A stretch of DNA of 54,682 nucleotides from Burkholderiaceae bacterium (lineage in GTDB: Bacteria > Pseudomonadota > Gammaproteobacteria > Burkholderiales > Burkholderiaceae_C), in NCBI GenBank assembly GCA_016790515.1, contig JAEUOY010000142.1:1-54682 (forward strand). The letters are read 5' to 3'. The position numbers were made by a program, and so were the translations under genes. Positions within the stretch are counted from its first letter, which is position 1. Every line of letters starts with the position of its first letter. The notes under the pieces are model-generated. The model searched no databases. It worked only from the letters and a program-made list of their open reading frames with translations, and was not told the DNA's origin. Below, in pieces: positions 1 to 54,682 of this stretch.

Positions 1-995
<995 letters not shown>

Positions 996-1007
996 CGGAA
1001 TACTCCG

Positions 1008-1634
1008 TCAGGCGGCGGCGCGGGTGCCGCCCAGTCGACTGCGCAGGTTGCGGATCAGGGATTTCAGGAACTTCAGCAGCAGCAGGGTCAGCACCACGCT
1101 GAGCCCCAGCACGGCGAGCAGTGCCGCGGCGAACCCCAGCGGGTGGGCGAGGGCCAGCCACAGCATCGCCGGCACCGCGGCATCACCGGCCAGCGAGGCG
1201 GCGACGTTGGAGAACGGCTCGGGCGAGGTGTTGATCGCCGCCCGTGTCGTGGCCTTGGCGACATGGCTGGTGGCCGCCAGCGTGCCGCCCAGCAGGCCGG
1301 CGACCATGGACCAGCTGGTGGGGTCGCCGCCGAACACCGCCGCCGCCAGCGCCACCCCGGCGGGGATGCGCACCAGCGTGTGCACCGCATCCCACAGCGA
1401 ATCGAGGCCCGGGATCTTGTCGGCAACGAACTCCACCACCAGCATCAGGCCGGTCGCGCCCAGCATCCACGGGCTCTGCAGCAGCTGAAGTCCCGGCGGC
1501 AGCAGCACCCAGTCGAGTGCGCCGGCCAGGCCGGTGAAGAACACCACCGCGTAGAGCCGCACGCCGCTGGCCCAGCCCAATGCGGCGGCCAGCGCGATCA
1601 ACTGGCTGGTGTCGAGCGCGACGGGGGGCGTCAT
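1008..1634 (-). CDS. DUF4126-family membrane protein
   Basis: A 208-residue protein of unknown function that resembles the DUF4126 family. It is very hydrophobic, with segments near residues 12-35, 52-68, 90-125 and 150-185, and ends in a basic tail (about residues 188-208) that probably faces the cytoplasm. The family has no established activity. The gene sits between liuB and liuD on the same strand with gaps of 19 and 12 bp, so it is almost certainly part of that carboxylase operon. A membrane role linked to substrate entry or quality control would be guesswork. The second ATG, an alternative start, lies far inside the hydrophobic region, so the first ATG is kept. Confidence 0.72.
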   Translation of the reverse strand: MTPPVALDTSQLIALAAALGWASGVRLYAVVFFTGLAGALDWVLLPPGLQLLQSPWMLGATGLMLVVEFVADKIPGLDSLWDAVHTLVRIPAGVALAAAVFGGDPTSWSMVAGLLGGTLAATSHVAKATTRAAINTSPEPFSNVAASLAGDAAVPAMLWLALAHPLGFAAALLAVLGLSVVLTLLLLKFLKSLIRNLRSRLGGTRAAA

Positions 1635-1653
1635 CGGCAGTCCGCCATCGGGC

Positions 1654-3276
1654 TCACATCCGGAACACGCCGAACCTCGTCTCGGGGATCGGCGCGTTCA
1701 GGCTCGCCGACAGCCCGAGCGCCAGCACGCGGCGGGTGTCGGCCGGGTCGATCACACCGTCGTCCCACAGCCGGGCGCTGGCGTAGTACGGGTGGCCCTG
1801 GCGTTCGTACTGGTCGCGGATCGGCTGCTTGAAGGCCTCCTCCTCGGCCGCGCTCCACTGACCGCCGCGGCCCTCGATGCCGTCGCGCCGCACCGTGGCC
1901 AGCACGCTGGCGGCCTGTTCGCCGCCCATCACCGAGATGCGCGCGTTCGGCCACATCCACAGGAAGCGCGGCGAATAGGCGCGGCCGCACATGCCGTAGT
2001 TGCCGGCGCCGAAGCTGCCGCCGATGATCACCGTGAACTTCGGCACCGCGGCGCAGGCCACCGCGGTGACCATCTTGGCGCCGGCGCGGGCGATGCCCTC
2101 GTTCTCGTACTTGCGCCCGACCATGAAGCCGGTGATGTTCTGCAGGAACACCAGCGGGATCCGGCGCTGGCAGCACAGCTCGATGAAGTGCGCACCCTTG
2201 TTCGCGCTCTCGGCGAACAGGATGCCGTTGTTGGCGACGATGCCCACCGGCAGGCCCTCGATGTGGGCGAAGCCGCAGACCAGCGTGGCGCCGTAGCGCG
2301 CCTTGAACTCGTCGAAGGCGCTGTCGTCGACGACACGGGCGATGACCTCGCGCACGTCGAAGGGCTTGCGGGTGTCGGTCGGGATCACGCCGTGCAGTTC
2401 CTCGACCGGGTAGCGCGGCGGCTTCGGCGCCTGCAGCGCCAGCGGCTGCGGCTTGGTCCGGTTCAGCCGCGCCACCGCCTGGCGCGCCAGCGCCAGCGCA
2501 TGCAGGTCGTTCTCGGCCAGGTGGTCGGCGACGCCCGACAGCCGCGTGTGCACGTCGCCGCCGCCCAGGTCCTCGGCCGACACCACCTCGCCGGTGGCCG
2601 CCTTCACCAGCGGCGGGCCGCCGAGGAAGATCGTGCCCTGGTTCTTCACGATGATGGTCTCGTCGCTCATCGCCGGCACGTAGGCGCCGCCGGCGGTGCA
2701 CGAACCCATCACCACCGCGATCTGCGGGATGCCGGCGCCGCTGAGGTTGGCCTGGTTGTAGAAGATGCGGCCGAAATGGTCGCGGTCGGGGAAGACCTCG
2801 TCCTGGTTCGGCAGGTTGGCGCCGCCCGAATCGACCAAGTAGATGCAGGGCAGGTGGTTCTGCGCGGCGATCTCCTGCGCACGCAGGTGCTTCTTGACCG
2901 TCAGCGGGTAGTAGGTGCCGCCCTTCACGGTGGCGTCGTTGCAGACGATCAGGCATTCGATGCCGGCGACCCGGCCGATGCCGCAGATCAGTCCGGCGCA
3001 GGGCGCCGCGTCGCTGCCGTCCTTCTCGGGGTACAGGCCCAGCGCGGCCAGCGGCGCGATCTCGAGGAAGGGCGTGTCGGGGTCGAGCAGCCGCTCGACG
3101 CGCTCGCGCGGCAGCAGCTTGCCGCGGCCCAGGTGCTTGGCGCGGGCCTCGGGGCCGCCGCCCTCGGCGATCCCGGCCAGCCGGGCGTTGAGATCGTCCA
3201 CCAGCGAGCGCATCGCAGCGGCATGGCCGCGGAAGGCTTCGGATCGGGCGTTGAGCTTGCTCTGCAGGTGGGCCAT
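1654..3276 (-). CDS. liuB: 3-methylcrotonyl-CoA carboxylase, carboxyltransferase (beta) subunit
   Basis: The 540-residue length is normal for MccB. It transfers CO2 from carboxy-biotin to 3-methylcrotonyl-CoA in leucine catabolism. Diagnostic stretches are [19 protein letters not shown] and [18 protein letters not shown] in the N-terminal acyl-CoA binding half. In the C-terminal carboxyltransferase half they are the QNITGFMVG block, the [14 protein letters not shown] block and [11 protein letters not shown], followed by a C-terminal [14 protein letters not shown]. MccB sequences carry the [16 protein letters not shown] block, whereas propionyl-CoA carboxylase beta does not. It is the first gene of a leftward operon with a DUF4126 gene and liuD, preceded by a LiuR-type palindromic promoter. 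The other usual liu genes (liuR, liuA, liuC) are not in this window. Confidence 0.93.
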
Positions 3277-3358
3277 GCGGTCTCCGGCGCGGGATGGTTC
3301 TGGTGATCTCTGGTGAGCGACGGCGCCAGCTTAAACCGCCACGCCGATGGCGGGCCGC

Positions 3359-3391
3359 ATTATCAATTGACGTTTACGTAAACGTCAATTG
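3359..3391 (-). promoter_or_regulatory. liuB promoter with palindromic LiuR/MerR-type operator
   Basis: Positions 3364-3391 form a perfect 28-bp palindrome centred on TTTACGTAAA with TTGACG/CGTCAA arms. On the minus strand a -35 TTGACG (3388-3383) and a -10 GATAAT (3364-3359) are separated by 18 bp, and the dyad fills that spacer. An overlong spacer occupied by a dyad is the hallmark of MerR-family promoters. The ACGTNNACGT-like core agrees with what is known of LiuR operators in front of liu genes of gamma- and betaproteobacteria. On the plus strand the matching -10 position is poor, so the promoter faces liuB. The regulator gene itself is not in the window. Confidence 0.75.
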
Positions 3392-3510
3392 CGATCGACC
3401 ACCCCGCCGGCGCCCACGGGCAACGAACTGGGGAGCCCGGGGCCGGCCCGGGTAGCCAGACGCCGCGATTGCATGACAATGACCTGGGTCAAAGGAGCCG
3501 TCAACACGCC

Positions 3511-4539
3511 ATGGCCGTCGAGCGCGTCGTTCCGATCAAGGCCGGCGATGGCCGGGACCTGAACCTGGTGCACCTGCGCGGGCCGCGGCCGCCGACCCGG
3601 GGGCCGGTGCTGCTGGTGCACGGCGCCGGCGTGCGCGCCAACATCTTCCGCCCGCCGGTGTCGCTGCACTTCGTCGACGCGCTGCTCGACGCCGGCCACG
3701 ATGTCTGGCTCGAGAACTGGCGCGCCAGCATCGACCTGGCGCCCTGCCGCTGGACGCTGGACCAGGCCGCGCTGCACGACCACCCCGCCGCGGTGCGCGC
3801 CGTGCTGGCCGAGACCGGCGCCCCGCGTCTGAAGGCGGTGATCCACTGCCAGGGCTCGACCAGCTTCACGATGGCCGCGCTGGCCGGGCTGCTGCCGCAG
3901 GTCAGCGACATCGTCAGCAACGCGGTGTCGCTGCACCCGATGGTCTGCACCGCCTCGCGCGTCAAGGGCCAGCTGGCCCTGCCGCTGGTCGGCCTGCTGA
4001 CCGACCGGCTGAACCCGCAATGGGGCGAGGGCCGAGGCGACGGCGCCGGGCGCTGGCCGGCCCGGCTGTTGCGCGCGCTGGTCGAACTGACCCACCATGA
4101 GTGCGACAACGGCGTCTGCAGGTTCTCGAGCTTCACCTACGGCACCGGCTTTCCGGTGCTGTGGCGGCACGAGAACCTCAGCGAAGCCACCCACGACTGG
4201 CTGCGCGACGAGTTCGCCGAGGTGCCGCTGAGCTTCTTCCGCCAGATGGCGCGCTGCCTGCAGGCCGGCCACCTGGTGCGCCACGAACCGCTGCCGGGGC
4301 TGCCGGCCGATTTCGCCGCGCAGCCGCCGCGCTGCGATGCCCGCTTCACCTTCGTCGCCGGCCGCCGCAACGACTGCTTCCAGTGGCAGGGCCAGCGGGC
4401 CAGCTTCGAATGGTTCGATCGTCACCAGCCAGGACGCCACGCCTTCCATCGGTTCGAGGACTATGGCCACCTCGACGTCTTCCTCGGCCAGAACGCCGCC
4501 CGCGACACCTTTCCGGTGATGCTGGCGGCGCTGGCCTGA
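3511..4539 (+). CDS. alpha/beta-hydrolase fold protein linked to a GMC oxidase
   Basis: About 342 residues from the chosen ATG at 3511, which has AAAGGAG 13 bp upstream; a TTG at 3469 would add 14 unconvincing residues. PVLLVHGAGVRANIF matches the oxyanion-hole HG motif. The strand after it is followed by VIHCQGSTSF, a nucleophile-elbow-like C-x-G-S context where the usual G-x-S-x-G is replaced by HCQGS, and EDYGHLDVFLG supplies the terminal His. The canonical nucleophile is therefore uncertain: the Cys-Gln-Gly-Ser could use Cys or Ser. No signal peptide is seen. The next genes, a 204-aa orphan and a GMC oxidoreductase, follow with short gaps and good ribosome sites, suggesting joint action on a sterol-like or lipid substrate (inference). 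Confidence 0.72.
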   Translation: MAVERVVPIKAGDGRDLNLVHLRGPRPPTRGPVLLVHGAGVRANIFRPPVSLHFVDALLDAGHDVWLENWRASIDLAPCRWTLDQAALHDHPAAVRAVLAETGAPRLKAVIHCQGSTSFTMAALAGLLPQVSDIVSNAVSLHPMVCTASRVKGQLALPLVGLLTDRLNPQWGEGRGDGAGRWPARLLRALVELTHHECDNGVCRFSSFTYGTGFPVLWRHENLSEATHDWLRDEFAEVPLSFFRQMARCLQAGHLVRHEPLPGLPADFAAQPPRCDARFTFVAGRRNDCFQWQGQRASFEWFDRHQPGRHAFHRFEDYGHLDVFLGQNAARDTFPVMLAALA

Positions 4540-4581
4540 TCGCCGCCCCTTTCCCCCCTCTCGCCACCCAGGAGCCCGACC

Positions 4582-5196
4582 ATGACCGCTTCGATCAAGG
4601 ACGACCACACCGGCATCACCTTCCGCGAGACCATGGCCGGCGGCTTCGCGCTGGGCACCACCGACCCCGAGGCCGGCGCGAAGAGCCCCGATCAGCTGGC
4701 GATGCACGCCACCATCCACATCCACGACATCGACGCCTTCATCGCCGACCCGCAGCACAAGGCCGAACTGACCGGCACGATCGACTTCGCGCCGCTGGGC
4801 TCGGGGCTGGTGGCCGACAGCGGCGTGTTCGGCCTGTTCAGCCCCAGCGGCAACCCCGAGCTGACCTACATGGTCTACGAGCTCGGCTTCGCCCATGGCG
4901 GCCAGCGCCACTACCTGGCCGGCAAGAAGCATGTCAAGCTCGGCAGCCCGCTGCGGATGTGGGGCGAGACCACGACGCTGTACACCACGCTGCACCAGGG
5001 CCCCGATGCCAGCGGCAAGGTGCTGGGCGCCGGCGTGCTGACGCTGGGTGTCGTCGCGCTGTTCAAGTTGCTCGGGACGCTGGAGGCCACCGACAGCGAC
5101 AGCCTGCTCGAATCGGCCACCGCCAAGGCCAAGTTCTTCAAGTTCTTCAGCAGCGAACTGACACGCACCTACGTGACCCAGCAACCCGACACCTGA
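4582..5196 (+). CDS. conserved hypothetical protein between hydrolase and GMC oxidase
   Basis: A 204-residue protein I cannot assign to a named family. The start is secure: AGGAG at 4570-4574, 7 bp before ATG. Residues 12-145 look all-beta, with repeated Gly/Asp/His-rich strands such as HATIHIHDIDAFIADP, LTYMVYELGFAHGG and HYLAGKKHVKLG, suggesting a small barrel or sandwich. Residues 148-200 carry a hydrophobic stretch (VLTLGVVALFKLLGTL) and an amphipathic tail, perhaps a peripheral membrane contact. It lies 42 bp after the hydrolase and 48 bp before the GMC oxidase. I believe related sequences occur as a domain next to cholesterol-oxidase-like GMC proteins in other bacteria, but that is from memory and unverified. 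Confidence 0.7.
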   Translation: MTASIKDDHTGITFRETMAGGFALGTTDPEAGAKSPDQLAMHATIHIHDIDAFIADPQHKAELTGTIDFAPLGSGLVADSGVFGLFSPSGNPELTYMVYELGFAHGGQRHYLAGKKHVKLGSPLRMWGETTTLYTTLHQGPDASGKVLGAGVLTLGVVALFKLLGTLEATDSDSLLESATAKAKFFKFFSSELTRTYVTQQPDT

Positions 5197-5244
5197 GGCG
5201 GTGCCCCCACCGCAGCGACCGCCAGAACGACAAGAGGGAACCCC

Positions 5245-6855
5245 ATGGCCAAGTTCGACCACGACGCGATCGTCATCGGCAGCGGTTTCGGCGGCGCCGT
5301 CTCGGCCTGCCGGCTGGCCGAGGCCGGCATGAAGGTGCTGGTGCTCGAACGCGGCCGGCGCTGGACCCCCGAGACCTACCCGCGCAATCCCGACGACCCC
5401 TGGCTCTGGAACCAGGACCAGCCGCAGCTGTTCAACGGCTGGGCCGACCTGCGCACCTTCTCCGACATGTGGGTGGCCGCCGGCGCCGGCGTCGGCGGCG
5501 GCTCGCTGATCTACGCCAACGTCTCGGTCGAGGCCAGGCCCGAGGTCTTCGACGGCCGCTGGCCGCAGGGCCTGACCCACGCCGCGCTGAAGCCCTACTA
5601 CGACCGCGTCGCGCAGATGATGGATTTGTCGACCATCCCCGACAACCAGCTCACCGCCCGCTACTGGCTGATGAAGGAAGGCGCCGAGAAATTGGGCTGG
5701 GGCGAGCGCTTCCACAAGGTGCCGCTGGCCGTCAGCTTCGACCCCGCATTCGACCCCGAGCGCGCGCCGGCGCGCGCCGACAGCCACAGCAAGCCCTTCA
5801 CCAACCGCCACGGCGTGCCGCAGGGCACCTGCGTGCACTGCGGCAACTGCGACATCGGCTGCCAGGTCAAGGCCAAGAACACGCTCGACCTGAACTACCT
5901 GGCGGTGGCCGAGCAGCACCGGTGCGAGATCCGGCCGTTGCACCTGGTGACGAAGATCGAGCCGCTGGGCAGCGGGGAACACGGCGGGCAAGGCAGCGGC
6001 TACCGCGTGCACTTCGACCACCTCGACGGCGGCCAGCGCCGCGCCGGCAGCGCCAGCGCAGTGCGGGTGATCGTGGCCGCCGGCTCGATCGGCAGCACCG
6101 AGCTGCTGCTGCGCAGCCGCGACCAGTACCGCACGCTGCCGAAGCTGTCGGGCCGGCTCGGCAAGGGCTGGGCCTTCAACGGCGACTTCGTCACCCCCAG
6201 CTTCCACAAGGGGCGCAAGGTCTCGCCGTCGCACGGGCCGACGATCTCCAGCGCGATCGACCTGCTCGACGGCGTCTACAAGAACCAGGCGCTGTTCATC
6301 GAGGACGGCGGCGTGCCCAACCTGGCCGGCGAGTTCATCCGCCAGCGGCTGAAGAGCCTGCCCGGCGGCAAGCTGCGCAAGCTGTGGCAGGAACTGGGCT
6401 CGCATGCCGACGTGCAGGACCCGCTGAGCAACATGATGCCGTGGTTCGGCCAGGCGGTGGACGCCGCCGACGGCGAGCTCTACCTCGGCCGGCTCTGGTA
6501 CATGCCCTGGCGCCGCACGCTGAAGATGAACTGGGACTACCGCGCCAGCGAGGCGACGGTCAACGCGATGGTCGAGGTGCACGAGAAGCTGTCCGCGGCC
6601 ACCGGCGGCACGCCCTTCGTGCCGCCGACCTGGACGATCGCCAGGAACCTGATCACGCCGCACCCGCTGGGCGGCTGCAACATGGCCGACAGCGCCGACC
6701 GGGGCGTGGTCGACGGCCATGGCCAGGTCTTCGGCTACCCCGGCCTGCACGTGATGGACGGCGCCACGCTGCCGCGCGCGATCGGGCTGAACCCCTCGCG
6801 CACGATCGCCGCGCTGGCCGAACGCGGAGCCGAACACATCGTGCGGCACGCCTGA
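5245..6855 (+). CDS. GMC oxidoreductase, cholesterol-oxidase-like, with cysteine-rich motif
   Basis: A 536-residue flavoenzyme. The Rossmann FAD motif GSGFGGAV is at about residues 12-19, GAGVGGGSLIYANV is the GMC signature region (about 80-95), and HPLGGCNMA plus GLNPSRTIAALAERGAEHI near the C-terminus supply the active-site His/Asn pair. A CVHCGNCDIGC motif (about 194-204) followed by KNTLDLNYL resembles the cysteine cluster of mycobacterial ChoD-type proteins; whether it binds Fe-S is unknown. There is no twin-arginine or Sec signal, so it is cytosolic or associated through its partners. The start is preceded by AGAGGG. It is the third gene of a plus-strand unit with the alpha/beta hydrolase and orphan protein. 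The substrate could be a steroid or another secondary alcohol. Confidence 0.85.
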   Translation: MAKFDHDAIVIGSGFGGAVSACRLAEAGMKVLVLERGRRWTPETYPRNPDDPWLWNQDQPQLFNGWADLRTFSDMWVAAGAGVGGGSLIYANVSVEARPEVFDGRWPQGLTHAALKPYYDRVAQMMDLSTIPDNQLTARYWLMKEGAEKLGWGERFHKVPLAVSFDPAFDPERAPARADSHSKPFTNRHGVPQGTCVHCGNCDIGCQVKAKNTLDLNYLAVAEQHRCEIRPLHLVTKIEPLGSGEHGGQGSGYRVHFDHLDGGQRRAGSASAVRVIVAAGSIGSTELLLRSRDQYRTLPKLSGRLGKGWAFNGDFVTPSFHKGRKVSPSHGPTISSAIDLLDGVYKNQALFIEDGGVPNLAGEFIRQRLKSLPGGKLRKLWQELGSHADVQDPLSNMMPWFGQAVDAADGELYLGRLWYMPWRRTLKMNWDYRASEATVNAMVEVHEKLSAATGGTPFVPPTWTIARNLITPHPLGGCNMADSADRGVVDGHGQVFGYPGLHVMDGATLPRAIGLNPSRTIAALAERGAEHIVRHA

Positions 6856-6879
6856 TCCCGTGCCGGCCGCGGCGCCGGC

Positions 6880-7470
6880 CTATTTCTGCCAGGCCACGCC
6901 GTCCTCGTTGAGGATCGCGTCCAGCGGCACGTCGTGCGGCTCGGGCTCCAGCCAGGGGATGTAGCCGTGCGCATAGCCCACCCCGACGGTGAAGGGCCGC
7001 GGCTGCAAGGCCGCCAAGGTGCGGTCGTAGAAGCCGCCGCCATAGCCCAGCCGGGTGCCGTTCGGCCCATAGCCGACACAGGGCACCAGCAGCATCTGCG
7101 GCTCGAATTCGGCCGTGTCCTTGGGCTTGGGGATGCCGAAGGCGTCGTCTTCCATCGGGCAGCCCGGGTACCAGACGTGGAAGCGCAGCTGCTTGGTGTC
7201 GCGGTCGATCACCGGCAGGCCGATGCGCCGCTGCTCGCCGCCCTCGCTCCAGCGGTACAGCGCCGGCAGCGCGTCGAACTCGCCCTTGATCGCCCAGTAG
7301 GCCCCGACCGAGGTCTCGCTGCGCCCCACCAGCCAGACCCGCAGCACCTGCTGCAGGTGCACCGCGCGCTGGTGGCGGTCGACCATCGCCAGGCGCTCGG
7401 CCTGCAGCGCGCGGCGCAGCTCCTTCTTGTCGCGCGAGGGTTCGAAGCTGAAGCGGTAGGTGGAGCTCAT
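6880..7470 (-). CDS. 5-formyltetrahydrofolate cyclo-ligase
   Basis: A 196-residue enzyme that converts 5-formyl-THF to 5,10-methenyl-THF using ATP. The basic N-terminus SRDKKELRRALQAER and the C-terminal GYGPNGTRLGYGGGFYDR loop (the G-x-R-L-G-x-G-G-G-x-Y-D-R family signature, about residues 137-154) identify it. A start 21 bp further upstream exists, but MSSTYRF at 7470 fits other members better. It is convergent with the GMC gene (24-bp gap) and divergent from the TfoX-like gene. In many bacteria this gene is ygfA or fthC, next to 6S RNA. I looked for a 6S-like structure in the short gap on its upstream side and saw none. Confidence 0.9.
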   Translation of the reverse strand: MSSTYRFSFEPSRDKKELRRALQAERLAMVDRHQRAVHLQQVLRVWLVGRSETSVGAYWAIKGEFDALPALYRWSEGGEQRRIGLPVIDRDTKQLRFHVWYPGCPMEDDAFGIPKPKDTAEFEPQMLLVPCVGYGPNGTRLGYGGGFYDRTLAALQPRPFTVGVGYAHGYIPWLEPEPHDVPLDAILNEDGVAWQK

Positions 7471-7541
7471 GCGCCGATTGTCGGCGAGCACAGCCGCGCC
7501 CGGAGCGCCGCAGGGCGGCTTTGCTGCCTACACTGCGCACC

Positions 7542-8000
7542 ATGGCGGTCGACCCGAGCCTCGTCGCGCATTGCCTGGAGCTGCTGTCCGTGCTGGGGCC
7601 GGCACGCTCGCGGCGCATGTTCGGCGGCCAGGGGCTCTATGTCGGCGAGCACTTCGTCGCGCTGATCGCCGACGACACGCTCTACCTGAAGGCCGACGAA
7701 CTGGCCCGCCCGGCCTTCGAGGCCGCCGGCTGCCGCCCGTTCAGCTACAACGCAGCCGGCGGCCGGCGCGCGGTGATGGCCTACTGGAGCGCGCCCGACG
7801 AGGCGATGGAGTCGCCGGCGCAGATGCGGCCCTGGGCCCGGCAGGCCCTGGAGTCGGCGCTGCGCGCCGCCGCGGCCAGGCGCACCGCCGTGCCGCGCAA
7901 GGCTGCCGCCAGGGCGCGCCAGACCGCCGCCACCGGCGACGCACCGGCCGGGCGCAGCCCCGGCGCCGCCTCGACCCGCCCGAGGCGCGCCAAGGCCTGA
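7542..8000 (+). CDS. TfoX/Sxy N-terminal domain protein
   Basis: A 152-residue protein whose first 110 residues match the TfoX N-terminal domain: VLGPARSRRMFGGQGLYVGEHFVALIADDTLYLKAD, then PFSYNAAGGRRAVMAYWSAPDEAME. The C-terminal TfoX domain is replaced by an Ala/Arg-rich basic tail (residues 108-152) that may bind nucleic acid. A -10-like TACACT at 7529-7534 sits only 7 bp before ATG with no Shine-Dalgarno, so translation may be leaderless. In E. coli the full-length protein controls competence; single-domain forms have no settled role. The last 220 bp overlap the DUF2917 gene on the other strand. Confidence 0.75.
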   Translation: MAVDPSLVAHCLELLSVLGPARSRRMFGGQGLYVGEHFVALIADDTLYLKADELARPAFEAAGCRPFSYNAAGGRRAVMAYWSAPDEAMESPAQMRPWARQALESALRAAAARRTAVPRKAAARARQTAATGDAPAGRSPGAASTRPRRAKA

Positions 8001-8272
8001 GCGTCGCCGGCCTGGGCCCAGTGCAGGCCCACCGCCTGCCCGGCGCGCCACGGCTCGGCGACCAGTTCGTCGCCGCGACCGAGGTACAGCGCGTCGTGAC
8101 CCGACAGCACATGGTCGACCCCTTCGCCGCCGCGCGTGATCCACGCCCGGCCGCCCTCGACCCAGAGCCAGCCGGCACGGTCGGACTGCAGCCGCAGTGC
8201 ACCGGCCAGGCGCAGCTGGCGCGGCGTGCCGCCGAGTTGCTGAAACGCCGCAGACTGATGACTGAATCTCAT
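7781..8272 (-). CDS. DUF2917 family protein
   Basis: A 163-residue frame starting MRFSHQSAAFQQLGG, with AAGGAG correctly spaced upstream. Residues 15-92 fit the DUF2917 family: LRLQSDRAGWLWVEGGRAWITRGGEGVDHVLSGHDALYLGRGDELVAEPW reads as a short all-beta cupin-like core. The remaining 70 residues are low-complexity Ala/Arg-rich sequence lying antisense to the tail of the TfoX-like gene, so the real product may be shorter if one of the two tails is mis-scored. It is divergent from a LysR regulator 126 bp away, a pairing I recall as common in Burkholderiales. Function unknown. Confidence 0.68.
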   Translation of the reverse strand: MRFSHQSAAFQQLGGTPRQLRLAGALRLQSDRAGWLWVEGGRAWITRGGEGVDHVLSGHDALYLGRGDELVAEPWRAGQAVGLHWAQAGDAQALARLGRVEAAPGLRPAGASPVAAVWRALAAALRGTAVRLAAAARSADSRACRAQGRICAGDSIASSGALQ

Positions 8273-8398
8273 GGATGCTCCTTCGCGCCCGGAGCCTTCG
8301 AGAGGCCGGCCGCACCAAGGTTGACGAGGCCTTGATGATCGGTGAAAACCCGGGCATGATCCAATGCTGGAAATGCTCTCTATTGATGAGCTGATGAC
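8273..8398. promoter_or_regulatory. divergent promoter region, DUF2917 / LysR regulator
   Basis: The 126-bp gap between two divergent starts holds an AT-richer block at 8326-8398, in contrast to the GC-rich surroundings. ATGATC and AATGCT/AATGCTC occur as close repeats (8334-8375), and CTATTGATGAG lies just before the LysR start. LysR proteins usually control a divergent neighbour through T-N11-A sites in such a gap, so this is the likely operator zone. No single site is clear enough to call. Confidence 0.4.
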
Positions 8399-9385
8399 AT
8401 GAATCCAGTGAGCCGGCGGCCGCTTGCGCTCGATGGCCTGCGCGCCTTCGAGGCGGTGGCGCGCCGGCTGTCGTTCAGCGGCGCGGCCGAAGAGCTGTTC
8501 GTCACCCAGTCGGCGGTCAGCCGGCAGATCAAGTCGCTGGAGGGCGAACTCGGCGCGCCGCTGTTCAACCGCGGCACGCGCAGGGTCGAGCTGACGACGG
8601 CCGGCGAGATGCTGCGCCATGCGGTGCTGCCGGCGCTCGAGGGCATCGACCGCAGCGTGCGGCAGATCCGCGTCGCGCAGGGCCGCCGCGGCGTCAGCCT
8701 GTCGACCTTCGCCAGCTTCGCGACGCTGTGGCTGATGCCGCGGCTGGCCGCTTTCCAGCAGCAGCACCCCGACATCGACATCCGACTGTCGGCCACCGAC
8801 GTGCGCGCCGAGATGGACGACCCTGAGCTCGACCTGGTGCTGCGCTACGACATCGAGGCCAACCTGCCGCCCGGCGCCGAGCCGATGTTCGGCGAGGTGC
8901 TGACGCCGGTGGCCAGCCCCTGGCTGCTGCAGCAGGCCGCCAGCGGCCAGGCCGCGCCGCTGGCGCGGCCGCAGGACCTGGCCGGCCATGCGCTGCTCGA
9001 CGAGGACGACCACCGCCCCAGCGCCGAATACCTGACCTGGCGGCGCTGGCTGCGGCAGATGGGCCAGCCCGGGCTCGAACCGCGGCGCTGGATCTACCTG
9101 AACTACACCCACCAGCAGGTGCAGGGCGCGCTGGCCGGCCAGGGTGTCGCGCTGGCCCGCATGGCGCTGGTGCACGACCAGATCAGCCGCGGCGAGCTGG
9201 TCGAACCCTTCGGCACCGCCGGCCGCATCGGCGCGCCGGCGGCGTTCTGGCTGATTCCGCTGCCCGGCGCGCGGCTGCGGCCCGAGCTGCGCGCCTTCCT
9301 CGACTGGGTGCGCGCCGAGGCGGCGATCACCCGCGCCGCGCTCGGCGAGGTGCCGCCCGTCGATGCGCCGGTGAGAGCGTGGTGA
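8399..9385 (+). CDS. LysR-family transcriptional regulator, GcvA-like
   Basis: A 328-residue regulator. The N-terminal winged helix-turn-helix (about residues 10-70) includes GLRAFEAVARRLSFSGAAEELFVTQSAVSRQIKSLE; the LysR substrate-binding domain follows from about residue 98 (GVSLSTFASFATLWLMPRL). LPLLAAFQ-type and GQGVALARMALVHDQISRGEL patterns match the GcvA/AmpR-like subgroup. It is transcribed away from the DUF2917 gene, the most likely target besides itself. The ligand cannot be read from sequence. The stop is followed by about 100 bp without a gene before the GST. Confidence 0.88.
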   Translation: MNPVSRRPLALDGLRAFEAVARRLSFSGAAEELFVTQSAVSRQIKSLEGELGAPLFNRGTRRVELTTAGEMLRHAVLPALEGIDRSVRQIRVAQGRRGVSLSTFASFATLWLMPRLAAFQQQHPDIDIRLSATDVRAEMDDPELDLVLRYDIEANLPPGAEPMFGEVLTPVASPWLLQQAASGQAAPLARPQDLAGHALLDEDDHRPSAEYLTWRRWLRQMGQPGLEPRRWIYLNYTHQQVQGALAGQGVALARMALVHDQISRGELVEPFGTAGRIGAPAAFWLIPLPGARLRPELRAFLDWVRAEAAITRAALGEVPPVDAPVRAW

Positions 9386-9486
9386 TGCGCGACGATCGGC
9401 CACCGGCTGCGCGATGCGGCCGCCTCTCGGCCCCAGCTTGGCCCTAGCATCGACGCCTTCACCAACGCTTTCGGAGGCCGCCCGCG

Positions 9487-10182
9487 ATGCTCGAGCTCTA
9501 CATCGGCAACAAGAACTACTCGTCGTGGTCGATGCGGCCCTGGGTGCTGCTGCGCCACTTCGGGATCCCGTTCAAGGAAGTGATGCTGCGCTTCGACGGC
9601 TTCGAGCCGGGCTCGGCGTTCAAGCAGGCGGCGTCGCAGCTCGCGCCGACGGCCAAGGTGCCGGTGCTGGTGCATGGCGACCTGGTGGTCTGGGACACGC
9701 TGGCGATCGCCGAGTACCTGGCCGAGTACGCCGACGAGCACTTCCCCGAGCATGCGCTGTGGCCGCGCAACCAGGCCGCGCGGGCCCGCGCACGCAGCCT
9801 GTGCGCCGAGATGCATGCCGGATTCGGCGCGCTGCGCCAGGCCTGCCCGATGAACGTCGAGGCCGCGCTGCCCGAGGTCGGCGCAAGGGTGCTGGCCGAG
9901 CAGCCGGCGGTAGCCGCCGACCTGGCGCGCATCGTCGCGATGTGGTCCGGCGCGCTGGCGGCCAGCGGCGGGCCCTTCCTGTTCGGCGGCTTCACGATCG
10001 CCGACGCCTATTACGCGCCGGTGGTGGCCCGGCTGCGCAGCTACGCACTGCCGGTGCCGCCCGCGGTCGGCGGCTATCTCGACCGGGTGTGGGCCAGCCC
10101 CGGCGTCGCCGCCTGGGTGGCGGACGCGCTGGCCGAGCACGATTTCCTCGCCTTCGAGGAGCCCTACCGCCAGCACCGTTGA
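9487..10182 (+). CDS. glutathione S-transferase family protein
   Basis: A 231-residue protein. The thioredoxin-like N-terminal domain runs from LELYIGNKNYSSWSMRPW (residues 2-19, the Ser-rich loop holds the presumed catalytic Ser) to VPVLVHGDLVVWDTLAIAEYLAE, where the cis-Pro and the Asp-Thr pair that contact glutathione are visible. The helical C-terminal domain follows, with GGFTIADAYYAPVVARL as the conserved N-capping/Asp motif. GGAGG lies upstream of ATG. The substrate is unknown; no neighbouring pathway gene suggests one. It is probably a single-gene unit ahead of slt. Confidence 0.87.
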   Translation: MLELYIGNKNYSSWSMRPWVLLRHFGIPFKEVMLRFDGFEPGSAFKQAASQLAPTAKVPVLVHGDLVVWDTLAIAEYLAEYADEHFPEHALWPRNQAARARARSLCAEMHAGFGALRQACPMNVEAALPEVGARVLAEQPAVAADLARIVAMWSGALAASGGPFLFGGFTIADAYYAPVVARLRSYALPVPPAVGGYLDRVWASPGVAAWVADALAEHDFLAFEEPYRQHR

Positions 10183-10288
10183 CCTGGCGCCGATGCACGA
10201 TGGGGCCCTGCGTTACATTGATCCGGGTGGCGCCGCCGCGCGCACCTGGCGACCCTGCACCCGTTCCTGCACCGGGCGCCCTGCCCCG

Positions 10289-12364
10289 ATGACCGCCCCG
10301 ATGACCGGCTTGAATCCCCTGCTCCGTACCCCGCTGCTGGCGGCCCTGGTCGCGCTGGCTGCCGCAGCGCTGCCGCAGCGCGCCGCCGCCCAGGCCAGCC
10401 CGCTGGACGGCATGGTGGTCGAGGCCCGCGAGGCCGCCCGCAAGCGCGACCGCGCCGCACTGGCCGCGGCGCGCGCGGCGATGCAGGCCGGCCAGCACCC
10501 GCTGACGCCCTGGGTCGAGTACTGGGACTTGAGCAGCCGGCTCGGCGAGGCCCAGGTCGCCGAGGTCGAGGCCTTCTACGAGCGCTGGGCCGGCAGCTAT
10601 GTCGAGGACCGGCTGCGCAACGACTGGCTGAAGGAACTGGGCCGCCGCCGCGACTGGGCGGCGCTGGCGAAGGACTACCCGCGCTTCCGGATGAACGACG
10701 ACCGCGAGGTCAGCTGCTGGTGGCTGTTCACCGAGCACCTGGCCGGCAAGGACGTCACCGATGCGGCGCGCGCCGCCTGGTGGGCGCAGCGCGACAACGA
10801 CGACGGCTGCAACCTGCTGGCCACCGCGATGGTCGACTCGAAGCGCTTCAGCGCCGACGATGTCTACCGCAAGGCGCTGCTGTCGGTCGAGGCGCAGCGG
10901 CCCGGCGCGGCCAAGACCGCGCTGGGGCTGCTGCCGAACGTCGCCAGCCGCGACGGCGCCGAGGCGATCGACAACCCGGCGCGCTACCTCAAGCGCCGCC
11001 TGCTCGGCCCGTCGCACGCCGCGCAGGAGCTGCGTCTGCTGGCGGTGGTGCGGCTGGCCGGCAGCGATGTCGATGCGGCGGTCGCCGAGATGTCGCCCAA
11101 CGACCTGCTGCTGCGCCCGGCGCAGGCGGCCTGGGGCTGGGCCACGATCGGCCGCCAGGCGGCGGTCAAGCTGTCGGCCGACGCCGCCGGCCACTACCGG
11201 CGTGCGCTCGGCCTGCTGCCGCAGCCCGGCGTGCGCGAACTGCTGCGCCACGCCGACGGCTCGCGCACGCCGGGCTGGACCGACGAGACGCTGGCCTGGG
11301 GCGTGCGTGCCACCTTGCGCAGCGCGCCGCCGGCGCAGCGCTGGCCGCAGGTGCTGCGGCTGGTCGACGCGATGAGCGCCACCGAGCAGCGCGACCCGGC
11401 CTGGACCTACTGGCGCGCCCGCGCGCTGGCGGCGACCGCCCGCGAGGGCGCCGAGGGCGACGCCCAGCGCGCCGAGGCGCGGCGCCAGCTGGAGGCCATC
11501 GCCGGCTCGCTGAGCTTCTACGCCAAGCTGGCGGCCGAGGACCTGGGCCAGCCCGCCGCGCTGCCGCCGGCCCCGGCGCCGCTGTCGGCGGCCGAGCGCC
11601 AGGCCGCGGCCACGCACCCCGGCCTGGGCCGCGCGATGCAGCTGGTGCAGCTGAACCTGCGCGACGAGGCCCGGCGCGAGTGGAACTTCTCGCTGCGCGG
11701 CATGGGCGACCGCGAACTGCTGGCCGCCGCCCAGCTGGCCTGCGACCGCAGCGACTGGCAGCTGTGCATCAACACCGCCGAGCGCACCCGCGGCGAGTTC
11801 GACACCCGGCTGCGCTACCCGATGCCGTTCGCCGAGGACATCACCGACGCGGCCAAGGCCGCCGGGCTCGAACCGGCGCTGGTCTTCGGCCTGATCCGCC
11901 AGGAAACCCGCTTCATGCCGCAGCTGAAGTCCAGCGTCGGCGCCGCCGGGCTGATGCAGGTGATGCCGTCCACCGCCCGGTACGTGGCCAAGAAGATCGG
12001 CCTGCCGTGGACCAACCCGGCGCTGATCAGCGACCCGGCGACCAACCTGAAACTGGGCACCGCCTACCTGAAGATGGTGCTCGACGACCTCGGCGGCTCG
12101 CAGCCGATGGCCGCCGCGGCCTACAACGCCGGGCCGGGCCGGCCGCGCCGCTGGCGCGAGGGCCCGACGGTCGAGACCGCCGTGTGGGCCGAGAACATCC
12201 CGTTCAACGAGACCCGCGACTACGTCAAGAAGGTGATGTCGAACGCCGCGGTCTATGCCTCGCTGCTCGACGACCGCCAGCCGCCGCAGCTGCGCGCCCG
12301 GCTCGGTGCGAGCATCGGCCCGCGCGAGGCCAACGGCAACAGCCCCAACACCGAACTGCCATGA
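10289..12364 (+). CDS. slt: soluble lytic murein transglycosylase (Slt70 type)
   Basis: About 691 residues. The start at 10289 (or ATG 10301) puts a Sec signal LLAALVALAAAALPQRAAAQA at the N-terminus; upstream starts would add unlikely charged residues. A long alpha-superhelical region (about 40-500) is followed by the SLT catalytic domain: GLIRQETRFMP holds the catalytic Glu, then SVGAAGLMQVMPSTA and MAAAAYNAGPGRPRRW. It cleaves peptidoglycan glycan strands in the periplasm to 1,6-anhydro products, working in wall turnover. A -10-like TACATT is near 10213. The stop overlaps the next start (ATGA), so translation is probably coupled. Confidence 0.9.
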   Translation: MTAPMTGLNPLLRTPLLAALVALAAAALPQRAAAQASPLDGMVVEAREAARKRDRAALAAARAAMQAGQHPLTPWVEYWDLSSRLGEAQVAEVEAFYERWAGSYVEDRLRNDWLKELGRRRDWAALAKDYPRFRMNDDREVSCWWLFTEHLAGKDVTDAARAAWWAQRDNDDGCNLLATAMVDSKRFSADDVYRKALLSVEAQRPGAAKTALGLLPNVASRDGAEAIDNPARYLKRRLLGPSHAAQELRLLAVVRLAGSDVDAAVAEMSPNDLLLRPAQAAWGWATIGRQAAVKLSADAAGHYRRALGLLPQPGVRELLRHADGSRTPGWTDETLAWGVRATLRSAPPAQRWPQVLRLVDAMSATEQRDPAWTYWRARALAATAREGAEGDAQRAEARRQLEAIAGSLSFYAKLAAEDLGQPAALPPAPAPLSAAERQAAATHPGLGRAMQLVQLNLRDEARREWNFSLRGMGDRELLAAAQLACDRSDWQLCINTAERTRGEFDTRLRYPMPFAEDITDAAKAAGLEPALVFGLIRQETRFMPQLKSSVGAAGLMQVMPSTARYVAKKIGLPWTNPALISDPATNLKLGTAYLKMVLDDLGGSQPMAAAAYNAGPGRPRRWREGPTVETAVWAENIPFNETRDYVKKVMSNAAVYASLLDDRQPPQLRARLGASIGPREANGNSPNTELP

Positions 12365-13287
12365 AGCGCATCGTCATCACCGGCGGCACCGGCTTCGTCG
12401 GCCGCAGCATCTGCGAGCACCTGGTCGAGCACGACGCCGGCTGCCGGCTGGTGGTGCCGACGCGCCGGCTGGCCGGCAGCCACCCGCTGCAGGTGCTGCC
12501 CACGGTCGACCTGGTGCAGGCCGACGTGCACGATGCCAAGGCCATCACCCCGCTGCTCGAAGGCGCCGATGCGCTGGTTCAGCTGGTGGCCATCCTGCAC
12601 GGCAGCGCCGAGGACTTCGACCGCGTGCACGTGCAGTTGCAGCGCACGCTGGCCGCCGCCTGCACCGCCGCCGGGGTGCGCCGGGTGGTGCAGGTCAGCG
12701 CGCTGGCCGTGGGCCCGCAGGCGCCGTCGAACTACCTGCGCAGCAAGGCCGCCGGCGAGGCGGTCTGGCAGGCTTGGGGCCGGAGCAGCGGCGGCGCGCT
12801 GACGGTCCTGCGGCCGTCGGTGATCTTCGGTGCCGAGGACCGCTTCACCAACCTGTTCGCCAGGCTGCAGCGGCTGTTCCCGGTGCTGCCGCTGGCCGGC
12901 AGCGGCGCGAAGTTCCAGCCGGTGTGGGTCGGCGACGTGGCGCAGGCGGTGGTCGAGAGCCTGGCCGGCGGCCACGCGGCCGGCCCGGTGATCGAATGTG
13001 CCGGGCCCGATGTGATGACGCTCGAGCAGATCGTGCAGCGCGTCGGCGCGATGGCCGGCTGCCGGCGACCGGTGCTGCCATTGCCCGAGGCCGCCGGGAT
13101 GCTGCAGGCCGCGGCGATGGGCGTGCTGCCGGGCGAGCCGCTGATGTCGCGCGACAACGTGCTGAGCATGCGCGTGCCCAGCGTGGCCGGCGGCACGCTG
13201 CCGGGGCTGGCCGCGCTGGGCATCGATCCGGCGCCGCTGGAGATCCTGGCCGGGCACTTCAGCCCGGCCGACCCGCGCCGGCGATGA
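12361..13287 (+). CDS. NAD(P)-binding SDR protein, NDUFA9-like
   Basis: A 308-residue atypical short-chain dehydrogenase of the extended, complex-I-NDUFA9-like group. It begins MKRIVITGGTGFVGRSICEHL (TGxxGxxG cofactor loop) and contains LVQLVAILHG, QVSALAVGPQAPSNYLRSKAAGE (Y-x3-K pair) and LRPSVIFGAEDRFTNLFARL. Members bind NAD(P)H and act as epimerases or quinone-associated reductases; the substrate is unknown. The ATG overlaps the slt stop, and the stop overlaps the cca start, so slt, this gene and cca appear to be one translationally coupled operon. Confidence 0.85.
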   Translation: MKRIVITGGTGFVGRSICEHLVEHDAGCRLVVPTRRLAGSHPLQVLPTVDLVQADVHDAKAITPLLEGADALVQLVAILHGSAEDFDRVHVQLQRTLAAACTAAGVRRVVQVSALAVGPQAPSNYLRSKAAGEAVWQAWGRSSGGALTVLRPSVIFGAEDRFTNLFARLQRLFPVLPLAGSGAKFQPVWVGDVAQAVVESLAGGHAAGPVIECAGPDVMTLEQIVQRVGAMAGCRRPVLPLPEAAGMLQAAAMGVLPGEPLMSRDNVLSMRVPSVAGGTLPGLAALGIDPAPLEILAGHFSPADPRRR

Positions 13288-14528
13288 AGGCCTACCAGGT
13301 CGGTGGCGCGGTGCGCGACCGGCTGCTGGGCCGGCAGGACGCCCGCCGGAGCGGCGACCGCGACTGGGTGGTGGTCGGCAGCACGCCCGAGGCGATGGTC
13401 GAGGCCGGCTTCACGCCGGTGGGCCGCGACTTCCCGGTCTTCCTGCACCCGCAGACCCGCGAGGAATACGCGCTGGCGCGCACCGAGCGCAAGAGCGGCC
13501 GCGGCTACCAGGGCTTCACGGTGATGGCCTCGCCCGAGGTGACGCTCGAACAGGACCTGGCGCGCCGCGACCTGACGATCAACGCGATCGCCGAAGACCC
13601 GGACACCGGTGCGCTGGTCGACCCCTTCGACGGCCGGCGCGACCTGCGACTGAAAGTGCTGCGCCATGTCGGCCCGGCCTTCGTCGAGGACCCGGTGCGG
13701 CTGCTGCGGCTGGCGCGGCTGGCGGCGCGCTTCGCCGACTTCAGCGTCGCGCCCGAGACCGAGGCGCTGCTCGCGCAGATGGTCGACAGCGGCGAGATCG
13801 ACGCCCTGGTGCCCGAGCGGGTGTGGCAGGAGCTGTCGCGCGGGCTGATGGAAGACCGGCCCGACCGCATGTTCGAGCTGCTGCGCCGCTGCGGCGCGCT
13901 GAAGCGCCTGCTGCCGGAGGTCGACCGGCTGTGGGGCGTGCCGCAACCGGCGCAGCACCACCCCGAGATCGACACCGGCGTGCACCTGATGATGGTGCTG
14001 GTCGCCGCGGCGCGGCTCGACGCACCGCTGCCGGTGCGCTACGCCTGCCTGTGCCACGACCTGGGCAAGGGCACGACGGACCCGGCCGACTGGCCGCGCC
14101 ACGTCGCGCACGAGGCGCGCAGCGTGAAGCTCGCGCGCCGGGTCGGCGAGCGCTGGCGGGTGCCTGGCGACTGCCGCGAACTGGCCGAGGTCGTCGCCCG
14201 CGAACACGGCAACATCCACCGCAGCAGCGGCTTCGACGCCGGCGCCGTGATGCGCCTGCTCGAACGCTGCGACGCGCTGCGCCGGCCGCAGCGCTTCCAG
14301 GAGCTGCTGCTGGCCTGCGAATGCGACGCCCGCGGCCGGCTGGGGCTCGAACAAGCGCCCTACCCGCAGCGGCCCCGGCTGGCCGCGGCGCTGGCGGCGG
14401 CGCTGGCCGCGCCGGCGCAGGCGGTGGCCGAGCAGGCCGCGGCCGACGGGCTGGCCGGGCCGGCGATCGGCGGGCGGGTGCGCGAGGCCCGGGTCGCGGC
14501 GATCGCCGCGCAGCTGGCCAGCGCTTGA
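13284..14528 (+). CDS. cca: multifunctional CCA-adding protein (tRNA nucleotidyltransferase, HD domain)
   Basis: A 414-residue enzyme that builds and repairs tRNA 3'-CCA ends. The class II nucleotidyltransferase head has YQVGGAVRDRLLG and GDRDWVVVG, where the metal-binding DxD lies (residues 25-27), then RRDLTINAIAED and RLLRLARLAARF. From about residue 220 an HD phosphohydrolase domain (HHPEIDTGVHLMM, CLCHDLGKGTTD) supports added 2',3'-cyclic phosphodiesterase/phosphatase activity, as in E. coli Cca. The 9-residue stretch between GGAVRD and GDRDW is slightly longer than in E. coli. The start overlaps the stop of the SDR gene. Confidence 0.95.
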   Translation: MKAYQVGGAVRDRLLGRQDARRSGDRDWVVVGSTPEAMVEAGFTPVGRDFPVFLHPQTREEYALARTERKSGRGYQGFTVMASPEVTLEQDLARRDLTINAIAEDPDTGALVDPFDGRRDLRLKVLRHVGPAFVEDPVRLLRLARLAARFADFSVAPETEALLAQMVDSGEIDALVPERVWQELSRGLMEDRPDRMFELLRRCGALKRLLPEVDRLWGVPQPAQHHPEIDTGVHLMMVLVAAARLDAPLPVRYACLCHDLGKGTTDPADWPRHVAHEARSVKLARRVGERWRVPGDCRELAEVVAREHGNIHRSSGFDAGAVMRLLERCDALRRPQRFQELLLACECDARGRLGLEQAPYPQRPRLAAALAAALAAPAQAVAEQAAADGLAGPAIGGRVREARVAAIAAQLASA

Positions 14529-14599
14529 AAGCGCCGCGACGATCGGTCACGATGCCGGCGATGCGGCGCCCGCCGGCGCCCCGCCGAAGAAGGTACGCC

Positions 14600-14980
14600 A
14601 TGCAACTGGCCGAAGGCATCCAGCGCCACGGTTTCCGCAAGTGGTACGAGCGCCAGCTGCTGCGCAGCCATGCCCACCTGGTGCTGACGCTGTTCAGCGT
14701 GCTCGGCCTGATGGGCGCGCTGGAGGCGGCGAGCCGCTTCCACACCTGGCAGGACCAGCTGACCGACGCGCTGGCTTTGCTGGCCAGCGCCGGCATCGGC
14801 CTGTGGTCGCTGCGCCGCTACCTGTACCTGCTCAGCCACGCCGAGTACGTGGCCAACCAGGCCCGCTGCCCGGCCTGCGCCACCTATGGCCGCTTCACGC
14901 TGGTCGGTGCGCCGAGCGCCGAGCCGCCGGTCAGGGTCTGCTGCCGGCAGTGCCAGCATCGCTGGAGCATCGATGCCTGA
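14600..14980 (+). CDS. small membrane protein with C-terminal zinc-ribbon
   Basis: A 126-residue protein I do not recognise. The start follows AAGAAGG with 6-bp spacing. An amphipathic basic N-terminus (residues 1-27) precedes two transmembrane helices, about 28-47 and 60-80. The C-terminal part has a CPAC pair (about 89-92) and a CRQC pair (about 114-117) flanking a beta-rich stretch, a zinc-ribbon layout like that of rubredoxin-type small domains, and ends HRWSIDA. It is 71 bp downstream of cca and convergent with DUF2905 (2-bp gap). A membrane-anchored sensor or assembly factor is possible, but this is unproven. Confidence 0.7.
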   Translation: MQLAEGIQRHGFRKWYERQLLRSHAHLVLTLFSVLGLMGALEAASRFHTWQDQLTDALALLASAGIGLWSLRRYLYLLSHAEYVANQARCPACATYGRFTLVGAPSAEPPVRVCCRQCQHRWSIDA

Positions 14981-14982
14981 GT

Positions 14983-15174
14983 TCAGAACCAGTGCGCGAG
15001 CAGCATCGCCAGGAAGCTGAGCACCAGGCTGGACGCCAGCGGCACGTGGAACTCGCGGCCGGCGAAGCGCAGCGTGAAATCGCCCGGCAGCCGGCCCAGG
15101 CCCAGCTTCAGCAGCACGCCGCGCAGGCCGCCGAACAGCAGCAGCGCGAGGAAGAAGACGATCAGCCAGCGCAT
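14983..15174 (-). CDS. DUF2905 small membrane protein
   Basis: A 63-residue protein matching DUF2905: an N-terminal transmembrane helix (MRWLIVFFLALLLFGGL), a GLGRLPGDFTLRFAGREFHVPL loop, and a second helix SSLVLSFLAMLLAHW. The LGRLPGD loop and the second helix are characteristic. An in-frame upstream ATG adds 33 unlikely residues, so the internal MRWL start is used. The family has no known role. It lies 10 bp downstream of the MidA-like methyltransferase on the same strand and is probably cotranscribed with it. Confidence 0.8.
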   Translation of the reverse strand: MRWLIVFFLALLLFGGLRGVLLKLGLGRLPGDFTLRFAGREFHVPLASSLVLSFLAMLLAHWF

Positions 15175-15184
15175 GGACGGTCGA

Positions 15185-16312
15185 TCAGAGCCGATGTGTC
15201 CGGTCACCCTGGGCGAAGCCCAGCGGCTCGAAGGCCACGCCGCGGGCGAACGCGATGACCTTGAACAGCTCACCCATCTCGTGCTCGTTGACCAGCTTCT
15301 GCACCATCGCCCGCTGTGCCGGCGTCGCGCCGTCGAGCATTGCCAGCAGCCCGCAGTTGAGCAGGAAGCGCGCCTGCGAGGTGTAGCCGATCACCTCCAG
15401 CCCGGCGTCCTGGCCGGCCAGCGCGATGCCGGTGAAGTCGACATGCGCAGTGATGTCCTTGGCCCCGACCTCGACCAGCGGGTCGGCGTCGGCACGGTGC
15501 GCCCGGTGGCACATCAGCGTGCCGCCATGGCGCTGCGGCAGGTAGTACTCGGCCTCGGGAAAGCCGTAGTCGATGAAGATCGCGACGCCGCGCGTCAGCA
15601 GGCCGGCGACGGTGCGCACGAAGGCCTCGGCCTGCGGGTGGATCTCGGTCACCGTGCCGGGCACGAAGGCGGCGTCCACCGGCGGACGCAGCGCGGTCGG
15701 GCGGTCGGCGAAGACGAAGCGCTCGCCGGCCAGCGCGACGCCGCGCTCGAACCACTGCCCGCCGTCGAAATGCAGCAGCTGCACCGGCATCGCGTCGAGC
15801 ACCTCGTTGCCCAGCACCACCCCGTCGAAGGACCCGGGCAGCGCATCGAGCCAGCGCACGCGGGAGCCAAGAGCGGCCAGCCGCGCCTGCTGGCGCTGGC
15901 GCAGCGTGCCCGACAGGTCGACGATCAGGTACTCGCTGACGGCCTCGCCCAGTTCGGCCAGCAGCGACGCGGCCAGCGCGCCCGAGCCGGCGCCGAACTC
16001 CATCACCCGGGTGCTGCCGCTGGCCGCCAGCGCCTGCGCCACCTGGGCCGCCAGCGCGCGGCCGAACAGCGGCGACATCTCGGGCGCGGTGACGAAATCG
16101 CTGCCCGTGGACGGCATCGCGCCGAACAGCTGGCGGCCGCTGGCGTAATAGCCCAGGCCGGGCGCGTACAGCGCCAGCGCCATGAAGCGGTCGAACGCCA
16201 GCCAGCCGCCCTGCCCGGCAATGGCCTCGCGCACCAGCGCTTCGAGCGCGCTGGCTACACTGCCGGGTTGTCCCGCGGCGTCGCGGGACGCTTCGTCGGA
16301 TGCTCGCACCAT
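15185..16312 (-). CDS. class I SAM-dependent methyltransferase, MidA/NDUFAF7 family
   Basis: A 375-residue protein of the DUF185 (MidA) family. WLAFDRFMALALYAPGLGYYASGRQ is the family N-terminus; VMEFGAGSGALAASLL is the SAM-binding loop; GNEVLDAMPVQL is the conserved catalytic-face motif. The mitochondrial homologue NDUFAF7 methylates an arginine of complex I during assembly; a bacterial protein-arginine methyltransferase role is inferred. Of two in-frame starts (16333 and 16312) I choose 16312, because a TACAAT -10-like box (16325-16320 on this strand) ends 7 bp before it, implying leaderless translation. It is divergent from the folM-like SDR, whose start at 16332 would overlap the longer form. 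Confidence 0.86.
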   Translation of the reverse strand: MVRASDEASRDAAGQPGSVASALEALVREAIAGQGGWLAFDRFMALALYAPGLGYYASGRQLFGAMPSTGSDFVTAPEMSPLFGRALAAQVAQALAASGSTRVMEFGAGSGALAASLLAELGEAVSEYLIVDLSGTLRQRQQARLAALGSRVRWLDALPGSFDGVVLGNEVLDAMPVQLLHFDGGQWFERGVALAGERFVFADRPTALRPPVDAAFVPGTVTEIHPQAEAFVRTVAGLLTRGVAIFIDYGFPEAEYYLPQRHGGTLMCHRAHRADADPLVEVGAKDITAHVDFTGIALAGQDAGLEVIGYTSQARFLLNCGLLAMLDGATPAQRAMVQKLVNEHEMGELFKVIAFARGVAFEPLGFAQGDRTHRL

Positions 16313-16331
16313 CGTCCGGATTGTAGGAAGC

Positions 16332-17156
16332 ATGGCCTCCCCCCCTCCCTTGTCGCCACCGCAGCGGCCGGTCGCGCTGGTCACCGGCGCGGCGCGGCGC
16401 ATCGGCCGCGCGATCACGCTGCACCTGGCCGGCCATGGCTGGGACCTGGTGCTGCACCACCGCGGCACGCCGGCCGGCCACGACGCGGCGCAGGCCACCG
16501 CCGCCGAGGCCCGCAAGCGGGGCGCCCGGGCCTGGACCGTGGCGGCCGACCTGGCCGACGAAGCCGCCTGCGATCGCCTGGTCGACGCCGCGGTGGCCGG
16601 CGCCGGCCGCCTGGACGCGGTGGTCAACAACGCCTCGCACTTCGAATACGACGGCGTCGCCGACTTCTCGGCCGCCGCGATGGACCGCCACTGGCGCGCC
16701 AACACCGCCGCGCCGGTGCTGCTGGCGCGCTCGCTGCACGCCCACCTGGCTTCGCGCGACGCGCGCGGCTGCGTCGTCAACCTGCTCGACCAGAAGCTGG
16801 CCAACCCGAACCCCGACTACTTCTCGTACACGCTGAGCAAGGCCGCGCTGGCCGAGGCCACCGTGATGCTGGCGCAGGCGCTGGCGCCGCGGCTGCGGGT
16901 CTGCGGCGTCTCGCCGGGCGTCACGCTGCTGTCGGGGCCGATGGACGAGGCCGAGTTCGCCGCGGCGCACCGGCTGACGCCGCTCGAGCGCTCGTCGACG
17001 CCCGAGGACATCGCCGGCGCGGTGCGTTTCCTGCTCGAAGCGCCGGCGATCACCGGCCACACCCTGCTGGTCGACGGCGGCCAGCACCTGCTGGGCCAGC
17101 CGCGCGACGTGCTGTTCCTGGCCCAGCGGCAGCTCGCCGCCGCCACCAAGGATTGA
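16332..17156 (+). CDS. SDR oxidoreductase, dihydromonapterin/pteridine reductase-like
   Basis: A 274-residue classical SDR. TGAARRIGRA matches the TGx3Rx(G) variant typical of FolM and pteridine reductases rather than the common TGxxxGxG. NNASHFEYDG is the NNAG-like block; SYTLSKAALAEAT carries Tyr and Lys of the YxxxK pair; SPGVTLLSGPMDEAEF follows. The immediate neighbour folB (1-bp gap) makes a role in dihydrofolate/dihydromonapterin reduction likely, as in the folM-folB gene pair of other proteobacteria. This is a function-from-context claim. Confidence 0.84.
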   Translation: MASPPPLSPPQRPVALVTGAARRIGRAITLHLAGHGWDLVLHHRGTPAGHDAAQATAAEARKRGARAWTVAADLADEAACDRLVDAAVAGAGRLDAVVNNASHFEYDGVADFSAAAMDRHWRANTAAPVLLARSLHAHLASRDARGCVVNLLDQKLANPNPDYFSYTLSKAALAEATVMLAQALAPRLRVCGVSPGVTLLSGPMDEAEFAAAHRLTPLERSSTPEDIAGAVRFLLEAPAITGHTLLVDGGQHLLGQPRDVLFLAQRQLAAATKD

Positions 17157-17157
17157 C

Positions 17158-17559
17158 ATGCAAAGCCTGCTCACCAACCCCAGCCTGATGGACTGTCGGC
17201 GGCTGTTCCTGCGCGACTACGAGGTCTGGATCAACATCGGCGTGCACGACTTCGAGAAGAAGGGCGAGCAGCGGGTCAAGATCAACGTCGACCTGTACGT
17301 GCCGCTGGCGCTGTCGACGCCTACCCGGGACAAGCTGGCCGAGGTGCTGGACTACGACTTCATCCGCCGCTCGATCGCCGAGCGGGTGGCGCGCGGCCAC
17401 ATCCACCTGCAGGAGACGCTGGCCGACGACGTGCTGCGGCTGATGCTGGCCCACCCGCAGGTGCGCGCCGCCCGCGTGGCGACCGAGAAGCCCGACGTCT
17501 ACCCCGACTGCGACGCGGTCGGCTGCGAGGTGTTCGGCATGAAGGAAGCCAGCGCATGA
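17158..17559 (+). CDS. folB: dihydroneopterin aldolase
   Basis: A 133-residue folate-synthesis enzyme that cleaves 7,8-dihydroneopterin to 6-hydroxymethyl-dihydropterin and glycolaldehyde. [25 protein letters not shown] is the N-terminal signature with catalytic/binding Glu, and [18 protein letters not shown] plus [17 protein letters not shown] complete the fold. FolX-type epimerases are similar; the tandem with a FolM-like SDR could favour a tetrahydromonapterin route. It starts 1 bp after the SDR stop and ends in an ATGA overlap with ttcA. Confidence 0.88.
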
Positions 17560-18479
17560 ACGATCTCGCCGCCGGCGCCAGGGAGCGCAAGCACGCCTTC
17601 GAGATGAACAAGCTCGGCAAGCGCCTGCACCGGCTGACGGGCCAGGCGATCGTCGACTTCAACATGATCGAGGACGGCGACCACGTGATGGTCTGCCTGT
17701 CCGGCGGCAAGGACAGCTACGGCCTGCTCGACATCCTGATGGGCCTGCAGCGGCGTGCGCCGGTGAGCTTCACGCTGGTCGCGGTCAACCTCGACCAGAA
17801 GCAGCCGGGCTTCCCTGCGCATGTGCTGCCCGAGTACCTGAAGGGCCTGGACATCCCGTTCCACATCGAGGACCAGGACACCTACAGCATCGTCAAGAAG
17901 CTGGTGCCCGAAGGCAGGACGATGTGCAGCCTGTGCTCGCGGCTGCGCCGCGGCATCCTCTACCGGGTGGCCGGCGAACTGGGCGCGACCAAGATCGCGC
18001 TGGGCCACCACCGCGACGACATCGTCGTGACGATGCTGATGAACATGTTCTTCGGCAGCCGGCTCAAGGGCATGCCGCCCAAGCTGGTCAGCGACGACGG
18101 CCGCCACACGGTGATCCGCCCGCTGGCCTACGTGGCCGAGAAGGACCTGGCCGCCTGGGCCGAGCACCGCCGCTTCCCGATCATTCCCTGCACGCTGTGC
18201 GGCAGCCAGGACAACCTGCAGCGGGTGCAGGTCAAGAAGATGATCCACGACTGGGAGCGCCAGTACCCCGGCCGCATCGACAACATGGCCAGCGCGATGG
18301 GCAACATCACGCTGTCGCACATGATGGACCGCAAGCTGTTCCCGTTCACGACGATCAGGCCCGGCGGCCGCGCCGACCCGGCCGGCGACAAGGCCTTCGA
18401 CGAGGACGACGAGGGCTGCGCCAGCCCCACCGCGCCCGCCGGGCCCCAGCCGGTGCAGTGGCTGCGCGAGCGCGGCTGA
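17556..18479 (+). CDS. ttcA: tRNA 2-thiocytidine biosynthesis protein TtcA
   Basis: A 307-residue enzyme that thiolates cytidine 32 of certain tRNAs. The PP-loop SGGKDS is at residues 49-54. Two CxxC pairs (C124/C127 in MCSLCSR and C212/C215 in PCTLCGS) are the cysteines that hold the Fe-S cluster and activate sulfur. The [16 protein letters not shown] block is characteristic of TtcA rather than TilS. The start overlaps the folB stop by 4 bp, so translation is likely coupled. The C-terminal tail (about 272-307) is acidic and Pro-rich, and somewhat longer than in enterobacteria. Confidence 0.95.
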
Positions 18480-18491
18480 TCCGGTGCCGAG

Positions 18492-18860
18492 TCAGTGCTT
18501 TGCCGCCTTGGCCGCGGCCGGCGCGTCCTCGGCGTCGTCGGCGGCGTCGGCGTCGACCGGCTTCGCGGTCTTGGCGGGCTTCGGCGGCTCGGGCGGGATC
18601 ACCGGCGGCACCGCTTCGAGCTTGTTCTCGAGCATGTACTCGTTCATCTCGCGCCAGCCGGCGTAGACCGCGGCCTTCTCGGCCTTCTTGTTGAGCGTGT
18701 AGCAGTCCTCGATCGCGCGGCCGGCGTGGCGGCAGGCGCCGCCGATCGCCTTGCTGTCGGCTTCGCGGCGGGCGCTGGCGGTGGCCGGCGACTCGATGCC
18801 CAGCTGGTCGCAGCCGGCGAGCGCCAGGCAGGTCAGGAACAGGGCGAAGGGACGGCACAT
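18492..18860 (-). CDS. putative lipoprotein
   Basis: A 122-residue protein with a short lipoprotein signal: MCRPFALFLTCLALAGC, lipobox LAGC with Cys at residue 17. The mature part is helical and charged (RREADSKAIGGACRHAGRAIEDCYTLN and KAEKAAVYAGWREMNEYMLENK), with two further cysteines (C43, C53) that could form a disulfide. A Pro/Ala/Asp-rich tail follows. A start 18 bp upstream is possible, but the signal fits the second Met. It is convergent with ttcA. It resembles uncharacterised Burkholderiales lipoproteins, and no function can be assigned. Confidence 0.72.
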   Translation of the reverse strand: MCRPFALFLTCLALAGCDQLGIESPATASARREADSKAIGGACRHAGRAIEDCYTLNKKAEKAAVYAGWREMNEYMLENKLEAVPPVIPPEPPKPAKTAKPVDADAADDAEDAPAAAKAAKH

Positions 18861-18906
18861 GGACGGCTTATCGGCCACCGCGCCGCCCGACTTGAGCGGG
18901 GTCGCC

Positions 18907-19017
18907 AGGCGCCGCGCGAATCCACCGCGGGCGCGCGTCAGGCGCCGCGCGAATCCTCCGTGGGCGCGCGTCAGGCGCCGCGCGAATCCTCCGTGGGCGC
19001 GCGTCAGGCGCCGCGCG
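18907..19017 (-). repeat. 33-bp tandem repeat spanning the htpX stop codon
   Basis: Three contiguous 33-bp units (18973-19005, 18940-18972, 18907-18939) and a 12-bp partial unit. The first two are identical. The third differs at a few central positions. Each unit contains the last codons of htpX (Arg-Gly-Ala) and the TGA, and because 33 is a multiple of 3 the stops at 19004, 18971 and 18938 are all in the htpX frame; the fourth copy reads TGG. The central unit sequence has GGAGGA. It looks like replication slippage at the gene end. Confidence 0.93.
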
Positions 19018-19852
19018 CCATGGCCATCAGCTTCTCGATCCGCTCCTCGGTCGACGGGTGGGTCGAGAACAGGCCGCGCAAGCCCCCGCCGGACAGCGGG
19101 TTCATGATCATCATCTGCGCGGTCTCGGGGTGGCGTTCGGCCGCCGGCAGCGGGATGCCCTGGGCGTAGCGGTGGATCTTGTCGAGCGCCGACGCCAGCG
19201 CCGCCGGGTCGCCCGAGATTTCGGCACCGCCGCGGTCGGCCTCGAACTCGCGGGCGCGGCTGATCGCCATCTGGATCAGGCTGGCCGCCAGCGGCGCCAG
19301 GATCGCCACCGCGATGCCGGCGATCGGGTTGGCCGGCCGGCCCTCGCTGTCGCGGCCGCCGAACATCATGCCGAAATTGGCCAGCATGCCGATCGCACCG
19401 GCCATCGTCGCGCTGATCGTCGAGATCAGGATGTCGCGGTGCTTCACGTGGGCCAGCTCATGGGCCATCACGCCGCGCAGCTCGCGCGCGCTGAGCACGC
19501 GGATGATGCCGGTGGTGGCGGCCACCGCGGCGTGCTCGGGGTTGCGGCCGGTGGCGAAGGCGTTCGGCGCGTCCTCGTCGATCAGGTAGACCTTGGGGCA
19601 GGGGATGCCGGCCTTCTGCGCCAGTTCGCGCACCATGCCGACGAACTGCGGCGCGGTGCTGTCGTCGACCTCGTGCGCCTTGTACATCTTCAGCACGATC
19701 TTGTCGGAGAACCAGTAGCTGAAGAAATTCATCCCCAGCGCGACGACCAGCGCCAGCATCATGCCCGCCTGCCCGCCCAGCCAGCGGCCGATCAGCATGA
19801 ACAAGGCGGTGATGGCGGCCATCAGGATGGCCGTCTTCATCATGTTGAACAT
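19004..19852 (-). CDS. htpX: membrane zinc metalloprotease HtpX
   Basis: A 282-residue inner-membrane M48B protease for quality control of misfolded membrane proteins. The N-terminus [27 protein letters not shown] gives the first transmembrane helix and a second lies at about 30-50. The zinc site is HELAH (residues 131-135), with the third ligand Glu in [15 protein letters not shown] (about 205-215). [13 protein letters not shown] precedes it. The start at 19852 fits the family. The stop sits in the 33-bp repeat array. It lies 68 bp downstream of fmt; def, fmt and htpX are probably one operon. Confidence 0.94.
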
Positions 19853-19920
19853 GGTTCTCGAATCCTCGGTGTGCGCCGCGACACCGCGGCAGACTTCAGA
19901 TGCGGCCGGAGCCGGCGAGT

Positions 19921-20889
19921 TCAATTGCCGCTCAGCGAGCGGCCGGGCAGGCCGGGCCGGCCCTGCAGGAAGGCCGCCGCGTCGATGCGCCGGCCGCCCG
20001 GGCGCTGCAGCTGCAGCAGGTCGAGCGCGCCGACGCCGCAGGCCACGGTGAAGCGGCCGTCGGCGGCGGCCAGCACCTGGCCCGGTGGCCCGGCGGCGTC
20101 GGGCCGCAGCCGGGCCCGCCACAGCTTGACCACCTCGCCGTCGAGCTGGAAGCTCGCGCCGGGAAACGGGTCGAAGGCGCGCACCCGGCGCTCGATCACC
20201 GCGGCGGGCTGCGTCCAGTCGATCGCCGCCTCGGCCTTGTCGATCTTGCGGGCGTAGGTCACGCCGTCGGCGGGCTGCGCGGTGCGCGGCAGGCCGCGGC
20301 CGCCGTGCCTGCCCGCCAGCCGGGCCAGGCCCTCGACCACCAGCCGGCCGCCCAGCGCGGCCAGGCGGTCGTGCAGCGTCGCGGTGCTGTCGTCGGGGGC
20401 GATGGTCTCGTGCGCCACCAGCAGCATGTCGCCGGTGTCCAGCCCGGCGTCCATCTGCATCAGCGTGATGCCGGTGGCCGGGTCGCCGGCCTCGATCGCG
20501 CGGTGGATCGGCGCGGCGCCGCGCCAGCGCGGCAGCACCGAGGCATGGATGTTCAGGCAGCCGTGCGGCGGCAGATCGAGCACCCACTGCGGCAGGATCA
20601 GGCCGTAGGCCGCCACCACCATCAGCTCGGCCTGCGCCGCCTGCAGCGCGGACTGCGCCGCGCGGGCGTCGTCGGCGTACCTGCCGTCCAGGCGCAGGCT
20701 GCGCGGCTGCGCGACCGCCAGCCCATGGCGCAGCGCCAGCGCCTTCACCGGCGAGGGCTGCAGCTTCAGGCCGCGCCCGGCCGGCCGGTCAGGCTGGGTC
20801 AGCACCAGCGGCACCTCATGGCCGGCGGCCAGCAGCGCGGCCAGCGCGGTGGCGGCGAACTCGGGGGTGCCGGCGAAGACGAGCCGCAT
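19921..20889 (-). CDS. fmt: methionyl-tRNA formyltransferase
   Basis: A 322-residue enzyme that formylates initiator Met-tRNA using 10-formyl-THF. [16 protein letters not shown] is the N-terminal Rossmann start; [24 protein letters not shown] carries the catalytic Asn/His and the SLLPxxRGAAPI loop; the C-terminal OB-like domain begins after about residue 210 ([15 protein letters not shown]). The start is ATG with the def stop 7 bp upstream on the same strand, the usual def-fmt pairing that couples formylation and deformylation. Confidence 0.95.
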
Positions 20890-20896
20890 GCCGGAT

Positions 20897-21412
20897 TCAG
20901 CGCCTGGCGAGTTCGTCGCGGGTCTTCTTGATCATCTTGGTCCTGATGCGGTCGCGCTTGAGCGGGCTCAGGTACTCGACGAAGACCTTGCCGAGCAGGT
21001 GGTCCATCTCGTGCTGCACGCAGCGCGATTCCAGCCCGTCGGCCTCGAACTCGTAGGGCGCGCCGTCACGCCCCAGCGCCCGCACCTTCACCCGCGCCGG
21101 CCGCTCGACCTCGTCGTAGATCGTCGGCACCGACAAACAGCCCTCCTCGGCACGCCTGAGCTCGTCGCTGCGCTCGATGATCTCGGGGTTGATCAGCACC
21201 CGCGGCTGGTCCCGGGTCTCGGAGGTGTCCATCACCAGCAGGCGGACGTGGCGGTCGACCTGGGTCGCGGCCAGCCCGACGCCGTCGGCCGCGTACATCG
21301 TCTCGAGCATGTCGTCGGCGAGCCGGCGCAGTGCGTCGTCGACCTGCGCGACCGGCTTGGCCACGGTGTGCAGGCGGGGGTCGGGGTAACGGAGGATCGT
21401 CAACTGGGCCAT
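20897..21412 (-). CDS. def: peptide deformylase
   Basis: A 171-residue metalloenzyme removing N-formyl from nascent proteins. The three signatures are all present: GVGLAATQ (residues 44-51), EGCLS (90-94, Cys is a metal ligand) and QHEMDHL (133-139, two His ligands and the catalytic Glu). Upstream in-frame Mets exist to 21490, but MAQLTIL at 21412 matches the family start. It is the first gene of the def-fmt-htpX unit, divergent from the LysM gene. A small hairpin lies 23 bp upstream (21435-21454). Confidence 0.95.
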
Positions 21413-21434
21413 GGGCGACAAGGGCGTCGGCAGC

Positions 21435-21454
21435 GTGCCGGTCCGAACCGGCAC
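21435..21454 (-). other. 8-bp inverted repeat upstream of def
   Basis: GTGCCGGT and ACCGGCAC arms with a 4-base loop, forming a hairpin in the 5' region of def (start at 21412). It has no T-tract, so it is not a simple terminator. It might affect def translation or be a protein site in this divergent promoter region; no further evidence. Confidence 0.4.
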
Positions 21455-21686
21455 CGGATCGACACATGGGGTTACGGTTGTGGATGTCAAGCAACGTCAG
21501 CGGCCGTTGCCGGGCTTGTTCCGGCGATCATCGGCGGTGCATTTCATTGCGATATCAAGGCTTTATCGGCAGAATCTGCGAGGCAGCATGAACATTGTCG
21601 GCGTTTCCGCCGGCCATGCTGCCGGTGCAGCATTCCACGGCACGAAGCCGGCGATTGTGGCACCGGCCCACCCGGAGACCGCCCCC

Positions 21687-22892
21687 ATGAGTTCATGCCC
21701 GCCCCGCCTTGCCCGCTCCGCCCTGCCGGTGCGGACGAGGCGGAGCAGCGTCGGCCATGCCGCGATCGCGCCGTGGCTGCTGGCCAGCGCGCTGCTGCTG
21801 GCCGGGCCGGCGCAGGCGGTCGAACCGGTCACCGCCGGCCAGCGTGCCACCGCCGCGCAGGTGGCGCAGACCGGCGTGCCGCTGTCGGCGCTGGCCGACA
21901 ACGCGCCGGCCGCGCACACGGTGCAGCGCGGCGACACGCTGTGGGCGATCTCCGGGCTGTTCCTCAAGAGCCCCTGGCGCTGGCCCGAACTGTGGGGCAT
22001 GAACCTGCAGGACATCCGCAACCCGCACCTGATCTACCCCGGGCAGGTGCTGCTGCTGGTCAAGGACGGCGACCGTGCCCGGCTGCAACTGGCCGGCGCC
22101 GGCGCCGCGGGCCAGCCGCCGACCAACACCGTGAAGCTGTCGCCGCGGGTGCGCAGCCAGGTGCTGGAAAGCGGGGCGATCGCGGCGGTCCCGATGCAGC
22201 TGATCGCGCCCTTCCTCAACGAAGCGGTGGTGCTGAGCCAGGACCAGCTGGCCGCGGCGCCGCGCATCGTCGCCGCGCCCGAAGGCCGGGTGCTGATCTC
22301 GCGCGGCGAGACCGCCTACGTGCGCGGCGACCTGGGCGGTGCCCGCAGCTTCACGCTGTTCCGCCAGAGCAAGCCGCTGACCGACCCGTCGAACAACGAG
22401 CTGCTGGGCTACGAGGCCAGCTTCATCGGCACCGCCGAGTTCGTGCGCGCCGAAGGCACCAGCGCCGACTCGGGCCTGCCGGTGCCGTCGACCTTCGTGC
22501 TGACCAGCATTCGCATGGAGGCCGGTGTCGGCGACCGGCTGGCGCCGGTGCCCAAGCGCGACTTCGACGCCTTCCTGCCGCATGCGCCCGACAAACCGGT
22601 CGACGGCCGGGTGGTCTCGATCTACGGCGAGGCCTTGAGCGCCGGCCAGAACCAGATCGTCGCGATCAACCGCGGCGCCCGCGACGGCATCGAGCGTGGC
22701 CATGTGCTGGCGCTGTGGAGCGCCGGCGTCCAGCGGGTGGACGACACCGACGGCCAGCGGCAGCCGATCCAGCTGCCCGACGAGCGCACCGGGCTGTTGT
22801 TCGTCTTCAGGGTGTTCGAGCGCGTCTCCTACGGTCTGATCCTGTCGGCCGGCGATCCGATCAGGCCCGGCGACCGCTTCAGCCAGCCCTGA
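21687..22892 (+). CDS. LysM domain protein, secreted
   Basis: About 401 residues from the Met at 21687; in-frame starts at 21588 and 21411 give longer forms, but the chosen one places a Sec signal (LLASALLLAGPAQA, cleavage before VEP) in the usual position. Residues about 70-125 are a LysM domain: HTVQRGDTLWAISGLFLKSPWRWPELW...NPHLIYPGQVLLL, likely binding peptidoglycan. The rest is beta-rich and unassigned (NTVKLSPRVRSQVLESGAI, GRVVSIYGEALSAGQNQIVAINRGARDGIERGHVLALW). Homologues sit upstream of dprA across Burkholderiales. Divergent from def. Confidence 0.82.
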   Translation: MSSCPPRLARSALPVRTRRSSVGHAAIAPWLLASALLLAGPAQAVEPVTAGQRATAAQVAQTGVPLSALADNAPAAHTVQRGDTLWAISGLFLKSPWRWPELWGMNLQDIRNPHLIYPGQVLLLVKDGDRARLQLAGAGAAGQPPTNTVKLSPRVRSQVLESGAIAAVPMQLIAPFLNEAVVLSQDQLAAAPRIVAAPEGRVLISRGETAYVRGDLGGARSFTLFRQSKPLTDPSNNELLGYEASFIGTAEFVRAEGTSADSGLPVPSTFVLTSIRMEAGVGDRLAPVPKRDFDAFLPHAPDKPVDGRVVSIYGEALSAGQNQIVAINRGARDGIERGHVLALWSAGVQRVDDTDGQRQPIQLPDERTGLLFVFRVFERVSYGLILSAGDPIRPGDRFSQP

Positions 22893-22914
22893 GCCGGCCG
22901 GCCGCGCCGTCGCG

Positions 22915-24051
22915 ATGCCGGCCAGCGCCGCCCCGACGCCGCCGGCAACGCCGCTCGATGCCGACGAGCTGGGCGCCTGGCTGCAGCTGCTGCACAGCCC
23001 GGGCGTCGGCCGCCCGACAGCCCGGCGCCTGCTGGCGCGCTTCGGCAGCCCGCAGGGCGTGATCGCAGCGCCGGTCGATGCGCTGCGCGAGGCGGTCGAC
23101 GAACCCACCGCCGCCGCGCTGACCCGGCCGCCCGACGGCCATGCCCGGCGCCTCGCCGACACGCTGGCCTGGCTGGACGGCGGCCCCGACCGTCGCGTGA
23201 TGGTGCTGGGCGATGCCGACTACCCGGAGCCGCTGCTGAACTCGGCCGACCCGCCGCTGCTGCTGTACCTGCATGGCCGCAGCACGCTGCTGCAGCGGCC
23301 GATGCTGGCGATCGTCGGCAGCCGCCGGCCGAGCGCGCAGGGGCGCGACAACGCCCGCCGTTTCGCCCAGGCGCTGGCGGCGCAGGGCTGGGCGATCACC
23401 TCCGGCCTGGCCGCGGGCATCGACGGCGCGGCGCACGAAGGTGCGCTGGCCGCGCTCGGCGACACCGTCGCGGTGGTCGGCACCGGCATCGACCGCGTCT
23501 ACCCGGCCGGCCACCAGGCGCTGGCCCGGCGCATCGCCGCAGCGGGACTGATCGTCAGCGAGCTGTCGCTGGGCACGCCGCCGCTGGCGGCGAACTTCCC
23601 GCAGCGCAACCGCATCATCGCCGGACTGAGCCGGGGCACGCTGGTGGTCGAGGCGGCGCTGCGCTCGGGCTCGCTGATCACCGCCCGGCTGGCGGCCGAG
23701 GCCGGCCGCGAAGTGATGGCGATCCCCGGCTCGATCCTGTCGCCGCAGTCGGCCGGCTGCCATGCGCTGATCCGCCAGGGCGCGGCGCTGGTCGAATCGC
23801 CCGAGCAGGTGCTGGAGGAACTGGGCATCACCGCCCCGGCCACGGCGCCGGCCGCGGCCGCGCCGCCATCCGCCGCCGCCGAGGATGCCGTGCTGCAGGC
23901 GCTGGGCCACGACCCCTTGACACTCGACGCGCTGATCGACCGCTGCGGCTGGACTGCGCCGGCGCTGTCGGCACATCTGCTGACACTGGAACTCGACGGC
24001 CTGGTCGCCCGCCTGCCGGGAGGCTTGTACCAGCGTCGGCAGGCAAGCTGA
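22915..24051 (+). CDS. dprA: DNA-processing protein DprA
   Basis: A 378-residue DprA/Smf, the RecA loader on incoming single-stranded DNA in transformation. The short SAM-like N-terminal region is residues 15-75; the Rossmann core includes AIVGSRRPSAQGRDNARRFA, ITSGLAAGIDGAAHEGAL, TVAVVGTGIDRVYPAGH, FPQRNRIIAGLSRGTLVVEA and MAIPGSI. A C-terminal winged-helix (about 315-375) ends VARLPGGLYQR. It starts 22 bp after the LysM gene and is followed by smg, the usual gene order. In many relatives topA comes next; here it does not. Confidence 0.94.
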   Translation: MPASAAPTPPATPLDADELGAWLQLLHSPGVGRPTARRLLARFGSPQGVIAAPVDALREAVDEPTAAALTRPPDGHARRLADTLAWLDGGPDRRVMVLGDADYPEPLLNSADPPLLLYLHGRSTLLQRPMLAIVGSRRPSAQGRDNARRFAQALAAQGWAITSGLAAGIDGAAHEGALAALGDTVAVVGTGIDRVYPAGHQALARRIAAAGLIVSELSLGTPPLAANFPQRNRIIAGLSRGTLVVEAALRSGSLITARLAAEAGREVMAIPGSILSPQSAGCHALIRQGAALVESPEQVLEELGITAPATAPAAAAPPSAAAEDAVLQALGHDPLTLDALIDRCGWTAPALSAHLLTLELDGLVARLPGGLYQRRQAS

Positions 24052-24150
24052 TCGATGCACCGAAAGTGGGCGCCCGCTCGCAGCACCGGTCGATCATCCA
24101 CACTGAAATCCGGCCCGTATTCGATGGCCCGCCTGCGGTAAACCCTGGGG

Positions 24151-24156
24151 TATAGT
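24151..24156 (+). promoter_or_regulatory. -10 box just upstream of smg
   Basis: TATAGT with only GGTTTC between it and ATG at 24163 and no Shine-Dalgarno. This spacing predicts a transcript starting at or next to the ATG (leaderless). The -35 is not recognisable. The box is in the gap between dprA and smg, so smg may have its own promoter. Confidence 0.55.
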
Positions 24157-24162
24157 GGTTTC

Positions 24163-24615
24163 ATGTTCGAGGTCCTGGTCTATCTTTACGAGAATTACTG
24201 GCGTCCCGACGCCTGCCCCGACCACGACCAGCTGACGCGCAAGCTTTCGGCCGTCGGCTTCGAGAGCGACGAGATCCGCGAGGCGCTGGTCTGGCTCGAT
24301 GGCCTGGCCGAGACTGCGCAGGCCTATGCCGCCGACCAGTCGCCCGACAGCCTGCGGGTCTACTCGGCAGCCGAGACCGAGCGCCTGGGCGAGGATTCGA
24401 TCGGCTTCGTCAGCTTCCTCGAATCGGCCGGCGTGCTGCCGCCGGCGATGCGCGAGATGGTGATCGACCGCGCCAGCGCGGTCGGCGAAAGCCCGCTGGC
24501 GCTGGAGGACCTGAAGGTCATCGTGCTGATGGTCTTCTGGAGCCTGGGCGAGGAGCCCGATGCGCTGATCCTCGACGAGCTGTTCGTCGCCCCCGAGGAA
24601 CGCCTGATCCACTGA
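24163..24615 (+). CDS. smg: Smg family protein (DUF494)
   Basis: A 150-residue helical acidic protein beginning MFEVLVYLYENYW, the DUF494/Smg signature, with IREALVWLDGLAE, ILDELFVAPEERLIH at the end. Smg proteins sit next to dprA in proteobacteria, but their role is unknown; an accessory role in DNA processing is guessed from position. There is a possible leaderless start (see the -10 at 24151). Confidence 0.88.
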   Translation: MFEVLVYLYENYWRPDACPDHDQLTRKLSAVGFESDEIREALVWLDGLAETAQAYAADQSPDSLRVYSAAETERLGEDSIGFVSFLESAGVLPPAMREMVIDRASAVGESPLALEDLKVIVLMVFWSLGEEPDALILDELFVAPEERLIH

Positions 24616-24683
24616 CACTGCCATCGGCCGAACGGTGGCCGAGATCCCGTCGCGAGCGGGCCGGGCTTGCGGCGAGGAGCGCA

Positions 24684-24701
24684 ACCGTACCCCCGTACGG
24701 T
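24684..24701. other. 7-bp inverted repeat in the smg/DUF1631 gap
   Basis: ACCGTAC / GTACGGT arms, 4-base CCCC loop, in the 137-bp gap between convergent genes, flanked by an outer GCGAGGAGCGC ... GAGCACCGC pair that gives an imperfect longer dyad. There is no T-tract. It may be a bidirectional transcript end or a structured element; nothing else in the gap is recognisable. Confidence 0.45.
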
Positions 24702-24752
24702 GAGCACCGCAGGCGCATGATCGGGGCGCGCAGCAGGGAGATCGGCCGCCGT

Positions 24753-27299
24753 TCAGCTCATCAGGCGGGAGGGGTCGGCATCGAGCTTGGCCAGCGCGCT
24801 GCGCGTGGCCTTCACCGTCAGCGCCTCGTCCTGCGCCGGCAGCAGCAGGCCGGCCTGCAGGAAGGCCGCCAGCCGATGCTGCTGGAACAGCACGCAGCGG
24901 CCGTTCGGCGCGACGAACAGCGACAGCTGCCGGCGCATGCCGTGCCAGGCCAGCTGCACGTTCTCGCGCCGGTTGCGGTACTCCAGCGTGTACCAGCTGC
25001 CGACCAGCAGCTCGCGCGCCCAGGCCAGCATCGGCGGCGTCGGCATCGTGCCGCCTTCGGACACCACCTCGAGCTCGGAGCTCTCGTGGCCCGACAGGTC
25101 GAGCACCAGCGATTCGTCGATCTCCACCGGCTCGGCGCCGGGCAGCAGTTCCTCGAGCGACTCGAGCCGCTCCATCAGGTCCTGCAGGCGGTCGTTGGGG
25201 ATCACCGCGGCCTTGGCGGTGAAGGCCGCGGCCAGCGCATTGTTCAGCGCGTTGATGCGCTCTTCCTGCTTCTCGGGGCTCATGTTGGCCGAGGCCATGC
25301 CCTCGCGCAGGCGCTTGAGCAGCGGCGGCAGCCGGCGGATGACCTCGGCGCGCTCCTCGCGCGTGACCTTGGCGCTGGCCGACCAGATCAGGTCGGCGGC
25401 GGCGCGCTTCATCGCCTTGGTCTCGGCGGCCTGGCCGCCGTAGCGCACCGCGGAGGTCGCCAGCACGTCGGCCCAGACCTGGAACAGGAACTGGCGCACG
25501 CCCTCCTGCACCGGCACCTCGTTGAGCATGCGACGCAGTTCGATCGTGTACTGGATCGCCAGCGTCTCGCGCTGCTCGACCTGCTGGGCCAGCGAGACGC
25601 CGCGCCGCGAGGCCTCGTTCTCGTTCTTGAAGTAGTGCTCGAGGAACTTTTCGAACTCGACCAGCACGGTCTGGAAGACGCGGCGGCCGGTGTCCGGGTA
25701 GGCCTCGACGACCTGCACGACGCGCTTGATCTCCTTCTCGAGCGCATCGCCGATCGCCCGGCTGCCGCTGTCCAGCCCCATCACGCAGGCGCCCATGCGG
25801 TCGATCAGCCGGCGCGCCGGGTGGTCCAGCGTCGCGAAGAAGTCGGGCTCGCTGACCGCCACCCGCAGCACCGGCATCTGCAGCCGGGCGAACCAGACCC
25901 GCATCGCCGCCGGGATGCGGTCCTCGGTCAGGATGCTCTGGAACATCATCGCGACGATCTCGATCGTCGCCCGTTCGGCCGCCGTGCCCGCGGCCTGCTT
26001 CAACGCCTGCTTGCCCTGTTGCAGTTCCTCGAGCAGCATCGGCCCGGTGGCCACCAGCACGTCGGGGGACGCACCGGGCGCCAGCGCCTGGCCCGGCACC
26101 GGCGCAAAGCGCTGCCGCAGGTTCTGCTGGGCGTTGCTGATCGCCAGCGACAAGGCCTCGGTCACCGGCCGGGCCTGCGAGGTGTCCGAAAAGCCCGGCA
26201 GGTGGCGGCCGACCAGGCGGTTGAGCCGGCCGAGCACCGCCTCGGCATGGTCACTGCCGCGCGCCAGCGGCGCGGCGCGGGTCATCATGCGGGTCTCGTC
26301 GCCGACGCCGGCCCCTCCGGCCGCCCCTGGGCCGCGTTCGCGCGGCGACGACGCCTGCGGCGAAGGTGCCGCCGGCCCCGGCGGCCGCGTCAGCGGCGCT
26401 GCACCGGGCCAGGCGTGCCGGCCGCCGCCGCGCGGCGCTGCTGCAGCGCCGCCGCCACCGGCGTAGTTGCCGGTCTGGTAGCTGCCGGTCTGGTAAGTGC
26501 CGGTCTGGTAGTGCGAGGCGCGGCCCGGCGCGCCGAATTCGGAAGCACCGGGATCGGTCCCCCCCTGGCGGCCGGCCCTCGCCGGCGGGCCTGGCGCCCG
26601 AGCGCCGCCGCGGCCCGCCACGCCCGCAGCGTCGGCCGGTTCGCGATTGCGGCGGATCTGCGGCCGCAGGTCGACATCCTGCATCACCTGCTGGCTGATC
26701 AGCCAGCGGTTGGTCTCGTGGTAGGCCTCTTCGGCCAGTGCTGAGAACTCCTCGTGCAGCAGCGGCTGGGCTTCACGCCAGTCGGTCGCGGTCAGGCCGG
26801 CCGAGCGCCAGGCCTCCAGCACCACCTGCGCCAGGACATGGGCGCGCAGCATGTCATGGGTGTCCAGTTCGCCGCGGCGCTCCAGCATCGCGACGCGCGA
26901 GCGCAGGTCGGTGAACTCCCAGCCGGCGCGGTCCATGACCGCCAGCGCCAGCCGCGAGGCGAGGATCTCGCGCTCGATCGTGTCGTTGTCGACCAGCGAC
27001 ATCCCGCCGGCGGCGCCGGCCGAGGGCAGGCCGCCCATCTGCGAGGTCGCCACGCCGTGCTGCAGCACGTGCCGCAGGCCGCCGGCCATCGCGCCGTGCC
27101 AGTTGCCGGAATGCTTCATCAGGCCCTGGACCAGGTCGCGCCGGCGCTGGCCGACGAGGTATTCGGCCGGCTTGTCGAGCAGTTCGCGCGAGCGCGTGCC
27201 GACCTGCGACACCAGCGTGGGCAGGCCCTTGAGCAGCGACTCGACGTAAAGCCGCCGCGCATGGGCTGCGATCTGGGCGGATTCGGCGTGGGTCGCCAT
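24753..27299 (-). CDS. DUF1631 family protein
   Basis: An 848-residue cytosolic protein matching DUF1631, a large family in beta- and gammaproteobacteria of unknown function, sometimes mislabelled thymidine phosphorylase. Helical N-terminal domain at 1-215. A low-complexity linker, roughly 215-345, is rich in Gly/Ala/Pro/Arg and contains three YQTG repeats (264-277). A helical body follows at 346-770. The C-terminal part (from about residue 775, LVGSWYTLEYRNRRENVQLAWHG) resembles a PilZ-like beta fold, which might bind c-di-GMP; the canonical RxxxR...DxSxxG motif is not evident. It is downstream of secF on the same strand with a 40-bp gap. Confidence 0.78.
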   Translation of the reverse strand: MATHAESAQIAAHARRLYVESLLKGLPTLVSQVGTRSRELLDKPAEYLVGQRRRDLVQGLMKHSGNWHGAMAGGLRHVLQHGVATSQMGGLPSAGAAGGMSLVDNDTIEREILASRLALAVMDRAGWEFTDLRSRVAMLERRGELDTHDMLRAHVLAQVVLEAWRSAGLTATDWREAQPLLHEEFSALAEEAYHETNRWLISQQVMQDVDLRPQIRRNREPADAAGVAGRGGARAPGPPARAGRQGGTDPGASEFGAPGRASHYQTGTYQTGSYQTGNYAGGGGAAAAPRGGGRHAWPGAAPLTRPPGPAAPSPQASSPRERGPGAAGGAGVGDETRMMTRAAPLARGSDHAEAVLGRLNRLVGRHLPGFSDTSQARPVTEALSLAISNAQQNLRQRFAPVPGQALAPGASPDVLVATGPMLLEELQQGKQALKQAAGTAAERATIEIVAMMFQSILTEDRIPAAMRVWFARLQMPVLRVAVSEPDFFATLDHPARRLIDRMGACVMGLDSGSRAIGDALEKEIKRVVQVVEAYPDTGRRVFQTVLVEFEKFLEHYFKNENEASRRGVSLAQQVEQRETLAIQYTIELRRMLNEVPVQEGVRQFLFQVWADVLATSAVRYGGQAAETKAMKRAAADLIWSASAKVTREERAEVIRRLPPLLKRLREGMASANMSPEKQEERINALNNALAAAFTAKAAVIPNDRLQDLMERLESLEELLPGAEPVEIDESLVLDLSGHESSELEVVSEGGTMPTPPMLAWARELLVGSWYTLEYRNRRENVQLAWHGMRRQLSLFVAPNGRCVLFQQHRLAAFLQAGLLLPAQDEALTVKATRSALAKLDADPSRLMS

Positions 27300-27339
27300 G
27301 GCAACGGGGGCGGGTTCTGTGGCGGTGTCGACGCCCTAT

Positions 27340-28374
27340 CTATACCACGGCCCCGGCGTTGGGGTCGTTGGGATCGCCTTCCTTGGCCGCGGCCTTGACG
27401 AGATCCTCGCGCTTGACGCCCAGCCACATCGCGATCGCCGCGGCGACGAACACCGACGAGTAGATGCCGAACAGGATGCCGATGGTCAGCGCGACCGCGA
27501 AATAGTGCAGCGTCGGGCCGCCGAACAGCAGCATCGACAGCACCATCATCTGGGTCGAGCCGTGGGTGATCACGGTGCGGCTGATCGTGCTGGTGATCGC
27601 ATGGTCGATGACCTGCGGCGTGGTCATCTTGCGGTAGCGGCGGAACGATTCGCGGATGCGGTCGAAGATGACCACCGACTCGTTGACCGAGTAGCCCAGC
27701 ACCGCCAGCACCGCGGCCAGCACCGCCAGCGAGAACTCCCACTGGAAGAAGGCAAAGAAGCCCAGGATGATGATCACGTCGTGCAGGTTGGCGACGATCG
27801 CCGCGACCGAGAACTTCCACTCGAAGCGGAAGGCCAGGTAGATCATGATGCCGACGACGACGAAGGCCAGCGCCTTGGCGCCGTCGCTGGCCAGTTCATC
27901 GCCGACCGCAGGACCGACGAACTCGGTGCGCGACAGCGTGACGGGTTCGGCCCCGGCCGGCGTGGTGCAGGACGGCCGGCTGCCCTGCTCGCCCTGCGGC
28001 GTGGTGAAGGTCTGGGTGCCGACGGACCCGCCTTCGGCCGCGCACAGCTTGCCGAAGACCAGTCCGGCGACCTCGCTCTGCTTGATGTTCTGGCGCACCG
28101 GCAGGCGCACCAGCACGTCGCGCGAGGTGCCGAAGTTCTGCACCTGCACCTCGCCGAAGCCCATGCCCTCGACCACCGAGCGGGTCTTGCCGAGGTCGGC
28201 CGGCTGGGCGTAGGCCACCTCGAGCACGGTGCCGCCGGTGAACTCCACCGACAGGTGCAGCCCGCGCGTGACCAGGAAGAACACCGCCAGCGCGAAGGTG
28301 ACGAAGGAGACGACGTTGAACACCAGCGCATGCCGCATGAACGGGATGTCGCGGCGGATGCGGAAGAACTCCAT
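27340..28374 (-). CDS. secF: protein translocase subunit SecF
   Basis: A 344-residue inner-membrane partner of SecD that uses proton-motive force to complete Sec translocation. N-terminal helix (VSFVTFALAVFFLV), periplasmic domain starting VEFTGGTVLEVAY, then five helices with the signature FRFEWKFSVAAIVANLHDVIIILG and NESVVIFDRIRESFRRYRKMT. The C-terminus has a lysine/aspartate tail and ends in TAG. The gap to secD is 15 bp; secF is the third gene of yajC-secD-secF. Confidence 0.95.
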   Translation of the reverse strand: MEFFRIRRDIPFMRHALVFNVVSFVTFALAVFFLVTRGLHLSVEFTGGTVLEVAYAQPADLGKTRSVVEGMGFGEVQVQNFGTSRDVLVRLPVRQNIKQSEVAGLVFGKLCAAEGGSVGTQTFTTPQGEQGSRPSCTTPAGAEPVTLSRTEFVGPAVGDELASDGAKALAFVVVGIMIYLAFRFEWKFSVAAIVANLHDVIIILGFFAFFQWEFSLAVLAAVLAVLGYSVNESVVIFDRIRESFRRYRKMTTPQVIDHAITSTISRTVITHGSTQMMVLSMLLFGGPTLHYFAVALTIGILFGIYSSVFVAAAIAMWLGVKREDLVKAAAKEGDPNDPNAGAVV

Positions 28375-28389
28375 GGCTTGCGCTCCGGT

Positions 28390-30297
28390 TCAGGCCTTGG
28401 CGGCCGGTTCGTCGTCGATCGCCACCGCCGGCCGGGCCTCGCCGGCGCGCCAGACCTGGCCGATCGACACGCTCTTCAGCCGCTTCTTGCCGCCATACCA
28501 GAGGTTGACCAGCCCGCGCGAGAACATCACCGCCGAGAACATGCTGGTCAGGATGCCCAGGCAGTGCACCACCGCGAAGCCGCGCACGAAGCCCGAGCCG
28601 AAGGCCAGCAGCGCCAGGCCGGCGATCAGCGTCGTGATGTTCGAGTCGAGGATTGTCGCGAAGGCCTTCTCGTAGCCGGTGTTGATCGCCATCTGCGGCG
28701 AGGCGCCGCCACGCAGTTCCTCGCGCACGCGCTCGTTGATCAGCACGTTGGCGTCGATCGCCATGCCCAGCGTCAGCGCGATCGCGGCGATGCCGGGCAG
28801 CGTCAGCGTGGCCTGCAGCATCGACAGCACGCTGATCAGCAGCAGCAGGTTGAAGGCCAGCGCCAGCGTCGAGAACAGGCCGAACAGCAGGTAGTAGGCG
28901 CACATGAAGACGGCGATCGCCGCGAAGCCGTAGCCGACGCTGGCGAAGCCCTTGGCGATGTTCTCGGCGCCCAGGGTCGGGCCGATCGTGCGCTCCTCGA
29001 CGATCTCCATCGGCGCGGCCAGGCTGCCGGCGCGCAGCAGCAGCGCGGTGTCGGCGGCCTCGGTGGTCGTCATGCGGCCCGAGATCTGGACCCGGCCGCC
29101 GCCGATCTCGGAGCGGATCACCGGGGCGGTGACGACCTCGCCCTTGCCCTTCTCGAACAGGATGATCGCCATGCGCTTGTTGATGTTCTCGCGCGTGACG
29201 TCGCGGAAGATGCGCGCACCCTTGGCGTCCAGCGTCAGGTGCACGGCCGGTTCACCCTGGTTGTCGCCGGCGAAGCCGGGCTGGGCGTCGGTCAGGTTGT
29301 CGCCGGTCAGGATGACCTGGCGGAAGACGATGATCGGCGCGCCGTCCTTCTCGAGGTACTTCTCGCTGCCGAAGGGCACCGGGCCGCTGCCGCGCAGCGC
29401 GTCCAGCGCCTCGGTGCTGGTGTTGACCAGCCGCACTTCCAGCGTCGCGGTGCGGCCGATGATGTCCTTGGCCTTGGCGGTGTCCTGCACGCCGGGCAGT
29501 TGCACGACCACCCGGTCGGCGCCCTGCTGCTGGATCACCGGCTCGGCCACGCCGAGTTCGTTGACGCGGTTGTGCAGCGTCGTGATGTTCTGCTTGATCG
29601 CCGCATCCTGCACCGCCTTGGCGGCCTGCGGCTTCAGCGCGCCGGTCAGCCGGAACTCGCTGCCGTCGAGGCCTTCAGTCCAGTTCAGGTCGGGCAGCTG
29701 ATCGGCGAGCAGCGTGCGGGCCTGGGCCAGCACCGCCTGCTCGCGGAAGCGGATCACGACCTGGTTGCCGTCGCGGCTGATGCCGGCATGGCGGATGTTC
29801 TTGTCGCGCAGCAGCGTGCGCAGGTCGCCGGTCAGCGCCTCGGCCTTCTTCGTCAGCGCGGCCTTCATGTCGACCTGCATCAGGAAGTGCACGCCGCCGC
29901 GCAGGTCCAGCCCCAGGTACATCGGCAGCGCGTGCAGGCTGGTCAGCCAGTGCGGCGAGCGGCTCAGCAGGTTCAGCGCGACGATGTACGAGGGATTGGC
30001 CGGATCGGGGTTCAGCGCCCGGCCGATCGCGTCCTTGGCCTTGATCTGCTCGTCGGTGGTCGCGAAGCGGGCCTTGACCGAGTTGCCCTCGAACTGCACG
30101 AAGTCGGGCTTCAGCCCGGCGGCGGCCAGCGACTGCTCGATGCGCGGGACCAGGCCGGCATCGAGCTTCAGCGTGGCCTTGCCGCTGGAGACCTGCACCG
30201 CCGGCGCCTCGCCGTACAGGTTGGGCAGCGTGTAGAGCAGGCCGATGACCAGCGCCAGACCTAAGATCGTGTACTTCCACCAGGGATAGCGGTTCAT
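28390..30297 (-). CDS. secD: protein translocase subunit SecD
   Basis: A 635-residue membrane protein, the family's usual size. It has an N-terminal helix (YTILGLALVIGLLYTLPNLYG), then LGLDLRGGVHFLMQVD, the periplasmic P1 head (about 60-440), and five C-terminal helices with TLPGIAAIALTLGMAIDANVLINERVREE, the SecD/RND signature carrying a conserved Asp. It acts with SecF and YajC on SecYEG in pulling preproteins into the periplasm. The gap to yajC is 136 bp; secD, secF and probably yajC are co-expressed. Confidence 0.96.
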   Translation of the reverse strand: MNRYPWWKYTILGLALVIGLLYTLPNLYGEAPAVQVSSGKATLKLDAGLVPRIEQSLAAAGLKPDFVQFEGNSVKARFATTDEQIKAKDAIGRALNPDPANPSYIVALNLLSRSPHWLTSLHALPMYLGLDLRGGVHFLMQVDMKAALTKKAEALTGDLRTLLRDKNIRHAGISRDGNQVVIRFREQAVLAQARTLLADQLPDLNWTEGLDGSEFRLTGALKPQAAKAVQDAAIKQNITTLHNRVNELGVAEPVIQQQGADRVVVQLPGVQDTAKAKDIIGRTATLEVRLVNTSTEALDALRGSGPVPFGSEKYLEKDGAPIIVFRQVILTGDNLTDAQPGFAGDNQGEPAVHLTLDAKGARIFRDVTRENINKRMAIILFEKGKGEVVTAPVIRSEIGGGRVQISGRMTTTEAADTALLLRAGSLAAPMEIVEERTIGPTLGAENIAKGFASVGYGFAAIAVFMCAYYLLFGLFSTLALAFNLLLLISVLSMLQATLTLPGIAAIALTLGMAIDANVLINERVREELRGGASPQMAINTGYEKAFATILDSNITTLIAGLALLAFGSGFVRGFAVVHCLGILTSMFSAVMFSRGLVNLWYGGKKRLKSVSIGQVWRAGEARPAVAIDDEPAAKA

Positions 30298-30433
30298 CGT
30301 GCGTTCCTAGTCCCGGGCACCGGGCTGGCCTCAGCGCCGGCGCGATGCGGGCAGGCCACCGTTTGCGGCCGGGCGCAGCTTCGGCACCGGCCCGAGCGGC
30401 ATCCACGCGACGCTGGCCGCCTCATTTGCCGGG

Positions 30434-30775
30434 TCACTTGCCGTACGTGCCCTTGGGCAGCACCTGCACCACCGAGGCGCGCTGCACCTGAAGCTCGACG
30501 CCGTTGGCCACCTCGACGCCGATCATCGTCTCGCCGATCTTGGCGACGCGGCCGATCACGCCGCCGGCGACCACCACCTCGTCGCCCTTGGCCAGCGCGT
30601 CGATCATCGCCTTGTGCTCCTTCTGGCGCTTCATCTGCGGCCGGATCATGATGAAGTAGAGCACCACGAACATCAGCACCAGCGGCAGCAGCTGGCCGAG
30701 CGAGCCGAACATCGACTCGGCGGTGCCGGTGGCGGCGGCCGGGGCGGCCTGGGCAAAGGCTTGGGAAATGAACAC
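30434..30775 (-). CDS. yajC: preprotein translocase subunit YajC
   Basis: A 113-residue single-span membrane protein. I take GTG at 30775 as start, giving MFISQAFAQAAPAAA, the common betaproteobacterial N-terminus, with GAGG 9 bp before it; the longer TTG start at 30793 is unlikely. One helix (LLPLVLMFVVLYFIMIRPQ, about residues 27-46) is followed by KRQKEHKAMIDALAKGDEVVVAGG. It heads the yajC-secD-secF order. The usual upstream genes queA and tgt are absent. Confidence 0.93.
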   Translation of the reverse strand: MFISQAFAQAAPAAATGTAESMFGSLGQLLPLVLMFVVLYFIMIRPQMKRQKEHKAMIDALAKGDEVVVAGGVIGRVAKIGETMIGVEVANGVELQVQRASVVQVLPKGTYGK

Positions 30776-30869
30776 GTTGATGGTCCTCGGCAAGGGCCCC
30801 GCGGGGCTGCGGGCAAACCGCCGATTGTAGGTTGCGGGTGGCCGGCGGGCGCTTACCCGGGCGGCAGGC

Positions 30870-31829
30870 TCAGAACAGCGCCATGCTGAGCTTGCGGCGG
30901 TACTGGTCGACCAGCGGATCGCCGGCGGCCACCGCGGCGCGGCCGGTCAGCTCCAGCGCGCCCTTGGCAGGCTCGCCGGCGGCGGCCTTGCCGGCAGCCG
31001 GCTTGGGCGCAGGCCTGCTCATCAGCTCCAGGATCGCCACGTAGGTCTTGCGGGCGAGCTGGCCGTTCCACTCCTTGTCGCGCATCACGATCTCGAGCAG
31101 CGCGTCCATCGCGTCGGTGAAACGGCCGTCGGCCATCAGGCCCTGGGCCAGTTCGTAGCGGGCCTCGAAGTCGCGCCGGTTGGCCTCGATCGCGGCGGCC
31201 AGTTGCTCGGCCGAACGCCCGGTGGGCGCCTTCTCGCAGGCGTCCAGCCACAGCCCCAGCGCGGCGATGCGGCCGTCGATCATCGCCTTGCTGGCCACCG
31301 GCTGCCAGGCCTGGCGGGCCTGGGCGATGGCGCCGCTCTCGATCAGCAGCTTGACGTAGTCGCCCCTTGCGGCGTCGTTGGCCGGGTCGATCGCCACCGC
31401 CTGCTGCAGCTTGGCCAGCGCGCTGTCGACGTCACCCTCGGCTTCCAGCGCCTCGGCCTCGGCGGCCTCCTCTTCGGCGGCCTGCGCCTCGGCACTGGGC
31501 ACATGGCGGTCGAGGAATTCGCGGATCTGCGGCTCGGGGATCGCGCCGACGAAGCCGTCGACCGGCTGGCCCTTGTCGAACAGCACGCAGAACGGGATCG
31601 AGCGCACGCCGAAGGCCTGGCTCAGCTGGCCGGCGATCTCGGGCTGGTCGTCGCTGTTGAGCTTGGCGAGCTTGAAGCGCCCGCCGTAGGCCGCCTCCAC
31701 CTTCTCGAGCAGCGGGCCCAGCGTGCGGCAGGGGCCGCACCAGGGCGCCCAGATGTCCAGCAGCACCGGCTGCTGCATCGAGGCCTGGATCAGCTCGGCT
31801 TCGAAATTCTGGATCGTGATGTCGCTCAT
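30870..31829 (-). CDS. CnoX/YbbN-like thioredoxin with TPR domain
   Basis: A 319-residue protein. The thioredoxin domain (1-110) has WAPWCGPCRTL with intact CGPC (about 31-34), SIPFCVLFDKGQPVDGFVG with the cis-Pro, and then a helical-repeat region (about 115-270, EGDVDSALAKLQQAVAIDPAND) typical of YbbN/CnoX. CnoX guards chaperones from over-oxidation; E. coli CnoX lacks the CxxC pair, so this active-site form resembles the alphaproteobacterial type. It has an Ala/Lys-rich linker (about 280-300). It is divergent from purE. Confidence 0.87.
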   Translation of the reverse strand: MSDITIQNFEAELIQASMQQPVLLDIWAPWCGPCRTLGPLLEKVEAAYGGRFKLAKLNSDDQPEIAGQLSQAFGVRSIPFCVLFDKGQPVDGFVGAIPEPQIREFLDRHVPSAEAQAAEEEAAEAEALEAEGDVDSALAKLQQAVAIDPANDAARGDYVKLLIESGAIAQARQAWQPVASKAMIDGRIAALGLWLDACEKAPTGRSAEQLAAAIEANRRDFEARYELAQGLMADGRFTDAMDALLEIVMRDKEWNGQLARKTYVAILELMSRPAPKPAAGKAAAGEPAKGALELTGRAAVAAGDPLVDQYRRKLSMALF

Positions 31830-31890
31830 GGTGTCGGACGGTCTTCGGGGTGATGGGAAAGGCGAACCGAGGCAGGTAGGGGCGGCCGCC

Positions 31891-31896
31891 TACAAT
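31891..31896 (+). promoter_or_regulatory. -10 box for purE
   Basis: TACAAT at 31891-31896 in an AT-richer patch (31889-31917) between the thioredoxin gene and purE; a start point near 31903 would leave a leader of about 50 bases before the chosen GTG at 31953. The -35 is unclear. Confidence 0.5.
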
Positions 31897-31952
31897 TCAA
31901 TGTTTTTGCAGTCCAGCCGGAGCCCGATGCCTTGCCAGCCGTGGAGATCAGC

Positions 31953-32489
31953 GTGCAACACGCGGTGAACAGCGTCCCCGACCCGACGGCCGGCGTGCGG
32001 GAGGGCGTGGTGGTGGGCGTCCTGATGGGATCGTCCAGCGACTGGGAGACGATGCGCCCGGCGGCCCAGATTCTCGCCGAGTTTGGCGTGGCGCATGAAT
32101 GCCGGGTGGTCTCTGCGCACCGCATGCCCGACGAGATGTTCGCCTATGCCGAGGCCGCCGCCGGCCGCGGCCTGCGCGCGATCATCGCCGGCGCCGGCGG
32201 CGCGGCCCACCTGCCGGGCATGCTGGCGGCCAAGACCACGGTGCCGGTGCTCGGCGTGCCGGTGGCCAGCCGGCACCTGTCGGGGGTCGACTCGCTGCAC
32301 TCGATCGTCCAGATGCCCAAGGGCATCCCGGTGGCCACCTTCGCGATCGGCGCCTCCGGCGCGGCCAATGCGGCGCTGTTCGCGGTGGCGATGCTGGCCT
32401 GCGGCGACGCCGCGCTGCACGACCGGCTGCTGGCCTTCCGCGCCCGTCAGACCGACGCCGCCCGCGCGATGAGCGCCGAATTGACATGA
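31953..32489 (+). CDS. purE: N5-carboxyaminoimidazole ribonucleotide mutase, class I
   Basis: A 178-residue enzyme converting N5-CAIR to CAIR in purine synthesis. The start is GTG at 31953 with GGAG 6 bp ahead; TTG at 31932 or GTG at 31941 are alternatives. [16 protein letters not shown] is the P-loop-like CAIR-binding start, [15 protein letters not shown] has the catalytic His, and [17 protein letters not shown] follows. All class I features are present, so it depends on PurK. The stop lies in an 11-bp duplication ahead of purK. Confidence 0.92.
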
Positions 32490-32504
32490 GTTCGACATGA
32501 GTTC
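32483..32504 (+). repeat. 11-bp tandem duplication at purE/purK junction
   Basis: GACATGAGTTC occurs twice in a row (32483-32493 and 32494-32504). The first copy provides the purE stop TGA plus a frameshifted ATG; the second provides the purK ATG at 32497. Removing one copy would leave the standard overlapping ATGA junction. Confidence 0.92.
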
Positions 32505-33678
32505 GAAACTGATCCTCCCCGGCGCGACGCTGGGCGTGATGGGCGGCGGCCAGCTCGGCCGCATGTTCGTGCAGGCGGCGCAGGAGATGGGCTACTTCAC
32601 CGCGGTGCTCGACCCCGACGTCACCTCGCCGGCCGGCCTGGTGGCGCATTACCACATCGAGGCCGGCTACCTCGACGAGCAGGGCCTGGCGCAGCTGATG
32701 CAGCGCAGCGACGCGATCACCACCGAGTTCGAGAACGTGCCCGCCGGCGCGCTGGTCACGCTGGGCGCGCACCGGCCGGTGGCACCCACCGCCGACGCGG
32801 TGGCGGTCTGCCAGGACCGCGCCAAGGAGAAGCTGCAGTTCCGCCGCTGCGGCGTGCCCTGCGCGCCCTACGCGCTGATCGACACGCCCGAGCGGCTGGC
32901 CGCGGTGCCCGACGAACTGCTGCCCGGCATCCTGAAGACGGCCAGGCTGGGCTACGACGGCAAGGGCCAGGCCCGGGTCGCCGACCGCGCCGCGCTGGCC
33001 GCCGCCTGGGACGCGCTGGGCCGCGTGCCCTGCGTGCTCGAACGGCAGCTGCCGCTGGCACTCGAGCTCAGCGTGGTGGTCGCCCGCAGCGCCGCCGGCG
33101 AGCTGGTGCGCCTGCCGGTGCAGCAGAATCTGCACCGCGACGGCATCCTGGCGGTCACCCAGGTGCCGGCGCCCGATGCCTCGCCGGCGCTTCAGCAGCA
33201 GGCCGCCGACGCCGCCGCCACGCTGGCCGAGGCGATGCATTACGTCGGCGTGCTGTGCGTCGAGTTCTTCGTGCTGGCCGACGACGTGCCGGGCCTGTCG
33301 GGCCGCCTGGTCGCCAACGAGATGGCGCCGCGGCCGCACAACTCGGGCCATTGGTCGATCGACGGCGCCGATGTCAGCCAGTTCGAGCTGCAGGTGCGCA
33401 CGCTGGCCAACCTGCCGCTGGTGGCGCCGCGCCGGCATTCGGCCGCGGTGATGCTGAACCTGCTCGGCGACCTGTGGTTCCGCGACGGCGAGCGCGAGAC
33501 GACACCGCCCTGGCCGCAGGTGCTGGCGCTGCCCGGCGTGCACCTGCACCTGTACGGCAAGGCCAGCGCGCGCCGCGGCCGCAAGATGGGCCACCTGACG
33601 GTGACCGCGGCGGACCCCGAGGCGGCCCGCGCCACCGCGCTGCAGGCCGCGGCGCTGCTGGGCCTGCCGGCTTTCTGA
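32497..33678 (+). CDS. purK: N5-carboxyaminoimidazole ribonucleotide synthase
   Basis: A 393-residue ATP-grasp enzyme making N5-CAIR from AIR, bicarbonate and ATP. LGVMGGGQLGRMFVQAAQEMGY, DPDVTSPAG, TTEFENVP and LKTARLGYDGKGQARV are the family signatures; NEMAPRPHNSGHWSIDG (about 272-290) lies in the ATP-grasp metal region. It follows purE after 7 bp and works as its partner. It is followed by a Sua5 gene, as in the canonical purC-purE-purK-sua5 order, although purC is elsewhere here. Confidence 0.95.
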   Translation: MSSKLILPGATLGVMGGGQLGRMFVQAAQEMGYFTAVLDPDVTSPAGLVAHYHIEAGYLDEQGLAQLMQRSDAITTEFENVPAGALVTLGAHRPVAPTADAVAVCQDRAKEKLQFRRCGVPCAPYALIDTPERLAAVPDELLPGILKTARLGYDGKGQARVADRAALAAAWDALGRVPCVLERQLPLALELSVVVARSAAGELVRLPVQQNLHRDGILAVTQVPAPDASPALQQQAADAAATLAEAMHYVGVLCVEFFVLADDVPGLSGRLVANEMAPRPHNSGHWSIDGADVSQFELQVRTLANLPLVAPRRHSAAVMLNLLGDLWFRDGERETTPPWPQVLALPGVHLHLYGKASARRGRKMGHLTVTAADPEAARATALQAAALLGLPAF

Positions 33679-33689
33679 TCGCTGCGCCG

Positions 33690-34709
33690 ATGCCCCTGTT
33701 GCGCGGCGACGATCCGGCCGCGGTCGCCGCTGCGGCGCAGCGGCTGGCCGACGGTGGCCTGGTCGCCTTTGCCACCGAGACGGTCTACGGCCTGGGCGCG
33801 CGGGCCGACGACGATGCGGCGGTGGCCGCCATCTTCGCCGCCAAGGGCCGGCCGGCCGACCACCCGCTGATCGTGCATGTTGCCGCTCCGGCGCAGGCCG
33901 CCGCGTTTGCCACCGCGTTTGCCACCACGTTTGCCGCCGACCTGCCGGCGGCCGCACGGCGCCTGGCCGAGGCCTTCTGGCCCGGCCCGGTCACGGTGAT
34001 CGTGCCGCGGGCGGCCGGCATCGGCGCGGCGGCGGCAGGCGGCCAGCCGACGATCGGGCTGCGCTGCCCCTCGCACCCGGTCGCCCAGGCGCTGCTGCGC
34101 GAGGCCGCCGCACGCGGCGTGCCGGGCGTGGCCGCGCCCAGCGCCAACCGCTTCGGCCGCGTCAGCCCGACCACCGCGGCGCATGTCGCGCTGGAGTTCG
34201 GTCCCGATCTGTGGGTGCTCGACGGCGGCGCCTGCCCGGTCGGCATCGAATCGGCGATCGTCGACTGCAGCCGCGGCGCCCCGGTGCTGCTGCGCCCCGG
34301 CGTGCTGACCCGCGCGCGGCTCGAGGCCGCGCTCGGCGAGCCGCTGCGCGCCGCCGACGACCAGGCGCCACGGGCCCCGGGCACGCTGGCCTCGCACTAT
34401 GCGCCGCGGGCGCAGGTGCGGCTGTGGGCGGCGGCCGATCGGGTCGGCGCGCCCGGGTTGGCGCCCGAGCGCACCGGCCTGGCCGGCGCGCGCGGCGTGG
34501 CGGTATATTCGCGCCGGCCGGTGCCGGAATGCCCCGGCCTGGCTTGGCGGCGCATGCCCGACGATCCCGCCGCGGTGGCCCGCGAGCTGTTTGCCGTGCT
34601 GCGGCAGTTCGACGACGCCGACGTCGCCGAGATCTGGATCGAGCAGCCGCCCGACGAACCCGCCTGGGAGGGGGTGCGCGACCGGCTGCGCCGCGCCGCC
34701 ACCGCCTGA
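33690..34709 (+). CDS. L-threonylcarbamoyladenylate synthase, Sua5 type
   Basis: A 339-residue two-domain Sua5 protein. The YrdC domain (1-205) has LADGGLVAFATETVYGLGARAD and KGRPADHPLIVHV, and the C-terminal Sua5 domain (about 225-335) includes APGTLASHYAPRAQV and the AEIWIEQPPDEPAWEGVRDRLRRAA block. It makes threonylcarbamoyl-AMP for t6A37 of tRNA, the substrate step before TsaD/TsaB, whose tsaB is downstream in this window. In-frame 12-bp repeats at 33903-33938 encode Ala-Phe-Ala-Thr units. Starts 11 bp after purK. Confidence 0.9.
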   Translation: MPLLRGDDPAAVAAAAQRLADGGLVAFATETVYGLGARADDDAAVAAIFAAKGRPADHPLIVHVAAPAQAAAFATAFATTFAADLPAAARRLAEAFWPGPVTVIVPRAAGIGAAAAGGQPTIGLRCPSHPVAQALLREAAARGVPGVAAPSANRFGRVSPTTAAHVALEFGPDLWVLDGGACPVGIESAIVDCSRGAPVLLRPGVLTRARLEAALGEPLRAADDQAPRAPGTLASHYAPRAQVRLWAAADRVGAPGLAPERTGLAGARGVAVYSRRPVPECPGLAWRRMPDDPAAVARELFAVLRQFDDADVAEIWIEQPPDEPAWEGVRDRLRRAATA

Positions 34710-34748
34710 GAATGCGAGCGGCGCCCGGGCCATGCCGCCGTCGATACC

Positions 34749-35750
34749 ATGCTGATGAAACCCCTGATGAAAACCCCTCGTGACCTGCGCCGGCTCGGCG
34801 CCTTCCTGCTGGCGCCGCTGGTGCTGTCGGCCGCCCTGCTGGCAGGCTGCGGCGGCGGCACCTCGCAGGTCGATCCGTTCAGTCCGTCGCGGCTGATCGT
34901 GATGGGCGACGAGAGCAGCGTCATCGAGTCCAACGGCCGCAAGTACGCGATGAACGACGAGCGCAACGCCGTCGTCGCCAACCGCTGCCTCGACCAGCCG
35001 ACGATCACGCAGATGGTGGCCACGCTGTACGGCTTCGTCTTCGAGCAGTGCAACCCGACCGGGGCAGTACCCAAGGCCTTCATCCACGCCCGCGTCGGCG
35101 CCAGGGTCGGCGACCCGGCCACCGGACTGGCCGCCCAGATCGCCGGGGTGTCCGCGCTCGGACCGGCCGACATGGTCACGGTGATGATCGGCACCAACGA
35201 CATCATCGAACTGTACGAATCGGTGCGGGCCGGCACGATCACCCGCGACCAGGCCATCGACCTGGCCAAGGCGCGCGGCAAGACGGCGGCGGCGCAGATC
35301 AGCGCCGTGCTGGCCACCGGCGCACGCGCGCTGGTGATGACGGTGCCCGACGTCGGCCAGAGCCCGTACGCGACGACGGCAAGCGCCGCCGACCCGAATG
35401 CCCGATCATTGCTGCACGACCTGAGCTACGACTACAACGGCACCCTGCGCACCAGCATCAAGCCCGACGACGGCCGCTACTGGGGCCTGGTGCTGGCCGA
35501 CGACGCGGTCGCCGCGGTCGTCGCCAGCCCGTCGTCCTACCTGGCGGCACCGGCCAACACCACGATCGCGGCCTGCACCAGCGCGAAGATCACCGATTGC
35601 GTGATCACCAGCGATGCGGCGACCACCACGCTGGTGACGGGGGCCAAGACCGACAACTACCTCTGGGCCGGCGACCGCTACCTGGGCCCGGTCGCGCACT
35701 TTCGCATCGGCCAGCTGGCCCAGTCGCGCGCCACCAACAATCCGCTTTGA
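34749..35750 (+). CDS. SGNH/GDSL-type lipoprotein
   Basis: A 333-residue predicted lipoprotein: signal to LLAGC (Cys34), then GGGTSQVD. LIVMGDESSV (residues 49-58) holds the GDxS block I with nucleophile Ser56, and MIGTNDIIELY is the block with the Asn; the C-terminal SGNH His-Asp pair is likely in WAGDRYLGPVAHF, with spacing unlike the standard DxxH. Probably an esterase/acylhydrolase held on the outer membrane; the substrate is unknown. The start may be leaderless or one of several closely spaced ATGs (34749, 34755, 34767). Confidence 0.75.
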   Translation: MLMKPLMKTPRDLRRLGAFLLAPLVLSAALLAGCGGGTSQVDPFSPSRLIVMGDESSVIESNGRKYAMNDERNAVVANRCLDQPTITQMVATLYGFVFEQCNPTGAVPKAFIHARVGARVGDPATGLAAQIAGVSALGPADMVTVMIGTNDIIELYESVRAGTITRDQAIDLAKARGKTAAAQISAVLATGARALVMTVPDVGQSPYATTASAADPNARSLLHDLSYDYNGTLRTSIKPDDGRYWGLVLADDAVAAVVASPSSYLAAPANTTIAACTSAKITDCVITSDAATTTLVTGAKTDNYLWAGDRYLGPVAHFRIGQLAQSRATNNPL

Positions 35751-35806
35751 GCCGCGCGGCGGCGCTCCAGCGCGGCGGCAGCCCGGTGGCTACACTTTGC
35801 CGCGCG

Positions 35807-36541
35807 ATGACACCCCGCCTGCTCGCGCTCGACAGCTCGACCGACCGGCTCGCCGCCGCACTGCAGACGCCCGCCGGCCGCTGGTGCGTCGACGAGGCCG
35901 GCGGCGCGCTGGCGTCGGCGCGCCTGATCCCGCTGCTGATGGACCTGCTGGCCCAGGCCGGCGAAACGCTGGACCGGGTGCAGGCCATCGCCTATGGCCA
36001 GGGGCCGGGCGCGTTCACCGGACTGCGCACCGCCTGCGCGGTGGCCCAGGGCCTGGCCTTCGCCCACGGCACGCCGGTGCTGGCCATCGACAGCCTGCTG
36101 ATCGTCGCCGAGGACGCCCGCACCCAGGCGCTGGCCGGCGGCGACGATGCCGACGGCGACTGGTGGGTGGCGATCGACGCGCGCATGGACGAGGTCTACG
36201 CCGCGGCTTACCGGCACGATGCCGGCAGCGGCTGGCAGGTGACGGTGGCGCCGCGGCTGTGGACACTGGCCGCGCTGGCCGACGCCTGGAGCGCCGCGCC
36301 GCCGGCCCGGGTGGCCGGCAACGCGCCGCTGGCCTTCGCCGGCCGCCTGCCGGCAGGTGCGGCCGCGCACTGGCCCGAGCCGGCCGGCCGCGCCGCGGCG
36401 CTGCTGACGCTGGCCGACGCTGCCTGGTCGCGCGGCCCCGGGCTGGCCGCCGAGCAGGCCCTGCCGCTGTACCTGCGCGACAAGGTCGCGCTGACGATGG
36501 CCGAACGCCAGGCGCTGCGCGAGGCCGGGGCCGTGCGATGA
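35807..36541 (+). CDS. tsaB: tRNA threonylcarbamoyladenosine biosynthesis protein TsaB
   Basis: A 244-residue ASKHA-fold paralogue of TsaD that scaffolds the t6A-modifying complex. It begins MTPRLLALDSSTDRLAAAL, and IAYGQGPGAFTGLRTACAVAQGLAFA is the core signature; the C-terminal catalytic half is shortened as in all TsaB. TACACT sits at 35791-35796, 10 bases before ATG. The stop overlaps the rimI start by ATGA, so the two are coupled. Confidence 0.93.
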   Translation: MTPRLLALDSSTDRLAAALQTPAGRWCVDEAGGALASARLIPLLMDLLAQAGETLDRVQAIAYGQGPGAFTGLRTACAVAQGLAFAHGTPVLAIDSLLIVAEDARTQALAGGDDADGDWWVAIDARMDEVYAAAYRHDAGSGWQVTVAPRLWTLAALADAWSAAPPARVAGNAPLAFAGRLPAGAAAHWPEPAGRAAALLTLADAAWSRGPGLAAEQALPLYLRDKVALTMAERQALREAGAVR

Positions 36542-37044
36542 ACGCCGTGCTGCGCCCGCTGCCGGCGCCGCGGCAGCGGCCGATGGTGGCCGCCGACCTC
36601 GATGCCGTGCTGGCGATCGAGGTCGCGGCCTACCCCTTCCCCTGGTCACGCGGCAACTTCATCGACTCGCTGGCCGCCGGTTATCACGCCGAGCTGCGAT
36701 TCGACAGCGACGGCACGCTGGTCGGCTACTTCGTCGCGCTGCCCGGCTTCGAGGAGACCCATCTGCTGAACCTGACGGTCGCGCCGCCGCGGCAGCGGCG
36801 CGGCCATGGCCGGGCGATGCTGGAGCGGCTGGCCGGCTGGGCGCAGGCCCGCGGCGACCGCGCCCTGTGGCTGGAGGTGCGGCAGAGCAACCTCGGCGCG
36901 CGTTCGCTGTACCAGCGCCAGGGCTTTGCCGAGGTCGGGTGCCGGCGCGGCTACTACCCGGCCGCGCGGCAGCAGCGCGAGGACGCGGTGGTGATGCGCC
37001 GCGAACTGAACGCCGAAGCGGACCGCGGCGATGCGCTGGACTGA
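36538..37044 (+). CDS. rimI: ribosomal protein S18-alanine N-acetyltransferase
   Basis: A 168-residue GNAT enzyme. AIEVAAYPFPWSRGNFIDSLAAGYH is the RimI N-terminus, LNLTVAPPRQRRGHGRAMLERL is motif A for acetyl-CoA binding (R/Q-x-x-G-x-G/A) and LEVRQSNLGARSLYQRQGFAEVGCRRGYYP is the conserved C-terminal part. It acetylates the S18 N-terminal alanine. The tsaB-rimI-udg order is the usual one; rimI overlaps tsaB by 4 bp and the uracil-DNA glycosylase by 14 bp. Confidence 0.92.
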   Translation: MNAVLRPLPAPRQRPMVAADLDAVLAIEVAAYPFPWSRGNFIDSLAAGYHAELRFDSDGTLVGYFVALPGFEETHLLNLTVAPPRQRRGHGRAMLERLAGWAQARGDRALWLEVRQSNLGARSLYQRQGFAEVGCRRGYYPAARQQREDAVVMRRELNAEADRGDALD

Positions 37045-37804
37045 GCGGCAGCAGGCGTTGCTGCGCGAACTGGGCCTGCGGCTGTGGCAGCCCGGCGACG
37101 CGGCCGGGGCGGCGCCCCCCTTGCCCGACGTGGCACCCGATGTCGCACCCGACGCCGCAGCCGATGCCGCGCCGGCGGCGCCGGCCGCGGCGCCGGCCGC
37201 CGGCCTGGACTGGCCCGGGCTGCGCGCCGCGGTCGCCGGCTGCCGCGCCTGCGGCCTGTGCGAGAGCCGGCGCCAGACGGTGTTCGGCGTCGGCCACCCG
37301 CATGCGCACTGCATGGTCGTCGGCGAGGCGCCGGGCGAGCAGGAAGACCTGCAGGGCGAGCCCTTCGTCGGCCCGGCCGGCAAGCTGCTCGACCGCATGC
37401 TCGCCGCGCTGGGGCTGACCCGCGGGGCCGCCGACGCCGAGCGCCAGGTGTTCATCGCCAACACGCTGAAATGCCGGCCACCGCGCAACCGCAACCCGAC
37501 GGCCGAGGAACTCGCCGCCTGCCAGCCGTTCCTGGAGCGCCAGGTCGCGCTGGTGCAGCCGCGGGTGATCCTGGCGATGGGCCGCTTCGCGGTGCAGTCG
37601 CTGCTGGGCAGCGACGAGCCGATCGGCCGGCTGCGCGGCCGCCTGCACCGCTGGCGCGGCGTGCCGCTGGTCGTCACCTACCACCCGGCCTACCTGCTGC
37701 GCCAGCCGGCCGACAAGGCCCGCGCCTGGGACGACCTGTGCCTGGCCGCCAGCTGCCTGCAGGCGCCGCCGGCCCGGCCGACGCTCAGCCCGTCGCCGCC
37801 TTGA
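37031..37804 (+). CDS. uracil-DNA glycosylase, family 4 (4Fe-4S)
   Basis: A 257-residue glycosylase. An Ala/Pro-rich stretch at 22-60 is followed by cysteines C71, C74 or C77 in CRACGLCESR, and later Cys in LKCRPP and LAACQPFLERQV; these provide the Fe-S ligands of family 4 UDG. VVGEAPGEQEDLQGEPFVGPAG is motif A and YHPAYLLRQP motif B. It removes uracil from DNA. Its end overlaps the end of glmU on the other strand by 20 bp. Confidence 0.92.
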   Translation: MRWTERQQALLRELGLRLWQPGDAAGAAPPLPDVAPDVAPDAAADAAPAAPAAAPAAGLDWPGLRAAVAGCRACGLCESRRQTVFGVGHPHAHCMVVGEAPGEQEDLQGEPFVGPAGKLLDRMLAALGLTRGAADAERQVFIANTLKCRPPRNRNPTAEELAACQPFLERQVALVQPRVILAMGRFAVQSLLGSDEPIGRLRGRLHRWRGVPLVVTYHPAYLLRQPADKARAWDDLCLAASCLQAPPARPTLSPSPP

Positions 37805-39164
37805 CCGGCCGCTGCCAGCCGGCGATCGACACCTGGCGGCCGCGCGCCACCGTAAGCTGACCCGGCGGCGTGTCCTGGCTGATCGTGCTGCCGCCGCCCA
37901 CCGTGCCGCCTGCGCCGATCGTCACCGGGGCGATCAGCACGCAGTTGCTGCCGATGTGCGCATCGGCGCCGATCACCGTGCGGTGCTTGTTGGCGCCGTC
38001 GTAGTTGGCGGTGATGCTGCCGGCGCCGTAGTTGACGCGTTCGCCGACGCTGGCGTCGCCCAGGTAGGCCAGGTGGTTGGCCTTGGCGCCGCGCGCCAGC
38101 GTCGAGTTCTTGACCTCGACGAAGTTGCCGATGTGCACCTCGGGGCCCAGCTCGGCGCCGGGCCGCAGCCGGGCGAAGGGGCCGACCAGCGCGCCGGCGC
38201 CGACCGTGGCGCCGTCGAGGTGGCTGAACGGGTGGATCACCGCGCCGGCGGCGATCCGGGCGTCGCGGATCACGCAGTGCGCGCCGATGCGCACGTCGTC
38301 GCCCAGCGTCACGTCGCCCTCGAAGACGCAGCCGACGTCGATCTCGACGTCCTGCCCGGCGGCCAGCGTGCCGCGCAGGTCGAAGCGTGCCGGGTCGGCC
38401 AGCCGCACGCCGGCCTCCAGCAGGGCCTCGGCCTGGCGGCGCTGGAAGCGGCGCTCCAGGTCGGCCAGCTGCAGCGGGCTGTTGACGCCCAGCACCTCGG
38501 TCTCGTCGGCGGCGTGGGTGGCGACCACCGGCACGCCCTCGGCCACGGCCATCGCGACGATGTCGGTCAGGTAGTACTCGCCCTGGGCGTTGTCGTTCGA
38601 CAGCGCGGCGACCCAGCGCCTGAGCGCCGCGGTGGGCGCGGCCATCATGCCGGTGTAGACCTCGCGGATCTCGCGCTGCGCCGGCGTCGCGTCCTTGTGC
38701 TCGACGATGCCGAGCACCCGGCCGCCCATCGGATCGCCCGAGCGCAGGATGCGGCCGTAGCCGGTGGCGTCGTCCAGCACGATGGTCAGCAGGGCCAGGC
38801 GCTCGCCGCCGCAGGCCTGGGCCAGCGCGTGGGCGGTGGCGGCGGCGATCAGCGGCACGTCGCCGTTGAGGATCAGCGTGGTGCCGGCGTCGGCCAGGTG
38901 CGGCACCACCTGCTGGATCGCATGGCCGGTGCCCAGCTGGGGCATCTGGCGCACCGACTGCGCGCCGCTGCCGGCGATGGCAGACTCGACCGCCTCGGCG
39001 CCATGGCCGGTGACGACCCAGGTGCGATGATCCGGCAGCGACGCGGTGGCCGAGAGCACATGCGCCAGCAGCGGCCGGCCGGCCAGCCGGTGCAGCACCT
39101 TGGGATGGCGCGATTTCATGCGGGTGCCCTTGCCCGCGGCCATGATGACGATGTCCAATGCCAT
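37785..39164 (-). CDS. glmU: bifunctional GlmU (UDP-GlcNAc pyrophosphorylase/glucosamine-1-P acetyltransferase)
   Basis: A 459-residue enzyme making UDP-GlcNAc for peptidoglycan and LPS. The N-terminal uridylyltransferase starts MALDIVIMAAGKGTRMKSRHPKVLH (the G-x-G-T-R-M loop); the C-terminal left-handed beta helix (from about 230) is a run of hexapeptides with GAGSITANYDGANKHRT, carrying the acetyltransferase His and Tyr. It ends near DTPPGQLTVARGRQ. It overlaps the UDG end and is divergent from the DUF6279 lipoprotein. Confidence 0.96.
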   Translation of the reverse strand: MALDIVIMAAGKGTRMKSRHPKVLHRLAGRPLLAHVLSATASLPDHRTWVVTGHGAEAVESAIAGSGAQSVRQMPQLGTGHAIQQVVPHLADAGTTLILNGDVPLIAAATAHALAQACGGERLALLTIVLDDATGYGRILRSGDPMGGRVLGIVEHKDATPAQREIREVYTGMMAAPTAALRRWVAALSNDNAQGEYYLTDIVAMAVAEGVPVVATHAADETEVLGVNSPLQLADLERRFQRRQAEALLEAGVRLADPARFDLRGTLAAGQDVEIDVGCVFEGDVTLGDDVRIGAHCVIRDARIAAGAVIHPFSHLDGATVGAGALVGPFARLRPGAELGPEVHIGNFVEVKNSTLARGAKANHLAYLGDASVGERVNYGAGSITANYDGANKHRTVIGADAHIGSNCVLIAPVTIGAGGTVGGGSTISQDTPPGQLTVARGRQVSIAGWQRPVKAATG

Positions 39165-39180
39165 GAAGCTGTCTCGGTCG

Positions 39181-40035
39181 ATGCGGTGGAGAGCCAGGAT
39201 TATCCTGAGCCTGCTGCCCTTGCTGGCCAGCTGCAGCGCGCTGCGGCTGACCTACGACCAGGGGCCGCTGCTGGCCTACTGGTGGCTGGACAGCTACGCC
39301 GACTTCTCGCCTGAACAGGCGCCGCGCATGAAGCGGGCACTGGCCGACTGGTTCGACTGGCATCGTGCCACCCAACTGGGCGACTATGCGCAGGCCCTGT
39401 CCACGATGCAGGCGATGGCCGTGAACCCCGTCACCGCGGCCCAGGCCTGCAACCTGGCCGAGGGCTGGCAGCGCCGCGCCGAACTGGCCTTCGACCGCGC
39501 CGTGCCGGCGCTGGCCGAGACCGCGCGTTCACTGACGATCGAGCAGATCAGCCACATCGAGCGCCGGCAGCGGGTCAAGCAGGAGGACCTGGTGGCGGAG
39601 TACCTGCAGCCGGACCCGGCCGAGCGGCAGAAGGCGGCGCTCGAACGCACCATCGACCGCGCCGAGTCGATCTACGGCAGGCTCGACGAGTCGCAGCGCC
39701 GGCTGCTGGCCGGCGCGCTGCTGATCTCGCCGTTCGACGCCAGGCTGTGGCTGGCCGAACGCCGCCAGCGCCAGGCCGACCTGGTGCAGAGCCTGCGGCG
39801 CTGGCATGCCGAGCGCAGCGACGCCGACACCGTGCAGTCCGGGCTGCGCCGGCTGGCGGCGGACACCACCCGATCGCCGCGGCCCGAGTACGCGGCCTAC
39901 GCGGCGCGGCTGGCGCAGGCCAACTGCGCGCTGGCAGCCCAGCTCCACAACAGCACCACGGCGGCGCAGCGCCAGCGTGCCGTCGACAGGCTCCAGGCCT
40001 GGGAAGCCGACCTGCGGGCCCTGGCCGCGCCCTGA
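39181..40035 (+). CDS. DUF6279 family lipoprotein
   Basis: A 284-residue putative lipoprotein: MRWRARIILSLLPLLASC (lipobox LASC, Cys18) then SALRLTYDQGPLLAYWWLDSYADF, fitting the DUF6279 family. An alternative start at 39163 would overlap the glmU start. The mature protein is mainly helical with many Gln/Arg/Ala. No function is known. It is divergent from glmU; the next gene is azlC. Confidence 0.76.
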   Translation: MRWRARIILSLLPLLASCSALRLTYDQGPLLAYWWLDSYADFSPEQAPRMKRALADWFDWHRATQLGDYAQALSTMQAMAVNPVTAAQACNLAEGWQRRAELAFDRAVPALAETARSLTIEQISHIERRQRVKQEDLVAEYLQPDPAERQKAALERTIDRAESIYGRLDESQRRLLAGALLISPFDARLWLAERRQRQADLVQSLRRWHAERSDADTVQSGLRRLAADTTRSPRPEYAAYAARLAQANCALAAQLHNSTTAAQRQRAVDRLQAWEADLRALAAP

Positions 40036-40108
40036 CGAGGTGTGAACGGTCGCGCCGCTGCAGGCCGCCTCTGCAGCGCTGCCGGCAGCGGCCGGGGACA
40101 ATCGGCCG

Positions 40109-40849
40109 ATGTCCTCGCCGTCACGCCGCGACGCCCTGCGCGCCCTGATCCGCCACCCCGAATTCGGCCGCGGCGCGCGCGACATGGTCGGCGTCGCGCT
40201 GGGCATCGGCGCCTGGGGCCTGGTGACCGGCGTCGCGATGGTCAAGAGCGGCATGGACCCCTGGCTGGCGGTGCTGATGTCGCTGACGGTGTTCGCCGGC
40301 ACGGCCCAGCTGGCGACCGCGCCGCTGATCGCCAGCGGCGCGCCGATCTGGGTGGTGTGGGCCACCGCGGCCTGCCTGAACCTGCGCTTCGCGATCTTCA
40401 GCACGCTGTGGCGGCCCTACCTGGCGCTGCTGCCGCGGCGCCGGCGCGCGGCGATGGCCTTCTTCGCCGCCGACCTGAACTACCTGCTGTTCATGCGCCG
40501 CTTTCCCGAGCCCAGGCCCTCGCCCGAGCAGGTGCCCTACTTCTGGGGCGGCGTGCTGGTCAACGCCGGAGCCTGGCATGTGCTGTCGCTGGTCGGCATC
40601 GCGCTGGGCCACCGGGTGCCGGCCGAATGGGGGCTGGGCTTCGCCGGCACCGTCGCACTGATCGCGATGACCTGCTCGATGCTGTCCGAACGCGCCACCT
40701 GGCTGCCGGCGCTGGTCGCCGGCGGCGCCGCGGTGGCCGCCTACGCGCTGCCGCTGAAGCTGAACATGCTGGTGGCCATCGCCGCGGCGGTGGTGGTGGG
40801 CACGGTGATCGACCACAGCCGTGCCCTGCAGGGGCGGGCAGCGCGATGA
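40109..40849 (+). CDS. azlC: AzlC family amino-acid exporter subunit
   Basis: A 246-residue inner-membrane protein with about 7-8 hydrophobic segments; the AzlC signature includes GVALGIGAWGLVTGVAMVK, SLTVFAGTAQLATAPLI and the LRFAIFSTLWRPYL region. AzlC with AzlD exports branched-chain amino acids (as in YgaZH). GACAAT lies 6 bases before ATG, a leaderless-type arrangement. The stop overlaps azlD (ATGA). Confidence 0.88.
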   Translation: MSSPSRRDALRALIRHPEFGRGARDMVGVALGIGAWGLVTGVAMVKSGMDPWLAVLMSLTVFAGTAQLATAPLIASGAPIWVVWATAACLNLRFAIFSTLWRPYLALLPRRRRAAMAFFAADLNYLLFMRRFPEPRPSPEQVPYFWGGVLVNAGAWHVLSLVGIALGHRVPAEWGLGFAGTVALIAMTCSMLSERATWLPALVAGGAAVAAYALPLKLNMLVAIAAAVVVGTVIDHSRALQGRAAR

Positions 40850-41175
40850 CGACCTGGGAGACGATCGTCACGATCGCCGGGCTGGCGCTGATCACGCTGC
40901 TGACGCGCGGCTTCTTCATCCTGCCCTCGCGCGACCTGCCGATGCCCGGGTGGCTGCGCGAAGGGCTGCGCTTCGCGCCGATCGGCGCGCTGGCCGCGGT
41001 GATCGCGCCCGAGCTGGTGATGAGCCAGGGGCGGCTGATCGAAAGCGTCGTCGACGCCCGGCTGTTCGGCGCCGCCGCCGCGGTGGCCTGGTATGTCTGG
41101 CGACGCGACATGCTCAGCACCATCATCGTCGGCACCGGCCTGATGCTGATCCTGCGCATGGGATTGGGCTGGTGA
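40846..41175 (+). CDS. azlD: AzlD family transporter subunit
   Basis: A 109-residue membrane protein with four hydrophobic segments, beginning MTTWETIVTIAGLALITLLTRG and containing LREGLRFAPIGALAAVIAPEL and a C-terminal LSTIIVGTGLMLILRMGLG segment. The AzlD partner of AzlC, needed for export of leucine/valine analogues. It overlaps azlC by 4 bp; a 45-bp gap separates it from pgk. Confidence 0.87.
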   Translation: MTTWETIVTIAGLALITLLTRGFFILPSRDLPMPGWLREGLRFAPIGALAAVIAPELVMSQGRLIESVVDARLFGAAAAVAWYVWRRDMLSTIIVGTGLMLILRMGLGW

Positions 41176-41220
41176 TCTGCCAAACTCTCGGCTCCCCCAC
41201 CACCCCACAGCGATCCGACC

Positions 41221-42426
<1,206 letters not shown>

Positions 42427-42457
42427 TTACCACGCGCCAGCGCAAGTCTGCTATCGG

Positions 42458-42520
42458 TTGCCCGCATCGTGGCGGCGGGCAAACGGGCGTAACCTCCGTC
42501 GCCTGCAAAAACGACGGAGG
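42458..42520 (+). promoter_or_regulatory. twin hairpins in pgk-maeB gap; second sequesters the maeB RBS
   Basis: Hairpin 1: TTGCCCGC (42458-42465) pairs with GCGGGCAA (42475-42482), 9-base loop. Hairpin 2: CCTCCGTCG (42493-42501) pairs with CGACGGAGG (42512-42520), 10-base loop. The 3' arm of hairpin 2 contains the GGAGG Shine-Dalgarno 6 bases before the maeB ATG at 42527. A stem of nine GC-rich pairs would block ribosome entry unless opened, and the loop is A-rich (CCTGCAAAAA). Translation control, for example by a helicase, sRNA or ligand, is inferred. Confidence 0.8.
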
Positions 42521-42526
42521 CACCCG

Positions 42527-44845
42527 ATGTCCCATGACCTTTCAGCGGCCGAACAGGCCTTGCGCGACGCCGCGCGCGAGTACCACCGCGCCCCCACCCG
42601 CGGCAAGATCTCCGTCACGCCGACCAAACCGCTGTCCAACCAGCGCGACCTGAGCCTGGCCTACTCGCCCGGCGTCGCCTACCCCTGCCTGGACATCGAG
42701 GCCGACCCCGGCCTGGCGGCCGATTTCACCAGCCGCGGCAACCTGGTCGGCGTGGTCACCAACGGCACCGCGGTGCTGGGGTTGGGCGACATCGGCCCGC
42801 TGGCGGCCAAGCCGGTGATGGAGGGCAAGGGCTGCCTGTTCAAGAAGTTCGCCGGCATCGACGTGTTCGACATCGAGCTGGCCGAACGCGACCCCGACAA
42901 GCTGGTCGAGATCATCGCCGCGCTCGAGCCCACGCTGGGCGGCATCAACCTCGAGGACATCAAGGCGCCGGAGTGCTTCGTGATCGAGCGCCGGCTGCGC
43001 GAGCGGCTGAAAATCCCGGTCTTCCACGACGACCAGCATGGCACTGCGATCATCTCGTCGGCCGCACTGATCAACGCGCTGGAGCTTGTCGGCAAGGCCA
43101 TCGGCAGCGTCAAGGTCGTCGTCTCGGGCGCCGGCGCCGCGGCGATCGCCTGCCTGGACCTGATGGTCAGCCTGGGCGTGGCGATCGAGAACGTCTTCGC
43201 GGTCGATTCGAAGGGCGTGATCCGCGAGGGTCGCGGCGACAAGCTGGACGAATCCAAGCAGCGCTACTGCCAGAAGACCGACGCCAAGACGCTGGCCGAG
43301 GTGATCCGGGGTGCCGATGTCTTTCTCGGCTGCTCGGCCGCCGGGGTGCTGACGCCCGAGATGGTCAAGACCATGGCCTCGCAGCCGATCATCCTGGCGC
43401 TGGCCAACCCCGAGCCCGAGATCCGGCCCGAACTGGCCAAGGCCGCGCGGCCCGACTGCATCGTCGCCACCGGCCGCTCGGACTACCCGAACCAGGTCAA
43501 CAACGTCCTGTGCTTCCCCTACATCTTCCGCGGTGCGCTCGACTGCGGCGCGACGACGATCAACGAGGCGATGAAGCTGGCCTGCGTGCGCGAGATCGCC
43601 GCGCTGGCCAAGGCCGAGGCCAGCGACGAGGTCGCCGCCGCCTATGTCGGCAAGGAGCTGAAGTTCGGCCCCGAGTACATCATCCCGACGCCGTTCGACG
43701 TTCGGCTGATCCTGCGCATCGCCCCGGCGGTGGCCCGCGCCGCCGCCGAGTCGGGCGTGGCCAGCCGGCCGATCGCCGACCTGGAGGCCTACCGTCAGCA
43801 GCTGACCCGCTTCGTCTACCAGACCGGCATGGTGATGCGGCCGGTGTTTGCCGCGGCGCGCGCGGCCTGTGCCAGCAAGCCGGCCAGGGTGGTCTACGCC
43901 GAGGGCGAGGACGAGCGCGTGCTGCGCGCGGTGCAGGTGGTGCTCGACGAAGGGCTGGCCCAGCCGATCCTGATCGGCCGGCCGGCGGTGATCGACATGC
44001 GCGTCGAGCGGGCCGGGCTGCGGCTGCAGCGCGGCGTGCACTTCGAGGTCTGCGATCCCGAGAACGACCCGCGTTTCCGCAGCTACTGGGAGCAGTACCA
44101 CGCGCTGATGGGCCGCGACGGCGTCTCGCCCGAGGCGGCCAAGGCGGCGGTGCGGCGCAGCAACACGCTGATCGCCAGCCTGATGCTGCGGCGCGGCGAG
44201 GCCGATGCCATGCTGTGCGGCCTGGTCGGCCGCTACGAGCAGCACCTGGACCATGTGCGCAGCGTGATCGGCCGGCGTGCGGACGCCCGCACGATGGCCG
44301 CGATGAACGCGGTGATGCTGCCCGAGCACACGCTGTTCATCGCCGACACCTTCGTCAACGAGCAGCCCGGCGCCGAGGACCTGGCCGACATCGCGCGGAT
44401 GGCGGCGCACGAGGTGCAGCGCTTCGGCCTGCCGCCCAAGGTGGCGTTCCTGTCGCATTCGATGTTCGGCAGCTCGCAGCGCGAGCCGGCACGGCGCATG
44501 CGCGCGGCGCGCGACCTGTTCGTCGCACAGGCCCCCGGGGTCGAGTGCGACGGCGAGATGCAGGGCGATGCCGCGCTGTCCGAGGCGATTCGCGGCAGCT
44601 TCCTGGGCGACAGCCGCCTGAAGGGCGCGGCCAACCTGCTCGTGTGCCCCAACCTGGATGCCGCCAACATCCTGTTCAACGTGCTGAAGGTCACCGCCAG
44701 CCACGGCGTGACGATCGGCCCGATCCTGCTCGGCGCGGCGGCGCCGGTGCACATCCTGACGCCCTCGGCGACGATGCGGCGGGTCGTCAACATGACGGCG
44801 CTGGCGGTGGCCGACGCCGCCGGCGCGAAAGATCCCGCGATGTAA
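42527..44845 (+). CDS. maeB: NADP-dependent malic enzyme with phosphotransacetylase-like domain
   Basis: A 772-residue MaeB-type enzyme oxidatively decarboxylating malate to pyruvate. N-terminal malic domain from residue 1, with [19 protein letters not shown] and FHDDQHGTA (metal/NAD site region), NAD(P) domain with [13 protein letters not shown] (about 195-207) and [16 protein letters not shown]. The C-terminal region (about 440-772) is a PTA-like domain, ending GAKDPAM, which lacks transacetylase activity in studied relatives but is thought to bind effectors. Its ribosome site is in a hairpin (42493-42520). Downstream pyk supplies the same pyruvate node. Confidence 0.94.
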
Positions 44846-44901
44846 CCGGCGCCACGCCGGCCATGCCGATAATCGCGAGCCACGCACCAGGATCGACTGC
44901 C

Positions 44902-46332
44902 ATGCCACGCGCCACCAAGATCGTCGCCACCCTCGGCCCCGCCAGCAGCGACCCCGACGTGCTCGAGCGGCTGCTGTCCGCCGGCGTCGACGTGGTGCGC
45001 CTGAACTTCAGCCACGGCAGCGCGCAGGACCACATCGACCGGGCCAACCTGGTCCGCTCGATCGCGCAGAAGCTCGGCAAGCCGGTCGCGCTGATGGCCG
45101 ACCTGCAGGGCCCGAAGATCCGCGTCGGCAAGTTCGCCGACGGCAAGGTGCAGCTGGCCGCCGGCGAGCGCTTCGTGCTCGATGCCGCGCGCGCCGAGCC
45201 GGGCGCGCTCGACGGCGTGGGGCTGGACTACAAGGAGCTGCCGCGCGACGTGAAGCCCGGCGACACGCTGCTGCTCAACGACGGCCTGATCGTGCTGACC
45301 GTCGAGGCGGTGCGCGGCGAACAGGTACACACCGTCGTGAAGGTCGGCGGCGAGCTCAGCAACAACAAGGGCATCAACAAGCAGGGCGGCGGCCTGACGG
45401 CACCGGCGCTGACCGCCAAGGACATGGAGGACATCAAGACCGCGATGGCCTTCCAGGCCGACTACGTCGCGGTGAGCTTCCCGAAGAGCGCCACCGACAT
45501 GGAGATGGCGCGCCAGCTGGCCAACGTCGCCGGCGAGCCCTGGCGCCACAAGCCGGGGATGATCGCCAAGATCGAGCGCAGCGAGGCGATCCCGCTGCTC
45601 GATCCGATCCTGCGGGCCAGCGACGGCATCATGGTCGCGCGCGGCGACCTGGCGGTGGAGGTCGGCAATGCCGCGGTGCCGGCGCTGCAGAAGAAGATGA
45701 TCCGCATGGCGCGCGAGCACGACAAGATCACGATCACCGCGACCCAGATGATGGAGAGCATGATCGTCAACCCGGTGCCCACGCGCGCCGAGGTCAGCGA
45801 CGTGGCCAACGCGGTGCTCGACGGCACCGACGCGGTGATGCTCAGCGCCGAGACCGCGGCCGGCAAGTACCCGGTCGAGACGGTCGAGCAGATGGCGATG
45901 ATCGCGCTGGAGGCCGAGCGCGCCGAGGACGTGCGGCTGGACGCCAACTTCACCGACCGGGTCTTCAGCCGGATCGACCAGAGCATCGCGATGGGCGCGC
46001 TGTTCACCGCCTACCACCTGGGCTGCAAGGCGATCGTCGCGCTGACCGAGTCGGGCAGCACGGCGTTGTGGATGAGCCGGCACAACATCCATGTGCCGAT
46101 CTTCGGCATGACCTCCAAGGCCGGGTCGCAAGCCCGCATGGCGCTGTACCGCAACGTGCGGCCGCTGCTGATCCCGCCGCACACCGACCGCGACACCGCG
46201 CTGGCGGAGGCCGAGCGCCTGCTGGTCGAGCGCGACGTGCTGCGCCCGGGCGACACCTACGCGATCACCTGCGGCGAACCGATGGGCTACCCCGGCGGCA
46301 CCAACATGCTGAAGGTCTGCCGGGTGGGCTGA
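44902..46332 (+). CDS. pyk: pyruvate kinase
   Basis: A 476-residue glycolytic enzyme. MPRATKIVATLGPASSDP at the N-terminus, VRLNFSHGSAQDH and LMADLQGPKIRVGKF (substrate loop), IMVARGDLAVEVGNAAVPALQKKMI and ITATQMMESMIVNP are standard; the C-terminal effector domain begins about residue 345. It has an intact active-site set. It follows maeB after 56 bp and is followed by a convergent regulator gene. GATAAT at 44866-44871 may be a promoter -10. Confidence 0.95.
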   Translation: MPRATKIVATLGPASSDPDVLERLLSAGVDVVRLNFSHGSAQDHIDRANLVRSIAQKLGKPVALMADLQGPKIRVGKFADGKVQLAAGERFVLDAARAEPGALDGVGLDYKELPRDVKPGDTLLLNDGLIVLTVEAVRGEQVHTVVKVGGELSNNKGINKQGGGLTAPALTAKDMEDIKTAMAFQADYVAVSFPKSATDMEMARQLANVAGEPWRHKPGMIAKIERSEAIPLLDPILRASDGIMVARGDLAVEVGNAAVPALQKKMIRMAREHDKITITATQMMESMIVNPVPTRAEVSDVANAVLDGTDAVMLSAETAAGKYPVETVEQMAMIALEAERAEDVRLDANFTDRVFSRIDQSIAMGALFTAYHLGCKAIVALTESGSTALWMSRHNIHVPIFGMTSKAGSQARMALYRNVRPLLIPPHTDRDTALAEAERLLVERDVLRPGDTYAITCGEPMGYPGGTNMLKVCRVG

Positions 46333-46346
46333 GCGCCCGGCCCCGC

Positions 46347-47375
46347 TCAGGCGGGCGCCAGCTCACGAACGCTCTCGACCATCGCCGCCACGCTCGGCGC
46401 CATGTTCAGCGCCACCAGCTCGACCTCGGGGTGCTGGTGATGGAACACCCGCAGCAGTTCGTCGACGAAGCCGTGGCCCACGTCGGCCAGACCGTCGAAG
46501 TCCAGCTCGACCCGCCTGAACTGCTGCAGCCTCGACGCCACGCGCTGCGCCTGGGCCCGCGAGTCCAGCGCCACCTGGGCGTCGCTGATCAGCTTCAGCG
46601 GCACGACCGTGCGCTCGAAGCCGCAGCCCAGGCCGTCCAGGCTGTAGCGGCGCAGCACGTCGGCCAGCGTGCGCCGGGTGTCCAGGCAGATGCCGACATA
46701 CACCGAACTGCCGTGCCGGCACGCCGGACGGGCCCGCCGCCATTGCTCGCGCTGCCAGTCGCATTGCTGGAAGGCCAGGTTGTTGGCGTGCAGGTCGATC
46801 ACGTCGGCCAGCCGGGCGGTGAAGAACAGGCCGCGGCCGCTGTGGCGGTCGGGGCGGGTGCTGAGCTTGCCCTTGGCCAGCTCGAGCATCGCCAGCACGG
46901 GGTCGCTGATCTGGTAGGTCTCGCCGATCGCGTCGAAGATGCCGCGGCCGTCGTCGCTGACCAGCAGCTGCAGCTGCTGCGGCGTCTGCCGCATCGACAC
47001 CGTCACCCGGCTGCCGCCGCTGTGCTCGATGGCGTTGTTGAGCAGCTCGGTGAAGGCATGCTGGGCCATCCGCGCGACAGGGTCGGGCAGCTCGAAGCAC
47101 GGCAGGAAGTCGCACGACCAGGGCAGGTCCTCCTGCAGCCCGGCGATCGGGTAGCTGCGCACCACCTGGCGCAACAGGCCCGGCGCGTAGCGTCTGCGTC
47201 GCGGCGAACCCTCGGCGCGCAGCCACTGCGTGGCCACCAGGTCGCGCAGCAAGGCCCGCGCGCGCGCCGGTCCGACCTGAAGGCGCTCGGCAAGGGCTTG
47301 TCGAAGCGTGTCGGGGTGGCGCAGCGCGAGCTCGGTGATCCAGGCGGTGATGTCGCTCAAGACGGGGCGGGCCAT
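46347..47375 (-). CDS. HTH-HATPase-DUF4325 regulator
   Basis: A 342-residue protein with a distinctive layout. Residues 1-85 are a winged-helix-like DNA-binding region (ITAWITELALRHPDTLRQALAERLQVGPARARALLRDLVATQWL). Residues about 95-230 are a GHKL ATPase with HAFTELLNNAIEHSGG (N-box), LLVSDDGRGIF (G1) and GRGLFF (G2). Residues about 255-342 are a DUF4325/STAS-like domain (GFERTVVPLKLISDAQVALDSRAQAQRVA). It could be an ATP-switched transcription factor or an anti-sigma-like kinase. The start at 47375 has GGAGG upstream. Convergent with pyk, divergent from fba. Confidence 0.78.
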   Translation of the reverse strand: MARPVLSDITAWITELALRHPDTLRQALAERLQVGPARARALLRDLVATQWLRAEGSPRRRRYAPGLLRQVVRSYPIAGLQEDLPWSCDFLPCFELPDPVARMAQHAFTELLNNAIEHSGGSRVTVSMRQTPQQLQLLVSDDGRGIFDAIGETYQISDPVLAMLELAKGKLSTRPDRHSGRGLFFTARLADVIDLHANNLAFQQCDWQREQWRRARPACRHGSSVYVGICLDTRRTLADVLRRYSLDGLGCGFERTVVPLKLISDAQVALDSRAQAQRVASRLQQFRRVELDFDGLADVGHGFVDELLRVFHHQHPEVELVALNMAPSVAAMVESVRELAPA

Positions 47376-47677
47376 GATGCAAGTTCCTCCAGGCGGCAGA
47401 ACGGCCGCTTCGCCAGTGTGGCGGCCCGCTGTGCCGCAGGAACGGCGAAAAGGCACCGGATTCGCCGCCTGATCGGGCGCGGACTCGTTCGCGCCGGGCG
47501 GCCACGCTGCCGCGTGCGGCCCGCTCGCGCAGTCCTCGCGCGACAGCGGCCGACCGATACAATGGCGGGCGGTTACGTGGCTGTTTCAGCCCCGGCCAGG
47601 CACCCGCGGGCAAACCCGCGACCCGGCCCGGTCGTCCCGGCGGCCGCCGGCCCCCCACCCCACATGCAGGATCGCTC
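47376..47677 (+). promoter_or_regulatory. 302-bp gap: divergent region with fba promoter and leader
   Basis: The only gap over 300 bp in this window. The first 170 bp are GC-rich with no gene. TACAAT (47558-47563) is a likely -10 for fba, leaving a leader of about 110 bases. In that leader CGCGGG (47605-47610) pairs with CCCGCG (47615-47620) around a CAAA loop, and a pyrimidine-rich CCCCCCACCCC run precedes the fba ribosome site AGGA. No -35 is clear. Confidence 0.5.
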
Positions 47678-48742
47678 ATGCCTCTCGTCTCGATGCGCCA
47701 GCTGCTCGACCCTGCCGCCGAAAACGGCTATGGCATTCCGGCCTTCAACGGCAACAACCTCGAGCAGGTGCAGGCGGTGATGACCGCCGCGTCCGAAGTC
47801 GACGCACCGGTGATCCTGCAGGCCAGCGCCGGCGCCCGCAAGTACGCCGGCGAGCATTTCATCCGCCACCTGATCCAGGCCGCCACCGAGAGCTGGCCGA
47901 ACGTGCCGCTGGTGATGCACCAGGACCACGGCCAGAGCCCGGCGATCTGCCAGGGCGCGATCGACCTGGGCTTCGGCTCGGTGATGATGGACGGCTCGCT
48001 GCGCGAGGACGGCAAGACGCCGGCCTCGTTCGACTACAACGTCGAGGTCACGCGCAAGGTGGTCGAGATGGCGCACCGGGTCGGCGTCACCGTCGAGGGC
48101 GAACTCGGCTGCCTGGGCTCGCTGGAGACCGGCGAGGCCGGGGAAGAGGACGGCATCGGCGCCGTCGGCAAGCTCGACCATTCGTCGCTGCTGACCGACC
48201 CGGAGGAGGCCGCCCAGTTCGTCAAGGCGACCCAGCTCGACGCGCTGGCGATCGCCATCGGCACCAGCCACGGCGCCTACAAGTTCACCCGCAAGCCCAC
48301 CGGCGACATCCTGGCGATCAGCCGCGTCAAGGAGATCCACCAGCGCATCCCCAACACCCACCTGGTGATGCACGGCAGCTAGAGCGTGCCGCAGGACCTG
48401 CTGGCCGAGGTGCGCAAGTACGGCGGCGACCTGAAGGAGACCTATGGCGTGCCGGTCGAGGAGATCCAGGAAGCGATCAAGCACGGCGTGCGCAAGATCA
48501 ACATCGACACCGACATCCGGCTGGCGATGACCGGCGCGATCCGCCGCTTCCTGGTCGAGAACCCGGGCAAGTTCGATCCGCGCGAGTACCTGAAACCGGC
48601 GCGCGAGGCGGCCAAGGCGATCTGCCAGCAGCGCTACGTGCAGTTCGGCTGCTCGGGCCAGGGCAGCAAGATCAGGCCGCAGAGCCTGACGGTCATCGCG
48701 CAGCGCTACACCACCGGCGAGCTGGCACAGGTCGTCAACTGA
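47678..48742 (+). pseudogene. fba: class II fructose-bisphosphate aldolase, interrupted by an amber codon
   Basis: The full frame is 355 codons, the family's usual length, and reads cleanly except for TAG at 48380-48382 (codon 235). The context is HLVMHGS-TAG-SVPQDLLAEV, where relatives have HGSSSVP, so a single C-to-A change of TCG to TAG explains it. Intact parts: [13 protein letters not shown] (residues 79-91, zinc ligand), [27 protein letters not shown], then after the stop RKINIDTDIRLAMTGAI. The truncated product would lack the NIDTD phosphate/substrate motif and be inactive. The C-terminal fragment could only start at GTG 48386. Options are sequencing error, pseudogene with another aldolase elsewhere, or amber readthrough. 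Followed by terminator and purC. Confidence 0.85.
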
Positions 48743-48791
48743 CGCGAACCGACTCGATCGCGCCCGGCGGCAGCCGGCGCAGGGATTTCGC

Positions 48792-48813
48792 AGGGGCCTT
48801 CCGGCCCCTTTTT
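48792..48813 (+). terminator. rho-independent terminator after fba
   Basis: AGGGGCC / GGCCCCT stem (48792-48798 and 48803-48809), 4-base loop, then a run of Ts to 48813. It lies 50 bp after the fba stop and before the purC leader. Confidence 0.8.
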
Positions 48814-48956
48814 CATCGCCGCTGCAGCGGGCGGAGCAGCACCGCAGCGGCCGACGCTGGCGCCGAGGCCTTGGCGGCGGATGCGGCGGCGCGGCGGTCC
48901 CCGCACGGACCCCGGGGGCACAATCAACGGCTGATTCCGCCCCGATGGACACCGAC

Positions 48957-49856
48957 ATGAGCACCCCTGCGCTGCTGGAAACCCACCTTCACTCGTTGCC
49001 GCTGCTGGCGCGCGGCAAGGTCCGCGACAACTATGCGGTCGGCGACGATCGGATCCTGATGGTGGCCAGCGATCGCATCTCGGCGTTCGACGTCGTGATG
49101 GGGCAGCCGATCCCGGGCAAGGGGGTGCTGCTGACGCAGATGGCGCTGTTCTGGTTCGGGAAGCTGGCGCACGTGGTGCCGAATCACCTGACCGGCGAGC
49201 CGCCGGAAAGCGTGGTGGCACCCGACGAGGTGTCGCAGGTGGCCGGCCGGTCCATGCTGGTCAAGCGCCTGAAGGCGCTGCCGGTGGAGGCGGTGGTGCG
49301 CGGCTACCTGGCCGGATCGGGTTGGAAGGAGTACCAGCAGAACGGCCGGGTCTGCGGCGTGCCGTTGCCCCCGGGGCTGAAGAACGCCAGCCGGCTGCCG
49401 CAGCCGATCTTCACGCCGGCGACCAAGGCCGAGATGGGCGAGCACGACGAGAACATCCCGTTCGAGCGCATGGTCGACCTGATCGGCCCGGACATCGCGC
49501 ACCGGGTGCGCGAGATCTCGCTGCAGCTCTACACCGAAGCCGCCGCCTACGCTCTCACGCGCGGCATCATCATCGCCGACACGAAGTTCGAATTCGGACT
49601 CGACCGCGACGGCACGCTGACCCTGATGGACGAGATCCTCACCCCGGACTCGTCGCGCTTCTGGCCGCTGGAGTCGTATCGCGAGGGCACGAATCCTCCG
49701 AGTTACGACAAACAGTTCTTGCGGGATTGGCTTGAAACGGTTCGGATCGACGGATTGGCTTGGGACAAGAAGGCGCCTGCACCAACTATTCCTCCCGATA
49801 TTTGTGAAATGACAGCCGACCGTTATCGAGCGTCGGTGTCAGCGCTGCAAGACTGA
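48957..49856 (+). CDS. purC: phosphoribosylaminoimidazole-succinocarboxamide synthase
   Basis: A 299-residue SAICAR synthetase (303 if started at 48945). [45 protein letters not shown] is the N-terminal hallmark, with ATP/CAIR loops later ([38 protein letters not shown]). The first 240 codons have GC-rich third positions like neighbours; from about 49685 codons such as TTG, CTT, GTT, ATT, ACT, TGT appear and the DNA is AT-richer, so the last ~170 bp look foreign. The protein still reads as PurC through to SALQD. Normally purE-purK follow, but here an unrelated gene does. Confidence 0.94.
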
Positions 49857-49864
49857 GGCCCAAA

Positions 49865-50944
49865 ATGGATTCCCGACTACTAGCCACCTTGAATTCGCAA
49901 GCTAGCAGTACGCGTGATCCCGTTGTTTGGGCGCGAGCAGTTTGCCGCGCCGCTTCGCATTTTGCACGGCACGGCCAAACGAAGGAGGCCCTTACGTCCA
50001 TTGGCGTAGTTCGCGCCCATTTCGGGCCAGAGCTTCATCCTGAGGTCGCTTCTTGGCTAATGCTGGCGGAGGGAGTCCTGCACTTCTTTCAGTGGCGAAC
50101 GTATGAGGCCTATGACCGCATTCGTCGCGCCTATGGGCTCGCAATTGCACTCAGAACGGAATCCGCGATCCCAAGTTGCGCAGCTTGGATGGCCCACATC
50201 GAGTTCAACGACGGCGCGTATGACAAGATGCTCACTCACATTAGGGAAGCACTTACAAGCGCAGCAGACGATGACCATCAAGCCCGGGCTCGAGCGTCTT
50301 TGGTAATTGCCGATTCTTATCAGCTCAGCGGCAGCTATCAATTGGCCAGGCCTTGGTATGACAAGGTGAGGCAGCATGCTTCGGCGGAAGGTGATGAAGC
50401 CACATTAAGTGCGATGCTCTACAACGTAGCTGCCTTTCGCGCGGCAAATGTGCGACTTGCAGACACCTTCGGCGCTGAAGCAGGGGCCGAGGCCTATAGA
50501 GCGAAGATGGAGGCGTCTTCGTCCATCAACTATGACTTTGCTATCGGAACTTCGGAGCTAAGTTTCCTCACCCCCATTCTTCGCAGCTTGATTCTCACCA
50601 TCGAAAAAAAGTTTGACGAGGCACTTGTCATTCTTGAGTCGCTTGAAATGGAAAACCTACCGAAGCGAACACTTCCTCCAATCTTCGCTGATATGGCTTG
50701 GTGCAATATAAACCTTGGTGAGCGCGATCTTGCCTGGAGTTTTGCCGGACGAGCCGAGAATGAGATAGGGGCGTTGACCGACACCGACGATATTGCATAT
50801 GTCGAGTCCCGAATCGCCCAGGTCGCAAATGCTCTGAACTTGCACGATGAGGCAAGTGAGCATATGGATAGAGCCCTACAGGCCTTGTCCAAACACAAGG
50901 CGTTTCAGAATGAACTCCTTGTCAAACTTCAAGCAATACTGTGA
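49865..50944 (+). CDS. hypothetical protein, TPR-like alpha-helical repeat
   Basis: A 359-residue protein I do not recognise. It starts with GAGG 7 bp before ATG, overlapping the purC stop. The whole chain is helical with repeated 30-40-residue helix pairs such as YQLSGSYQLARPWYDKVRQHASAEGDEATLSAMLYNVAAF, LSFLTPILRSLILTIEKKFDEALVILESLEME and DLAWSFAGRAENEIGA, typical of TPR solenoids. No transmembrane segment or signal. Codon use and GC are unlike the surrounding genes. Located directly after purC, ended by its own terminator. Acquired by transfer; role unknown, possibly a protein-interaction scaffold. Confidence 0.75.
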   Translation: MDSRLLATLNSQASSTRDPVVWARAVCRAASHFARHGQTKEALTSIGVVRAHFGPELHPEVASWLMLAEGVLHFFQWRTYEAYDRIRRAYGLAIALRTESAIPSCAAWMAHIEFNDGAYDKMLTHIREALTSAADDDHQARARASLVIADSYQLSGSYQLARPWYDKVRQHASAEGDEATLSAMLYNVAAFRAANVRLADTFGAEAGAEAYRAKMEASSSINYDFAIGTSELSFLTPILRSLILTIEKKFDEALVILESLEMENLPKRTLPPIFADMAWCNINLGERDLAWSFAGRAENEIGALTDTDDIAYVESRIAQVANALNLHDEASEHMDRALQALSKHKAFQNELLVKLQAIL

Positions 50945-50963
50945 AGACACTCCAAGAAATATA

Positions 50964-50986
50964 AACCCGGCTGACGCCGGGTTTTT
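50964..50986 (+). terminator. rho-independent terminator after the TPR-like gene
   Basis: AACCCGGC (50964-50971) and GCCGGGTT (50976-50983) with a TGAC loop, followed by T's to 50986. It closes the AT-richer patch; the gene opposite (histone H1-like) reads toward it. Confidence 0.9.
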
Positions 50987-51008
50987 CCTTCTCAAGTCCT
51001 AACCATTA

Positions 51009-51425
51009 CTACGGCTTATTCCCGGTGGGAAACGGCCAAGCGGCGGCCGGACTGAGCGCCGTCTTCGCAGTAGGAGCCGCTGGTGCAGGGGCCGCTGGGG
51101 CGGCAGGTGCCTTCTTGGCAGCAGCCTTCTTGGCCGGAGCCTTCTTGGCAGCCGCCTTCTTCGCGACAGCCTTCTTGGCAGGCGCCGCCTTCTTCGCTGC
51201 CGCCTTCTTGGCCGGCGCAGCCTTCACCGCTGGCTTCTTGGCCGGTGCCGCTTTCTTGGCGGGGGCGGCCTTCTTGGCCGGTGCAGCCTTCTTGGCCGGT
51301 GCAGCCTTCTTGGCTGCAGCCTTCTTCGCCGGTGCCGCCTTCTTGGCCGGTGCAGCCTTCTTCGCAGGCGCAGCCTTGACGGCCGGCTTCTTGGCCGGAG
51401 CGGCCTTCTTCGTCGCAGTTGCCAT
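51009..51425 (-). CDS. histone H1-like AlaLysPro-rich protein
   Basis: A 138-residue basic protein almost entirely Ala, Lys and Pro in AAPAKK-type repeats (residues 3-110), ending in [13 protein letters not shown], a tail I associate with Burkholderiales histone H1-like proteins. It probably coats DNA as a nucleoid protein related to Bordetella BpH1/AlgP. It stops at TAG. The Shine-Dalgarno AAGGAG is 7 bases before ATG. Repeat number is probably variable because of slippage. It lies downstream of nrdB on the same strand with a 215-bp gap; convergent with the TPR-like gene. Confidence 0.9.
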
Positions 51426-51640
51426 GACAATCTCCTTGATCAAGTTGCAAATGACGCCCGGCCGATCTGGCGGCTCGGGCGATTCATCGACAAGGCGACG
51501 CAGCCCTCGGGTGCCTGCGTGGCCGTCTCGATGAACGGGGATGCGCCCACGACTCGCCGCTTCTGACGACGGCGATGACATGGACGCGGATCTTGATCTG
51601 CTTCGGGATCGTGCACCCGGCACCTGTGTGCCGCTGGCGC

Positions 51641-52792
51641 TCAGTCCCAGCTCAGTGCGCCACCGGACTGGTACTCGATGACGCGGGTCTCGAAGAAATT
51701 TCTCTCCTTCTTCAGGTCGATCATTTCGCTCATCCAGGGGAACGGGTTCTCCTCGTTCGGGAAGAGCGCCTCCAGGCCGATCTGCGTCGCCCGCCGGTTG
51801 GCGATGTAGCGCAGGTAGCCCTTGAACATCGATGCGTTCAGACCCAGCACGCCGCGCGGCATGGTGTCTTCGGCATAGCGGTACTCGAGTTCGACCGCCT
51901 TCAGGAACAGCGCCTTGATCTCGGCCTTGAAGGCAGGCGTCCACAGCTGCGGGTTCTCGAGCTTGATCTGGTTGATCAGGTCGATGCCGAAGTTGCAGTG
52001 CATCGACTCGTCGCGCAGGATGTACTGGTACTGCTCGGCCGCGCCGGTCATCTTGTTCTGCCGGCCCATCGACAGGATCTGCGTGAAGCCGACGTAGAAG
52101 AACATGCCCTCCATCAGGCAGGCGAACACGATCAGGCTGCGCAGCAGGGTCTGGTCGGCCTCCAGGGTGCCGGTCTTGAAGTCGGGGTCCATGATCGCGT
52201 TGATGAACGGGATCAGGAACTGGTCCTTGTCGCGGATCGAGGGGACCTCGTTGTAGGCGTTGAAGATCTCGCCCTCGTCGAGCCCCAGCGACTCGACGAT
52301 GTACTGGTAGGCGTGGGTGTGGATCGCCTCCTCGAAGGCCTGGCGCAGCATGAACTGGCGGCACTCGGGCGCCGTGATGTGGCGATAGGTGCCCAGCACG
52401 ATGTTGTTGGCGGCCAGCGAATCGGCAGTGACGAAGAAGCCGAGGTTGCGCTTGATGATGCGGCGCTCGTCCTCGCTCAGGCCGTTGGGATCCTTCCAGG
52501 TCGCGATGTCGCGCGACATGTTGATCTCCTGCGGCATCCAGTGGTTGGCGCAGGTGGCGAGGTACTTCTCCCAGGCCCACTTGTACTTGAAGGGCACCAA
52601 CTGGTTGACGTCGGTCTGGCCGTTGATGATGCGCTTGTCGGCGGCCACCACGCGGTGGTGCGACGGTGACGGAACGGCAGTGGTACGGGGCAGCGACGGA
52701 GCCGCGATCGGCACCTCGGCAGACAGCGAGGGCTCGGCGACCAGTGAGGCAGTCTTCGGCAGGCTACGAACTTCTTCTTCCCAGACCAGCAT
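51641..52792 (-). CDS. nrdB: ribonucleoside-diphosphate reductase beta subunit, class Ia
   Basis: A 383-residue radical-generating subunit. Ligands visible by alignment to E. coli: Asp124 (VTADSL), Glu155 and His158 with radical Tyr162 in [12 protein letters not shown], then Glu in ACLMEGMFF and Glu/His in [11 protein letters not shown]. An N-terminal extension of about 50 residues, Ser/Pro-rich (residues 10-48), precedes the conserved [15 protein letters not shown]. It makes dNTPs with NrdA. Its own promoter is in the gap (52816-52844), so it may be transcribed apart from nrdA. Confidence 0.95.
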
Positions 52793-52815
52793 GTGCGTAT
52801 GTCCTATGGCGCGTG

Positions 52816-52844
52816 ATTATGTGAGTGTTGCGTGCGAACACCAA
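52816..52844 (-). promoter_or_regulatory. nrdB promoter
   Basis: On the minus strand TTGGTG (52844-52839) and CATAAT (52821-52816) are separated by 17 bp, leaving a leader of about 17 bases before the nrdB ATG at 52792. The sequence upstream includes CAACTAGTG. I could not confirm a pair of NrdR boxes. Confidence 0.65.
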
Positions 52845-52891
52845 GCACTAGTTGACAAGCGAGCGCATTTGCGACCCACGTTGTTGCAGTG

Positions 52892-52919
52892 GCGCATCGC
52901 GATCGGCCGCGCGATGCGC
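52892..52919 (-). other. 10-bp inverted repeat in the nrdA-nrdB gap
   Basis: GCGCATCGCG (52892-52901) and CGCGATGCGC (52910-52919) around an 8-base loop. It lies 75 bp downstream of the nrdA stop, between the repeat array and the nrdB promoter. It could be a transcript-end or processing structure; there is no T-tract. Confidence 0.6.
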
Positions 52920-52939
52920 AGCGCGATCGCATGCATCGC

Positions 52940-52993
52940 TCACTGACAGGCTTCGACTCACTGGCAAGCTTCGAGTCACTGGCAGGCTTCGAG

Positions 52994-53011
<18 letters not shown>
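52940..53011 (-). repeat. four in-frame 18-bp copies of the nrdA C-terminal codons and stop
   Basis: Read on the minus strand, units at 53011-52994 (native end), 52993-52976, 52975-52958 and 52957-52940 encode Cys/Leu/Leu/Val-Glu-Ala-Cys-Gln-stop. All stops are TGA and remain in the nrdA frame because 18 is a multiple of 3. Differences between copies inside the Glu-Ala-Cys-Gln-stop codons (GAG/GAA, GCC/GCT, TGC/TGT) are all synonymous. Past the last copy the sequence is unrelated. Confidence 0.95.

Positions 53012-54682
<1,671 letters not shown>

Follow-up and report, generated by a model that had tools for sequence, protein, structure and literature searches.

An in-frame TAG codon in a class II fructose-bisphosphate aldolase gene of a Burkholderiaceae draft genome with a second, uninterrupted copy

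Class II fructose-bisphosphate aldolase (fba) is interrupted by a single in-frame stop codon in a draft genome of a Burkholderiaceae bacterium, in a frame that otherwise looks intact. This raises the question of whether the gene is a recent pseudogene, the stop codon is an error of the draft, or the codon is in some way tolerated during translation. The stretch of DNA analyzed here (the window, 54,682 nucleotides) corresponds to contig C68 in a draft assembly of 5.0 Mb and 176 contigs, which is 82.38% complete with 2.11% contamination. The features under discussion are as follows.

44902..46332, + strand: pyk, upstream of fba, used as a control gene (NCBIfam pyruvate kinase)
46347-47456, - strand: gene for a HATPase_c_2 and DUF4325 (STAS-like) protein, antisense between pyk and fba
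47678..48742, + strand: class II fructose-bisphosphate aldolase (fba) frame with one interruption, ATG to TGA, 354 codons (TIGR01521, 589 bits when the stop is read as X)
47678..48379, + strand: N-terminal piece of fba, 234 codons, lacking the final third of the protein (423 bits against TIGR01521, profile positions 1-232 of 347)
48380..48382, + strand: in-frame TAG, codon 235 of fba (all 108 distinct relatives have serine here)
48386..48742, + strand: C-terminal piece of fba, 118 codons, from a GTG one codon past the TAG (TIGR01521 profile positions 235-347, 144 bits)
48945..49856, + strand: purC, downstream of fba, used as a control gene (NCBIfam purC)

The interrupted frame and its relatives

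An earlier note on this DNA had described a TAG as codon 235 in an fba frame of 354 codons, at a position where relatives carry serine, and both observations were borne out. The frame has no stop besides this TAG before the terminal TGA, and since it aligns with its relatives along its length, no frameshift was seen. With an X placed at the stop, the translation scored 589 bits against TIGR01521 (FruBisAldo_II_B; class II aldolase, type B), above the curated cut-off of 496.35 bits. The gene therefore matches the whole profile (1-347), but it is not a single uninterrupted reading frame, and the two pieces scored singly (423 and 144 bits) each fall below the cut-off. The best solved relative is 5u4n_A, aligned over residues 1-353, and the third codon positions of the frame are 95.5% G+C.

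To place codon 235 in context, 109 relative rows were fetched, 108 of them distinct (L037 and L064 are the same DNA); by their record titles, the named relatives are mostly Burkholderiales. The codon-235 column is serine throughout (109 of 109 rows, 108 of 108 distinct), and no internal stop was present in any of the 109 rows. Within the genus, fba was found in 19 of 21 genomes, the window's own counted, and the other 18 copies are uninterrupted; the two genomes with no fba match are 70% and 86% complete. A family-wide draw returned an fba match in 375 of 399 genomes and, among the matches listed, an internal stop only in the window's own fba.

Two candidate parallel cases, the fba genes of genomes G022 and G286, were rejected, as the flagged stop was in each instance the gene's own end; the G286 frame stops slightly earlier than its relatives. 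G286 is rated 100% complete, and the gene in question (G286:C21:353255-354262, L172), the sole class II fba hit detected there, lies directly downstream of a frame that reads, by eye, as cbbZ. Four further members of its genus that were listed in the family-wide draw lack a match. A recent insertion of the antisense HATPase/DUF4325 gene that silenced fba was also considered and rejected, because within the genus this gene adjoins fba at 14 of 18 loci, which makes it an old neighbor.

A second aldolase beside Calvin-cycle genes

Loss of this enzyme, the earlier note had warned, would block glycolysis and gluconeogenesis unless another aldolase exists, and it had proposed a search for one. Another does exist, and the worry over a block is removed: contig C75 of the same assembly carries a second class II fba, uninterrupted, which scored 600 bits against TIGR01521. 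This gene sits in a Calvin-cycle operon. Its neighbors include tkt, prk, fbp, and cbbX by profile, with the RuBisCO large subunit also there, and further frames that read by eye as cbbZ, rpe, and the RuBisCO small subunit. The C75 aldolase (cbbA type) belongs to the same family as the window fba but differs from it in being one uninterrupted frame and in lying beside Calvin-cycle genes. If the family label holds, the C75 enzyme can perform the aldolase reaction.

Against the second fba copies of four genomes of the same genus (G012, G016, G017, and G020), the C75 copy shows 87-89% identity; against two housekeeping copies the figure is 66-68%, and against the window fba it is ~67%. On the strength of its close kinship to these same-genus second copies, we take the C75 gene to be probably native and not derived from a stray contig. 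In composition, the 20-40 kb stretch of C75 has a G+C content of 72.7%, the highest among 22 stretches (66.6-72.5% in the others); by tetranucleotide distance it is 7th highest of the 22, and the 1-20 kb stretch of C75 ranks 16th. In all four of the other same-genus genomes with a second fba, the first fba is uninterrupted.

A class I aldolase was rejected as a rescue enzyme, as PF01791 had no match in the genome (its control was detected in 13 of 14 genomes). PF00274 likewise had no match, but its control was detected in 0 of 14 genomes, which makes this result uninformative. Phosphofructokinase is present in the genome; contigs C38, C110, and C172 of G000 hold one full match and two partial ones, that on C110 at a contig end, and the two partial matches together may represent a second gene. 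An eda-like match in the genome fell below its cut-off. Contig C75 also carries, on the minus strand (L003:4139-6385), a subtilase (Peptidase_S8) whose C-terminal part contains a run of near-identical VVLSEG hexapeptide repeats.

A recent nonsense change or a miscalled base

The explanation that we favor, with somewhat better than even confidence, is a real and recent nonsense change in a redundant housekeeping class II fba, leaving an ordinary pseudogene with a paralogue. The TAG would end translation at codon 235 and leave a 234-residue piece, and roughly a third of the protein (codons 235-354) would be lost. Class II aldolases have substrate-binding residues in this missing part, so the 234-residue product should be inactive. 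The second class II fba, in the Calvin-cycle operon, would then supply aldolase, such that the cell tolerates the loss. We infer for this explanation that the TAG base is real and that the C75 fba is expressed whenever needed, heterotrophic growth included. Against it stand the uninterrupted first fba in the four other same-genus genomes with a second copy, the high G+C of C75 at 20-40 kb, and the dN/dS of the window gene, given below.

Some recent bacterial pseudogenes owe their origin to one nonsense change in a gene that is redundant. Such cases are alike in having a single stop, an otherwise conserved frame, and a paralogue, and nothing that we found sets the window fba apart from them: its stop is absent from relatives, and an intact paralogue is present in the genome. 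The earlier note had left three options side by side, namely a base error, a fresh pseudogene, and readthrough or recoding. Of these, the base error stays a serious possibility, and suppression and recoding gained no support in the 82%-complete assembly. By the rule given in that note, under which a second functional aldolase would mark a plain pseudogene, the second uninterrupted fba makes the window gene one, provided that the base is real.

A more ambitious claim would be that a Calvin-cycle bacterium is in the course of passing all its aldolase work in glycolysis and gluconeogenesis to the Calvin-cycle copy, and that its housekeeping fba has only just died and bears hardly any other marks of decay. 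We regard this as unlikely. If the stop is real, the locus would be a modest example from nature in which a paralogue from carbon fixation assumes a step of central metabolism; neither a real stop nor an error would surprise a specialist.

The main rival to a recent nonsense change is that the TAG is an artefact, either a base miscalled in the consensus or a minority strain variant adopted by the draft consensus, and that the gene is intact in the organism. This is a serious possibility, to which we assign a little over a third of our belief. It is in keeping with a fragmented, incomplete draft that carries some contamination, with the conservation and the G+C-rich third positions of the remaining frame, and with the uninterrupted fba of all 18 other genomes of the genus in which the gene was found. 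Selection on the gene also fits an artefact. In pairwise comparisons, the median dN/dS of the window fba was 0.286 (rank 9 of 19 in the genus), which is not raised; that of the intact window pyk was 0.281 (rank 4 of 16 among relatives). Under the favored nonsense change, the same value means that any loss is very recent.

Set against an artefact are a screen of the assembly and the residues of the gene itself. The window, L003, and 20 further stretches (455,649 bases in all, ~9% of the genome) were screened for stops flanked on either side by coding signal in one and the same frame, a search that addresses in-frame stops, not frameshifts. The fba TAG ranked first of 61 candidates and was the sole one to stand as a same-frame interruption. 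Among the other 60, 39 were shadow frames by rule, in that another open frame scored higher on at least one side, and 21 were judged by eye to be neighboring genes sharing a frame, including secD/secF, cheD/cheB, phoU/phoB, and rplE/rpsN. The fba TAG is more than chance, and its isolation among the 61 candidates speaks against an error-filled assembly. The 455,649-base sample shows no crop of nonsense errors, and a single miscall is possible.

A surplus of odd residues at invariant columns, seen in fba and absent from pyk and purC, also argues against a base error. Among the 144 columns at which all other rows share one residue, the window fba departs at 3, namely positions 12, 25, and 245. 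By comparison, 15 of the 17 other same-genus rows scored have no departure, one has one, and one has two; across 109 distinct fba rows, 94 have none and 3 have three or more, and the two besides the window's own belong to other families of the order. No unique residues were observed at invariant columns in the window purC (75 other distinct rows) or pyk (53). Position 245 is two bases away from the common codon, which a single miscall does not give. The three unusual residues hint at relaxed constraint, as mild and uncertain signs, and they could be chance. Should the TAG prove to be an error, the lesson would be that an isolated premature stop in a draft genome calls for a read pileup and a paralogue search before claims of recoding or gene loss are made.

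TAG as a stop codon, readthrough, and restart

Use of TAG across the genome bears on whether the codon could be translated. RF1 (prfA) is present and uninterrupted. We collected the ends of putative genes, taken as high-scoring open reading frames with a coding score over 0.4 and at least 120 codons, in the 455-kb sample. The 239 ends comprised 204 TGA, 26 TAG (the fba stop counted), and 9 TAA, so that TAG closes 25 of the 238 other high-scoring frames. One of these is secF, which the earlier note had named as ending in TAG. TAG is an ordinary stop in this genome, and the view that global reassignment of TAG is unlikely holds, with RF1 intact and TAG closing these other frames.

If the TAG were read through, whether with an amber-suppressor tRNA or through programmed recoding, a full-length aldolase would result, and the frame is indeed open and conserved on either side of the codon. 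We consider this very improbable. A search for a suppressor tRNA, as the earlier note had suggested, was negative: of 30 tRNA loci in the 82%-complete assembly, ARAGORN could interpret 29, and a CUA anticodon was seen in none of them. A suppressor could itself be missing from such an assembly, as several ordinary tRNAs (Trp, Tyr, Cys, Thr, Ile, and Asn) are also absent from the loci found. The uninterrupted RF1 and the 25 other frames ending in TAG nonetheless count against readthrough, and none of the relatives examined has TAG at codon 235, hence nothing suggests a conserved signal for recoding. The first reading had likewise seen no sign of recoding here. A full-length enzyme from a suppressed TAG is a still bolder reading than the handing over of all aldolase duty to the Calvin-cycle copy, and it has little in its favor.

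Least credible of all, and to our minds barely worth entertaining, is a split aldolase in which ribosomes would start afresh at a GTG (48386) that lies one codon past the TAG, and the two pieces, which jointly span nearly the whole TIGR01521 profile, would assemble: a split gene occurs in none of the relatives examined, no clear ribosome-binding site was visible by eye upstream of the GTG, and the GTG is a conserved valine codon, present as GTG in 24 of 29 relatives, and so not an adaptation.
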